Source: an uncultured Acidobacteriota bacterium
GTDB taxonomy: Bacteria > Acidobacteriota > Thermoanaerobaculia > Multivoradales > SZUA-115
Assembly: GCA_937867335.1 (NCBI GenBank)
Contig: CALMKX010000115.1
Coordinates: 1 to 36,515 of the forward strand
Length of the DNA: 36,515 nucleotides
Direction: 5' to 3'
Shown: in pieces, positions 1 to 36,515 of the stretch
Numbering within the stretch: position 1 is the first letter of the stretch
How the letters are laid out: every line of letters starts with the position of its first letter
Translations under genes and position numbers: made by a program
Notes under the pieces: generated by a model
Database searches by the model: none
Told to the model about the DNA's origin: nothing
What the model saw: only the letters and a program-made list of their open reading frames with translations

Positions 1-989
1 CTGATCCAGGTCGGCAGCGGCTCGCGGTCGCGCAGGCCGTACTTGAACAGGTTGTCGGCCGGCGCCTGCTTGATGATCTGCTGGGCGTTCTCGTGGAAAT
101 CGCGGAAGTACGACAGGAACTCCTCGTGGGTGGTCGGCGTGGTCCAGCCTTCCTTGTCCCAGGAGTCGGTCTTCACCAGCGCGACGCAGTTGAGGATCTT
201 GCCGCCGGCGATGCCGTAGCGGTTGAGGCCGGCGCTCGGGCCGACGTACTTGCAGGACACGCCCTCGGTCAGGTACGGCTGCAGTTGCTCGGTGCGCGGC
301 ACCAGCGTGCGGAACGCGACGACGCCGGTGAAGGTCGTCGGCATCAGCTGGCCGAACATGGTCTTCTGGCAGACCGACGAGATGCCGTCGCAGCCGATCA
401 GCAACTCGCCTTCGGCATGGTCGCCGTTGGCGAACGTGGCGCGCACGCCCTTGCGGTCCTGCGTGAAGGTCTCGAGGTGGTGGTCGAGGAACAGCTTGCC
501 GGGTGCGATGCGCCGGAACTCGCCGACCAGGATGTCGTGGACGTGCGCGCGGTGGGCGAGGCCACCCTGCTCGGGTGAGGTCGGGTGGCTGTCCCAGTCG
601 AAGCCGAGCGAGCCGGTGAGGATCTCGCGCGTCTGGTAATGCACGTACGCGCCGCCGCCTTTGCCGCCGCCACTCGAGACCGCGGCGACCTGTGGCCAGA
701 TGCCGATCGCGTCGAAGGTGCGCATCGAGTTGCGCGGGATCGTGAGGCCGGCGCCGATCTCCTTCAGCACCTTGGTCTGTTCGTGGACCTCGACCTCGAA
801 GCCCTTCTTCACGAGCCCGATCGCCGTGACCATGCCGCCGATGCCGCCGCCGATCACCAGGATCTTCGGCTTCTTGCCGGCACGAGTCGCCGCGAACCCT
901 GGCGTACCGAGGGTCGCGCTCACGCCCAGCGCGAACGACCCGGCGAGGACGTTGCGGCGGTTCACGCCGCGAGTGGGGGTGCGCTTCAT
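1..989 (-). CDS. FAD-dependent monooxygenase with twin-arginine leader (3' end off the window)
   Basis: The 329 visible residues have no stop before the window edge, so the C-terminus is missing. The start at 989 follows a GGAG site about 5 nt upstream. Residues 1-34 look like a Tat leader: RRNVLAG at 11-17, then a hydrophobic run and an alanine-rich cleavage area. A Rossmann FAD motif GGGIGG lies at 47-52, with the acidic end of beta-2 at E70. The second FAD motif of class A flavoprotein hydroxylases is GCDGISS at 199-205. The visible end (FKYGLRDREPLPTW) matches the segment before the third FAD motif in salicylate-hydroxylase-like enzymes. The family inserts one oxygen of O2 into an aromatic or similar substrate using NAD(P)H; the substrate here is unknown. 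A Tat leader is unusual for this normally cytosolic family. It is divergent from the cytochrome operon at 1090. Confidence 0.85.
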   Translation of the reverse strand, partial: MKRTPTRGVNRRNVLAGSFALGVSATLGTPGFAATRAGKKPKILVIGGGIGGMVTAIGLVKKGFEVEVHEQTKVLKEIGAGLTIPRNSMRTFDAIGIWPQVAAVSSGGGKGGGAYVHYQTREILTGSLGFDWDSHPTSPEQGGLAHRAHVHDILVGEFRRIAPGKLFLDHHLETFTQDRKGVRATFANGDHAEGELLIGCDGISSVCQKTMFGQLMPTTFTGVVAFRTLVPRTEQLQPYLTEGVSCKYVGPSAGLNRYGIAGGKILNCVALVKTDSWDKEGWTTPTTHEEFLSYFRDFHENAQQIIKQAPADNLFKYGLRDREPLPTWI

Positions 990-1089
990 CTTCTCCGGCC
1001 TCGCGGAATGGTGGGATGATCGAACGATGGTGCGAGAGGGGACAGGCTCGTTTTCGATCATAAGGTCGGATTCATTTCCGGGCATTCGA

Positions 1090-1530
1090 ATGTTCGAAAA
1101 TAAGTGTGAGCTTTTCGGCACGCTCGCCCTGGGTGCGCTGCTGGTCGCGGGGCCGGCCAGGGCGCAGTACGTCTTCGACCCGGCCAACGCGGACGAACAG
1201 GCCAAGCCGGGCACGCTGTATTTCGGCTCGGCGAAGGACGACGGCGGGCGCTACATCCGCGACGTCACCGTGGTGCTGGAAGGCCAGCAGACGAGTTACG
1301 TGCTGATCACCAGCGCCGCCGGGCGCTTCCGCGGCAAGTTCCTGATCGACGCGCCGCCGAAGGACGTCAAGGCCAGCTGCGCCAAGGCAGGCTACTCGCT
1401 GTTGCGCGTGTCGAAGCGGCTCAGCCTTTCCGGCACCGCGCCGAGCGTGCAGATCGACTGCGTCCTGGTGCGCGGTGCCGCGCGCACGGACGCTTCCGCA
1501 CCGCCTTCCGACTCGAGGACGCAGCAATGA
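1090..1530 (+). CDS. small secreted protein, first gene of the cytochrome operon
   Basis: A 146-residue protein of no recognised family. Residues 1-26 form a plausible Sec signal peptide (GTLALGALLVAGPARAQ), so it is predicted periplasmic. The mature part is a compact, probably beta-rich domain with two cysteines (in KASCAK and QIDCVL) that could pair. The segment around GRYIRDVTVVLEGQQ recalls carboxypeptidase-regulatory or transthyretin-like folds, but weakly. Its stop overlaps the next gene's start as ATGA at 1527-1530, so the two are probably translationally coupled. The start is uncertain: no strong ribosome site precedes 1090, and an in-frame ATG lies at 1027. It probably accompanies the multidomain cytochrome downstream. 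Confidence 0.65.
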   Translation: MFENKCELFGTLALGALLVAGPARAQYVFDPANADEQAKPGTLYFGSAKDDGGRYIRDVTVVLEGQQTSYVLITSAAGRFRGKFLIDAPPKDVKASCAKAGYSLLRVSKRLSLSGTAPSVQIDCVLVRGAARTDASAPPSDSRTQQ

Positions 1531-3485
1531 GGACGATCGTTCTGGCGGGCCTGATGGCCCTGGGGCTGGGCCTGGGCGGCGCCGCGAGCAGCGAGGCCGC
1601 GCAATCGCCTGGCCTCGGCAGCCTCGCCGGCAAGGTATCGGCGCCGGCGTCGGTCGGCCAGCTCTCGGTCTATGCGATGAACACCGACAAGGGCGTCGGC
1701 TACCAGGTGTTCGTCGTCGACGGCGCGTATCGCGCCACCAACCTGATCCCGGGACATTACGACGTGACGCTGCGCGGCACGGTCGGCCAGCGCAGCTGGG
1801 GCGTGACGCCGCAGACGACGCAGATCATGGTCGCCGCCAACCAGGCCGCGACGCTCGACCTGACGCTGCGCGACACCAAGGTGAAGCCGGTCTACGCGGG
1901 CGGCCTGACCTACGAGGGCTGGAGCGACCTGCCTTACGACGAGCCGAAGCCGGTCGCGGTGCCGGTGCCGTACGAGAAGCTCTATCCGCCGGGCCGTGCG
2001 CGCGAGCTGATCGAAGGCATCTGCATGGGCTGCCACACGGTGTCGTTCCTGCCGTATGGCGTGCCGCGTACGCATCCCGACGGCCGCGCGGTGCACGATC
2101 GCGCCGGCTGGGCGATCACGGTCGACCGGATGCTGGCGCGCAAGACCTACTCCGACGGTTCGCCACTCAAGATCACCAAGGCCGAGCGCGAGCAGCTGAT
2201 CGACTACCTGGACAAGAACTTCGGCGCCGACGCGGTGCCGCGCGCGGTGCTGCAGGAGCGCGATCCGCCGCTCGACAAGGCCGCGCTCGCCAAGGCGCAG
2301 TTCATCGAGTACCGGCTGCTGAACTCGAAGGAGTTCCCGACGCGCTCGACGCATCACGTCAGCTTCAACCCGGACGGCAGCGTCTGGACCTTCGATCGCG
2401 GTTCCAACGGCCCTGGCCGCGGACTGATCTGGATCGATCCGGACACCGGCGACAAGGAGTTCTACCCGGACGACGGCGAGGGTGAGCCGGTCGTCGCCGA
2501 GTGGGTCTCGGCGGACATCGACGGCTCGGCCTGGTACGCGGGCCTGCGGCATTTCGATCGCGCCACCGGCCGGCTCGACATCTACAACAACGCGGGGCCG
2601 AACGGCGGTACGCCGCTCTGGGTCAGCACCGGCATCTTCGATTCGAACGGCGACATGTGGTTCACCGGCTTCGGCGCCGGCATCAGCAAGTGGATCCGCA
2701 ACGAAGACCGGATTGTGCGCTGGGAAGTGCCGCTGTATCGCGCGGCGCCCTACGGCATCGCGCTCGACAGCCAGGACCGCGTCTGGTTCGCCGAGGGTGG
2801 CAACGACGGTGTCGGCGTGTTCGACCCGAAGACGCAGAAGTTCCGGCACTACCCGCTGGTCACCGACGATCCGTTCGCGTTCCAGTTCCGGCGGCTCGGC
2901 GTCGATCGCCACGACATGGTGTGGGCGGCGGCCTGGGCGAGCCGCGGCATGCAGAACTCCAAGCTCTACCGCGTGAATCCGGAGACGGCCGAGGTGAAGG
3001 GCTGGAAGATTCCGGTGGAGTACTCCAACCCCTACGACACGGCGCCGGACTGGAACAACCGGATCTGGATCGCGACCGACAACCACGTCGCGATGTTCGA
3101 CCCGACCTCGCAGAAGTTCACGCTCTATCCGACGCCGGCGCGCACCGACATCCCGCGCCTCACGCTGACCGCGCAGGGCTCGATCTGGTTCGCGCCGCGC
3201 AATGCAGGCCAGTCGGGCGGCTATGGTGCCTCGGCCTCGGTGCTGTATCCCGACAAGGACAAGATCCAGACGCTGCGTGCGACCTACGATCCGCGCGGCT
3301 ACTTCGGCCGGCAGCTGACGGCGTACAAGGGCGGCAAGGTCGTGAAGCCGGAAGGCAGGATCAAGCAGGTCGACCCGACGCCGCAGAATCCGGGCGCGTA
3401 TGCGCGGCTGATCAAGTCGATGAGCCTGTCCGAGTCGGAGCACGAGGGCGGCAAGCCGAAGACCGGCATCGAGGGGATCAATTGA
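1527..3485 (+). CDS. secreted cytochrome c / Vgb-like beta-propeller fusion protein
   Basis: A 652-residue exported protein with three parts. A signal peptide (1-25) precedes a carboxypeptidase-regulatory-like beta-sandwich (about 32-115, ending DLTLRDTKVKP). A c-type cytochrome domain holds the haem site CMGCH (C166, C169, H170). The C-terminal half (about 265-590) is a repeat-rich propeller of the virginiamycin-B-lyase / NHL type, with recurring strands such as GIALDSQDRVWFAE and DSNGDMWFTG. Vgb lyase activity should not be assumed; in such fusions the propeller may bind a substrate and pass electrons to the haem. It overlaps the gene before it by 4 nt and the next cytochrome gene follows at once, so the three look like one periplasmic redox operon. 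The substrate is unknown, perhaps linked to the adjacent monooxygenase. Confidence 0.85.
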   Translation: MRTIVLAGLMALGLGLGGAASSEAAQSPGLGSLAGKVSAPASVGQLSVYAMNTDKGVGYQVFVVDGAYRATNLIPGHYDVTLRGTVGQRSWGVTPQTTQIMVAANQAATLDLTLRDTKVKPVYAGGLTYEGWSDLPYDEPKPVAVPVPYEKLYPPGRARELIEGICMGCHTVSFLPYGVPRTHPDGRAVHDRAGWAITVDRMLARKTYSDGSPLKITKAEREQLIDYLDKNFGADAVPRAVLQERDPPLDKAALAKAQFIEYRLLNSKEFPTRSTHHVSFNPDGSVWTFDRGSNGPGRGLIWIDPDTGDKEFYPDDGEGEPVVAEWVSADIDGSAWYAGLRHFDRATGRLDIYNNAGPNGGTPLWVSTGIFDSNGDMWFTGFGAGISKWIRNEDRIVRWEVPLYRAAPYGIALDSQDRVWFAEGGNDGVGVFDPKTQKFRHYPLVTDDPFAFQFRRLGVDRHDMVWAAAWASRGMQNSKLYRVNPETAEVKGWKIPVEYSNPYDTAPDWNNRIWIATDNHVAMFDPTSQKFTLYPTPARTDIPRLTLTAQGSIWFAPRNAGQSGGYGASASVLYPDKDKIQTLRATYDPRGYFGRQLTAYKGGKVVKPEGRIKQVDPTPQNPGAYARLIKSMSLSESEHEGGKPKTGIEGIN

Positions 3486-3526
3486 TGGGCCCGCGCGATC
3501 CCGCGTCGCCCTCGGGGAGCGAGCAC

Positions 3527-4075
3527 ATGTCGAGCAACAGTGGGCGGCGTTGCGGGGCAGGGCAGCACGGGTCGGCGAAGCCTCCGGGGCCGGTGGGCAT
3601 TTGGCGTTTGCCCCGCTTCGGAGACGCGCTGCGTGCGGTCGCGTGGTGTCTCGTGCTCGGCGCGACGCTTGCGGCACCTGCACGGGCAGCTGACGAGGAC
3701 GACCCGGCGTATGTGCGCGGCCGCATGCTGTTCAACCAGTGCCGCGCCTGCCACACGCTCAACCCGCGCCAGGCGTCGCTGATGAAAGGGCCGGGGCTCA
3801 CCGGCATCATCGGCCGTCGTGCCGGCAGCCTCGCGGGCTACACCGGATACTCGGAGGCGATGGTGAAGTCCGGCATCGCCTGGACGCCCGAGGCGATCGA
3901 GCAGTACATCGCCAGCCCGGCGACCGCGATTCCCGGCAACAACATGGCCTTCATCGGGCTGCCGAAGCTCGAGGATCGCCAAGCCGTCGTGGCCTACCTG
4001 ATCAAGGCCACCGTGCCTCCCGATCCGGCGGCGAGCGACGCACCGGCCGTGCTGACGCTCAAGAAGGCGAACTAG
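3527..4075 (+). CDS. periplasmic class I cytochrome c
   Basis: A 182-residue monohaem cytochrome. The chosen start at 3527 has GGGGAG 7 nt upstream; an alternative ATG at 3485 overlaps the previous stop (TGATG) and would add 14 residues. The N-terminus is long and basic before the hydrophobic export segment AVAWCLVLGATLAAPARAA. The haem motif is CRACH, and the distal methionine is probably in NNMAFIGLP, as in mitochondrial-type cytochromes (family knowledge). A GPGLTGIIGR segment before it also matches that class. It probably takes electrons from the haem of the upstream propeller protein and hands them to an oxidase or the cytochrome pool. It ends 57 bp before the converging gene fragment at 4133. 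Confidence 0.88.
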   Translation: MSSNSGRRCGAGQHGSAKPPGPVGIWRLPRFGDALRAVAWCLVLGATLAAPARAADEDDPAYVRGRMLFNQCRACHTLNPRQASLMKGPGLTGIIGRRAGSLAGYTGYSEAMVKSGIAWTPEAIEQYIASPATAIPGNNMAFIGLPKLEDRQAVVAYLIKATVPPDPAASDAPAVLTLKKAN

Positions 4076-4132
4076 CCGCCGCGGCGTCGCACCGTCGCAG
4101 CGCCGCAGCGGGATCGGCCTGGCCTCACGGCG

Positions 4133-4798
4133 CTAGCGTTCGAGCTCGGCGAGTTCGTACTGCGTCTGCATGTAGCCGGTCGCGATCGAGCGCAGCAGGA
4201 TCCGCTCGTCGTCGGCGGTGCACCACAGTTCGTAGGGCGGGTGCTCGCCGGGCGCGTTGCGCGAGGTCGATTCGTCTTCGCTGCGCTCGATGAAGCGATA
4301 GTGGAAGGCGTCGAAGCGGCCCGCCGGCACGTCGATGGTTTCGCGCCCCACGAAGCTGATCGTCGCACCGGGGTGCGTGACGAGCATCGGGCCCGTTGCG
4401 CCGCGATGATCGACGGACGGGAGCAGGATGCCGGTCTGGCGCGGTGCCGGTCCGCGCGCGCCATCCGGCGGCACGAGCCGCGTCATCCAGGCATCGCTCT
4501 GGATCGGATGCGCACCGAAGGCCGGCGCCCGGCGCGCCAGGGGCAGGCGCTGGGTGATGCGACCTTCCGCGCGCGTCAGGCCCTCGCAGAGCGCTTCGTG
4601 CTCGCCGAACAGGAACCACGAGGAGCCGACGAACTGGTCGGCCACCGTCAGGCGCACGAACGCATCGCGCGGCGCGTGGTCGGCGCCGAGGGTCAGCGTC
4701 ACGTCGCGCAGCACCGTCGGCGGATCCCAGATCTCGCAGGTGGCGCGCAAGGTGCGCGTGCCGTCGCCGTGGACCGTGATGGTGAAGCGTTCGTCGCC
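4133..4798 (-). pseudogene. 3' fragment of an unrecognised gene, N-terminus lost at a sequence break
   Basis: About 220 C-terminal residues are present, from GDERFTITVHGDGTRTL to a TAG stop at 4133. I do not recognise the family. It is beta-rich, and the phrase VPAGRFDAFHYRF is of the kind seen in DUF3108-like or lipocalin-like secreted proteins, which is only a hint. The reading frame stays open to the right to 5437, but there it runs antisense to the permease fragment and the phosphatase gene, and the residues become a low-complexity shadow. The real coding signal stops near 4790-4800, where the permease signal begins on the other strand. The gene is cut, not merely short. Confidence 0.6.
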
Positions 4799-4800
4799 GC
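4785..4800. other. sequence junction: two genes lacking 5' ends meet head to head
   Basis: To the left, coding signal is on the minus strand (unknown gene, C-terminal part only). To the right it is on the plus strand (ABC permease, C-terminal part only). Both lack their start and N-terminal half, and no spacer separates them. That is expected for a chimeric assembly join or a deletion/inversion breakpoint, not for native divergent genes. The exact base cannot be fixed by eye. Confidence 0.65.
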
Positions 4801-5173
4801 GTACCTGGCCGAGGCGGTGCGCGGCGGGCTGCAGTCGATTCCCAAGGGCCAGGTCGAGGCGGCGCAGGCGCTCGGGCTGTCGTACTGGAAGACGACCGGC
4901 CTCGTGGTGTTGCCGCAGGCGCTGCGGGTGTCGATCCCGCCGATCGTCAACAGCTTCATCTCGCTGTTCAAGGACACCTCGCTGGTCGTGATCATCGCGA
5001 TCTACGACTTCGCGTATGCGGTGAAGAAGTCGGTCGAGACCGACTTCGCGTGGAAGAAGTACTTCATCGAGGCGTTCCTGTTCTCGATCGTCGTGTACTG
5101 GATCTTCTGCTTCGCGATGTCGCGCTACAGCCAGCGGCTCGAGCGCGATCTGGCGCGCGCGACGAAGCGCTGA
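4790..5173 (+). pseudogene. 3' fragment of a polar amino-acid ABC transporter permease
   Basis: The last 127 residues of a HisM/AapM-type inner-membrane permease. It begins inside the conserved segment FVAAYLAEAVRGGLQSIPKG, which precedes the EAA loop that contacts the ATPase (here EAAQALGLSYWKT). It then has LPQALRVSIPPIVNSF and the FKDTSLVVII membrane helix typical of amino-acid uptake permeases. A last helix (FLFSIVVYWIFCFAMSRYS) precedes a basic tail and a TGA stop at 5171-5173. Family members usually have a further one to two hundred or more residues upstream and sit beside a binding protein and an ATPase. None of these is present. The 5' part is lost at about 4790, and the downstream neighbour is lost at the second break just after the stop. 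Confidence 0.8.
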
Positions 5174-5178
5174 TCCGC
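5165..5178. other. second sequence junction, exactly at the permease stop
   Basis: The permease frame is intact to its stop at 5173. On the opposite strand, a gene that starts at 5226 is intact for 17-18 codons and then loses sense at the same place. Two unrelated, oppositely oriented coding signals ending within a few bases marks a join between DNA of different origin. Base usage also changes: left of it the genes favour GCG, CCG and TCG triplets, while right of it GAG, CAG and CTC runs dominate. Confidence 0.65.
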
Positions 5179-5226
5179 CCGAGCCGCCGCGGCCGCCGCC
5201 AGAGCAAGGAGCCGCCAGCGCTTCAT
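5174..5226 (-). pseudogene. 5' end of a secreted-protein gene, truncated at the junction
   Basis: An ATG at 5226 overlaps the phosphatase stop as ATGA, the usual sign of a coupled operon gene. The residues read MKRWRLLALAAAAAARAD. That is a textbook Sec signal peptide with a basic n-region, an alanine/leucine core and an ARA-type cleavage site. After this the frame runs antisense through the permease fragment and has no sensible content. So the phosphatase operon continued with an exported protein whose body is not in this window. Confidence 0.55.
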
Positions 5227-6557
5227 CGCACCTGCGAGACCACCAGGGTGACGTCGTCGTTGCGCCGGGAGTCGCCCTTGAAGTTGGCGAGGTCCGCCAG
5301 GAGGGAGTTCCGGATCTCGAGCGAGGAGCGGGCTCGGGCCGCCTGCGAGAAGACGCTCGCCAGCCGTGTCGGCCCGTAGGGCTCGCCGGCGAGGTTCGCG
5401 GTCTCCACCAGGCCGTCGGTGTAGAAGAGCAGCACATCGCCTGCCTCGAGAGCCAGTTGCTCCTCGCGGAAGCTCGCGCCGAGCCGCGTTCCCAGCGGCA
5501 GGGCCGGCAGCGAGACCTCGCGGATCTTGCCTTCGCGGGCCGAATAGCGGAGCACCGGAGGGTGGCCCGCGCTGGCGATCCGGACCTCCCGCTCCTTGGC
5601 GGAAAAGCAGGCGCATTGGAGCGTCACCAGCAACCGCTTGCCGGTGGTGTTGCGCACCATGTCGTCCAGCTTCTCGAGCACCGCCACGGGCTGGTTGAGT
5701 TCGGTACGGAGCAGGTAGAGGCAGCTCCTGAGCCCGGAGAGCAGCAGGCCGCTCGCAAGCCCATGGCCCGCGACGTCGCCGATCACCACGGCGAACTCGT
5801 CCTCGGCGAGGGTGAAGTAGTCGTAATAGTCGCCGCCCACCTCGTGGGCCGGCATCGAGACTCCGGCGATGTCGAGCCAGTCCAGGCGAGGTGTCGCCCG
5901 CGGCAGCATGCTGATCTGGATCTGCCGGGCGCTCTCCACCTCCTCGCGCAGGCGCTCCCGCTCGCGGTCGAGCGAGCTCTCTCGCCGCCAGGTTTGAAGG
6001 AAGCGTTGGCGGCGGTGCCGGGTGGAGGTGGCGATGCCGGCGAGCACCGAGCCGAGCACTGCGGTGGGCCAGATCACGCCACCGAGGTTCTTGGGCGCCA
6101 GCCAGAGATCCTTCAGCTCGAGCGTCCAGATGAAGCAGGTAGTGGCCCACAGAGGCACCAGCACCAGGGCGGCTTCGGCGGCCGTGAAGCGGAACCAGAA
6201 GAGCAGGCCCGAATAGCCGAGCGCGAGAGCGATCTTGAGGGTGGCGGGTTGGTCCCAGAGCAACCAGAGCAGGAGCGCCCCCTCGAGCAGCAGCACCGCC
6301 ACCGCCACCACCCGCGAGCGGCGAACCAGCCCCTCGGACGAGCTCCTGGTGAGGAGAGCTCCGAGCAGGCAGAGGTTCACCAGCCCGGCCACCGTGGCCG
6401 CCACCTGGCCCCCGGCGTAGGCCACCAGCGCGAGGGCGGCGGAGGCGAGTGTGGCCACCACGGCGACGCCTCGCAGCGCCTGGGCGTTGGCGCCGCGCTC
6501 GTGCTCGGCCAGGGCCTGGCGATCGGGGAGATTCAGGTTCTCGGTAAAGAATTCCAT
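5223..6557 (-). CDS. membrane-anchored PP2C/SpoIIE-type serine phosphatase (RsbU-like)
   Basis: A 444-residue protein. Residues about 28-175 contain five or six hydrophobic helices, a membrane sensor of unknown ligand. A charged coiled-coil linker follows (about 188-215, RERERLREEVESARQIQ). The C-terminal SpoIIE phosphatase domain runs from about 216 to 444. Its metal-binding motifs are GGDYYDYF (241-248) and GDVAGHG (260-266), with FYTDGLVE later and NDDVTLVV near the end, so the catalytic aspartates are present. The family dephosphorylates anti-anti-sigma factors in partner-switching pathways; no anti-sigma or anti-anti-sigma gene is visible here. A GGGGG run about 5 nt before the ATG may serve as ribosome site. 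The start of an exported protein overlaps its stop. Confidence 0.9.
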   Translation of the reverse strand: MEFFTENLNLPDRQALAEHERGANAQALRGVAVVATLASAALALVAYAGGQVAATVAGLVNLCLLGALLTRSSSEGLVRRSRVVAVAVLLLEGALLLWLLWDQPATLKIALALGYSGLLFWFRFTAAEAALVLVPLWATTCFIWTLELKDLWLAPKNLGGVIWPTAVLGSVLAGIATSTRHRRQRFLQTWRRESSLDRERERLREEVESARQIQISMLPRATPRLDWLDIAGVSMPAHEVGGDYYDYFTLAEDEFAVVIGDVAGHGLASGLLLSGLRSCLYLLRTELNQPVAVLEKLDDMVRNTTGKRLLVTLQCACFSAKEREVRIASAGHPPVLRYSAREGKIREVSLPALPLGTRLGASFREEQLALEAGDVLLFYTDGLVETANLAGEPYGPTRLASVFSQAARARSSLEIRNSLLADLANFKGDSRRNDDVTLVVSQVR

Positions 6558-6714
6558 CGAACCCCCGCGTCGAGCGCGGGTGCGCCTCCGTGTCGGCTAC
6601 GGCGCGAGCGACGTTATCAGGGAAGGGGTGGTGTTCGCTTGGCCGAGGTCAAGGGCCAGGCGCGATGCCGGCCGGGCTGGTGCCGGGTGGTGCGGGTCTC
6701 TCGGCCGAGCGAGC

Positions 6715-7113
6715 TCAGGCTCGCGAAGAGCGGTGCTGCTCGCCCAGCTTGAGCAGAATCGACCGCAGGGTTCGACGCACGCGCTCTTCGAGCACCGTAT
6801 CCGCCGCCGCCGGACGGCCAGGGCGGACCGACTCCTCTTCCAGCCGGCTGGCCAAGAGCTCCAGCACTCCCGAGCCGGAGGTCGAGCTCTGCGTGACCGC
6901 GCCGAAGAAGCGGCGGGGGTCGATCTCCAGGGCGTCCAGCGCACGCAAGAGGTCGATCACCTTGAGGTCGACCCGCCGTTGGAAGACGTGGGAGAGGTAC
7001 CCCTTGCGACGGCCGATCCTCTCGTCGATCTCGGTCTGGGTCAGGCCCGAGGCGCGGATCGCCCCCTGCAGGAGCTGGAGGCACCGGGACAGCATGTCGT
7101 CAGCAGCGTTCAC
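6715..7113 (-). CDS. XRE-like helix-turn-helix protein, copy 2 of a tandem pair
   Basis: A 132-residue putative DNA-binding regulator. An N-terminal helical domain (about 8-62) has the form GLTQTEIDERIGRRKGYLS then LKVIDLLRALDALEIDP, typical of Cro/C1-type helix-turn-helix domains. The C-terminal 60 residues are charged and helical (LEERVRRTLRSILLKLGEQ) and may mediate dimerisation. It is clearly paralogous to the protein at 7129-7548, roughly half identical over the helix-turn-helix domain and unrelated in the linker. Only 15 bp separate the two genes, so they are probably one transcript. The target is unknown. Confidence 0.75.
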   Translation of the reverse strand: MNAADDMLSRCLQLLQGAIRASGLTQTEIDERIGRRKGYLSHVFQRRVDLKVIDLLRALDALEIDPRRFFGAVTQSSTSGSGVLELLASRLEEESVRPGRPAAADTVLEERVRRTLRSILLKLGEQHRSSRA

Positions 7114-7128
7114 GGGGTCGCTCTCGCC

Positions 7129-7548
7129 TTACGGAACGAGCTCCTGCGAACCGAAGCTCAGCCCCAGCTCCTCAGCCAGGGCGCGGGCCACGATGCGCCG
7201 GAACTCCTCGTCTGGAATCTCGTCGAGCACGTTGACCGCTTCCACGCCCAGCGGAGTCCGTGCTCCGGGCCCCGGCGGCAGCATGCCCAGCAGATCTGCG
7301 TTCGAGGAAGGCCGAGAGCGATCCGGTGGGAAGGCCAGGCCGAAGAAGCCGGCCGGGTCCACCTGGATGGCATCCAGGGCTCTCAGCAGGTGCTTCACTT
7401 TGAGGTCCAGCCGCCCGATCATCACCTGGGAGAGATACCCGGGCTTGACTCCGATCTGCCGGTCCACGTCCTTCTGGCTGTAACCGGAGCTGCGGATGGC
7501 CCGCTTGAGCAGGGCCAGGATGCGTTGGATGTCTTCCTCGGCTGCCAT
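7129..7548 (-). CDS. XRE-like helix-turn-helix protein, copy 1 of a tandem pair
   Basis: A 139-residue protein whose N-terminal domain (GYSQKDVDRQIGVKPGYLS, then LDLKVKHLLRALDAIQVDP) reads as a Cro/C1-type helix-turn-helix domain. The second half begins with a proline- and glycine-rich linker and ends in a helical segment (IPDEEFRRIVARALAEELGL). It is the first gene of a two-gene unit with its paralogue at 6715-7113. The 122 bp before its ATG is AT-richer than its surroundings and probably holds the promoter, though I cannot pick convincing -35/-10 boxes. The pair lies between a phosphatase and a diguanylate cyclase gene, so a role in signal output is possible but unproven. Confidence 0.75.
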   Translation of the reverse strand: MAAEEDIQRILALLKRAIRSSGYSQKDVDRQIGVKPGYLSQVMIGRLDLKVKHLLRALDAIQVDPAGFFGLAFPPDRSRPSSNADLLGMLPPGPGARTPLGVEAVNVLDEIPDEEFRRIVARALAEELGLSFGSQELVP

Positions 7549-7670
7549 GGCAGAAGTCTACACCGGGGGGCGGGTATCGCTCCAGCAGGTTTTCACGCAG
7601 TTGGATTCTTTTTTGTGCAGCAAGCGGCTTTGCGTACCAATTTCTTACTCTGCAGAAGGTTCTCGAGTCT

Positions 7671-8159
7671 TCAGTTGACACCACCTTCCCCACCGCCGGA
7701 ATCCCCGAGGGCGAGGTTGAGATGCCGGGCCACGGTCCAGATCACCGCGATGATGCCGTTCCTTACCTGAGAAACGCGCTGAAGAAAGCGATCCTGGGTC
7801 AGGCCATCGAGATAGATCCGCTGCCCCACCACGACTCGGGTGAACGGCTCTTGCACCCCATGGAACTCCACGCCCAGGTGCAACAAGCGGAAGCGGAGGT
7901 CCCAGAGCAGGCTCTGGCGGTCCTCGTAGGAGCACAGCTCGAAGCGCTCGCGGTGGTTGTCGGCCATGGCCACGGCCGCCTCCAGCAGCACTTGGTCCGG
8001 CTTGCCGGACTTCTGCCCCACCACCAGATGGCGCCCGCCCGAATCCTGGGCCTCCACCAGCCACACGGCGTCCTCGTGGAGCTTCTCGGCCAGCTGCCAG
8101 CCCTCACCGAGGAGCCAACCCTGGATCTTCGATCGCACGCTCTCGCTGTTCTCTTCCAT
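7671..8159 (-). CDS. small soluble protein of unknown function (possibly DUF2299-like)
   Basis: A 162-residue protein with no signal peptide or membrane segment. It begins with an amphipathic helix (VRSKIQGWLLGEGWQL), then strands and helices such as HLVVGQKSGKPDQVLLEAAVAMAD. This alpha/beta order recalls YbjN or secretion-chaperone-like folds and, from memory, DUF2299; I cannot confirm either. The ATG at 8159 was chosen; a TTG two codons upstream at 8165 has a better placed GGAAGG site and may be the true start. The neighbours are the XRE pair downstream and the GGDEF gene upstream, all on the same strand. Confidence 0.6.
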   Translation of the reverse strand: MEENSESVRSKIQGWLLGEGWQLAEKLHEDAVWLVEAQDSGGRHLVVGQKSGKPDQVLLEAAVAMADNHRERFELCSYEDRQSLLWDLRFRLLHLGVEFHGVQEPFTRVVVGQRIYLDGLTQDRFLQRVSQVRNGIIAVIWTVARHLNLALGDSGGGEGGVN

Positions 8160-8238
8160 CCTCAACTCACCTTCCCGGCGTCGGTCCAGGGCAGCCGGCA
8201 GCCCGTAAGCGGCAGATTAGATTAGCAAACCGACTCGC

Positions 8239-8273
8239 GAGGCCCCTCTCGCTCTCCAGGGCGGCGGGGCCTC
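8239..8273 (-). terminator. hairpin at the end of the diguanylate cyclase gene
   Basis: A perfect 8-bp inverted repeat (GAGGCCCC / GGGGCCTC) with a 19-nt loop overlaps the stop codon of the GGDEF gene, which is transcribed leftward. No uridine run follows, so it may be a weak terminator or an mRNA 3'-end stabiliser. Confidence 0.35.
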
Positions 8274-10023
8274 AGGCGAAGAGTCGCGGGGGCTCAGGGG
8301 CCCGGGGAGCGTCCGGGTCCACCACCACTTCGCCCGCCGTGGTACGAAACCGCCCGAGCCCGAGATTGAGCAGACCGAGGTTGCGGCCTCGCCGCTTGGC
8401 CTCGTAGAGAGCGACGTCCGCGAGCTCCACCAGGTTTTCCGGCCCGGTGGCATAGGTCTCGGGAAAGGCGGCGATGCCGATCGAGAGGGTGAGGGAGAGC
8501 ACGGTGCCCGGCACCTCCAGACGCAGCGCCTCGACCGTGCCACGAATCCTCTCCGCCACGCGCAGTGCCCCGGCGCCGTCCAGCCCGGGCAGGAGCACCA
8601 GGAATTCCTCGCCCCCCCAGCGCCCGCCCAGCGCACGGCCGTCGCTCCGGCCGGCCAGGACCTGCGCCACCGCCACCAACGCCTGATCGCCCACGGGATG
8701 GCCGTAGGTGTCGTTCACGCTCTTGAAATGGTCGAGGTCGAGCAGCAGCACGGCCAGCGAGGAGCCGAGCTCCAGGCAGCGGTCGTAGGCCTCGCGCAGG
8801 CGCTGGTCGAGCAGGCGGCGGGCGGGCAGGCCGGTGAGAGGGTCCAGCCGAGCCTGGCGATCGAGCTGGGCGCGCTCGATCGAGGAGGCGAGCTGCGGCA
8901 GCAGCGCCTCGAGCAAGGGAACCTGGGCGCGGTCGAGGCTGCGCGGGTCGCACCACAGCCGCAGCGTGCCGAGACGCCGGCCTTTGGTGGTCAGCGGGTA
9001 GTTGAGCAGATGCCAGCGCTGGCGGCGATGGACTCCCGAGATCGCCGGCGGGTTGCGCGAAGGGCTCGCCCGGCCCTCGTGGAGCTGGCCGTCCGGGCCG
9101 GCGTTCCAGATCGCTCCCGAGGGGCTGCCCCAGGAGCGATCGTCGAGGGCGAGCTCGAACCAGCCGAAGGTGAGGATCTTGCCGCATTCGGCAAGGATGC
9201 TCGCGGGCAGCAAGCGATCTTCCTGGCTCATCACCGCCACGCGCTCCGCCGCGCGGCTCACCTCTTCGAGGTCGATCGCCAGCTTTCGGCTCGACGCGGA
9301 CTGACGGGCGTTGCGGAACGCTTCCACGGCGAGGAGCGAGAAGGCGAGAGCCAGAAGCCCCGCGGCAGCGAGCCCCACCTTGAGGGCCGTCCACAGCAGG
9401 CAGAGGCCGATGGCCCAACCGGCGCAGTCGAGCAGGAGGGGGCGAGCGAGATCCCCCCACTGCCCTGGCCGCAGGCTCTGGCGCAGTTGAGCCACGGCGA
9501 GCGGCAACAGCAGGCTGGCCACGACATGGACCGCCACCACCACGAGCCCGGCCTGGATCAGCTGCCCGGGCTCGGCCTGGTCTCCGAGCTCTGGCAGCAG
9601 AAGCCTCCAGGCGAGGCCGGCCAAGAGCACCACGCTCACCGTCTGTACCGCGTTTTCGAGCAGCCGAGCCGGGCCTCGGCGCTCGGGTGGCAGTTCGGGG
9701 CGGCCGTAGGCGATGCGGCTGTGCAGAGCGTCCGCCGAGAGCTGGGCGAAGCCGGCGCCGAGAGCCGTCGTGGCGAGGCCGAGACGATCGAGAGCGATCG
9801 GCAGCACCAGCGTGCCGAGGCCCAGGGTGGAGCCTTGCAGAGGCCGATGGAGGCTGGCGAGGAGGGCCAAGGCCACGGCCGCGATCAACACCGGTGTTTC
9901 GGCTTGGAAGCCGCGGGGCGAGAGCGCCGGGGTTCGCGCTGCGACCACCACTCCCAACGCAGCGAGAGCCGGCAACCAGAGCGCGGCAGCAATCCGCCGG
10001 CCGCCCTCGGCCATCGCGCTCAC
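8272..10023 (-). CDS. membrane diguanylate cyclase (GGDEF), sensor domain plus GAF-like region
   Basis: A 583-residue protein. Residues 10-235 hold about seven or eight hydrophobic segments. Residues about 250-390 form a soluble GAF-like region (LLPASILAECGKILTFGWFELAL, LGTLRLWCDP). The GGDEF domain spans about 391-545, with the substrate loop DLDHFKSVNDTYGH (429-442) and an active signature RWGGEEF (GGEEF at 470-474). The inhibitory RxxD site normally found just before the signature is not at the expected spacing, so product inhibition may be absent. It should make c-di-GMP from two GTP at the inner membrane. The start at 10023 is a GTG; an ATG three codons later is an alternative. A 6-bp hairpin (CTGCCC/GGGCAG, 10033-10047) lies just upstream. 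A possible reader of the signal in this window is the PilB N-domain at 25-26.7 kb. Confidence 0.9.
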   Translation of the reverse strand: MSAMAEGGRRIAAALWLPALAALGVVVAARTPALSPRGFQAETPVLIAAVALALLASLHRPLQGSTLGLGTLVLPIALDRLGLATTALGAGFAQLSADALHSRIAYGRPELPPERRGPARLLENAVQTVSVVLLAGLAWRLLLPELGDQAEPGQLIQAGLVVVAVHVVASLLLPLAVAQLRQSLRPGQWGDLARPLLLDCAGWAIGLCLLWTALKVGLAAAGLLALAFSLLAVEAFRNARQSASSRKLAIDLEEVSRAAERVAVMSQEDRLLPASILAECGKILTFGWFELALDDRSWGSPSGAIWNAGPDGQLHEGRASPSRNPPAISGVHRRQRWHLLNYPLTTKGRRLGTLRLWCDPRSLDRAQVPLLEALLPQLASSIERAQLDRQARLDPLTGLPARRLLDQRLREAYDRCLELGSSLAVLLLDLDHFKSVNDTYGHPVGDQALVAVAQVLAGRSDGRALGGRWGGEEFLVLLPGLDGAGALRVAERIRGTVEALRLEVPGTVLSLTLSIGIAAFPETYATGPENLVELADVALYEAKRRGRNLGLLNLGLGRFRTTAGEVVVDPDAPRAPEPPRLFA

Positions 10024-10123
10024 GGCCTCAACCTGCCCAGCGGGCAGCCCAGGATTTCTCGCATGCTCTGGCGCGGATGCTACGGCCTCGAGGAGCCTCC
10101 GGGCAACCGCGGGGAGAAGGACC

Positions 10124-11434
10124 TCAATGCGCCAGGACCCAGCTGAGCAGTGGCTGCCAGAAGAGGCCGGTAGCGTCCTCGCCCAGGAAGATGTCAGCGT
10201 GGCCCAAGTCGAAAAGCCGAGCCTCGGGCGGCACGAGGCTCACCACCCGGCTCGACACGTCCGCGCTGGCGAGCAAGGTGGTGGTGTAGAGGCCCGAGCT
10301 GCCGAAGCCGCCACCGGCACCGAGGTAGAGCACGGGCACCCGGATCTCGCCCAGGGCATCGTCCCAGCCGACATCGGGTGCAGGAGGGCCGGCGCAGGTG
10401 GCGGCGTCGGCGTCCCGGAGCTCGGCCAGGGGCTGCCAGGGCGAGGCCCCGGCGAGAAACGAGAGGAAGCGCTCGGGCCGGGAGTACGACAGGCCGGAAG
10501 GAACCCCGTTCGCGTCGAAGGTGCCACCGCTGAAGTGGTAGAACGGCACGGGAGCGGCGCCCGGAGGAAAGAAAGTGAAGGTGGCCTCGGCCACCAACAA
10601 GCTCGCCTGCAGGTTGGTGAAGCCCGGCACGGCAGGGGACGGGTCGTTGGGAGCGGCCAGAGCCAGCGTGCCCAGAGTGCCGGCGAGCTGCCCGAGGCTT
10701 TCCGCCACCTCTCCCGAGGCGAACCGAGCCTGGTTGATCGCGAAGCGTGTACAGGCGGCGGCTTGGAGCTCGGGAACGTCCGTTTTCAGGTAGACGTCCA
10801 CCGGCACGAAACCCCGGAACTGCCTCAGCGCGGCGGGGAGGCGGGCTTCCGCGCCGAGCGCCGCGTAGCCCACCTGCCCGCCACGGCTCCAACCCAGCAG
10901 GATCAGCTTGCCGAAGCCGTTGCCGGTGGCGGCGCGGGTGGCTCGCGCGACCGCGCCGGCCAGACGAAGGTCCCCGGCATCGGTCTCGACCGACCAGTCC
11001 GCCATGAAGGAGACGTCGGGTGCGTCGGCCGGCACCAGCGTCCAGCGGAAGTCCAGACCCCACACGTCCACGCCGTGCTCGGCGAGGAAGACGGGCAGGC
11101 CTTCGGTGCCTCCGGCCAGGAAGGCCGAGTCGAAGCCCCAGACATCCCCGTGCGCGAGCAGCATGCCGTGGCTCGAGGGCGCGGGCACGAAGGGAGCGAG
11201 TTCGCGCACCACCCGATGCAGGCGGATGCGATCGTGCTCGCCAGCCCCGACGCGGAGGAGGAAGCTGTACTCGGCCACGCCCGGGCTCAACACTCGGCGG
11301 TCGACGCCGAGCTGCTGGCAAGCCGAGCAACCGCCCAGCGCGAGCTGGGCCGGGGGAGAGGCGCTCAGAGGCTGAGCGATTGCCGCGAGCAGCAAGGCGA
11401 GGCCGCTCGAGGCGAAGGTGCGGAGGAGTTTCAT
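10124..11434 (-). CDS. secreted alpha/beta hydrolase
   Basis: A 436-residue protein. The start at 11434 is chosen because AGGAG lies 7 nt upstream and a signal peptide follows at once (MKLLRTFASSGLALLLAAIAQ); the frame stays open upstream to 11584 without a better signal. The nucleophile elbow is GWSRGG at 181-186 (Ser183), following strand KLILLG. A late acid strand (VPVLYLGAGGGFGSSG) and LGHADIFLG near the C-terminus supply the expected catalytic acid region and histidine. An oxyanion-type segment LLAHGDVWGFDS lies near 92-103. Four cysteines could form disulfides after export. The substrate is unknown; esters of medium size would suit the family. It is a single gene, separated from RecQ by a palindromic element. 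Confidence 0.75.
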   Translation of the reverse strand: MKLLRTFASSGLALLLAAIAQPLSASPPAQLALGGCSACQQLGVDRRVLSPGVAEYSFLLRVGAGEHDRIRLHRVVRELAPFVPAPSSHGMLLAHGDVWGFDSAFLAGGTEGLPVFLAEHGVDVWGLDFRWTLVPADAPDVSFMADWSVETDAGDLRLAGAVARATRAATGNGFGKLILLGWSRGGQVGYAALGAEARLPAALRQFRGFVPVDVYLKTDVPELQAAACTRFAINQARFASGEVAESLGQLAGTLGTLALAAPNDPSPAVPGFTNLQASLLVAEATFTFFPPGAAPVPFYHFSGGTFDANGVPSGLSYSRPERFLSFLAGASPWQPLAELRDADAATCAGPPAPDVGWDDALGEIRVPVLYLGAGGGFGSSGLYTTTLLASADVSSRVVSLVPPEARLFDLGHADIFLGEDATGLFWQPLLSWVLAH

Positions 11435-11611
11435 CACGAGGCTCCTGAAAGCGCGGAACGGGGTGGGGGGGCGGCGGCCCGGCCACATCCGGCCCGAGCC
11501 TTCTGTCAAAGAAGAGTCGCGAGCTGTGCGTTTTCGAGACAACGAGACCATCGGTAGGCGCTGCTGAGCCCGAGGAGGGGTCAAACCAGCAGCCGGTCCA
11601 AAGGAGCCAAG

Positions 11612-11682
11612 ACCTGCAAATTCGTCCGAGGTGTGGATGATTTTAGGGGCAAATCGTCCGCGAGGTGGAGGAATTTACAGGT
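11612..11682. repeat. 71-bp double palindrome: two 26-bp dyad units with 33-bp period
   Basis: Two near-palindromic 26-bp units lie at 11618-11643 and 11651-11676. Each has the form AAATnCnTCC, a short centre, then GGAnGAnTTT. The second unit is also close to the reverse complement of the first. The whole block is bounded by ACCTG at 11612 and its inverse CAGGT ending at 11682, so the full 71 bp has imperfect dyad symmetry. A period of 33 bp is about three helical turns. It lies between the hydrolase promoter side and the RecQ stop. It could be a repressor operator, a REP/MITE-like element or an RNA double hairpin. Confidence 0.55.
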
Positions 11683-11685
11683 AAA

Positions 11686-11700
11686 TGCCCTAGCAGGGCA
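11686..11700 (-). terminator. short hairpin just after the recQ stop
   Basis: A perfect 6-bp stem with a 3-nt loop (TGCCCT-AGC-AGGGCA on the plus strand) starts 6 bp beyond the recQ stop. In the leftward transcript it is followed by UUUACC, a short U run, so it may be a modest intrinsic terminator. Confidence 0.4.
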
Positions 11701-11706
11701 CGGCTC

Positions 11707-13737
11707 TTAGCCTCTCGTCGGGCCTTCCACGAGGCCCAGGATCTCCTCGCCGAAGCGCTTCACCCGTGTCGGGCCCATGCCGGAGACGGCCAGTAGCTGC
11801 GCTTCGGTGGTGGGCCGGACGGCGGCGATGGCCACCAAGGTGCGGTCCGTGAGGATGTGGTAGGCGGGCACCTTGAGCCGGCGTGCCTCGGCCAGGCGCC
11901 AGGCGCGCAGGGCCTCCACCAGGCCCGGATCGGCCTCGGCCGGCGACTGGGCCGCTCGGCTCCCGGTGCGGGCAGGCTTGCGGAGCGCCTTACGAGTCGC
12001 GGCGGGTTCGGAGGGCTCCGGCAGCAGCAGCAGAGGGGCGCCGTCCACGCTCGCTTGCCGGCCCTCGCGGGTGAGGAAGGCGCGCTGGAAGTGCAGAGTC
12101 TGCCCGTCTTTCTCGAAAGAGTCGGCCGAGAGGCGCACCAGGCCGGCGCGCACCAGAGCCCCCAGCCACCGCTCGAAGCTCTTGCGGTCCTGGCCTGAAG
12201 CGGCGTCGTCGAGCTGGCGATGGAGCTGGCCGGTAGACAGGCCGTCTCGCGCCGCCAGCGCTTCGAGGATCCGGTTCAGGCGAGCCAGCTCGTGGGGCTC
12301 CGCCGGCCGGAACCGCTGCGCCACGCATTCCTCCGGAGCGCAGACGTCGCATTGGCCGCAGGGCGCTCCGGAATCCTCCTGATCACCGAAGTGCCGCACT
12401 AGGTGGAGCATGCGGCAGCTGTGGCTCTCGGCAAAACGAAAGGCGAGGTCGAGCTGGATCGCCTTGAACTCGCGCTGCGCCAGATAGAGCTCGCGCCACA
12501 GGCTCTTGCCGCGCCGCCAGCCGCCCTCGGGATCCGCCTCGGCGCCACCATGGAGCCACAGCTTCTCGAGAGCCCGCTCGAAGAGCTCGGGGTCGAGCCT
12601 CGAGGCCTCGAGCAGAGACTCGGCGGGGACAGGCGTAGCGGCAAGCCGCCGGTAGATCGCCTCGAGGTTCGCCGGTTCCGGATAGCTCTGACCGTGGAAG
12701 TACTCATGGTTGCGGCGATCCGCCCAGGAGTAGAGCAGCACGGCTCGCGAGTCCAGGCCATCACGACCGGCGCGGCCGATCTCCTGGTAGTAGGCCTCGA
12801 GGGTGCCGGGGATGCCAGTGTGGACCACGGTGCGGATATCCGCCTTGTCCACGCCCATGCCGAAAGCGATGGTGGCCACGATCGCTTCGAGCTTGCCGGC
12901 GAGGAAGCCGGCCTGCACCTGGTCTCGCTCGGCCGCCGGCAGGCCGGCGTGGTAAGCCGCCGCCGGCAGGCTCTCGGCGAGTCGCGCGGCGAGCTCCTCC
13001 GCCTCCTTGCGCGTGCGAGCGTAGACGATCGCCGGCCGCCGCGAGGCCTGGGCGAGCAGCCGGGCCACAGTGCCATGGCGCTCGGCCGGCGGCTGCTCCA
13101 CCACCTCGACGCCGATGTTGGTGCGTCGGAAGCCGTGGATGAAGCGCGCTGCGCCGGTGAGGCCCAGCTGCTCGGCGATGTCGTCCTGCACCCGCGGGGT
13201 GGCGGTGGCTGTGAGGGCCACCACCGGCGCCGGTCGCAGCAGGGGAAGGCGCTGGCCCAGGAGCCGGTAGTCCGGGCGGAAGTCGTGGCCCCAGTGGGAG
13301 ATGCAATGGGCTTCGTCGACCGCGATCAGCACCGGCTTCTTGCGCGCCAGCCACTCCGGGAAACCGGGCACCGCCAGCCGCTCCGGGGCGATGTAGAGGA
13401 AATCCAGCCGGCCCTCGGCCCAGTCGCGGCAGACCTGGCGGGAGTCCTCCCGGCTGCGGCCGGAGTGGATCCGCTCAGCGGCCAGGCCCAGCTCCCGCAA
13501 CTTCGCCACCTGGTCCTCCATCAGCGCAATGAGTGGCGAGATCACCAGCGTCCCCCGCCCCCGCGCCAGCCCCGGCAACTGGTAGCACAGGGACTTGCCG
13601 GCTCCCGTGGGCATCACCAGCAGCACATCCTGGCCGGCAGCCGCGGCCCGGCAGACCGCTTCCTGATACGGCCGGAACGCCGCCAGGCGGAACGCGGAGG
13701 AAAGCAGCTGCTCGAGCGAAGGCGGTGAAGCGGGCAT
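11707..13737 (-). CDS. recQ: ATP-dependent DNA helicase RecQ
   Basis: A 676-residue SF2 helicase with the full RecQ layout. Q-motif residues FRPYQ lie near 21-25, Walker A PTGAGKS at 43-49 (Lys48), and the DEAH box with its aromatic-rich loop DEAHCISHWGHDFRPDY at 141-157. Motif VI is IGRAGRDG. A zinc-binding subdomain uses cysteines in SHSCRMLHL and CGQCDVC. A winged helix follows, then an HRDC domain at about 600-676 (VEALRAWRLAEARRLKVPAY). The length is slightly above the 600-residue norm because of a loop before HRDC. It unwinds 3' to 5' at replication and recombination intermediates. It is divergent from a second, structurally different RecQ-like gene at 13901, which is unlikely to be its duplicate. 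No strong ribosome site is seen before the ATG. Confidence 0.95.
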   Translation of the reverse strand: MPASPPSLEQLLSSAFRLAAFRPYQEAVCRAAAAGQDVLLVMPTGAGKSLCYQLPGLARGRGTLVISPLIALMEDQVAKLRELGLAAERIHSGRSREDSRQVCRDWAEGRLDFLYIAPERLAVPGFPEWLARKKPVLIAVDEAHCISHWGHDFRPDYRLLGQRLPLLRPAPVVALTATATPRVQDDIAEQLGLTGAARFIHGFRRTNIGVEVVEQPPAERHGTVARLLAQASRRPAIVYARTRKEAEELAARLAESLPAAAYHAGLPAAERDQVQAGFLAGKLEAIVATIAFGMGVDKADIRTVVHTGIPGTLEAYYQEIGRAGRDGLDSRAVLLYSWADRRNHEYFHGQSYPEPANLEAIYRRLAATPVPAESLLEASRLDPELFERALEKLWLHGGAEADPEGGWRRGKSLWRELYLAQREFKAIQLDLAFRFAESHSCRMLHLVRHFGDQEDSGAPCGQCDVCAPEECVAQRFRPAEPHELARLNRILEALAARDGLSTGQLHRQLDDAASGQDRKSFERWLGALVRAGLVRLSADSFEKDGQTLHFQRAFLTREGRQASVDGAPLLLLPEPSEPAATRKALRKPARTGSRAAQSPAEADPGLVEALRAWRLAEARRLKVPAYHILTDRTLVAIAAVRPTTEAQLLAVSGMGPTRVKRFGEEILGLVEGPTRG

Positions 13738-13773
13738 GAAGGGGCGATCTTACGGGGGAACGAGCCGGAGGGT

Positions 13774-13794
13774 CGACCCGCTTGGGCCGGGTCG
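13774..13794. promoter_or_regulatory. inverted repeat in the divergent recQ / recQ-PRTase spacer
   Basis: A perfect 7-bp inverted repeat CGACCCG / CGGGTCG with a 7-nt centre lies in the 163-bp spacer between the two divergent helicase genes. It partly overlaps a 10-bp palindrome GGGTCGACCC (13770-13779). Its place suits an operator serving both promoters. I cannot identify convincing -35/-10 boxes. Confidence 0.35.
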
Positions 13795-13900
13795 TTGCCT
13801 AGGGTTATGGACAGACGCGAGTTTCCAAGAGCAACGAGGCTAGACTTCTCTCGAACCTCCGCAAGTCGAACGAGCGCTTCGGAGCTCTGAAAAGGTCAGC

Positions 13901-16027
13901 ATGGGCGCAGAAAGCGCAGGGCCGAGTGGAGCCGCTGGGGACCTGTTGAGCAACTCGGCCTTCGAGGTTCGCCGGGCCCTGGAGCTGCTGCGGCTCGGCA
14001 CCAGGCTCCCCCACGCGGAGTTCCGACCGGACCAAGAAGAAGCCATTCGCCATCTGGTGCTTGGCCGAGGGCGATTGCTGGTGGTCCAGCGCACCGGTTG
14101 GGGCAAGAGCTTCGTCTACTTCATCGCCGGCAAGCTGCTCCGAGAGGCAGGCCGCGGTCCGACCCTCTTGATCTCGCCCTTGCTGTCCTTGATGCGGAAC
14201 CAGATCGAAGCTGCCGGGCGGATGGGGGTTAAGGCGCTCACCATCCACTCCCAGAACAGGCAGGGCTGGAGCGAAGTCGAGGAGGCCGTTCAGCGGGACG
14301 AAGTAGACGTCTTGTTGATTTCGCCCGAGCGCCTGGCCAACGAGCAATTCCAGAGAAAGGTCCTCACCCTGATCGCCCAGCGCCTGGGACTGCTGGTAGT
14401 CGATGAGGCCCACTGCATTTCCGACTGGGGCCACGATTTCCGGCCACATTACCGCCTCCTCGGGGCGATGATCCGAGCGCTCCCGCCCAATCTTCCTCTG
14501 CTGGCGACCACAGCCACCGCCAACAACCGAGTCTGCGAGGATCTGAACTCGGTACTGGGGCCGAATCTGAAGGTCCTTCGTGGCGAGCTCGCCCGGCCAT
14601 CGCTCCTGCTCCAGACGATCCGGCTGCCTCGGCATGCGCAGCGGCTCGCCTGGCTCGCCCACCATGTGCCGACCTTGCCCGGCAGCGGCATCATCTACAC
14701 CTTGACCGTCCGCGACGCCCAACAGGTGGCACGCTGGCTGAAGTCCCGAGACCTCAGAGTCGAGGCCTACTATGGAGATCAGGGCGAAGAGCGCCCGGAC
14801 CTGGAACAGGCCCTTCTCGACAATCGAGTCAAGGCGCTGGTGGCCACAACGGCTCTCGGTATGGGCTTCGACAAGCCGGACCTGGCCTTCGTGATCCACT
14901 ACCAGACTCCCGGCTCCGTGGTGGCCTACTACCAGCAGGTGGGCCGCGCCGGGCGAGCCCTCAGCGAGGCACGAGGAGTCCTTCTCAGCGGCGAGGAGGA
15001 AGGCAGCATCTTGGACTACTTCATCGAGAGCGCCTTTCCCACCCGCGAAGAAGTTCATCAGGTGCTGGACTGTTTGGAAGCCGCGCTGGAAGGGCTCTCT
15101 CTCGAGCAGCTGCAGGAGCAGCTGAACCTCAGCAAGCCGAGGATTGAAAAGACCCTCGCGCTTCTCGCTCTGGAATCGCCGGCGCCGATCGTCAAGGAGG
15201 GCTCGCGCTGGCAGTTGACGGCAGCCCACTTGGAGGACGGCTTTTGGCAGCGCGCCGAGCGACTTACGCGGCTCCGCCACGACGAGAAGCGACAGATGCA
15301 AGAGTACGTGGATCTCGAGAGAGGCCATATGGAGTTCTTGATCAAGGCTCTGGACGGCGAGCCGGGGGCCCTCGCGGCTCCTTCGCTGCCTGCCCTCCCG
15401 GCGGAATTCGACCCGCGCCTCTTGACCGCTGCTACTGCCTTCTTGCGGCAGGATCCCTTGGAGATCGAGCCACGCAAGCAGTGGCCCGGAGGCAACGGCT
15501 TGGAGCGCCACCGGCTGCAGGGAAGAATCGCCCTCACCGCGCGACCAGGCCGGGCCCTGTGCTCCTATCGAGACGAGACCTGGGGCCCTCTCGTCGAACA
15601 GGGAAAGTACCGGGACGGACAGTTCTCTCAGGCGTTGGTGGAAGCCTGTGTGGAACTGGTGAGGAGATGGAGGCCACAACCCGCTCCGACCTGGGTGACC
15701 TGCGTACCCTCCCTCAGGCACCCCCGCCTGGTGCCGGATTTCGCCGAGCGCCTGGCCAAGGTCCTCGGTCTGCCCTTTGAGCTCACACTGATCAAAGTCG
15801 AGCCGGGGGAGGAGCAGAAGCGGATGGCCAACAGCGCCCAGCAGGCCCGCAACGTGGACCGCTCTTTGGACCTGCGAGTCGGAGACCTACCGAGTGGCCC
15901 GGTGCTGCTCATCGACGACATGGTCGACTCGCGCTGGACCTTGACTCTGGCGGCCTGGCTGCTACGCTCCGGAGGAAGCGGTGACGTCTGGCCCCTGGTG
16001 CTGGCCGTGACCGGGAAGTCGAGATGA
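13901..16027 (+). CDS. RecQ-like helicase fused to a ComF-like phosphoribosyltransferase
   Basis: A 708-residue fusion. The N-terminal half (about 35-345) is a RecQ-type SF2 motor: FRPDQ, Walker A RTGWGKS (Lys69; the usual PTGxGKS is altered), [15 protein letters not shown] starting at 168, and QQVGRAGRA as motif VI. The RecQ zinc cluster and HRDC domain are absent. A helical/winged region (about 375-500) leads to a ComF-type phosphoribosyltransferase domain (about 545-708). This has [15 protein letters not shown], then [16 protein letters not shown], then the PRPP-loop equivalent [13 protein letters not shown] (acidic pair at 672-673). Threonine/glycine residues usual in the PRPP loop are replaced. 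AAGG sits 6 nt before the ATG. Its stop overlaps the next start by 4 nt (ATGA), so it is made together with the DprA-like protein. It is likely a DNA-sensing defence or DNA-uptake component; the function is inferred. Confidence 0.88.
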
Positions 16028-17250
16028 CGCTCTCAGCCGATACCCAGGCGATCCTGCTGCTGACTGCGCCCCTGGGCGAGAGAAGGGCTGCTGCCCAGTC
16101 GCCACTCCTCACGCACGGCGAGTACCGCCGGCTGGCGCGGGTTCTCCGAGAAGCGGGGCGACGGCCGGGAGATCTCCTGGAGCAAGATGCCCGGCAGTGG
16201 TTCCTCGAGGGTGGCACGGAGTTCCCCGGGGATCGACTTCAACGCCTGTTGGACCGCGGTTTCGCCCTGAGCCAGGCGATCCAGCGCTGGCAGACTCGAG
16301 CCCTGTGGGTCGTGAGCCGTGCGGATCCCCAGTACCCGGGCCGCCTGAAGCGAAGGCTCAAGGAAAACGCACCCCCTGTGCTCTACGGCTGTGGAGACGC
16401 GGAGATCCTGAACTCCGGTGGGCTCGCCGTTGTGGGCTCACGGCAAGCCCAGGCTTCGGAGATCGACTCTGCCGAGGCTGTTGGGCAACTCGCAGCCCGG
16501 GCGGGACGGACGCTGGTTTCTGGAGCGGCTCGCGGTATCGACCAGGCGGCGATGCGGGGTGCGGCGGAGGCCGGCGGCCGAGTGGTCGGCGTGCTCGCCG
16601 ACAGCCTCGAACGGGCCGCGCTCCAGCGGGATCAGCGAGACCTCTTGCTGGCCGGCCAACTAGCCTTGCTCTCGCCGGTCGACCCTTCCGCCGGGTTCCA
16701 CGTGGGCCATGCGATGCAGCGCAACAAGCTGATCTACGCCCTGGCGGATGCGGCACTGGTGGTGTGCTCGGCGAACCAGACGGGCGGCACCTGGGCGGGA
16801 GCCACGGAGCAGCTGGAGCGACTCCACTTCGTCCCCGTCTATGTCCGCTGGACCGAGAGCCCCGAACCGGGGCTCGAGGCCCTGAGAGAACGCGGTGCCC
16901 TGCCGTGGCCGGATCCTCAAACACCCGAGGAGCTGGCCGAGCTGCTCGAGTCGCAAACCGTCGCTTCCCCGCCTGAGGTTGAGCTGTCCTCGCAGGCGGA
17001 AGCGACTTCGTCCCCCGAACCCGGGGACGGCGACCTCGAGTTCGCGAGGACCCGACTCGCCTCGATCACCGAGGACGTGAGCGTGGCCAAGGTGGCGAAG
17101 CTCCTGCAAGTGCCCAAGGCCAAGGCCAAGGAGTGGGTGGAGCGGTTGGTGGACGAGGAGGTTCTGATCAAGCTCTCCGGCCGCCACCTCTATCGGGCCC
17201 GAAGCCGGCAGCTGGCGTTGTTCGCTCCACCCGTCGCGGTGCGCGCCTGA
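16024..17250 (+). CDS. DprA/Smf-like Rossmann protein with C-terminal winged helix, partner of the helicase-PRTase
   Basis: A 408-residue protein. An N-terminal helical region (about 1-90) precedes a DprA Rossmann domain (about 93-310). Signatures are [16 protein letters not shown] (137-142), [11 protein letters not shown] (166-176), [16 protein letters not shown] (232-247) and GGTWAGA (254-260), where ordinary DprA has GSLITA. An acidic linker (about 312-338) leads to a winged-helix-like domain (about 340-395, [22 protein letters not shown]). Ordinary DprA loads RecA on incoming single-stranded DNA. Here the 4-nt overlap with a helicase-phosphoribosyltransferase gene suggests a dedicated partner. 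In the reported ShosTA toxin-antitoxin pair, a DprA-like protein neutralises a phosphoribosyltransferase-domain toxin, which is the closest analogy I know. No other competence gene is nearby. Confidence 0.88.
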
Positions 17251-17254
17251 ATCG

Positions 17255-17269
17255 GGCTCTCGACGAGCC
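17255..17269. terminator. short hairpin between convergent genes
   Basis: GGCTC and GAGCC form a perfect 5-bp stem around a 5-nt loop, 4 bp after the DprA-like stop and about 45 bp from the stop of the converging G8 gene. There is no T run on either side, so termination here is uncertain. Confidence 0.25.
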
Positions 17270-17313
17270 GAGGCGCGGTCGAGCGCGCCCCGGCTTGGCT
17301 CGGACTCCGGCCC

Positions 17314-20300
17314 CTACGGCAGCAGGCGGATCTTCCGCAGATGCTGCCGGGCCGGGTTGCTGGAGAGGATGGACTCGTCGTAGTGCAACTTCAAAGCCAC
17401 CACCTGGTCGATCAAGGTGGAGTTGGTAGGCAGGTTGAGCACGGTCACCGTACCGGTGCGCATGCCGAGGCTGGTGTCTCCTTGTTGGGCGTCGGTCACG
17501 ATGGCCTCGAAGGGAATGCCGTCGGTGGTGATCTCGAGCTTCGTCCAACCCACCCAGCTCTCGGCCGGGTCGAGCTTCAGGCGCCAGGTGGCGAAGCCGT
17601 AGGGGGCGCCATCGAGCACGATGTCGTACCAGTTGATGTCGTCCTCGCCGTCGGCGCGACTGGCCACGGCATCGGCGGTGCCCCAGGCGAAGCCGATCGG
17701 CGTCACGCCGACGTTCGGGTCATCGGCGGTCAGTGTGGTGCGGCTGTCGATGCCGTCTTCGAAGTCCGCCAGCACCTGGTTGGCGGCGATGTAGATCTTC
17801 ACCCGGTCGGTCACGGCCGTCACCTTGCCGCTGGCTTCGGCGAGCGCGATCTCGATCTCGTGCTCGCCCTGGCTCAGGTTGGACAGAACCACCGGCGCGG
17901 CGGTGTAGAGCGGCCCGCCGTCGAGATCGTCGATCACCAGCTGCAGGTGGCTGCCGTTCGGCGAGACGGTCCAGTTGTAGACGTTGAACGCCACCGTGAG
18001 CGGCTGGCTCGCCGGGTAGGTCTGGTTGTCGGCGAGGTTGGTGATCTCCACCCGCGGCCCCGGCTCGCCCACGAACAGCTGCTGCACGGCCGTGTAGCTC
18101 TGGTTGTTGGAGGCTTCCACCACGACCTTGAGGGGGTAGGCGCCATCCGGCAGACCGGTCAGGGTGAAGCTGTAGGGGGCGATACGGTCCGCGCCCAGGA
18201 TGTCCGTGCCCACGTAGAGGTAGGCGGCGCGGATGTTGTTCGGTGCGGCGATCGAGGCGTCCACGTTCACCGTCACCGTGCTGCCGGAAGCCACGCGCTC
18301 ACCGTCCAGGGGCGAGGTGATTTGAACTGAAGGCAGGGGCGGCAAGGTGAGCAGCCCCGGGCTGCAGCCGGGCCCGGTCATGCACAGGTCCACCACGTCC
18401 ATCGCGTGCCAGGTGGCGCCGCTCGCCAACATCTTGAGGAAGAGCGAGCCCTGGCGGTAGTAGTAGCGATGACCCGGGCCGGCGAACAGATCGCTCTCGT
18501 CCTGGGCCTGGGACCAGCCCGGGGTCTCGACCGAGTAGGTCTTCGGCACGTCGAGGAACTCGTAGACTGCGGTGTCCCCCGGCCAGGCATCCTGCAGGCT
18601 CACCTGCATGCGGTTGTGCTTCATCCCCTGGGTGTAGCGCCAGGTGTAGAAGTACTTGTCGTTGAGGATGATCTCGGTGATGAAGCGCTCGACGATGTGG
18701 CCGCTGGTGTTGTTCGTGCCGTCCGAGCGCATCACCGTGATCGGCGAGATCGGCGAGAAATGTTCGGCGCGGAACTGGCCGTAGCGGTGCGGGCAGGCGT
18801 AGCCGGCCACTTTCTTGGCCAGCGGCTTCACGCAGGTCGCGTCGTACATGATCGGGTGGTCGTTGACCACCGCATAGCCCGCCCCCACGAAGCTGCCGTC
18901 GAGGTCGTGCACCACGTCGCCCCACTCGGCCGGCCCGGCTCCGGGCTGGGAGAAATCGCTGGGGTCCAGGAAGAGGTTGGGCGAGTTGCTGAAGCTGAGT
19001 CCCTGGCCGCGGTTCTTGGCCAGCTTGTGCGCTCCGGAGCCGGGGTAGAACACGGTCATCGCCGGCCGGTCGTAGTTGACGAAGTGGACGTTCTCGAGCT
19101 GGAAGCCCTGGTCGTACACCTGGATCGCCCGCCAATCCGTGCCGCCCGAGGGAGAGGCCGCCGGTGGCGCGTTGTTCGAGTAGGCGATGAAGGCCGAGTT
19201 CTGGAAGGTCATAGGGTCGGGAGCCTGCATGCCGTTCGGGCTGTTGGCCACCACCAGGTTCACGAAGCGGTGGTTCTGCTGGTTCTGCAGCGGCGAGCAG
19301 GGCCAGACGGCCTGCTCGGTGTTGCTCACCGTGAGGCCGGTGATCAGCGCCTCGTTCGGCGGCTCCATGCCGAAGGGCCCGCCGTCGTCGCGGCAGGAGG
19401 AGAACCCCTGGCGGCTCGAGTGGACGCGGTTCCCCGTGAAGGTGCCGAAGTGGCCCTGGCGCGGGTTCACATTGCCCACGCCGAAGTAGGTCTTCGAAGG
19501 CTCGCCCACGGTGTCCTGCATGCCGTACCAGAAGCCGGTGCCCTCGGAGCCGGCCGCGGCGTTGCCGGTGTAGACGTTGTCCGGATGGCCGATCCAGAAC
19601 ACCGCCGGGCCGTTGGAGGCCTGGCCCACCCGGTAGTCGGTGTCGAGCAAGTCCGGGTCCGGCACGTTCTGGCCCGGCAGCGGCTTCTTGGCCCAGATGC
19701 CCAGGTTGTGGTCGAAGACGTTGCGCTGCTCGATGCCGTCCTCGAGGAAGTAGCCGTGGCCGATGAAGTCGTAGCAGACGTTGTCGGCCACCAGGGTGTC
19801 GTGGGTGCCGTGCACCGTCACGCAGCGGTTGAAGCTCTTGTGGATGCTCGAGTTGGTGATCGACTGGCCCGGTGCGCTGCCCAAGAGGTGCCAGTGGAAG
19901 GGGTAGCGGCCCAGCAAGGCCTTCTGCCCCATGCGGTAGAACTCCACGCCCGAGACGTGCACGGTGGTGCCCGCCATGGTCATCATGTGGCCGCCGAGAC
20001 CTGTGGCGTCCGAGGCGGCATCCCCCTGGATCTTCAGGTTGCGGGTGAGCAGGCCCACCTCGGCTCGTTCGTCGAGCGTCCAGCTGCCGGTGCCGTTGGT
20101 GTAGGTGCTCTGGGCACCGTAATGCTGATAGGCGAGAGCCGGGGAGAACTGGAGCAAGGTGGACGAGAGCACGGCGGTGATCGTCACCACCTCGCCCTGG
20201 TTGATCGCCTCCCGAGTCGGGGCGATGACGATCTGATCCCCCACCAGCCAGTCCACCGCAGTGGCCAGGGTGAGGCTGGTGGCGCCGGCGGGGGCGGTGG

Positions 20301-21249
20301 TGGCGAGCTGGGTCCACGAAGCCCGCGGCGGGCCGTGGAGCTCGATCCTCCCGCTCATCATCGCGCCCAGCACCTTGTCGCCCATGGTGGCCGGGTCGTT
20401 GGGGCCCACCGCGCCGGTGAGAGTGAGGGTCATCGGGTTGGCGAACGGGCTCACCACCGAGCCGCATTCGAAGCGGCCGTGCACCATCACTTTCTCGGCG
20501 GTGAGCGAGATGCTCTGGTCTTTGCAATGGAGCTCGCCGTCCACCTGCAGCGTCTTCACGGAAGCGTTGGTGTCGAGCAGCACGATCTGCCCGGCCGGGA
20601 TGGTGGCCACGGTGGTCGGACCAGGGACCGCGCCTCCCCAGGTGGCCGGGTTGCTCCACAGCTGGCCGATGGTGGCGAAGGCCTCGAGCGAGAGTTGGTC
20701 CAGGAAAGCCGTGTTGTCCCCGCCTTGGGGGTTGACGCCCACAAGCTGCAGGGTGTGGGTGCCGGCGCTCACCAGAAACGAGTTGGTGGCGTAGGGGGCG
20801 TAGTTCGTGCTGGTCGGCGTGATGGTGTCGATGGTGGCGCCATCGAGCAGGAAGCGCACGGCCTGGGTGTTGGTGCCCAGGTAGTTGCGCTGAGCCGCCT
20901 GCACGGTGATCCGGTACCGGCCCGGAGTCACCGAGAAAATCTGGCTGAAAGAGCCCTGGCCCTGGAGCAACGCCACCTGGTCCCCCTGTGGGGCCGGCGG
21001 GTTCTGAGCAGTGAAGGCGCTGCCGTTGCCGGCGAGGCCCGAGCTGCCCACGAAGGTCCAGGCCGAGCCGGTGGGCGCGTAGGCCCAGGCGTTGGTGCCG
21101 GTGCCGAGGTCCGGCGTCTCGAAGCCGCCTTGCCTCAAGGGCAGCAGGGGCTGGATTTGAGCCTGAGCGCCCAGGGAGCCCAGGCCGCCGAGCAGGGCCA
21201 GAAGCCCGGCCACCGGGCGCGAGAGAAGCGAAAAGGTCAGTGGTCTCAC
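17314..21249 (-). CDS. large secreted G8-domain parallel beta-helix protein, CEMIP/TMEM2-like
   Basis: A 1311-residue exported protein. The GTG start at 21249 has GGAGGAGG 7 nt upstream and gives a signal peptide (1-30, ending GAQAQ). A carbohydrate-binding-like beta-sandwich (about 36-190) is followed by a G8 domain (about 195-310: LWSNPATWGGAVPG, then IPAGQIVLLD and KTLQVDGEL). A right-handed beta-helix region (about 400-850) contains RYPFHWHL (448-455), SIHKSFNRCVTVHGT (468-482) and FLEDGIEQRNVFDHNLG (501-517). These three strongly recall vertebrate CEMIP and TMEM2, which act on hyaluronan. The C-terminal third has Ig-like/cadherin-like modules (PSVQITSPLDGERV, PRVEITNLADNQTYP) and a final jelly-roll-like domain. 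A role in binding or cutting a glycosaminoglycan-like polymer is inference. It is monocistronic and convergent with the DprA-like gene. Confidence 0.85.
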   Translation of the reverse strand: MRPLTFSLLSRPVAGLLALLGGLGSLGAQAQIQPLLPLRQGGFETPDLGTGTNAWAYAPTGSAWTFVGSSGLAGNGSAFTAQNPPAPQGDQVALLQGQGSFSQIFSVTPGRYRITVQAAQRNYLGTNTQAVRFLLDGATIDTITPTSTNYAPYATNSFLVSAGTHTLQLVGVNPQGGDNTAFLDQLSLEAFATIGQLWSNPATWGGAVPGPTTVATIPAGQIVLLDTNASVKTLQVDGELHCKDQSISLTAEKVMVHGRFECGSVVSPFANPMTLTLTGAVGPNDPATMGDKVLGAMMSGRIELHGPPRASWTQLATTAPAGATSLTLATAVDWLVGDQIVIAPTREAINQGEVVTITAVLSSTLLQFSPALAYQHYGAQSTYTNGTGSWTLDERAEVGLLTRNLKIQGDAASDATGLGGHMMTMAGTTVHVSGVEFYRMGQKALLGRYPFHWHLLGSAPGQSITNSSIHKSFNRCVTVHGTHDTLVADNVCYDFIGHGYFLEDGIEQRNVFDHNLGIWAKKPLPGQNVPDPDLLDTDYRVGQASNGPAVFWIGHPDNVYTGNAAAGSEGTGFWYGMQDTVGEPSKTYFGVGNVNPRQGHFGTFTGNRVHSSRQGFSSCRDDGGPFGMEPPNEALITGLTVSNTEQAVWPCSPLQNQQNHRFVNLVVANSPNGMQAPDPMTFQNSAFIAYSNNAPPAASPSGGTDWRAIQVYDQGFQLENVHFVNYDRPAMTVFYPGSGAHKLAKNRGQGLSFSNSPNLFLDPSDFSQPGAGPAEWGDVVHDLDGSFVGAGYAVVNDHPIMYDATCVKPLAKKVAGYACPHRYGQFRAEHFSPISPITVMRSDGTNNTSGHIVERFITEIILNDKYFYTWRYTQGMKHNRMQVSLQDAWPGDTAVYEFLDVPKTYSVETPGWSQAQDESDLFAGPGHRYYYRQGSLFLKMLASGATWHAMDVVDLCMTGPGCSPGLLTLPPLPSVQITSPLDGERVASGSTVTVNVDASIAAPNNIRAAYLYVGTDILGADRIAPYSFTLTGLPDGAYPLKVVVEASNNQSYTAVQQLFVGEPGPRVEITNLADNQTYPASQPLTVAFNVYNWTVSPNGSHLQLVIDDLDGGPLYTAAPVVLSNLSQGEHEIEIALAEASGKVTAVTDRVKIYIAANQVLADFEDGIDSRTTLTADDPNVGVTPIGFAWGTADAVASRADGEDDINWYDIVLDGAPYGFATWRLKLDPAESWVGWTKLEITTDGIPFEAIVTDAQQGDTSLGMRTGTVTVLNLPTNSTLIDQVVALKLHYDESILSSNPARQHLRKIRLLP

Positions 21250-21394
21250 GGCGTTGCCTCCTCCGGGCGCAGAAAGGGCGCAGAGGGCACTCCCCGCAGA
21301 GAGTGGAGCCGGGAGAGTCCCCGAGCGGTGCCAATCAGGTAAGCGCGAAGGCTGCGGGGTTTCGATAAAGGCGGGTGGGCCCGGCCTCCAAGCT

Positions 21395-23998
21395 CTAGCT
21401 GCCGACCTCCACAAGCTCGATGATCGGCCCTTCGGGGAGGCGGCCGGAGGAGAGGTCCACTCGGGCCTCGAGGTACCAGGTGTTGTCTTCCTGGGGGTCG
21501 AGCAGCACTTGGCGGATACGCCAGGTTCGGGCTCCGGTGGGGGTGATCACCGTGCGATCGGCGCGACGGGCCTCGCCGTTGAAGAGCAGCTCGCCGTGTT
21601 CTGCGAAGAACGGCGCCAGCTCGGCTTCGAAGCGATCGGCGGTCCAGGCGGCCTCGGCGTCCTCGCCGGAGCGTACCCAGAGGGCGGCCTCGGCGAAGTC
21701 CTTCACCGAAAGGGCGCGTACCAGCTGGTGCATCTCGGCGCGCACCCGGGCGGCGAAGGCCCGGCGATCCGAGAGCAGCTCCTGGGCCCTGCGTTCGGCG
21801 CGATCGAGCTCCCGCTCCGGCCGGGATTCGAAGTGCCACTCCGGATGGAGCAGGCTCTCCCATTCCTCGAGCAGGCTGGTATCGGTGTGCTCGATCAGAG
21901 CGCGGAAGAAGCCCTGGATGTCGTCAAGCTCCTCGTTCTTCGAGGCCTCCGGCACGTTCTGGGTCAACGTCTTGTACACCTGTGAGAGGTACCGCAGCAG
22001 CACGCCCTCGCTGCGCTCGAGGCCCAAGGACCGAACGTAATCGTTGAAGCTCCAGTAGCCCTCGTACATCTCGCGGCCGATCGACTTGGGATGGATGTTC
22101 TCGTGCCGCACCCAGGGGTGGAGCTCGCGGAATTGGTCGAAGGTGTCGTAGATGAACTCGGCGTTCGGCTTGAGATAGGTGATCTGCTCCAGCCGCTCCA
22201 TGCGCTCTTCGTAGTCGATGCCCTCTGCCTTCCACTGGGCGATCGCCTGGCCCTTGAGCTTGTCGACCTGCTTGTAAAGCACCGCGTTCGGATTCTCGAG
22301 CACGGACTCCACCAAGGTCAGCACATCGAGAGCGTAGGTGAGGGCCTCGAAAGAAAGCAGGTTGAGCGTTTCCACCATGTAGAGCGAGAGCGTGTGGAAC
22401 AGAGAAAAGTCCCATTGCAGGTCTTCGGAAATGGTGACCCACAGGTAGGAAGTCTGGGTATCCCGCACCATTTTGACCAGCCCGGCCCGGTACAGCGAGC
22501 GCACCAGCTGGGCCGCGGTGGTGAAATGCTCGCGCTTGCGCTCCTCGCTGTCGTGGCAGCGCGTGATCAAGCGTCGAAGCGAGGCGAAGTTGTCCGAATT
22601 CGGGTCATTGCGATCCGCGTCCTGCTGGAGCAAGCTCATCACCATGCTGTGAGTGACGCGGAAGCGCGAGGTGAGCATCTCGGGAGGCCGTTCTCGCAGC
22701 TTTTCGAAAGTCTCCTTGTTCCACGCGATGAAGCCTTTGGCCGGAGGCTTCCTCTTCACCACGTTCTTCTTAGCCGAGGCGGCGAGCCGCAGATTCTCGA
22801 TCACGTGCTCGGGCGCCTGGCAAACCACGCTGCCCTGGGTGTCGAAACCTTTTCTTCCGGCGCGGCCGGAGATCTGCTTGAAATCACGAACCGAGAGGAT
22901 CACCGTCTTTTCGCCGTCGAACTTGCAGAGCTTGGTGAAGAGCACAGTGCGCAGCGGGATGTTCACGCCCACGCCGAGAGTGTCGGTGCCGCAGATCACC
23001 CGCAGGAGACCCCGCTGCGACAGCTGCTCCACCAGCAGCCGATACTTGGGCAAGAGCCCCGCGTGATGCACGCCGATGCCGAAGGAGAGGAAGCGCCGGA
23101 ACTCCTTGCCGTAGGGAGTGTCGAAACGGAAGCCGCCCAGGGCTTCGGCGATCGCCTGCCTCTCCTCACGGCTGGCGATCTTCATGCTGGTCAAGTTCTG
23201 GGCCAGCTCGGCGCACTCCCTCTGGGTGAAGTTGACAATGTAAATAGGAGACTTGCCGCTCGCCAGGAGATCCTCCACGGTTTCGTGCAGAGGCGTCTCG
23301 CGGTACTCGTAGTCGAGCGGAACCGGCCGGTGGTCGGAAGTCACCACCGCCACCTCGCGGCCGGTGTCGCGAGCGAGCCGCTCTGCGATCGGCGCGGTGT
23401 TGCCGAGCGTGGCCGACATCAGAAGGAAAGTGGTGCCGGGGAGGCTGATCAGCGGCACCTGCCAGGCCACCCCGCGCTCGGCGTCGGAGTAGTAGTGGAA
23501 CTCGTCCATCACCACGTAGGGAGCATCGAGGAGCTCCCCCTGGCGCAGCGCCATGTTCGAGAGCACCTCGGCGGTGCAACAACGAACCGGTGCCTGGGCG
23601 TTGATCGCAGCGTCGCCGGTGAGCATGGCCACCCGAGCGGCGCCGAAGTCCTCGCAGAGGGAGAAGAACTTCTCGCTGGCGAGAGCCTTGATGGGCGAGG
23701 TGTAGAAGGAGGTCTTGCCCTCGCAGAGCGCCTTGAAGTGGAGCCCCAGCGCCACCAGGGATTTGCCCGAACCGGTCGGCGTGTTGAGGATCACGTGCTT
23801 GCCGGCCATGATCTCGAGCAGGGCTTCCTCCTGGGCCGGATAGAGCTCGAAGCCGGCCTCGGCGCACCAGCCGAGGAAGAGGTCGAGAATCTCGTCCGGG
23901 TCCCGGGTGCCGCGAGGAGGCACTCGTTCGCCCAGGCTGGGGCGGCCGAGGTCGGTCTCGTCGCTGCTTGCTGTCTCGTTCATGTCGTTCCGGCTCAT
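21395..23998 (-). CDS. Ski2-like DExH helicase with DUF3516-type C-terminus
   Basis: An 867-residue SF2 helicase. Walker A is TPTGSGKS (about 73-80), motif Ia TSPIKALASEK, the DExH box MDEFHYYSD (DEFH at 165-168), motif III MSATLGN, and motif VI QISGRAGRKGFDTQG. These place it in the Ski2/Lhr-like group. The C-terminal half (about 480-867) lacks the RecQ or Lhr domains. It resembles the DUF3516 region seen after such helicases in actinobacteria (recalled, not searched), with an acidic stretch then a final small beta domain (WYLEARVDLSSGRLPEG). It probably remodels RNA or structured nucleic acid; no exosome-type partner is next to it. The ATG at 23998 is chosen; a GTG at 24016 and an ATG at 23983 are alternatives. 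The RluA-family gene lies 30 bp upstream on the same strand, so they may be cotranscribed. Confidence 0.88.
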   Translation of the reverse strand: MSRNDMNETASSDETDLGRPSLGERVPPRGTRDPDEILDLFLGWCAEAGFELYPAQEEALLEIMAGKHVILNTPTGSGKSLVALGLHFKALCEGKTSFYTSPIKALASEKFFSLCEDFGAARVAMLTGDAAINAQAPVRCCTAEVLSNMALRQGELLDAPYVVMDEFHYYSDAERGVAWQVPLISLPGTTFLLMSATLGNTAPIAERLARDTGREVAVVTSDHRPVPLDYEYRETPLHETVEDLLASGKSPIYIVNFTQRECAELAQNLTSMKIASREERQAIAEALGGFRFDTPYGKEFRRFLSFGIGVHHAGLLPKYRLLVEQLSQRGLLRVICGTDTLGVGVNIPLRTVLFTKLCKFDGEKTVILSVRDFKQISGRAGRKGFDTQGSVVCQAPEHVIENLRLAASAKKNVVKRKPPAKGFIAWNKETFEKLRERPPEMLTSRFRVTHSMVMSLLQQDADRNDPNSDNFASLRRLITRCHDSEERKREHFTTAAQLVRSLYRAGLVKMVRDTQTSYLWVTISEDLQWDFSLFHTLSLYMVETLNLLSFEALTYALDVLTLVESVLENPNAVLYKQVDKLKGQAIAQWKAEGIDYEERMERLEQITYLKPNAEFIYDTFDQFRELHPWVRHENIHPKSIGREMYEGYWSFNDYVRSLGLERSEGVLLRYLSQVYKTLTQNVPEASKNEELDDIQGFFRALIEHTDTSLLEEWESLLHPEWHFESRPERELDRAERRAQELLSDRRAFAARVRAEMHQLVRALSVKDFAEAALWVRSGEDAEAAWTADRFEAELAPFFAEHGELLFNGEARRADRTVITPTGARTWRIRQVLLDPQEDNTWYLEARVDLSSGRLPEGPIIELVEVGS

Positions 23999-24027
23999 CC
24001 GCGGAGGCCCCCTCACGGGCCGAGCGG

Positions 24028-24942
24028 CTACTGTACCAGCCCGAGTCCAGAACCAGCGGGAAGGCGCTCTGCCATTTCCGGCGGCAAGGGCGAGCTCACG
24101 CGCAAGGGCTCGCCCGTCTTCGGGTGCGGCAGCGAGATCTCGGCGGCGTGGAGGAGGGGGCGGCCTGCGCTGCCTTCTCTCGCGCCGTAGAGCCGGTCGC
24201 CCACCACGGGATGGCCGACCGAGGCGAGGTGCACGCGCACCTGGTGGGTTCGGCCGGTCGAGAGGCGGCAGGCGAGCAGGCTTTCCTGCTCTCCCCGCAC
24301 CACCACCCGCACCTCCGTGCGGGCCGGCTTGCCGTCGGCTCGGGCCTCGAATCGCCAGGCGCCGTCAGCGGATCGGGCGATCGGCGCCTCCACTCGAAGC
24401 TCCTCGAAAGCCGGGCAGCCCTCCACCACCGCCAGGTACCGTCGCTCGACTTGCCCCTCGCGCCAGGCTCGGGCGAGCGGGGCGTGGGCGGCGGGGTTCG
24501 CGGCGAAGAGCAGCAGGCCGCTGGTGCCGCGGTCCAGGCGGTGCACCAGCTGGAGGCAGGGCTTGCGGCCCGCCTCGAGGGCGAGCTGGAGCAGCAGCCG
24601 CTCGTCGAGGGCAAGCTCGCCCGGTGCCCGTTCCTCGGCCGGCTGGGAGAGCACCCCCGGCGGCTTCTCGGCGAAGACCAGCCAGTCGTCCCGGTAGGCC
24701 AGGTGGACGAGGGGAACATCCGGGCGGGCCGGCAGCTCGGAAGTGGGGGGCAAGGAAAGCAAGTCGATCACCTCGCCGGTGGCGACCGGCCTCGCCATCA
24801 CCCGGCTCACCTGGCCGTTGCGGGCCACCTCGCCGTCCGCGAGCAGGCTACGGCAGCGACGGCGGGAGAGCGGCGTGGCAGCGGCCAGGAATTGGTCCAG
24901 CCGCAGGCCGTTGTGCCAGGGGAAAACGACGAGGCGAATCAT
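24028..24942 (-). CDS. RluA-family RNA pseudouridine synthase
   Basis: A 304-residue enzyme that isomerises uridine to pseudouridine in rRNA or tRNA. An N-terminal S4-like RNA-binding segment (about 12-62, LRLDQFLAAATPLSRRRCRSLLADGEV) is followed by the catalytic domain. The signature HRLDRGTSG lies at 134-142 with catalytic Asp137. Further motifs are the tyrosine-containing RRYLAVVEG and the later CRLSTGRTHQVRVHLASVGHPVVGD, which is characteristic of RluA/RluC/RluD. The exact target site cannot be told from sequence. The ATG at 24942 lacks a clear ribosome site. The helicase gene follows 30 bp downstream, hinting at a shared RNA-processing transcript. Confidence 0.92.
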   Translation of the reverse strand: MIRLVVFPWHNGLRLDQFLAAATPLSRRRCRSLLADGEVARNGQVSRVMARPVATGEVIDLLSLPPTSELPARPDVPLVHLAYRDDWLVFAEKPPGVLSQPAEERAPGELALDERLLLQLALEAGRKPCLQLVHRLDRGTSGLLLFAANPAAHAPLARAWREGQVERRYLAVVEGCPAFEELRVEAPIARSADGAWRFEARADGKPARTEVRVVVRGEQESLLACRLSTGRTHQVRVHLASVGHPVVGDRLYGAREGSAGRPLLHAAEISLPHPKTGEPLRVSSPLPPEMAERLPAGSGLGLVQ

Positions 24943-25020
24943 CTCGATGAGGGTCGAGAGGCAGCCGGTGGTGGCCGCCTCGGCTTTTCGAGTCTCTTGC
25001 CGAGCTTCCAGGGGGAAGAG

Positions 25021-26736
25021 CTACTGGAGCGTCTCGCGCAGCACCTCTTCGATCGAGGTGACGCCCTCTCGAATCTTGGCGAGACCGCTGCCGCGCAGGG
25101 TCATCATGCCCTTCTCGGTGGCCTTCTGGCGCAGCTCGAAGGCGTTCGCTCCGGAGAGGATCAGGTCGCGAATCTCCTCGTCCACTTCCATCACCTCGTA
25201 GAGCCCCACGCGCCCCTTGTAGCCGGTGTTGTTGCAGCGGTCGCAGCCGCGGCCGCGGAAGAGCTTGAGGGAGCGGGCCTCCTGCTCGGAGAAGCCGACG
25301 TTGACCAGGGCTCCGATCGGCGCTTCGTAGGGCTCCTTGCAGAACGAGCAGACCCGCCTCACCAGCCGCTGAGCCGCGATCAGGTGTACCGAAGTGGCCA
25401 CCAGGAAGGGCTCGATGCCCATGTTCATCAGGCGGCTGATGGTGGAGGGAGCGTCGTTGGTGTGCAGCGTGGAGAGCACCAGGTGGCCGGTCAGGGCGGC
25501 CTTGATCGCCACCTCGGCGGTCTCGAAGTCACGGATCTCGCCCACCAGGATGACGTTGGGGTCCTGCCGCAGGAAGGAGCGCAGGGCGGCCGCGAAGTTC
25601 AGGCCGATCTGCTCCTTCATCTGCACCTGGTTGATGCCGGGCAGGTTGAATTCCACCGGGTCTTCGGCGGTGATGATGTTGATGTCGATCTGGTTGATGC
25701 GCGACAGGGCCGAGTAGAGCGTGTTGGTCTTGCCCGAGCCGGTGGGGCCGGTGACCAACACCATGCCGTAGGGCTTCAGGATCGCCTGCTCGAACCGACG
25801 CATCGAGTCGGGCTCGAAGCCCAAGCGCGAGAGGTCGAGCATCAGGTTGTCCTTGTCGAGCAGCCGCATCACGATCTTCTCGCCGAAGATGGTGGGCAGC
25901 ACCGAGACCCGCAGGTCCAGGTCCTTGACCTTGTTCTGGACCTTGGTCTTGATCTTGATGCGGCCGTCCTGCGGCAAGCGCTTCTCGGCGATGTCCAGCT
26001 TGGCCATGATCTTGATGCGGCTGGTGATCGCTTCGCGCAGCTTGAGCGGCGGGTGCATCACGTCGTAGAGCAGACCGTCGATGCGGAAGCGCACTCGGTA
26101 GTCCTTCTCGTACGGCTCGACGTGGATGTCCGAAGCGCCCCGCTTGATGGCGTCGGTCATGAAGATGTTCACCAGCTTCACCACCGGGGCCTGCTCGGCG
26201 TCGTCTTCCAGGGTGGCGAGGTCGAGCTCCTGCTCCTCTTCGAGCACTTCGAGATCGGTCTCGATCTCCTCGGTCATGTTCTCCATGACCTTCTTGAGCT
26301 CGATGGCGTGAGTGCTGCCGTAGTACTTGTCGATGGCGTTGCGGATCGACGTCTCCGACGCCACCACCGGCTCCACCTTGTAGCCGGTCATGAACTTGAT
26401 GTCGTCGACGGCGAAGACGTTGGTGGGGTCCACCATCGCCAGGGTCACCGTGGCGCCGGCCTTGCCCACCGGCAGGATGGTGTACTTGCGGGCGATCTCG
26501 GCCGGCACGATCTTGATCACCGCCTCGTCGACCTCGACGGCGTCGAGGTCGATGGCCGGCACCCCGAAGTGCTGGGACAGGGCCTGAATCAGCTCGCGGT
26601 CGGTGATGAAGCCCTGCTTGACCAGGATCGTGCCGATGCGCCCTCCCTGTTCCTTCTGGAGGGCCAGGGCGGCGGTCAGCTGTTGCTGGTTGATCTTGCC
26701 GGTCTTGAGCAGGACCTCGCCGAATCGATTCGCCAT
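25021..26736 (-). CDS. pilB: type IV pilus assembly ATPase PilB (GspE family)
   Basis: A 571-residue cytoplasmic ATPase that powers pilus extension. The N-terminal MshEN-type region (about 1-140) holds RFGEVLLKTGKINQQQLTAA and a second copy-like segment RIGTILVKQGFITDRELIQA, a layout known to bind c-di-GMP in relatives. An acidic linker (about 156-182) follows. The ATPase core has Walker A GPTGSGKT (330-337), the aspartate box around 358, Walker B ILVGEIRD (396-403) and a histidine box LSTLHTNDAPST. Zinc ligands are C463, C466, C498 and C501. AGGAG lies about 6 nt before the ATG. No other pil gene is adjacent, which is unusual because pilB often sits with pilT and pilC. The GGDEF cyclase at 8.3-10 kb could supply its regulator, by inference. 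Confidence 0.93.
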   Translation of the reverse strand: MANRFGEVLLKTGKINQQQLTAALALQKEQGGRIGTILVKQGFITDRELIQALSQHFGVPAIDLDAVEVDEAVIKIVPAEIARKYTILPVGKAGATVTLAMVDPTNVFAVDDIKFMTGYKVEPVVASETSIRNAIDKYYGSTHAIELKKVMENMTEEIETDLEVLEEEQELDLATLEDDAEQAPVVKLVNIFMTDAIKRGASDIHVEPYEKDYRVRFRIDGLLYDVMHPPLKLREAITSRIKIMAKLDIAEKRLPQDGRIKIKTKVQNKVKDLDLRVSVLPTIFGEKIVMRLLDKDNLMLDLSRLGFEPDSMRRFEQAILKPYGMVLVTGPTGSGKTNTLYSALSRINQIDINIITAEDPVEFNLPGINQVQMKEQIGLNFAAALRSFLRQDPNVILVGEIRDFETAEVAIKAALTGHLVLSTLHTNDAPSTISRLMNMGIEPFLVATSVHLIAAQRLVRRVCSFCKEPYEAPIGALVNVGFSEQEARSLKLFRGRGCDRCNNTGYKGRVGLYEVMEVDEEIRDLILSGANAFELRQKATEKGMMTLRGSGLAKIREGVTSIEEVLRETLQ

Positions 26737-26995
26737 CGGGTTCTCCTGGGGAGCGAAGCAGGTCAGCGAGTTCCAAGTCGCCCACCTTGCCGGGTCTCGC
26801 TTGCTCGCCCTTCAGGCCCCCCGATGGGAGGCCGACGAGCCAGCCTGTTCCGCCCCGAGACGCACCAAGCAGCTGAGCTTCCACCACCTGGCGTACGAAC
26901 CAAGTTACAGCCGTGCCTTCCAGCCGTGGCGCAGAAGCATAGCAGCGGCCGAAAACGTGGCAAAGGGCAGGGGCGGAGGAGCTGCAAGGCGACGG

Positions 26996-28189
26996 TCAAA
27001 TCAGCATCTGGTCCAGGTGCCTGTCGATGGTCCGCTTGTGCTCCTCTCTCGCGGGCGACTCGGGTCGAAACGCCCGCCAAGCGTCCCGAATCCGCTGGGC
27101 GTCTTCGTCGACCCAGTGGACGAACACTTGCTCGTCCTCGTCCAGTTTGCGGGCGAGGCGGCGGAAGCGCTGTCGATCCACCCCCCGGAACCTCTTGGTG
27201 CCTACGAAGTTCAGGGCCAGCTCCTCGTAGTCGGGGTACACCCTCGTCGAGACAAGGTCGTAGGCTGGGCCCAAGGCCGGTGCCAGCTCGTTGGGATACG
27301 AGAGAGACCAGTTCTTGAGGTGCGCATCGCCGTTACCAGACAGAACCATGAACACAAGCCGGCGAACCAATTGCCGGAAGTCTCCGGGTGGGCAGATCCT
27401 GCGCACGATGTTGGCCAGGGACTCGTAGTTCGTGGCCTCGTACTTTTCGTCCGGGAAGACTCCCAGCACTTGGGCGAAGTCCTCTTGGTGGACCCTCCTG
27501 CCGTCTTCAAGGCGGTCATAGCGCCTGACCCCGAGTGCGAAGCCCTCTGCATACGTCCAGGTCACTGGCAAGGGGTCGATCTGCTCCACAGGTACGAGCC
27601 GGTGGTTGGGGACGTCAATGCCTGCTCGCCGAGCCCATTGCAGGTCGGAATACTCCAGCGAGGGGAGATCGGGGTGGTGGGGGTCAGGAAGTTTGAGAAT
27701 CCACTTGCCGCTGCTATCGGAAGCAGGCAGAGTCCAGCGCTGCTCTGAGAACTCGGCTGGAAATTTCAGCTGCAGGCCGGCCAGGGAGAACCGGAAGCCA
27801 CGCCTTGTGGTAAGCGGCCTAACTATCGCCGGGACGCCAAGAGTTCCAGACCCTTCCTCCCCAGTTCCCCCGGCCAGCACCCGCACCGCTCCTGGGAGGT
27901 CGGTACCCAGATATGCCATCAGCTGGGCCTCGCGCTGCTCGTTGACTCCCAACTGGCCGGAGAGAAATCGGCGCAAGGCGCCCTCAGGCAGCAGGTTCGA
28001 AAAAAAGGGAGGCAGCAGCAGCGTGGCGCTGTGAGCCCGCTCGAGGTCGTCTTCAAAGCTCTGGCTGAGAACCGGGCGATGCTCGAGCTCCAGGTAGGAG
28101 TCGAAGAACTGGAACGTCCAGGTATCGCTTCCCTTCCTCTCCAGTCGCCCCACAGGGAGAGCGTTGAGGTAGACATCGAGGCGATTCAT
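26996..28189 (-). CDS. HipA-like serine/threonine kinase, partner of a DUF262 protein
   Basis: A 397-residue protein with the HipA fold. The N-terminal HipA-1 domain (about 1-110, LDVYLNALPVGRLERKG, LPPFFSNLLPEGALRR) is followed by the kinase domain. The phosphate-binding loop SLAGLQLKF (135-143) includes Ser135, the counterpart of the autophosphorylated serine of HipA. ATP-binding Lys166 is in ILKLP, RYDR at 223-226, the catalytic NGDAHLKN at 286-293 (Asp288, Asn293), and the metal-binding DLVS at 311-314. All key residues look intact, so it should be an active kinase; the family stalls growth by phosphorylating targets such as glutamyl-tRNA synthetase. HipA genes usually follow a HipB antitoxin. 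Here the upstream gene, overlapping by 4 nt (ATGA at 28186-28189), is DUF262 and no HipB is present. Confidence 0.88.
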   Translation of the reverse strand: MNRLDVYLNALPVGRLERKGSDTWTFQFFDSYLELEHRPVLSQSFEDDLERAHSATLLLPPFFSNLLPEGALRRFLSGQLGVNEQREAQLMAYLGTDLPGAVRVLAGGTGEEGSGTLGVPAIVRPLTTRRGFRFSLAGLQLKFPAEFSEQRWTLPASDSSGKWILKLPDPHHPDLPSLEYSDLQWARRAGIDVPNHRLVPVEQIDPLPVTWTYAEGFALGVRRYDRLEDGRRVHQEDFAQVLGVFPDEKYEATNYESLANIVRRICPPGDFRQLVRRLVFMVLSGNGDAHLKNWSLSYPNELAPALGPAYDLVSTRVYPDYEELALNFVGTKRFRGVDRQRFRRLARKLDEDEQVFVHWVDEDAQRIRDAWRAFRPESPAREEHKRTIDRHLDQMLI

Positions 28190-29847
28190 TCGTCCTTCAG
28201 TGTGAGATATCCGATTGTAGGTCGGTCGAGGTCCGCGGCATCCCAATCTGCCTTGCGGCGAATGAACTCGGCTACCAGCTGGCAAAGCAGCGCGTGGCGC
28301 TGGGCGAGAAAACCCTCGACGTCGCCAGCCTCCAACGCAGCGCGAGCTTCTGGAGAGACGGCGTGAGAAGCGAGTACCGCTGGATCCTCACTGCGCGCCA
28401 ACCACTCGCGCAGCTGCGACGGCGCCGCGACGGGGTGCAGGATTCTCGAAGCGATCTCCTTCGCGTAGGGCAAGTCAGCCTGGGCGCTCGAGGTGAGGCG
28501 TACTGCCGGGCCTTCGTCTTGATCACAGAAGGCAGCAAAGACCAAGAGCTCTCCGGCCGGTTGCTCGTCGAGAAGGTCCGCTGGCTGGAGACTCCGAGGT
28601 TTGCGGCTTGCAAGCGCAACCAGTTGCACCTTGCTGCGAGCCTTGCTCAGGTCAAACGCTCCGAGCCCGGCGCTGTCCTCCGGCCGGCGCTCCACGGTCT
28701 TGAGCAACCGCTGCACCGAGCCCTCTTCGTCGTCGTTCTGGATCGCCCCGATCATCCAGCGCAGAGCTTGCGTGCCCCAAGCGTGCTCGCGATTCGTGGC
28801 CCCTCGCCACAGCCAGCGAGAGAGCAGCTTCAGCGAGTTCGGCCGCGGGAGGGGGTGAAAGTGAAAGAACCGGCACAGCCCAGCGATCGGGAAACCGTAG
28901 GGCAGGAGGGTGATATGGGGCACCTCCGCTTCCTCTTGGAGAAAGCGAATCACCGCACTCAGGGCGCGCTGCGTCTTGCCTAGCGTCTCCAGGACGCGGG
29001 CTTCGTCCAGTTTCCTGAACTGCTCGGCACCGTTGCTGGGGTTCAGCCCTTCCAGGGCAATGACGGCTTGGAGGATCAGGTTCTCGGGGATACGCCCGAA
29101 GCCCAATCCGAGAAGGTCTTGGGCGACTGCTCGCAATGAGCTCGGCTCCTGGCCGCCTTCGGAGCGGATGAACAAGGCGTCGAAGACCTCGTCCTGGGTC
29201 ATGCGCTTGCCGGACTGGTTGGTGCGCTCGAAAATCTGTCGGAGGACAGCTTCATCTTCGGTTTCGACAATGTAAGCAGGAATCTGGTATTCGCGGAGCC
29301 TCTTGCCAACCTCGAGGGCAGCATCGAATTGGTGCTTGTCCTGCACCAGATGCTTGTCTGCGGCCCAGCGCAGGAGGCGGCTGGAGTCTAGAGTCTCCGA
29401 GACCGGCAGCCACCTCGGAGCCGGGCATTGCCGCTCTTGGCCATAGGCGAAGAGGCGGTTGTGGAGGTCGAAGCGGATGGCGCGACCAGGTGGCGGGGCT
29501 TCGTCAGCGAGCAGCAGATCCGCCAGAGAGGTGATCCTCTGCTGCCCATCCACGACCCACAGCGCATCCTCACGGGTTGGGGCCTCTCTTTCCCAGCGGC
29601 CGAGCTTCACGGTGCCAGCCTCGGCCCGTTTTCGCCACAGCAGAAGAGTGCCCACAGGGAAGCCGCGATAAAGGCTGTCGAGGAGAGCGACGCGGTCCTT
29701 GTCCTCCCACTTGAGACCACGCTGGAAGCGGGGTACCCGGATCTGCCCCTGGGCCACGAGCTGAAGCAGATCCTCCACCGAGAAGGACCTCGCCTCCGGG
29801 CGCCTGGCTAGGCGAGGGGGTAGGGATGCCGCTGTCTCAGGAGCCAT
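28186..29847 (-). CDS. DUF262 (GmrS/ParB-like) protein, first gene of a DUF262-HipA operon
   Basis: A 553-residue protein. The N-terminal DUF262 domain is clear: VPRFQRGLKW (38-47), SLYRGFPVGTLLLW (58-71) and VVDGQQRITSL (98-108), then FERTNQSGKRMTQDEV near 208-223. DUF262 is the ParB/sulfiredoxin-like nucleotide-hydrolysing half of GmrSD-type modification-dependent restriction enzymes. The rest (about 230-553) is helical and has no visible HNH motif of the DUF1524 partner, so the nuclease half is absent or replaced. Its stop overlaps the HipA-like start. GGAGG lies 9 nt before the ATG, and a palindrome sits 21 nt upstream. A role as sensor or antitoxin controlling the kinase is inference. 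It is divergent from the FAH-family gene. Confidence 0.85.
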   Translation of the reverse strand: MAPETAASLPPRLARRPEARSFSVEDLLQLVAQGQIRVPRFQRGLKWEDKDRVALLDSLYRGFPVGTLLLWRKRAEAGTVKLGRWEREAPTREDALWVVDGQQRITSLADLLLADEAPPPGRAIRFDLHNRLFAYGQERQCPAPRWLPVSETLDSSRLLRWAADKHLVQDKHQFDAALEVGKRLREYQIPAYIVETEDEAVLRQIFERTNQSGKRMTQDEVFDALFIRSEGGQEPSSLRAVAQDLLGLGFGRIPENLILQAVIALEGLNPSNGAEQFRKLDEARVLETLGKTQRALSAVIRFLQEEAEVPHITLLPYGFPIAGLCRFFHFHPLPRPNSLKLLSRWLWRGATNREHAWGTQALRWMIGAIQNDDEEGSVQRLLKTVERRPEDSAGLGAFDLSKARSKVQLVALASRKPRSLQPADLLDEQPAGELLVFAAFCDQDEGPAVRLTSSAQADLPYAKEIASRILHPVAAPSQLREWLARSEDPAVLASHAVSPEARAALEAGDVEGFLAQRHALLCQLVAEFIRRKADWDAADLDRPTIGYLTLKDE

Positions 29848-29867
29848 GCTGGCGCGCCTCCGGTGTC

Positions 29868-29885
29868 TTACGCCTCGAAGCGTAA
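29868..29885. promoter_or_regulatory. operator-like palindrome before the DUF262-HipA operon
   Basis: TTACGC and GCGTAA form a perfect 6-bp inverted repeat around a 6-nt centre. It begins 21 bp upstream of the DUF262 start codon, close to where the transcript should begin. Its place suits autoregulation of the operon, as usual for toxin-antitoxin loci, although no helix-turn-helix protein is encoded in it. Confidence 0.45.
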
Positions 29886-29905
29886 CACGAGCTACGCCTT
29901 CACGG

Positions 29906-29947
29906 CTTGCCCGGCCCGGTGGGTCGGTTTATGTTCTCCCGGGCAAG
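29906..29947 (+). promoter_or_regulatory. sigma-70-like promoter within a 9-bp inverted repeat, for the FAH-family gene
   Basis: A -35 box TTGCCC (29907-29912) and a -10 box TATGTT (29930-29935) are 17 bp apart, and the gene starts 30 bp further on at 29965. The left arm of a perfect inverted repeat (CTTGCCCGG, 29906-29914) covers the -35 box. The right arm (CCGGGCAAG, 29939-29947) covers the expected transcription start. That arrangement suits repressor binding. Confidence 0.45.
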
Positions 29948-29964
29948 TCACGGGAGATACCAAG

Positions 29965-30735
29965 ATGCTGCTCTACCGCCTGAGCCCCGAGGGGTTCTAC
30001 GCCGCCACCACGCCGGAGGATGAGGTTCGCATCCTCTACTCGGACCCGTTCGAGACGGCGCCCGGGGGCTGGGAGCTGGGCCGCAAGGTCGATGTCCTGG
30101 CCGAGGGGCTGCTCGCCCCGGTTCTGCCCGGCAAGATCGTGGGCGTGGGCCGCAACTACCGGGACCACGCGGCCGAACTCGGCAACCCCATGCCTGCCGA
30201 GCCGCTGCTCTTCCTCAAGGCGATCTCCTCGGTGGTCGGCCCCGGGGCGCCGATCCTGCTGCCTCCGGAAAGCGAGAGGGTGGAGTTCGAGGGCGAGATC
30301 GCCCTGGTGGTGGGTTCGCGGCTACGGCGCGCCAGCGCGGCCGAAGCCCGGAGCGGCGTGCTCGGCGTCACCTGCGCCTGCGACGTCACGGCTCGCGACC
30401 TGCAGAAGAAAGACGCCACCTTCGCCCGCGGCAAGTCCTTCGACACCTTCTGCCCACTGGGCCCTGCCATCCGAGTCCGGCCGGACCTCGAAGACCTCGA
30501 GGTGGCGACCCGCATCAACGGCGAGGAGCGGCAGCGGGGCCATGTGCGCGACATGGCCTGGGGTTTGGTGGAGCTTCTGGTCTACATCTCCCGGTTCATC
30601 ACCCTCGAGCCCGGGGACCTAGTGTTGACCGGCACCCCGGCCGGCGTGGGGACGCTCCAGCCGGGGGATCGAGTGGAGGTGGAAGTGCCCGGAGTGGGTG
30701 TGCTCAGGAGCCCGGTTGCGAAGCGGGAGGCCTGA
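29965..30735 (+). CDS. fumarylacetoacetate hydrolase (FAH) family protein
   Basis: A 256-residue protein of the FAH superfamily, which hydrolyses, decarboxylates or isomerises beta-diketo acids with a divalent metal. Key segments are the entry strand KIVGVGRNYRDHAAELG, then FLKAISSVVGPGAPI. The metal ligands are the glutamates of VEFEGEIALVVG and the aspartate of ACDVTARDLQ, followed by GKSFDTFCPLGP. Near the end comes GDLVLTGTPAGVGTLQPGD, with the ligand loop typical of the family. The start at 29965 has GGGAG about 8 nt upstream. The likely pathway is aromatic or hydroxyphenylacetate-type catabolism (HpcE-like) or oxaloacetate decarboxylation/tautomerisation, which sequence alone cannot separate. 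Its 3' end overlaps the converging gene by 32 bp. It has its own promoter. Confidence 0.92.
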   Translation: MLLYRLSPEGFYAATTPEDEVRILYSDPFETAPGGWELGRKVDVLAEGLLAPVLPGKIVGVGRNYRDHAAELGNPMPAEPLLFLKAISSVVGPGAPILLPPESERVEFEGEIALVVGSRLRRASAAEARSGVLGVTCACDVTARDLQKKDATFARGKSFDTFCPLGPAIRVRPDLEDLEVATRINGEERQRGHVRDMAWGLVELLVYISRFITLEPGDLVLTGTPAGVGTLQPGDRVEVEVPGVGVLRSPVAKREA

Positions 30736-33070
30736 GCGCGGGGAACTCGAGCTCCAGGCGACCCAAGGGCTGAAGCTGCCCGGAGACGCATCGGGCCGGG
30801 TCGGACCCGGGCTCAAGACTCCCGCCAGAGAGGTCTCCTAGCCCCCGCCAGCACGCGGTATAGACCCCTGCCGGCAGATGCGGCAGGCCGAGCCGGCCGG
30901 GTTCGTTGGGAGCGGTTGCGTTGAGCGAAGCCCAGAGCCTGAGGAGGCTCGAGTCCAGCACTTGCCCCTGCGCAGTGAAGAGGCAGGGCTTGAATTCGGC
31001 AGGGCCCGCCCCGTCTTGCTCCGGGGCGAGTCCAGAGAGGGTGAGGGTGCCACCCAGACTACCCGGTGCGAGCAGGACCGGGGGAGGGGGCAAGCCGGCT
31101 CCGAGCTGCACCCGTTCGAGAGTCAGGTCCAGGCCGAGTGGCATGCCGATCAAGTCCACGAACACGCTTCGAGCCGGCAAGCTCATTTCGAAGCGGCCAT
31201 CCGCCTGAGTTACAGCCTGGATCATCTCGGTGGGCCAGCTTTGGCCAGGTTGCCAGGCCAGACCGATGACCGGAGCCCCGGTCATCGGGCCATCGGGAGT
31301 CAGTAGCTGCCCCTGGAGCTTCATTTTCCGCTCTAACACGAGCTCGAGTGCGGGTGCTGGGGGCTCTTCCGCAACTGTCACCAGCAGGGGTCCGGCGGAA
31401 CGCACCTGGCCATCTCGCCCCTGGTAGCTTGCATCGACCTGAACCGCGCCGGGTGCGAGGCCGAGGAGCTCGAAGTGTCCCGATTCATCGGTGGTGGTCC
31501 AGGAAGGCGCCGCGGAGGCCAACTCGAGGAGAGTCAATCTGGCCCCCGCCAAGGGCCGGCCTGATTCGTCCAAGGCTCGGCCCCAGAGACGAGTACCCGG
31601 CAGGCGCAGGCTCAGTCGAGCAGCGCGGGCGCCACGTTCGCGCCGGACCTCGACCTTGGTCAGAGTTCGCCGCAGGGCGGGCCGCTCGGACTCGACCAGA
31701 ACCCTCCAGAGCCCTTCATGGGGAAGGATGGTCTCGAACTCCCCTTCGGGGTCGGACTGGGCGGGTATGGCGGTAGAGCCTCGCCAGCCGCCGAAGGTCA
31801 AGCGGGCAGGCAGAGCCGTCTTGCCGAACTCCACGCGGCCCTCCACGGGAACTTCCTCGAGGGCAAGGAGATGACGTTCGTTGCCGCTCTCGAGAGCGAC
31901 TTCTTCGGTCAGATAGCGGTTTCCAGCTCCGTCCAGGATGGTGACCTGGTAGCTGCCCGCGGCCAGGCCGGAACGCCGGAACGTTCCCTGCGGATCCACC
32001 ACTCCTTCGCCGACGGAGTCCAGATGCCGGCCCAGCTGGCGCTGGCCGGGGTCGACCTCGGCGACGGCCACACGCCAGGGTCGGCCCCGCGCGTCGGTCG
32101 TGGGGGTGGTTTCGATCGTCAAGTCGAGGAGAGCACGCAGCACCATCGCCTGGGCGAGCGCGCTCTCGGCTCCCGCTACCACCTGGACCGGGTACCGGCG
32201 TGCTGGCGCCAGGCCCGGCTGGCGGGCGGTGAGTTGGTAGGTTCCGGGCGGCAGATCCCGGAACTGGAAATGCCCATCTTCGTTCGTTGCCTGGCGCTGC
32301 CGGAGCTGTCCTCGCGCGCGCTGGTCGTCGGGCGTGATCGCACTAGCGCCGCCGTAAGGCTCGAGCTCCACCCGGCACTTCGCTCCTGCCGGGGCACCCG
32401 TCTCGAGGGCAACGCGGCCGCTGAGCGAAGCGCCGCGAGCGAGGCGAAGCTGGCCGAGCTGGAGCTCGCCCGTGGGGGGGACTCGCTGGCGCCAGAAGTA
32501 GAGCGGTGTGAAGCCCCGTACGCGCAGCTTGAAGTCAACCAGACCTGCCAGCCCTTGACATCGCAGCTGGGCCTGGTCGATCCGGCAGGGCAGACGAGCC
32601 TCCGGGAGCCCGGAATCCTGAGCAGCGGGCGAAAGCTGGAGCTCGGCTTCTCGGGGTAGCTGCGAGCCGTCCGCCGACTGGAGAGTGGCGGTCAGAGCCG
32701 TGACCGGCCAGGCATCGAGCCGGATCGTGCCCTCGCCCGGGCGAGCCAGGGCTCCTGGGCTCCAGTAGCGGTCGCTGACAAGGCGCACTTGGAAGAATGC
32801 CGACTCCGGCAGGCTGCCCGGGAGGATGAGCTCCGCCAGGCCGGGAACCGCCAACGCCACTTCTGTCAATGGGCTCGAGGCGAGCCGGGTGTCCGGTGGC
32901 CCCCAGAGCTGAAGGGTGGCGCTCGAGCTGCCATCCGTAGAGCGCGTGCTGGCAGCCTCGTGGAGTTTCACTTCGACATGCAGTCGACGCTCGACGCTCG
33001 CACCACCCAGCAGGGGTAAACCCAACAAGCTCGCCAGGCCGGCGATCCCGAGAAGCCGAGACGTGGGCAT
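30704..33070 (-). CDS. large secreted protein with repeated carboxypeptidase-regulatory-like domains
   Basis: A 788-residue protein with a signal peptide (1-25, ending LLGGASV). It consists mainly of repeated beta-sandwich units of the CarboxypepD_reg / SpaA-like type. Each has a phrase such as TNEDGHFQFRDLPPGTYQLTA, DPQGTFRRSGLAAGSYQVTI, DESGHFELLGLAPGAVQV or QADGRFEMSLPA, so four or more units are visible. No catalytic motif is seen, so it is probably structural or ligand-binding and outside the inner membrane. It follows a tiny cysteine-rich secreted protein by 14 bp and is probably cotranslated with it. The ribosome site before 33070 is weak. The last 32 bp overlap the end of the FAH gene on the opposite strand. 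Confidence 0.75.
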   Translation of the reverse strand: MPTSRLLGIAGLASLLGLPLLGGASVERRLHVEVKLHEAASTRSTDGSSSATLQLWGPPDTRLASSPLTEVALAVPGLAELILPGSLPESAFFQVRLVSDRYWSPGALARPGEGTIRLDAWPVTALTATLQSADGSQLPREAELQLSPAAQDSGLPEARLPCRIDQAQLRCQGLAGLVDFKLRVRGFTPLYFWRQRVPPTGELQLGQLRLARGASLSGRVALETGAPAGAKCRVELEPYGGASAITPDDQRARGQLRQRQATNEDGHFQFRDLPPGTYQLTARQPGLAPARRYPVQVVAGAESALAQAMVLRALLDLTIETTPTTDARGRPWRVAVAEVDPGQRQLGRHLDSVGEGVVDPQGTFRRSGLAAGSYQVTILDGAGNRYLTEEVALESGNERHLLALEEVPVEGRVEFGKTALPARLTFGGWRGSTAIPAQSDPEGEFETILPHEGLWRVLVESERPALRRTLTKVEVRRERGARAARLSLRLPGTRLWGRALDESGRPLAGARLTLLELASAAPSWTTTDESGHFELLGLAPGAVQVDASYQGRDGQVRSAGPLLVTVAEEPPAPALELVLERKMKLQGQLLTPDGPMTGAPVIGLAWQPGQSWPTEMIQAVTQADGRFEMSLPARSVFVDLIGMPLGLDLTLERVQLGAGLPPPPVLLAPGSLGGTLTLSGLAPEQDGAGPAEFKPCLFTAQGQVLDSSLLRLWASLNATAPNEPGRLGLPHLPAGVYTACWRGLGDLSGGSLEPGSDPARCVSGQLQPLGRLELEFPALRPPASQPGS

Positions 33071-33084
33071 AGGGGCCGGCTTTC

Positions 33085-33327
33085 TCAGTAGACCGTCGTC
33101 ACCAGGCAGAACGGCCCTTCCACGTAGCAGCCGAAGGCATCCTGGCCACAGGAGCAGTAGCCCACGACGTCCATCCGAGCCGGCATGCAAACGCATCCCA
33201 GCAGCAGGAAGCAGCGCAGCTCGCAACAGTCTCCACACGGCCAGGTAGGGCTGGCAGCCGCAGGTGGGGCCGGAAGCAAGAGAGCCAGCAACGCCGCCAA
33301 GGTGAGGGCAAAGCCAATCCTGTTCAT
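33085..33327 (-). CDS. tiny cysteine-rich secreted protein
   Basis: An 80-residue protein starting at 33327 with AAGGAG 6 nt upstream, a strong site for this region. Residues 1-25 are a clear signal peptide (IGFALTLAALLALLLPAPPAAA). The 55-residue mature part has ten cysteines, at 31, 34, 35, 39, 45, 47, 58, 60, 67 and 74. It could form up to five disulfides or bind metal. I recognise no family. The big carboxypeptidase-regulatory-like protein follows 14 bp later, so the two are probably expressed together. Confidence 0.65.
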   Translation of the reverse strand: MNRIGFALTLAALLALLLPAPPAAASPTWPCGDCCELRCFLLLGCVCMPARMDVVGYCSCGQDAFGCYVEGPFCLVTTVY

Positions 33328-33408
33328 GGCAACTCCTTCTTGCTCGAGATTCAAGCAGAAGAAGCATACAGGATTAAGACTATTTTAGAGACGCAAAAAT
33401 GAGAGCAT

Positions 33409-33424
33409 GCGGGAGCAAGCCCGC
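33409..33424 (-). terminator. hairpin after the small membrane protein gene
   Basis: A 5-bp GC stem (GCGGG / CCCGC) with a 6-nt loop lies about 18 bp past the stop of the gene at 33443. In the leftward transcript a UUUUU run follows, but only about 9 nt after the stem, so it is not a classical intrinsic terminator. Confidence 0.35.
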
Positions 33425-33442
33425 CCTATCGCGGCCGTGCCC

Positions 33443-33670
33443 TCAATCTCGCTGGCGGGCGGCGAGCACGAGGAGCACTGCGCCGCCGGCGAGCAGGCCC
33501 ACGCCCACGGCGGGAGGTAGTTTCACGGTCTCGTGGCGGTTCATCTCGAAGTTCACCGGGCCAACCGTCACTTCCTTCGACGACTTCGTGTAGCTGAACT
33601 CCTTGGCCAGGAGCGCCCAGAGGCCGGCCGCGAGGAGCAGAACGCCAAGGATGCGCAGAAGGGTCTTCAT
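33443..33670 (-). CDS. small two-helix membrane protein (possibly DUF3185-like)
   Basis: A 75-residue protein with two hydrophobic segments, LLRILGVLLLAAGLWALLA (4-22) and AVGVGLLAGGAVLLVLA (54-70). They flank a short polar loop with KEVTVGPVNFEMNRHETVKLPP. That pattern, a helix, a loop with a beta-like VGP motif and a second helix, is shared by small envelope proteins grouped as DUF3185-like; the assignment is weak. The start at 33670 is the ATG giving the hydrophobic N-terminus; longer in-frame starts run into the divergent Rrf2 promoter region. Function unknown. Confidence 0.6.
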   Translation of the reverse strand: MKTLLRILGVLLLAAGLWALLAKEFSYTKSSKEVTVGPVNFEMNRHETVKLPPAVGVGLLAGGAVLLVLAARQRD

Positions 33671-33770
33671 GCTCAGTCTCCCGAGGCCGGCGAGATGGGT
33701 GCTGGGGCTCGGCCGGCAGTGAACCGCGAGTCTAACCGCTCCCGGGGTATCATGGGCCAGGGGCAAGACG

Positions 33771-34253
33771 ATGAAGATCTCCACACGCGGTGAATACGGC
33801 ATCCGGGCCATGCTCTACATCGCCATGCATGGCGAAGAGCGGCCGGTGACCAGCCACGAGATCGCCCACCACCAGGCGATCCCCGAGCCCTACCTGCGGC
33901 AGATCCTCGCTCTGCTCTCGAAGGACCGGCTGATCCAGTCCAACCGCGGCCCTCAGGGCGGGCATACCCTCGGCCGGCCCGCCGAGTCCATCACCCTGCG
34001 GGACGTCCTCCTCACCCTGGAAGGCCACACGACTTCTATCGACCAGATCCTCTCCCTGCCCTGCGCGATCGACATCGGGACCGAGTACTGCGCCATCCGC
34101 GAGGTGCTGCTGGAGGTACGAGAGGCGGTGGAGCAGATCCTCACTCGGGTGACCCTCGGGCAACTGGTGGAACGTCAGCGCACGATCCTCACCCAGAAGA
34201 TCAACGTGCCGTTCTTCCCCTCGAACCCATGCCTGCCGGTGGTGCGCGACTAG
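33771..34253 (+). CDS. Rrf2-family transcriptional regulator
   Basis: A 160-residue winged-helix protein. The N-terminal MKISTRGEYGIRAMLYIA, then VTSHEIAHHQAIPEPYLRQIL and SNRGPQGGHTLGRPAESITLRDV, are the standard Rrf2 signatures and form the DNA-binding domain. The sensor segment has only two cysteines, C98 and C107, where IscR/NsrR-type regulators carry three; a third, C154, is near the end. Iron-sulfur binding is therefore possible but atypical. It starts with AGGGG 8 nt before the ATG. It is divergent from the small membrane protein and overlaps the next small lipoprotein gene by 25 bp. It could regulate its neighbours, perhaps including the ATP synthase cluster, but nothing shows this directly. 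Confidence 0.88.
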   Translation: MKISTRGEYGIRAMLYIAMHGEERPVTSHEIAHHQAIPEPYLRQILALLSKDRLIQSNRGPQGGHTLGRPAESITLRDVLLTLEGHTTSIDQILSLPCAIDIGTEYCAIREVLLEVREAVEQILTRVTLGQLVERQRTILTQKINVPFFPSNPCLPVVRD

Positions 34254-34447
34254 CCTGGCTGCTCTGCGGTGGGTTGCTGGCGGCCGGCTGTGGAGGCCGG
34301 ACGGCCGAGAGCCCGAAGCCGGCGGCGCTGTCACCCATCCAGATCGTCGAGGAGCACCCGATCGACTCGCCCGGCCGCTCGGCCGTCGAGGCAGGGGAGC
34401 CGGCCCCGCCCTCCAAGGAAGTCCCGGCGGCCGAGCAAAGCCCCTGA
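34229..34447 (+). CDS. small predicted lipoprotein
   Basis: A 72-residue protein with a lipoprotein signal: a basic N-terminus, a hydrophobic core, and lipobox LAAGC with Cys21. The rest is proline- and glutamate-rich and probably unstructured (PIQIVEEHPIDSPG, PAPPSKEVPAAEQSP). It overlaps the end of the Rrf2 gene by 25 bp in another frame and has no visible ribosome site, so translation may depend on coupling. It could be spurious, but the lipobox makes a real gene more likely than not. Confidence 0.5.
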   Translation: MPAGGARLAWLLCGGLLAAGCGGRTAESPKPAALSPIQIVEEHPIDSPGRSAVEAGEPAPPSKEVPAAEQSP

Positions 34448-34499
34448 GGGACATCCCATCCCCTCGTTCCGGACCAACGAGCTTCTTGAGCGCCGGTTC

Positions 34500-34528
34500 T
34501 TGAATCGGCCCGCGCTCGCTGGTACACT
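34500..34528 (+). promoter_or_regulatory. sigma-70 promoter of the ATP synthase cluster
   Basis: A -35 box TTGAAT (34500-34505) and a -10 box TACACT (34523-34528) are exactly 17 bp apart, in a 177-bp gap otherwise free of genes. Transcription should start near 34535, giving a leader of about 90 nt before the first gene at 34625. Confidence 0.6.
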
Positions 34529-34593
34529 CCGCGCGGTTCGTAAGGCGGCCCATGGCAGGGTGCAGCGTTCCGCCAGGACGCCATCTCGATCTG

Positions 34594-34616
34594 CGGGACG
34601 TACGGCTTACGTCCCG
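34594..34616 (+). promoter_or_regulatory. 9-bp hairpin in the leader just before the AtpZ-like start
   Basis: CGGGACGTA and TACGTCCCG form a perfect 9-bp stem with a 5-nt loop, ending 8 nt before the ATG at 34625. No Shine-Dalgarno sequence lies between hairpin and start, and no T run follows. It is more likely a translational or mRNA-stability element, or a protein-binding palindrome, than a terminator. Confidence 0.5.
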
Positions 34617-34624
34617 ACTCCCCA

Positions 34625-34894
34625 ATGCCGAGCGAGGAACCGAAGCGCAACCCCTGGCTGCGCCTGTCCTCCCTAGGTATGGAGCTGGCCGGAGCGGCTG
34701 CCGGGGGCACTCTCCTCGGCTACTGGCTCGACCGGCGCTACGGTACCAGTCCACGGTGGCTCCTGGTGGGCGCCCTGGTAGGCATCGGTGGAGGTCTGTA
34801 CAACCTGATCCGCTCAGCTCTCGCGGCAAGCCGGGAGTCGTCGCGCGAGGCGGAGCGGCAGAAGCGCCAGGACGGGAACGACCGAGACGGCTGA
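34625..34894 (+). CDS. atpZ: AtpZ/AtpI-type ATP synthase accessory membrane protein
   Basis: An 89-residue protein with two membrane helices. The first is within MELAGAAAGGTLLGYWLDRRYG and the second within WLLVGALVGIGGGLYNLIRS, ending in a charged tail. The GYWLDRRYGTSP turn is characteristic of the short F0F1 ATPase_gene1 family that opens many atp operons. Relatives help assemble the c-ring or transport magnesium/calcium with AtpI. The next gene starts 1 bp after its stop. There is no Shine-Dalgarno site and a 9-bp hairpin sits just upstream. Confidence 0.8.
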   Translation: MPSEEPKRNPWLRLSSLGMELAGAAAGGTLLGYWLDRRYGTSPRWLLVGALVGIGGGLYNLIRSALAASRESSREAERQKRQDGNDRDG

Positions 34895-34895
34895 A

Positions 34896-35324
34896 ATGAG
34901 CCTCACCCCTGCAAGCCGACTAGCTGCCTGGGGGTATTTTCGGTTCTTCCTGGGAGTTGCCGCCGTGAGCTTGTTTCTGGTGGCGATCGGCTGGGGCCCC
35001 ACGGTGCGTTGGGGGGGAGAGAGTGGGCCGCGGGCGATGCTCCTGGCGCTCGGGGCCTGTGCCTTCGCTTCGCTGGTGGGAGGGGTCCCGGTCGCACTCG
35101 CCCAGGCGAGTGGCGACCCCCGGCGAGCGGTGACGGCAGTACTCGGCTCGTTGGCTTTGCGGTTCTTTGTGGCACTCGCAATGATCGTGAGCACGCTTCT
35201 GAGCGGTAAGGTGGCTCAGGCGCCGCTCCTGATCTGGTTCGTCCTCGGTTACTTCGCGCTCCTGGCACTCGACGCTCTCTACGCTCGAAGCGCCACGCGC
35301 GCCCGGCCCACGTCGGAGAAGTGA
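34896..35324 (+). CDS. ATP synthase subunit I-like (AtpI) membrane protein
   Basis: A 142-residue protein with four hydrophobic segments (about 13-31, 46-66, 79-100 and 108-128) and a basic C-terminus. The sequence is poorly conserved, but its length, four-helix layout and place between an AtpZ-like gene and atpB fit subunit I, thought to assist c-ring assembly. The start follows the previous stop by one base. Its own stop overlaps the atpB start as TGATG, so it is tightly coupled. Confidence 0.7.
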   Translation: MSLTPASRLAAWGYFRFFLGVAAVSLFLVAIGWGPTVRWGGESGPRAMLLALGACAFASLVGGVPVALAQASGDPRRAVTAVLGSLALRFFVALAMIVSTLLSGKVAQAPLLIWFVLGYFALLALDALYARSATRARPTSEK

Positions 35325-36187
35325 TGGCGGTAGAACAGGCAAGCGAGGGTTTGAACCCCCTCGAGCACATCGTCCAGCACCCGCTGGTGACGCGACCGGC
35401 CGACGCCGGTCTGCTCACCCCCAACCACCAGATCACCCTGCTCTCGGACCAGATCGTGATGATGCTGGTCGGCGGGCTGTTGCTGGTTCTGCTGGTGCCG
35501 ATCCTGGTTCGCAAGCGGCGGGCGAAGGACGGCATCGGCTCCCTGGTTCCGGCCGGGGCGGGAAATGCAATCGAGTTCATCTGCGCCTTCCTGCGCAAGG
35601 AAGTGGCCGAGCCGGCCCTGGGGCACCACACCGACCGCTTCATCAAGTACATCTGGAGCCTCTTCTTCTTCGTGCTGACCATGAACCTGATGGGAGTGAT
35701 CCCGCTCGGTGCGGTGACACCCCTTTTCGGCACCCACATCGGCGGCACACCTACCGGCAACGTCTTCGTCACCGGCACACTCGCGGTGCTCACCCTGCTG
35801 ATGATGGTGGTCAACGGGCTTCGGCTGGGCGGCAAGGCCTACATCGCCCACCTCTGCCCGGGCCCGCTCTGGCTCGCCCCCCTGCTGGTTCCGCTCGAGA
35901 TCATCGGCATCTTCTCGAAGGCCTTCGCCCTGGCAGTCCGACTTTTTGCCAACATGATCGCCGGCCACATCCTGCTCGCCGTCCTGGTGGGCTTCATCTT
36001 GATGGCGGGCAAAGCCATGGGAGCCGGGGGCGGCATCGGTGTCGCCCTGCTCTCGGTGCCGGCGAGCGTGGCCATCACGGTTTTTGAGATCGCGGTCGCC
36101 TTCCTGCAGGCTTTCATCTTCACCTTCCTGACCACGTTGTTCCTCGGCATGTCGGTCAACGTGCATCACGAGGAGCACAGCCACTAG
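35324..36187 (+). CDS. atpB: ATP synthase subunit a
   Basis: A 287-residue subunit a of the membrane Fo sector, which forms the proton path against the c-ring. The essential arginine is Arg206 in KAFALAVRLFANMIAGH. Other conserved parts are KYIWSLFFFVLTMNLMGVIP and the last helix FLQAFIFTFLTTLFLGM, with a histidine-rich tail. The ATG at 35324 has GGAG 5 nt upstream; a GTG one codon earlier is an alternative. The gene follows the AtpI-like gene with a 1-nt overlap. No sodium-type signature could be judged from this subunit alone. Confidence 0.95.
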   Translation: MAVEQASEGLNPLEHIVQHPLVTRPADAGLLTPNHQITLLSDQIVMMLVGGLLLVLLVPILVRKRRAKDGIGSLVPAGAGNAIEFICAFLRKEVAEPALGHHTDRFIKYIWSLFFFVLTMNLMGVIPLGAVTPLFGTHIGGTPTGNVFVTGTLAVLTLLMMVVNGLRLGGKAYIAHLCPGPLWLAPLLVPLEIIGIFSKAFALAVRLFANMIAGHILLAVLVGFILMAGKAMGAGGGIGVALLSVPASVAITVFEIAVAFLQAFIFTFLTTLFLGMSVNVHHEEHSH

Positions 36188-36213
36188 GAACGGCGGTTCA
36201 TCTAAGACAAGAG

Positions 36214-36256
36214 CTTTGCCGGGTCCAGCATGGCGCGGGGGCGTCGGGCGGCAAAG
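36214..36256 (+). promoter_or_regulatory. inverted repeat in the atpB-atpE spacer
   Basis: A perfect 8-bp inverted repeat (CTTTGCCG / CGGCAAAG) encloses a 27-nt GC-rich loop, ending 59 bp before the subunit c start. In the mRNA it could form a hairpin that stabilises or separately regulates the subunit c message, which is needed in many copies per enzyme. Confidence 0.4.
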
Positions 36257-36315
36257 AAATCCTGGAGGAGACTCGAAAGCTGGCCCCGCCCGGCTCTTCG
36301 AAGGAGAGAAAGGCA

Positions 36316-36515
36316 ATGCGCAAGCTGAATCGGATCCTGACTTCCAAGATGGCCCTCATGCTGCTGGTCCTGGGTGTCGCCCTGCTCCTGCCCACCACGG
36401 CCTTCGCCCAGGAGGGCGGCGCGGCGGGCTCGAAGGCGCTCGGCTGGCTGGGTGGCGCGATCGGCGCCGGCCTGGCGGTGATCGGCGGCGGCCTCGGCAT
36501 CGGTCGCATCGGCGG
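36316..36515 (+). CDS. atpE: ATP synthase subunit c, signal-peptide form (3' end off the window)
   Basis: The first 66 residues are visible. After a basic start (MRKLNRILTSK) there is a hydrophobic segment ending PTTAFAQEGGAAG, which reads as a cleavable signal peptide. Then comes the first c-subunit helix, glycine-rich (GWLGGAIGAGLAVIGGGLGIGRIGG), containing the c-ring packing motif. The ion-binding carboxylate helix is beyond the edge. An AAGGAG site lies 9 nt upstream. Signal-bearing c subunits occur in some bacterial phyla outside the best-known groups. Confidence 0.9.
   Translation, partial: MRKLNRILTSKMALMLLVLGVALLLPTTAFAQEGGAAGSKALGWLGGAIGAGLAVIGGGLGIGRIG

Follow-up and report, generated by a model that had tools for sequence, protein, structure and literature searches.

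The data presented here identify a conserved pair of genes in which a HipA-type kinase is encoded directly behind, and in overlap with, a DUF262 protein. The pair lies in a window (the whole stretch of DNA that was analysed) of 36,515 nucleotides from an uncultured Acidobacteriota bacterium, and it is probably a stand-alone growth-arrest module, of the toxin-antitoxin or the anti-phage kind, with a make-up that has not been described before. The explanation that we favor, and regard as fairly probable, is a toxin-antitoxin-like module whose DUF262 protein, nuclease-dead and nucleotide-binding, would hold HipA in check and release it on a signal.

Results

The first gene of the pair encodes a DUF262 (GmrSD_N) protein of 553 aa (28186..29847, minus strand; Pfam GmrSD_N, E 1.3e-27), and is followed by the gene for a HipA-type Ser/Thr kinase of 397 aa (26996..28189, minus strand). 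The kinase ATG at 28189 falls inside the DUF262 stop codon in an ATGA overlap (28186..28189, minus strand); the junction reads GACGAATGAATCGC, and the kinase ATG within the stop reads GAATGAATCGC. The initial annotation had reported an intact HipA kinase whose start overlaps the stop of a DUF262 gene, and coordinates, Pfam domains and the ATGA junction all agree with it. Gene order and overlap indicate a translationally coupled operon, from which the DUF262 protein would be translated first. The genome holds a single DUF262 gene and a single HipA gene, namely these two. It had also been claimed that no helix-turn-helix (HTH) HipB is encoded, and indeed no HTH gene was found among the adjoining genes, the overlapping upstream gene being that of the DUF262 protein, without an HTH match.

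Upstream of the pair, the intergenic region between divergent genes (29848..29964) contains a 24-bp imperfect palindrome (29865-29888) that lies 18 nt ahead of the DUF262 start (p ∼0.08 by shuffling). No conserved operator or palindrome was detected upstream of the pair across relatives, so that the palindrome is isolated and its meaning unproven, and an Rfam search returned no match. The flanking genes are ordinary: a type II secretion/pilus (T2SS) ATPase, a pseudouridine synthase and a fumarylacetoacetate (FAA)-hydrolase-family gene. Elsewhere in the window, a 1116-codon open frame on the plus strand (23968-27318) runs antisense to real genes and is a shadow of GC-rich coding sequence, and two minus-strand frames of 359 and 310 aa (33750-34829 and 34903-35835) have no Pfam match.

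The kinase belongs to the HipA family, with the HipA_C core, the P-loop serine, the catalytic D/N and the Mg-binding D. Couple_hipA (N-subdomain 1) covers residues 4-104 (Pfam, E 3e-20) and the kinase core residues 134-371 (Pfam HipA_C, E 3.6e-46). Equivalents of E. coli HipA S150, G153, K157, K181, D309, H311, K313, N314 and D332 are present in 37 of 37 kinases compared, and the predicted fold matches HipA/HipT.

In the DUF262 protein, the nucleotide-binding domain (residues ∼18-226) carries PRFQR (39-43), LLDSL (55-59), DGQQR (100-104) and RTNQSG (208-213). Across the 37 paired proteins the motifs FQR...W, GxPxG, DGQQR and RxNxxG are invariant or nearly so, and R43, W47, DGQQR, R208, N210 and G213 are invariant in every one. 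The predicted structure (pLDDT 86.5) aligns with BrxU (7p9k) over 475 residues at Z 17.1, with an rmsd of 15 Å that reflects a different domain arrangement; residues 214-537 match the C-terminal domain of SspE at Z 9.3, which is under the level that separates helical folds safely, and the N-terminal part matches ParB-like domains.

The C-terminal half (residues ∼300-553; 28189..28950, minus strand) is homologous to the C-terminal halves of HNH-bearing DUF262 proteins with an HHxxP...N...N motif (hhalign 97.7%), a motif that we take to correspond to DHIYP in BrxU. The window protein has no (D/H)HxxP nuclease motif; the histidine pair of this motif is missing from all 37 HipA-paired proteins, and a lone histidine occurs at either column in two sequences only. 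A search with Pfam DUF1524 (GmrSD_C), which succeeded in 6 of the 14 control genomes, gave no match in the DUF262 protein or in the whole genome. The earlier claim that no DUF1524 nuclease half is encoded therefore stands as regards Pfam DUF1524 matches, but not as regards homology: a diverged, motif-less homologue of the BrxU/GmrSD nuclease half, predicted to be catalytically dead, makes up the DUF262 protein's own C-terminal half. Loss of the nuclease motif is common to DUF262 proteins of the PDC-M55C type (L005, L006, L049 and L050), which in Paracoccus are accompanied by two other partner genes; hence the lineage appears to have ceded the effector role to partners.

Conservation of the pair was examined by a search keyed on DUF262, with an alignment of three sequences, across 84,980 species genomes. 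It yielded 36 DUF262 loci (a single-sequence scan of the same genome contigs gave none), and at 34 of these, found independently of HipA, a HipA gene lies directly downstream on the same strand; the adjacency exceeds chance. Intact pairs make up 31 of the 34, with the HipA start −11 to +13 nt from the DUF262 stop, mostly at 0 or −4. The other three are damaged: L021 has a frame-broken kinase and L033 a frame-broken DUF262 gene. In L037 (4593-7092), a deletion fuses a truncated DUF262 to a kinase without its first ∼53 residues. The two loci without a downstream HipA are L038, which stops at a contig edge, and L016, where hipA is missing and DUF262 is interrupted by an in-frame stop. With these two exceptions, DUF262 proteins scoring above 285 bits with the three-sequence model have HipA, and those below ∼191 bits do not.

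Hosts belong to the Pseudomonadota, Myxococcota, Actinomycetota and Planctomycetota, plus one Ignavibacteriota metagenome bin (L018), in which the module is 81-84% identical to the Azospirillum module, so that misbinning and transfer are both possible. The gene pair, in unchanged order, also occurs on plasmids of Azospirillum sp. B510 and A. argentinense, with identities of 39% for DUF262 and 43% for HipA. The search for conserved pairs that the initial annotation had called for thus finds the pairing in at least four phyla, and it is not unique to this genome. Distances between DUF262 proteins and between their kinases are closely correlated (Mantel r = 0.965 over 36 pairs), and none of 2000 permutations reached as high a value (maximum 0.41). 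Among close pairs, dN/dS is 0.09-0.24 in both genes, which evolve at an equal pace and under purifying selection. Conserved pairing, translational overlap, co-divergence and purifying selection together strongly support a real two-gene system.

Which gene occupies the upstream position in related kinases was followed with a kinase-only search of 396 genomes of the phylum, which found relatives in 12 genomes. Two are paired with DUF262 (the window genome and G008; the search of the order added G022 as a third), and the other ten (kinases L134, L135, L137-L144) have an XRE-type HTH gene upstream of the kinase, overlapping it or at most 15 nt away in seven; in the remaining three the gap is estimated at 32-127 nt, and the kinase frames there are broken or uncertain. 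An HTH_3 gene likewise lies upstream of related HipA genes on Rhizobium, Bradyrhizobium and Sinorhizobium plasmids. DUF262 thus occupies the antitoxin position: the closest HipA relatives that lack it carry an HTH (HipB-type) gene at this upstream site. An early idea, that every kinase above the score threshold is DUF262-paired, was overturned by this phylum sample with its HTH-paired kinases.

In the kinase tree, 40 DUF262-paired and 13 other kinases form one clade (support 100/100), apart from E. coli HipA. Partner type changed at least twice on the best tree, the backbone of which lacks resolution, and a single origin is also compatible with it. The direction of the swap, from HipB to DUF262, we infer from the usual association of HipA with HipB. 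A Jiella pelagia plasmid (L103:2601-4212) carries a HipA of the same clade with an overlapping upstream gene (129 aa) without a recognised HTH, which may be another type of partner or may reflect a miscalled start.

Among 115 neighbouring genes there was no defence-island enrichment, and three matched defence families (two RtcR-like, one Fic). The gene neighbourhoods therefore lend no support to the earlier proposal of a defence system. A phage-borne system is not supported either, since IMG/VR and phage records contained no close relative. The GC3 of the pair is 0.74-0.76 compared with 0.87-0.94 in the T2SS ATPase, pseudouridine synthase and FAA hydrolase genes, although some other window genes are equally low, and the module is present in one of three genomes of the family and missing from the other two. 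Lower GC3 and patchy presence make acquisition by transfer likely, though not proven; in the empty-site comparison the window's flanking genes lay on separate contigs in relatives. One Methylococcaceae bin (G164) has two modules, the damaged L033, with its kinase intact, and the intact L130, and either cross-protection or an assembly error is possible there.

Discussion

In the mechanism that we propose, a DUF262 protein related to GmrSD/BrxU would replace the HipB antitoxin, bind the kinase and restrain it, the kinase being the putative growth-arresting effector. The nucleotide-binding domain might sense the NTP state or abnormal or modified DNA, as in BrxU and SspE, and the kinase would then be released. 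Growth would halt once freed HipA had phosphorylated its cellular target, which the examples of HipA and HipT would suggest to be an aminoacyl-tRNA synthetase. Phages could be the trigger, and phage defence the role. Gating of the kinase by the DUF262 protein is plausible, given the latter's place in the HipB slot and its retained nucleotide motifs. A broken DUF262 gene beside an intact kinase, as in L033, argues against a strict antitoxin, unless it reflects an assembly error or rescue by the second intact module.

The strongest analogy for restraint, and the nearest precedent, is HipAD/DS-6, in which a HipA-family toxin is neutralised by an unrelated partner and which provides phage defence; the kinase is required for defence, and deletion of the partner is toxic (PMC12548924, PMC13092281). 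Pairing of a HipA kinase with an unrelated protein is therefore already known. HipAD/DS-6/PDC-M66 and the window pair are both two-gene units that join a HipA-family kinase to a protein not related to HipB. However, the partner is a DUF3037/DUF1829 protein in the former and a DUF262 protein in the latter; no DUF3037/DUF1829 Pfam match occurred in 31 members, and the kinase had no PDC-M66 model match at E 1e-5. The hipBA operon of E. coli K-12 shares with the window pair a full-length HipA, the same catalytic residues, an upstream gene in the antitoxin position and an overlapping start, but encodes the HTH protein HipB where the window has DUF262. In hipBST, the kinase is without N-subdomain 1, which is given in trans as HipS, whereas the window kinase has Couple_hipA fused. 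The ten hip operons of Gerdes et al. 2021 (hipBA, hipBST, hipEB, yjjJ/hipH, hipRF, hipRG, hipMP, hipL, hipIN and hipJS) likewise pair a Hip kinase with a putative antitoxin, and DUF262 is absent from the partners (PMC8262856).

Alternatively, the DUF262 protein could be an active sensor that switches HipA on, with HipA silent when alone. The DUF262 part of BrxU is the NTP-dependent part of restriction, and multi-gene candidates such as PDC-M55 and ptuXYZ employ a nuclease-less DUF262. Nevertheless, we consider this activating role rather unlikely, as DUF262 sits in the slot of the HipB antitoxin, and the kinase, with a HipS-like subdomain of its own and every catalytic residue in place, gives no hint of needing an activator. 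Less probable still is that HipA phosphorylates, and thereby controls, the DUF262 protein as a regulator, and that no toxin is involved. Close co-divergence suits any enzyme-substrate pair and the neighbourhoods are ordinary; against this, the DUF262 protein is without nuclease residues and without an evident output of its own, and characterised HipA kinases have outside targets (PMC8262856).

A further explanation concerns purpose, and overlaps with restraint of HipA by DUF262, whose mechanism it shares: the module could be addiction cargo, kept for self-maintenance and with no role in defence. The patchy distribution, the GC3 below that of adjacent genes, the plasmid-borne copies in Azospirillum, the broken copies (L016, L021 and L037) and the lack of defence islands are consistent with this. 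On the other hand, the nearest analogue, HipAD, is a defence system and relatives of DUF262 are mostly defence proteins, and on balance we find self-maintenance as the sole purpose unlikely, though not as unlikely as either of the two preceding alternatives. Returning to the restraint of HipA, a more specific version holds that a former type IV restriction enzyme, its nuclease lost, would serve as a nucleotide- or DNA-sensing antitoxin of HipA, and that the pair would represent a new class of Hip toxin-antitoxin or abortive-infection system. We propose it tentatively, at somewhat less than even chances; if true, the sensing of invading DNA in the manner of a restriction enzyme would be linked directly to kinase-driven growth arrest.

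In the literature covered, which left out preprints and most subscription journals, no paper was found that joins HipA and DUF262 as a system, and PADLOC-DB held only a remote model for the DUF262 partner and no strong one for the kinase. The initial annotation had taken the combination to be undescribed; within that literature and PADLOC-DB this holds, and given the coverage it should be regarded as provisional. The Hip kinase family thus gains a widespread and apparently undescribed partner, and in a HipA operon the place of the antitoxin can apparently be filled by a retired restriction enzyme. Should the DUF262 protein be the sensor of the trigger, the sensing of NTPs or abnormal DNA would be tied to protein phosphorylation and growth arrest. 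What releases HipA kinases also becomes testable, insofar as a ligand of DUF262 can be sought directly.

Other DUF262 systems resemble the pair in part. GmrSD/BrxU and the window protein share a nucleotide-binding domain with DGQQR and, overall, a two-domain fold, but the former have a DHIYP-type HNH motif, in place of which the window pair would use a separate kinase as effector. PDC-M55 and ptuXYZ, like the window pair, combine DUF262 with partner genes instead of an HNH half; in those systems DUF262 is joined by an ATPase plus a further protein (or RNase), in the window by HipA. The window DUF262 matches PDC-M55C over its full length but remotely (182 bits, versus 417 bits for the protein from a complete Paracoccus locus). 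PDC-M55C was rejected as its identity, since the name marks a different three-gene system, complete in Paracoccus. Membership of PDC-M55 was likewise rejected, the window having no PDC-M55A ATPase or PDC-M55B genes next to the pair but the T2SS ATPase and FAA hydrolase genes. On a Klebsiella pneumoniae plasmid (L009:3955-6548), a PDC-M55C-like DUF262 gene overlaps by 1 base with an upstream gene weakly matching AbiP, and the two may form a further DUF262 system of two genes.
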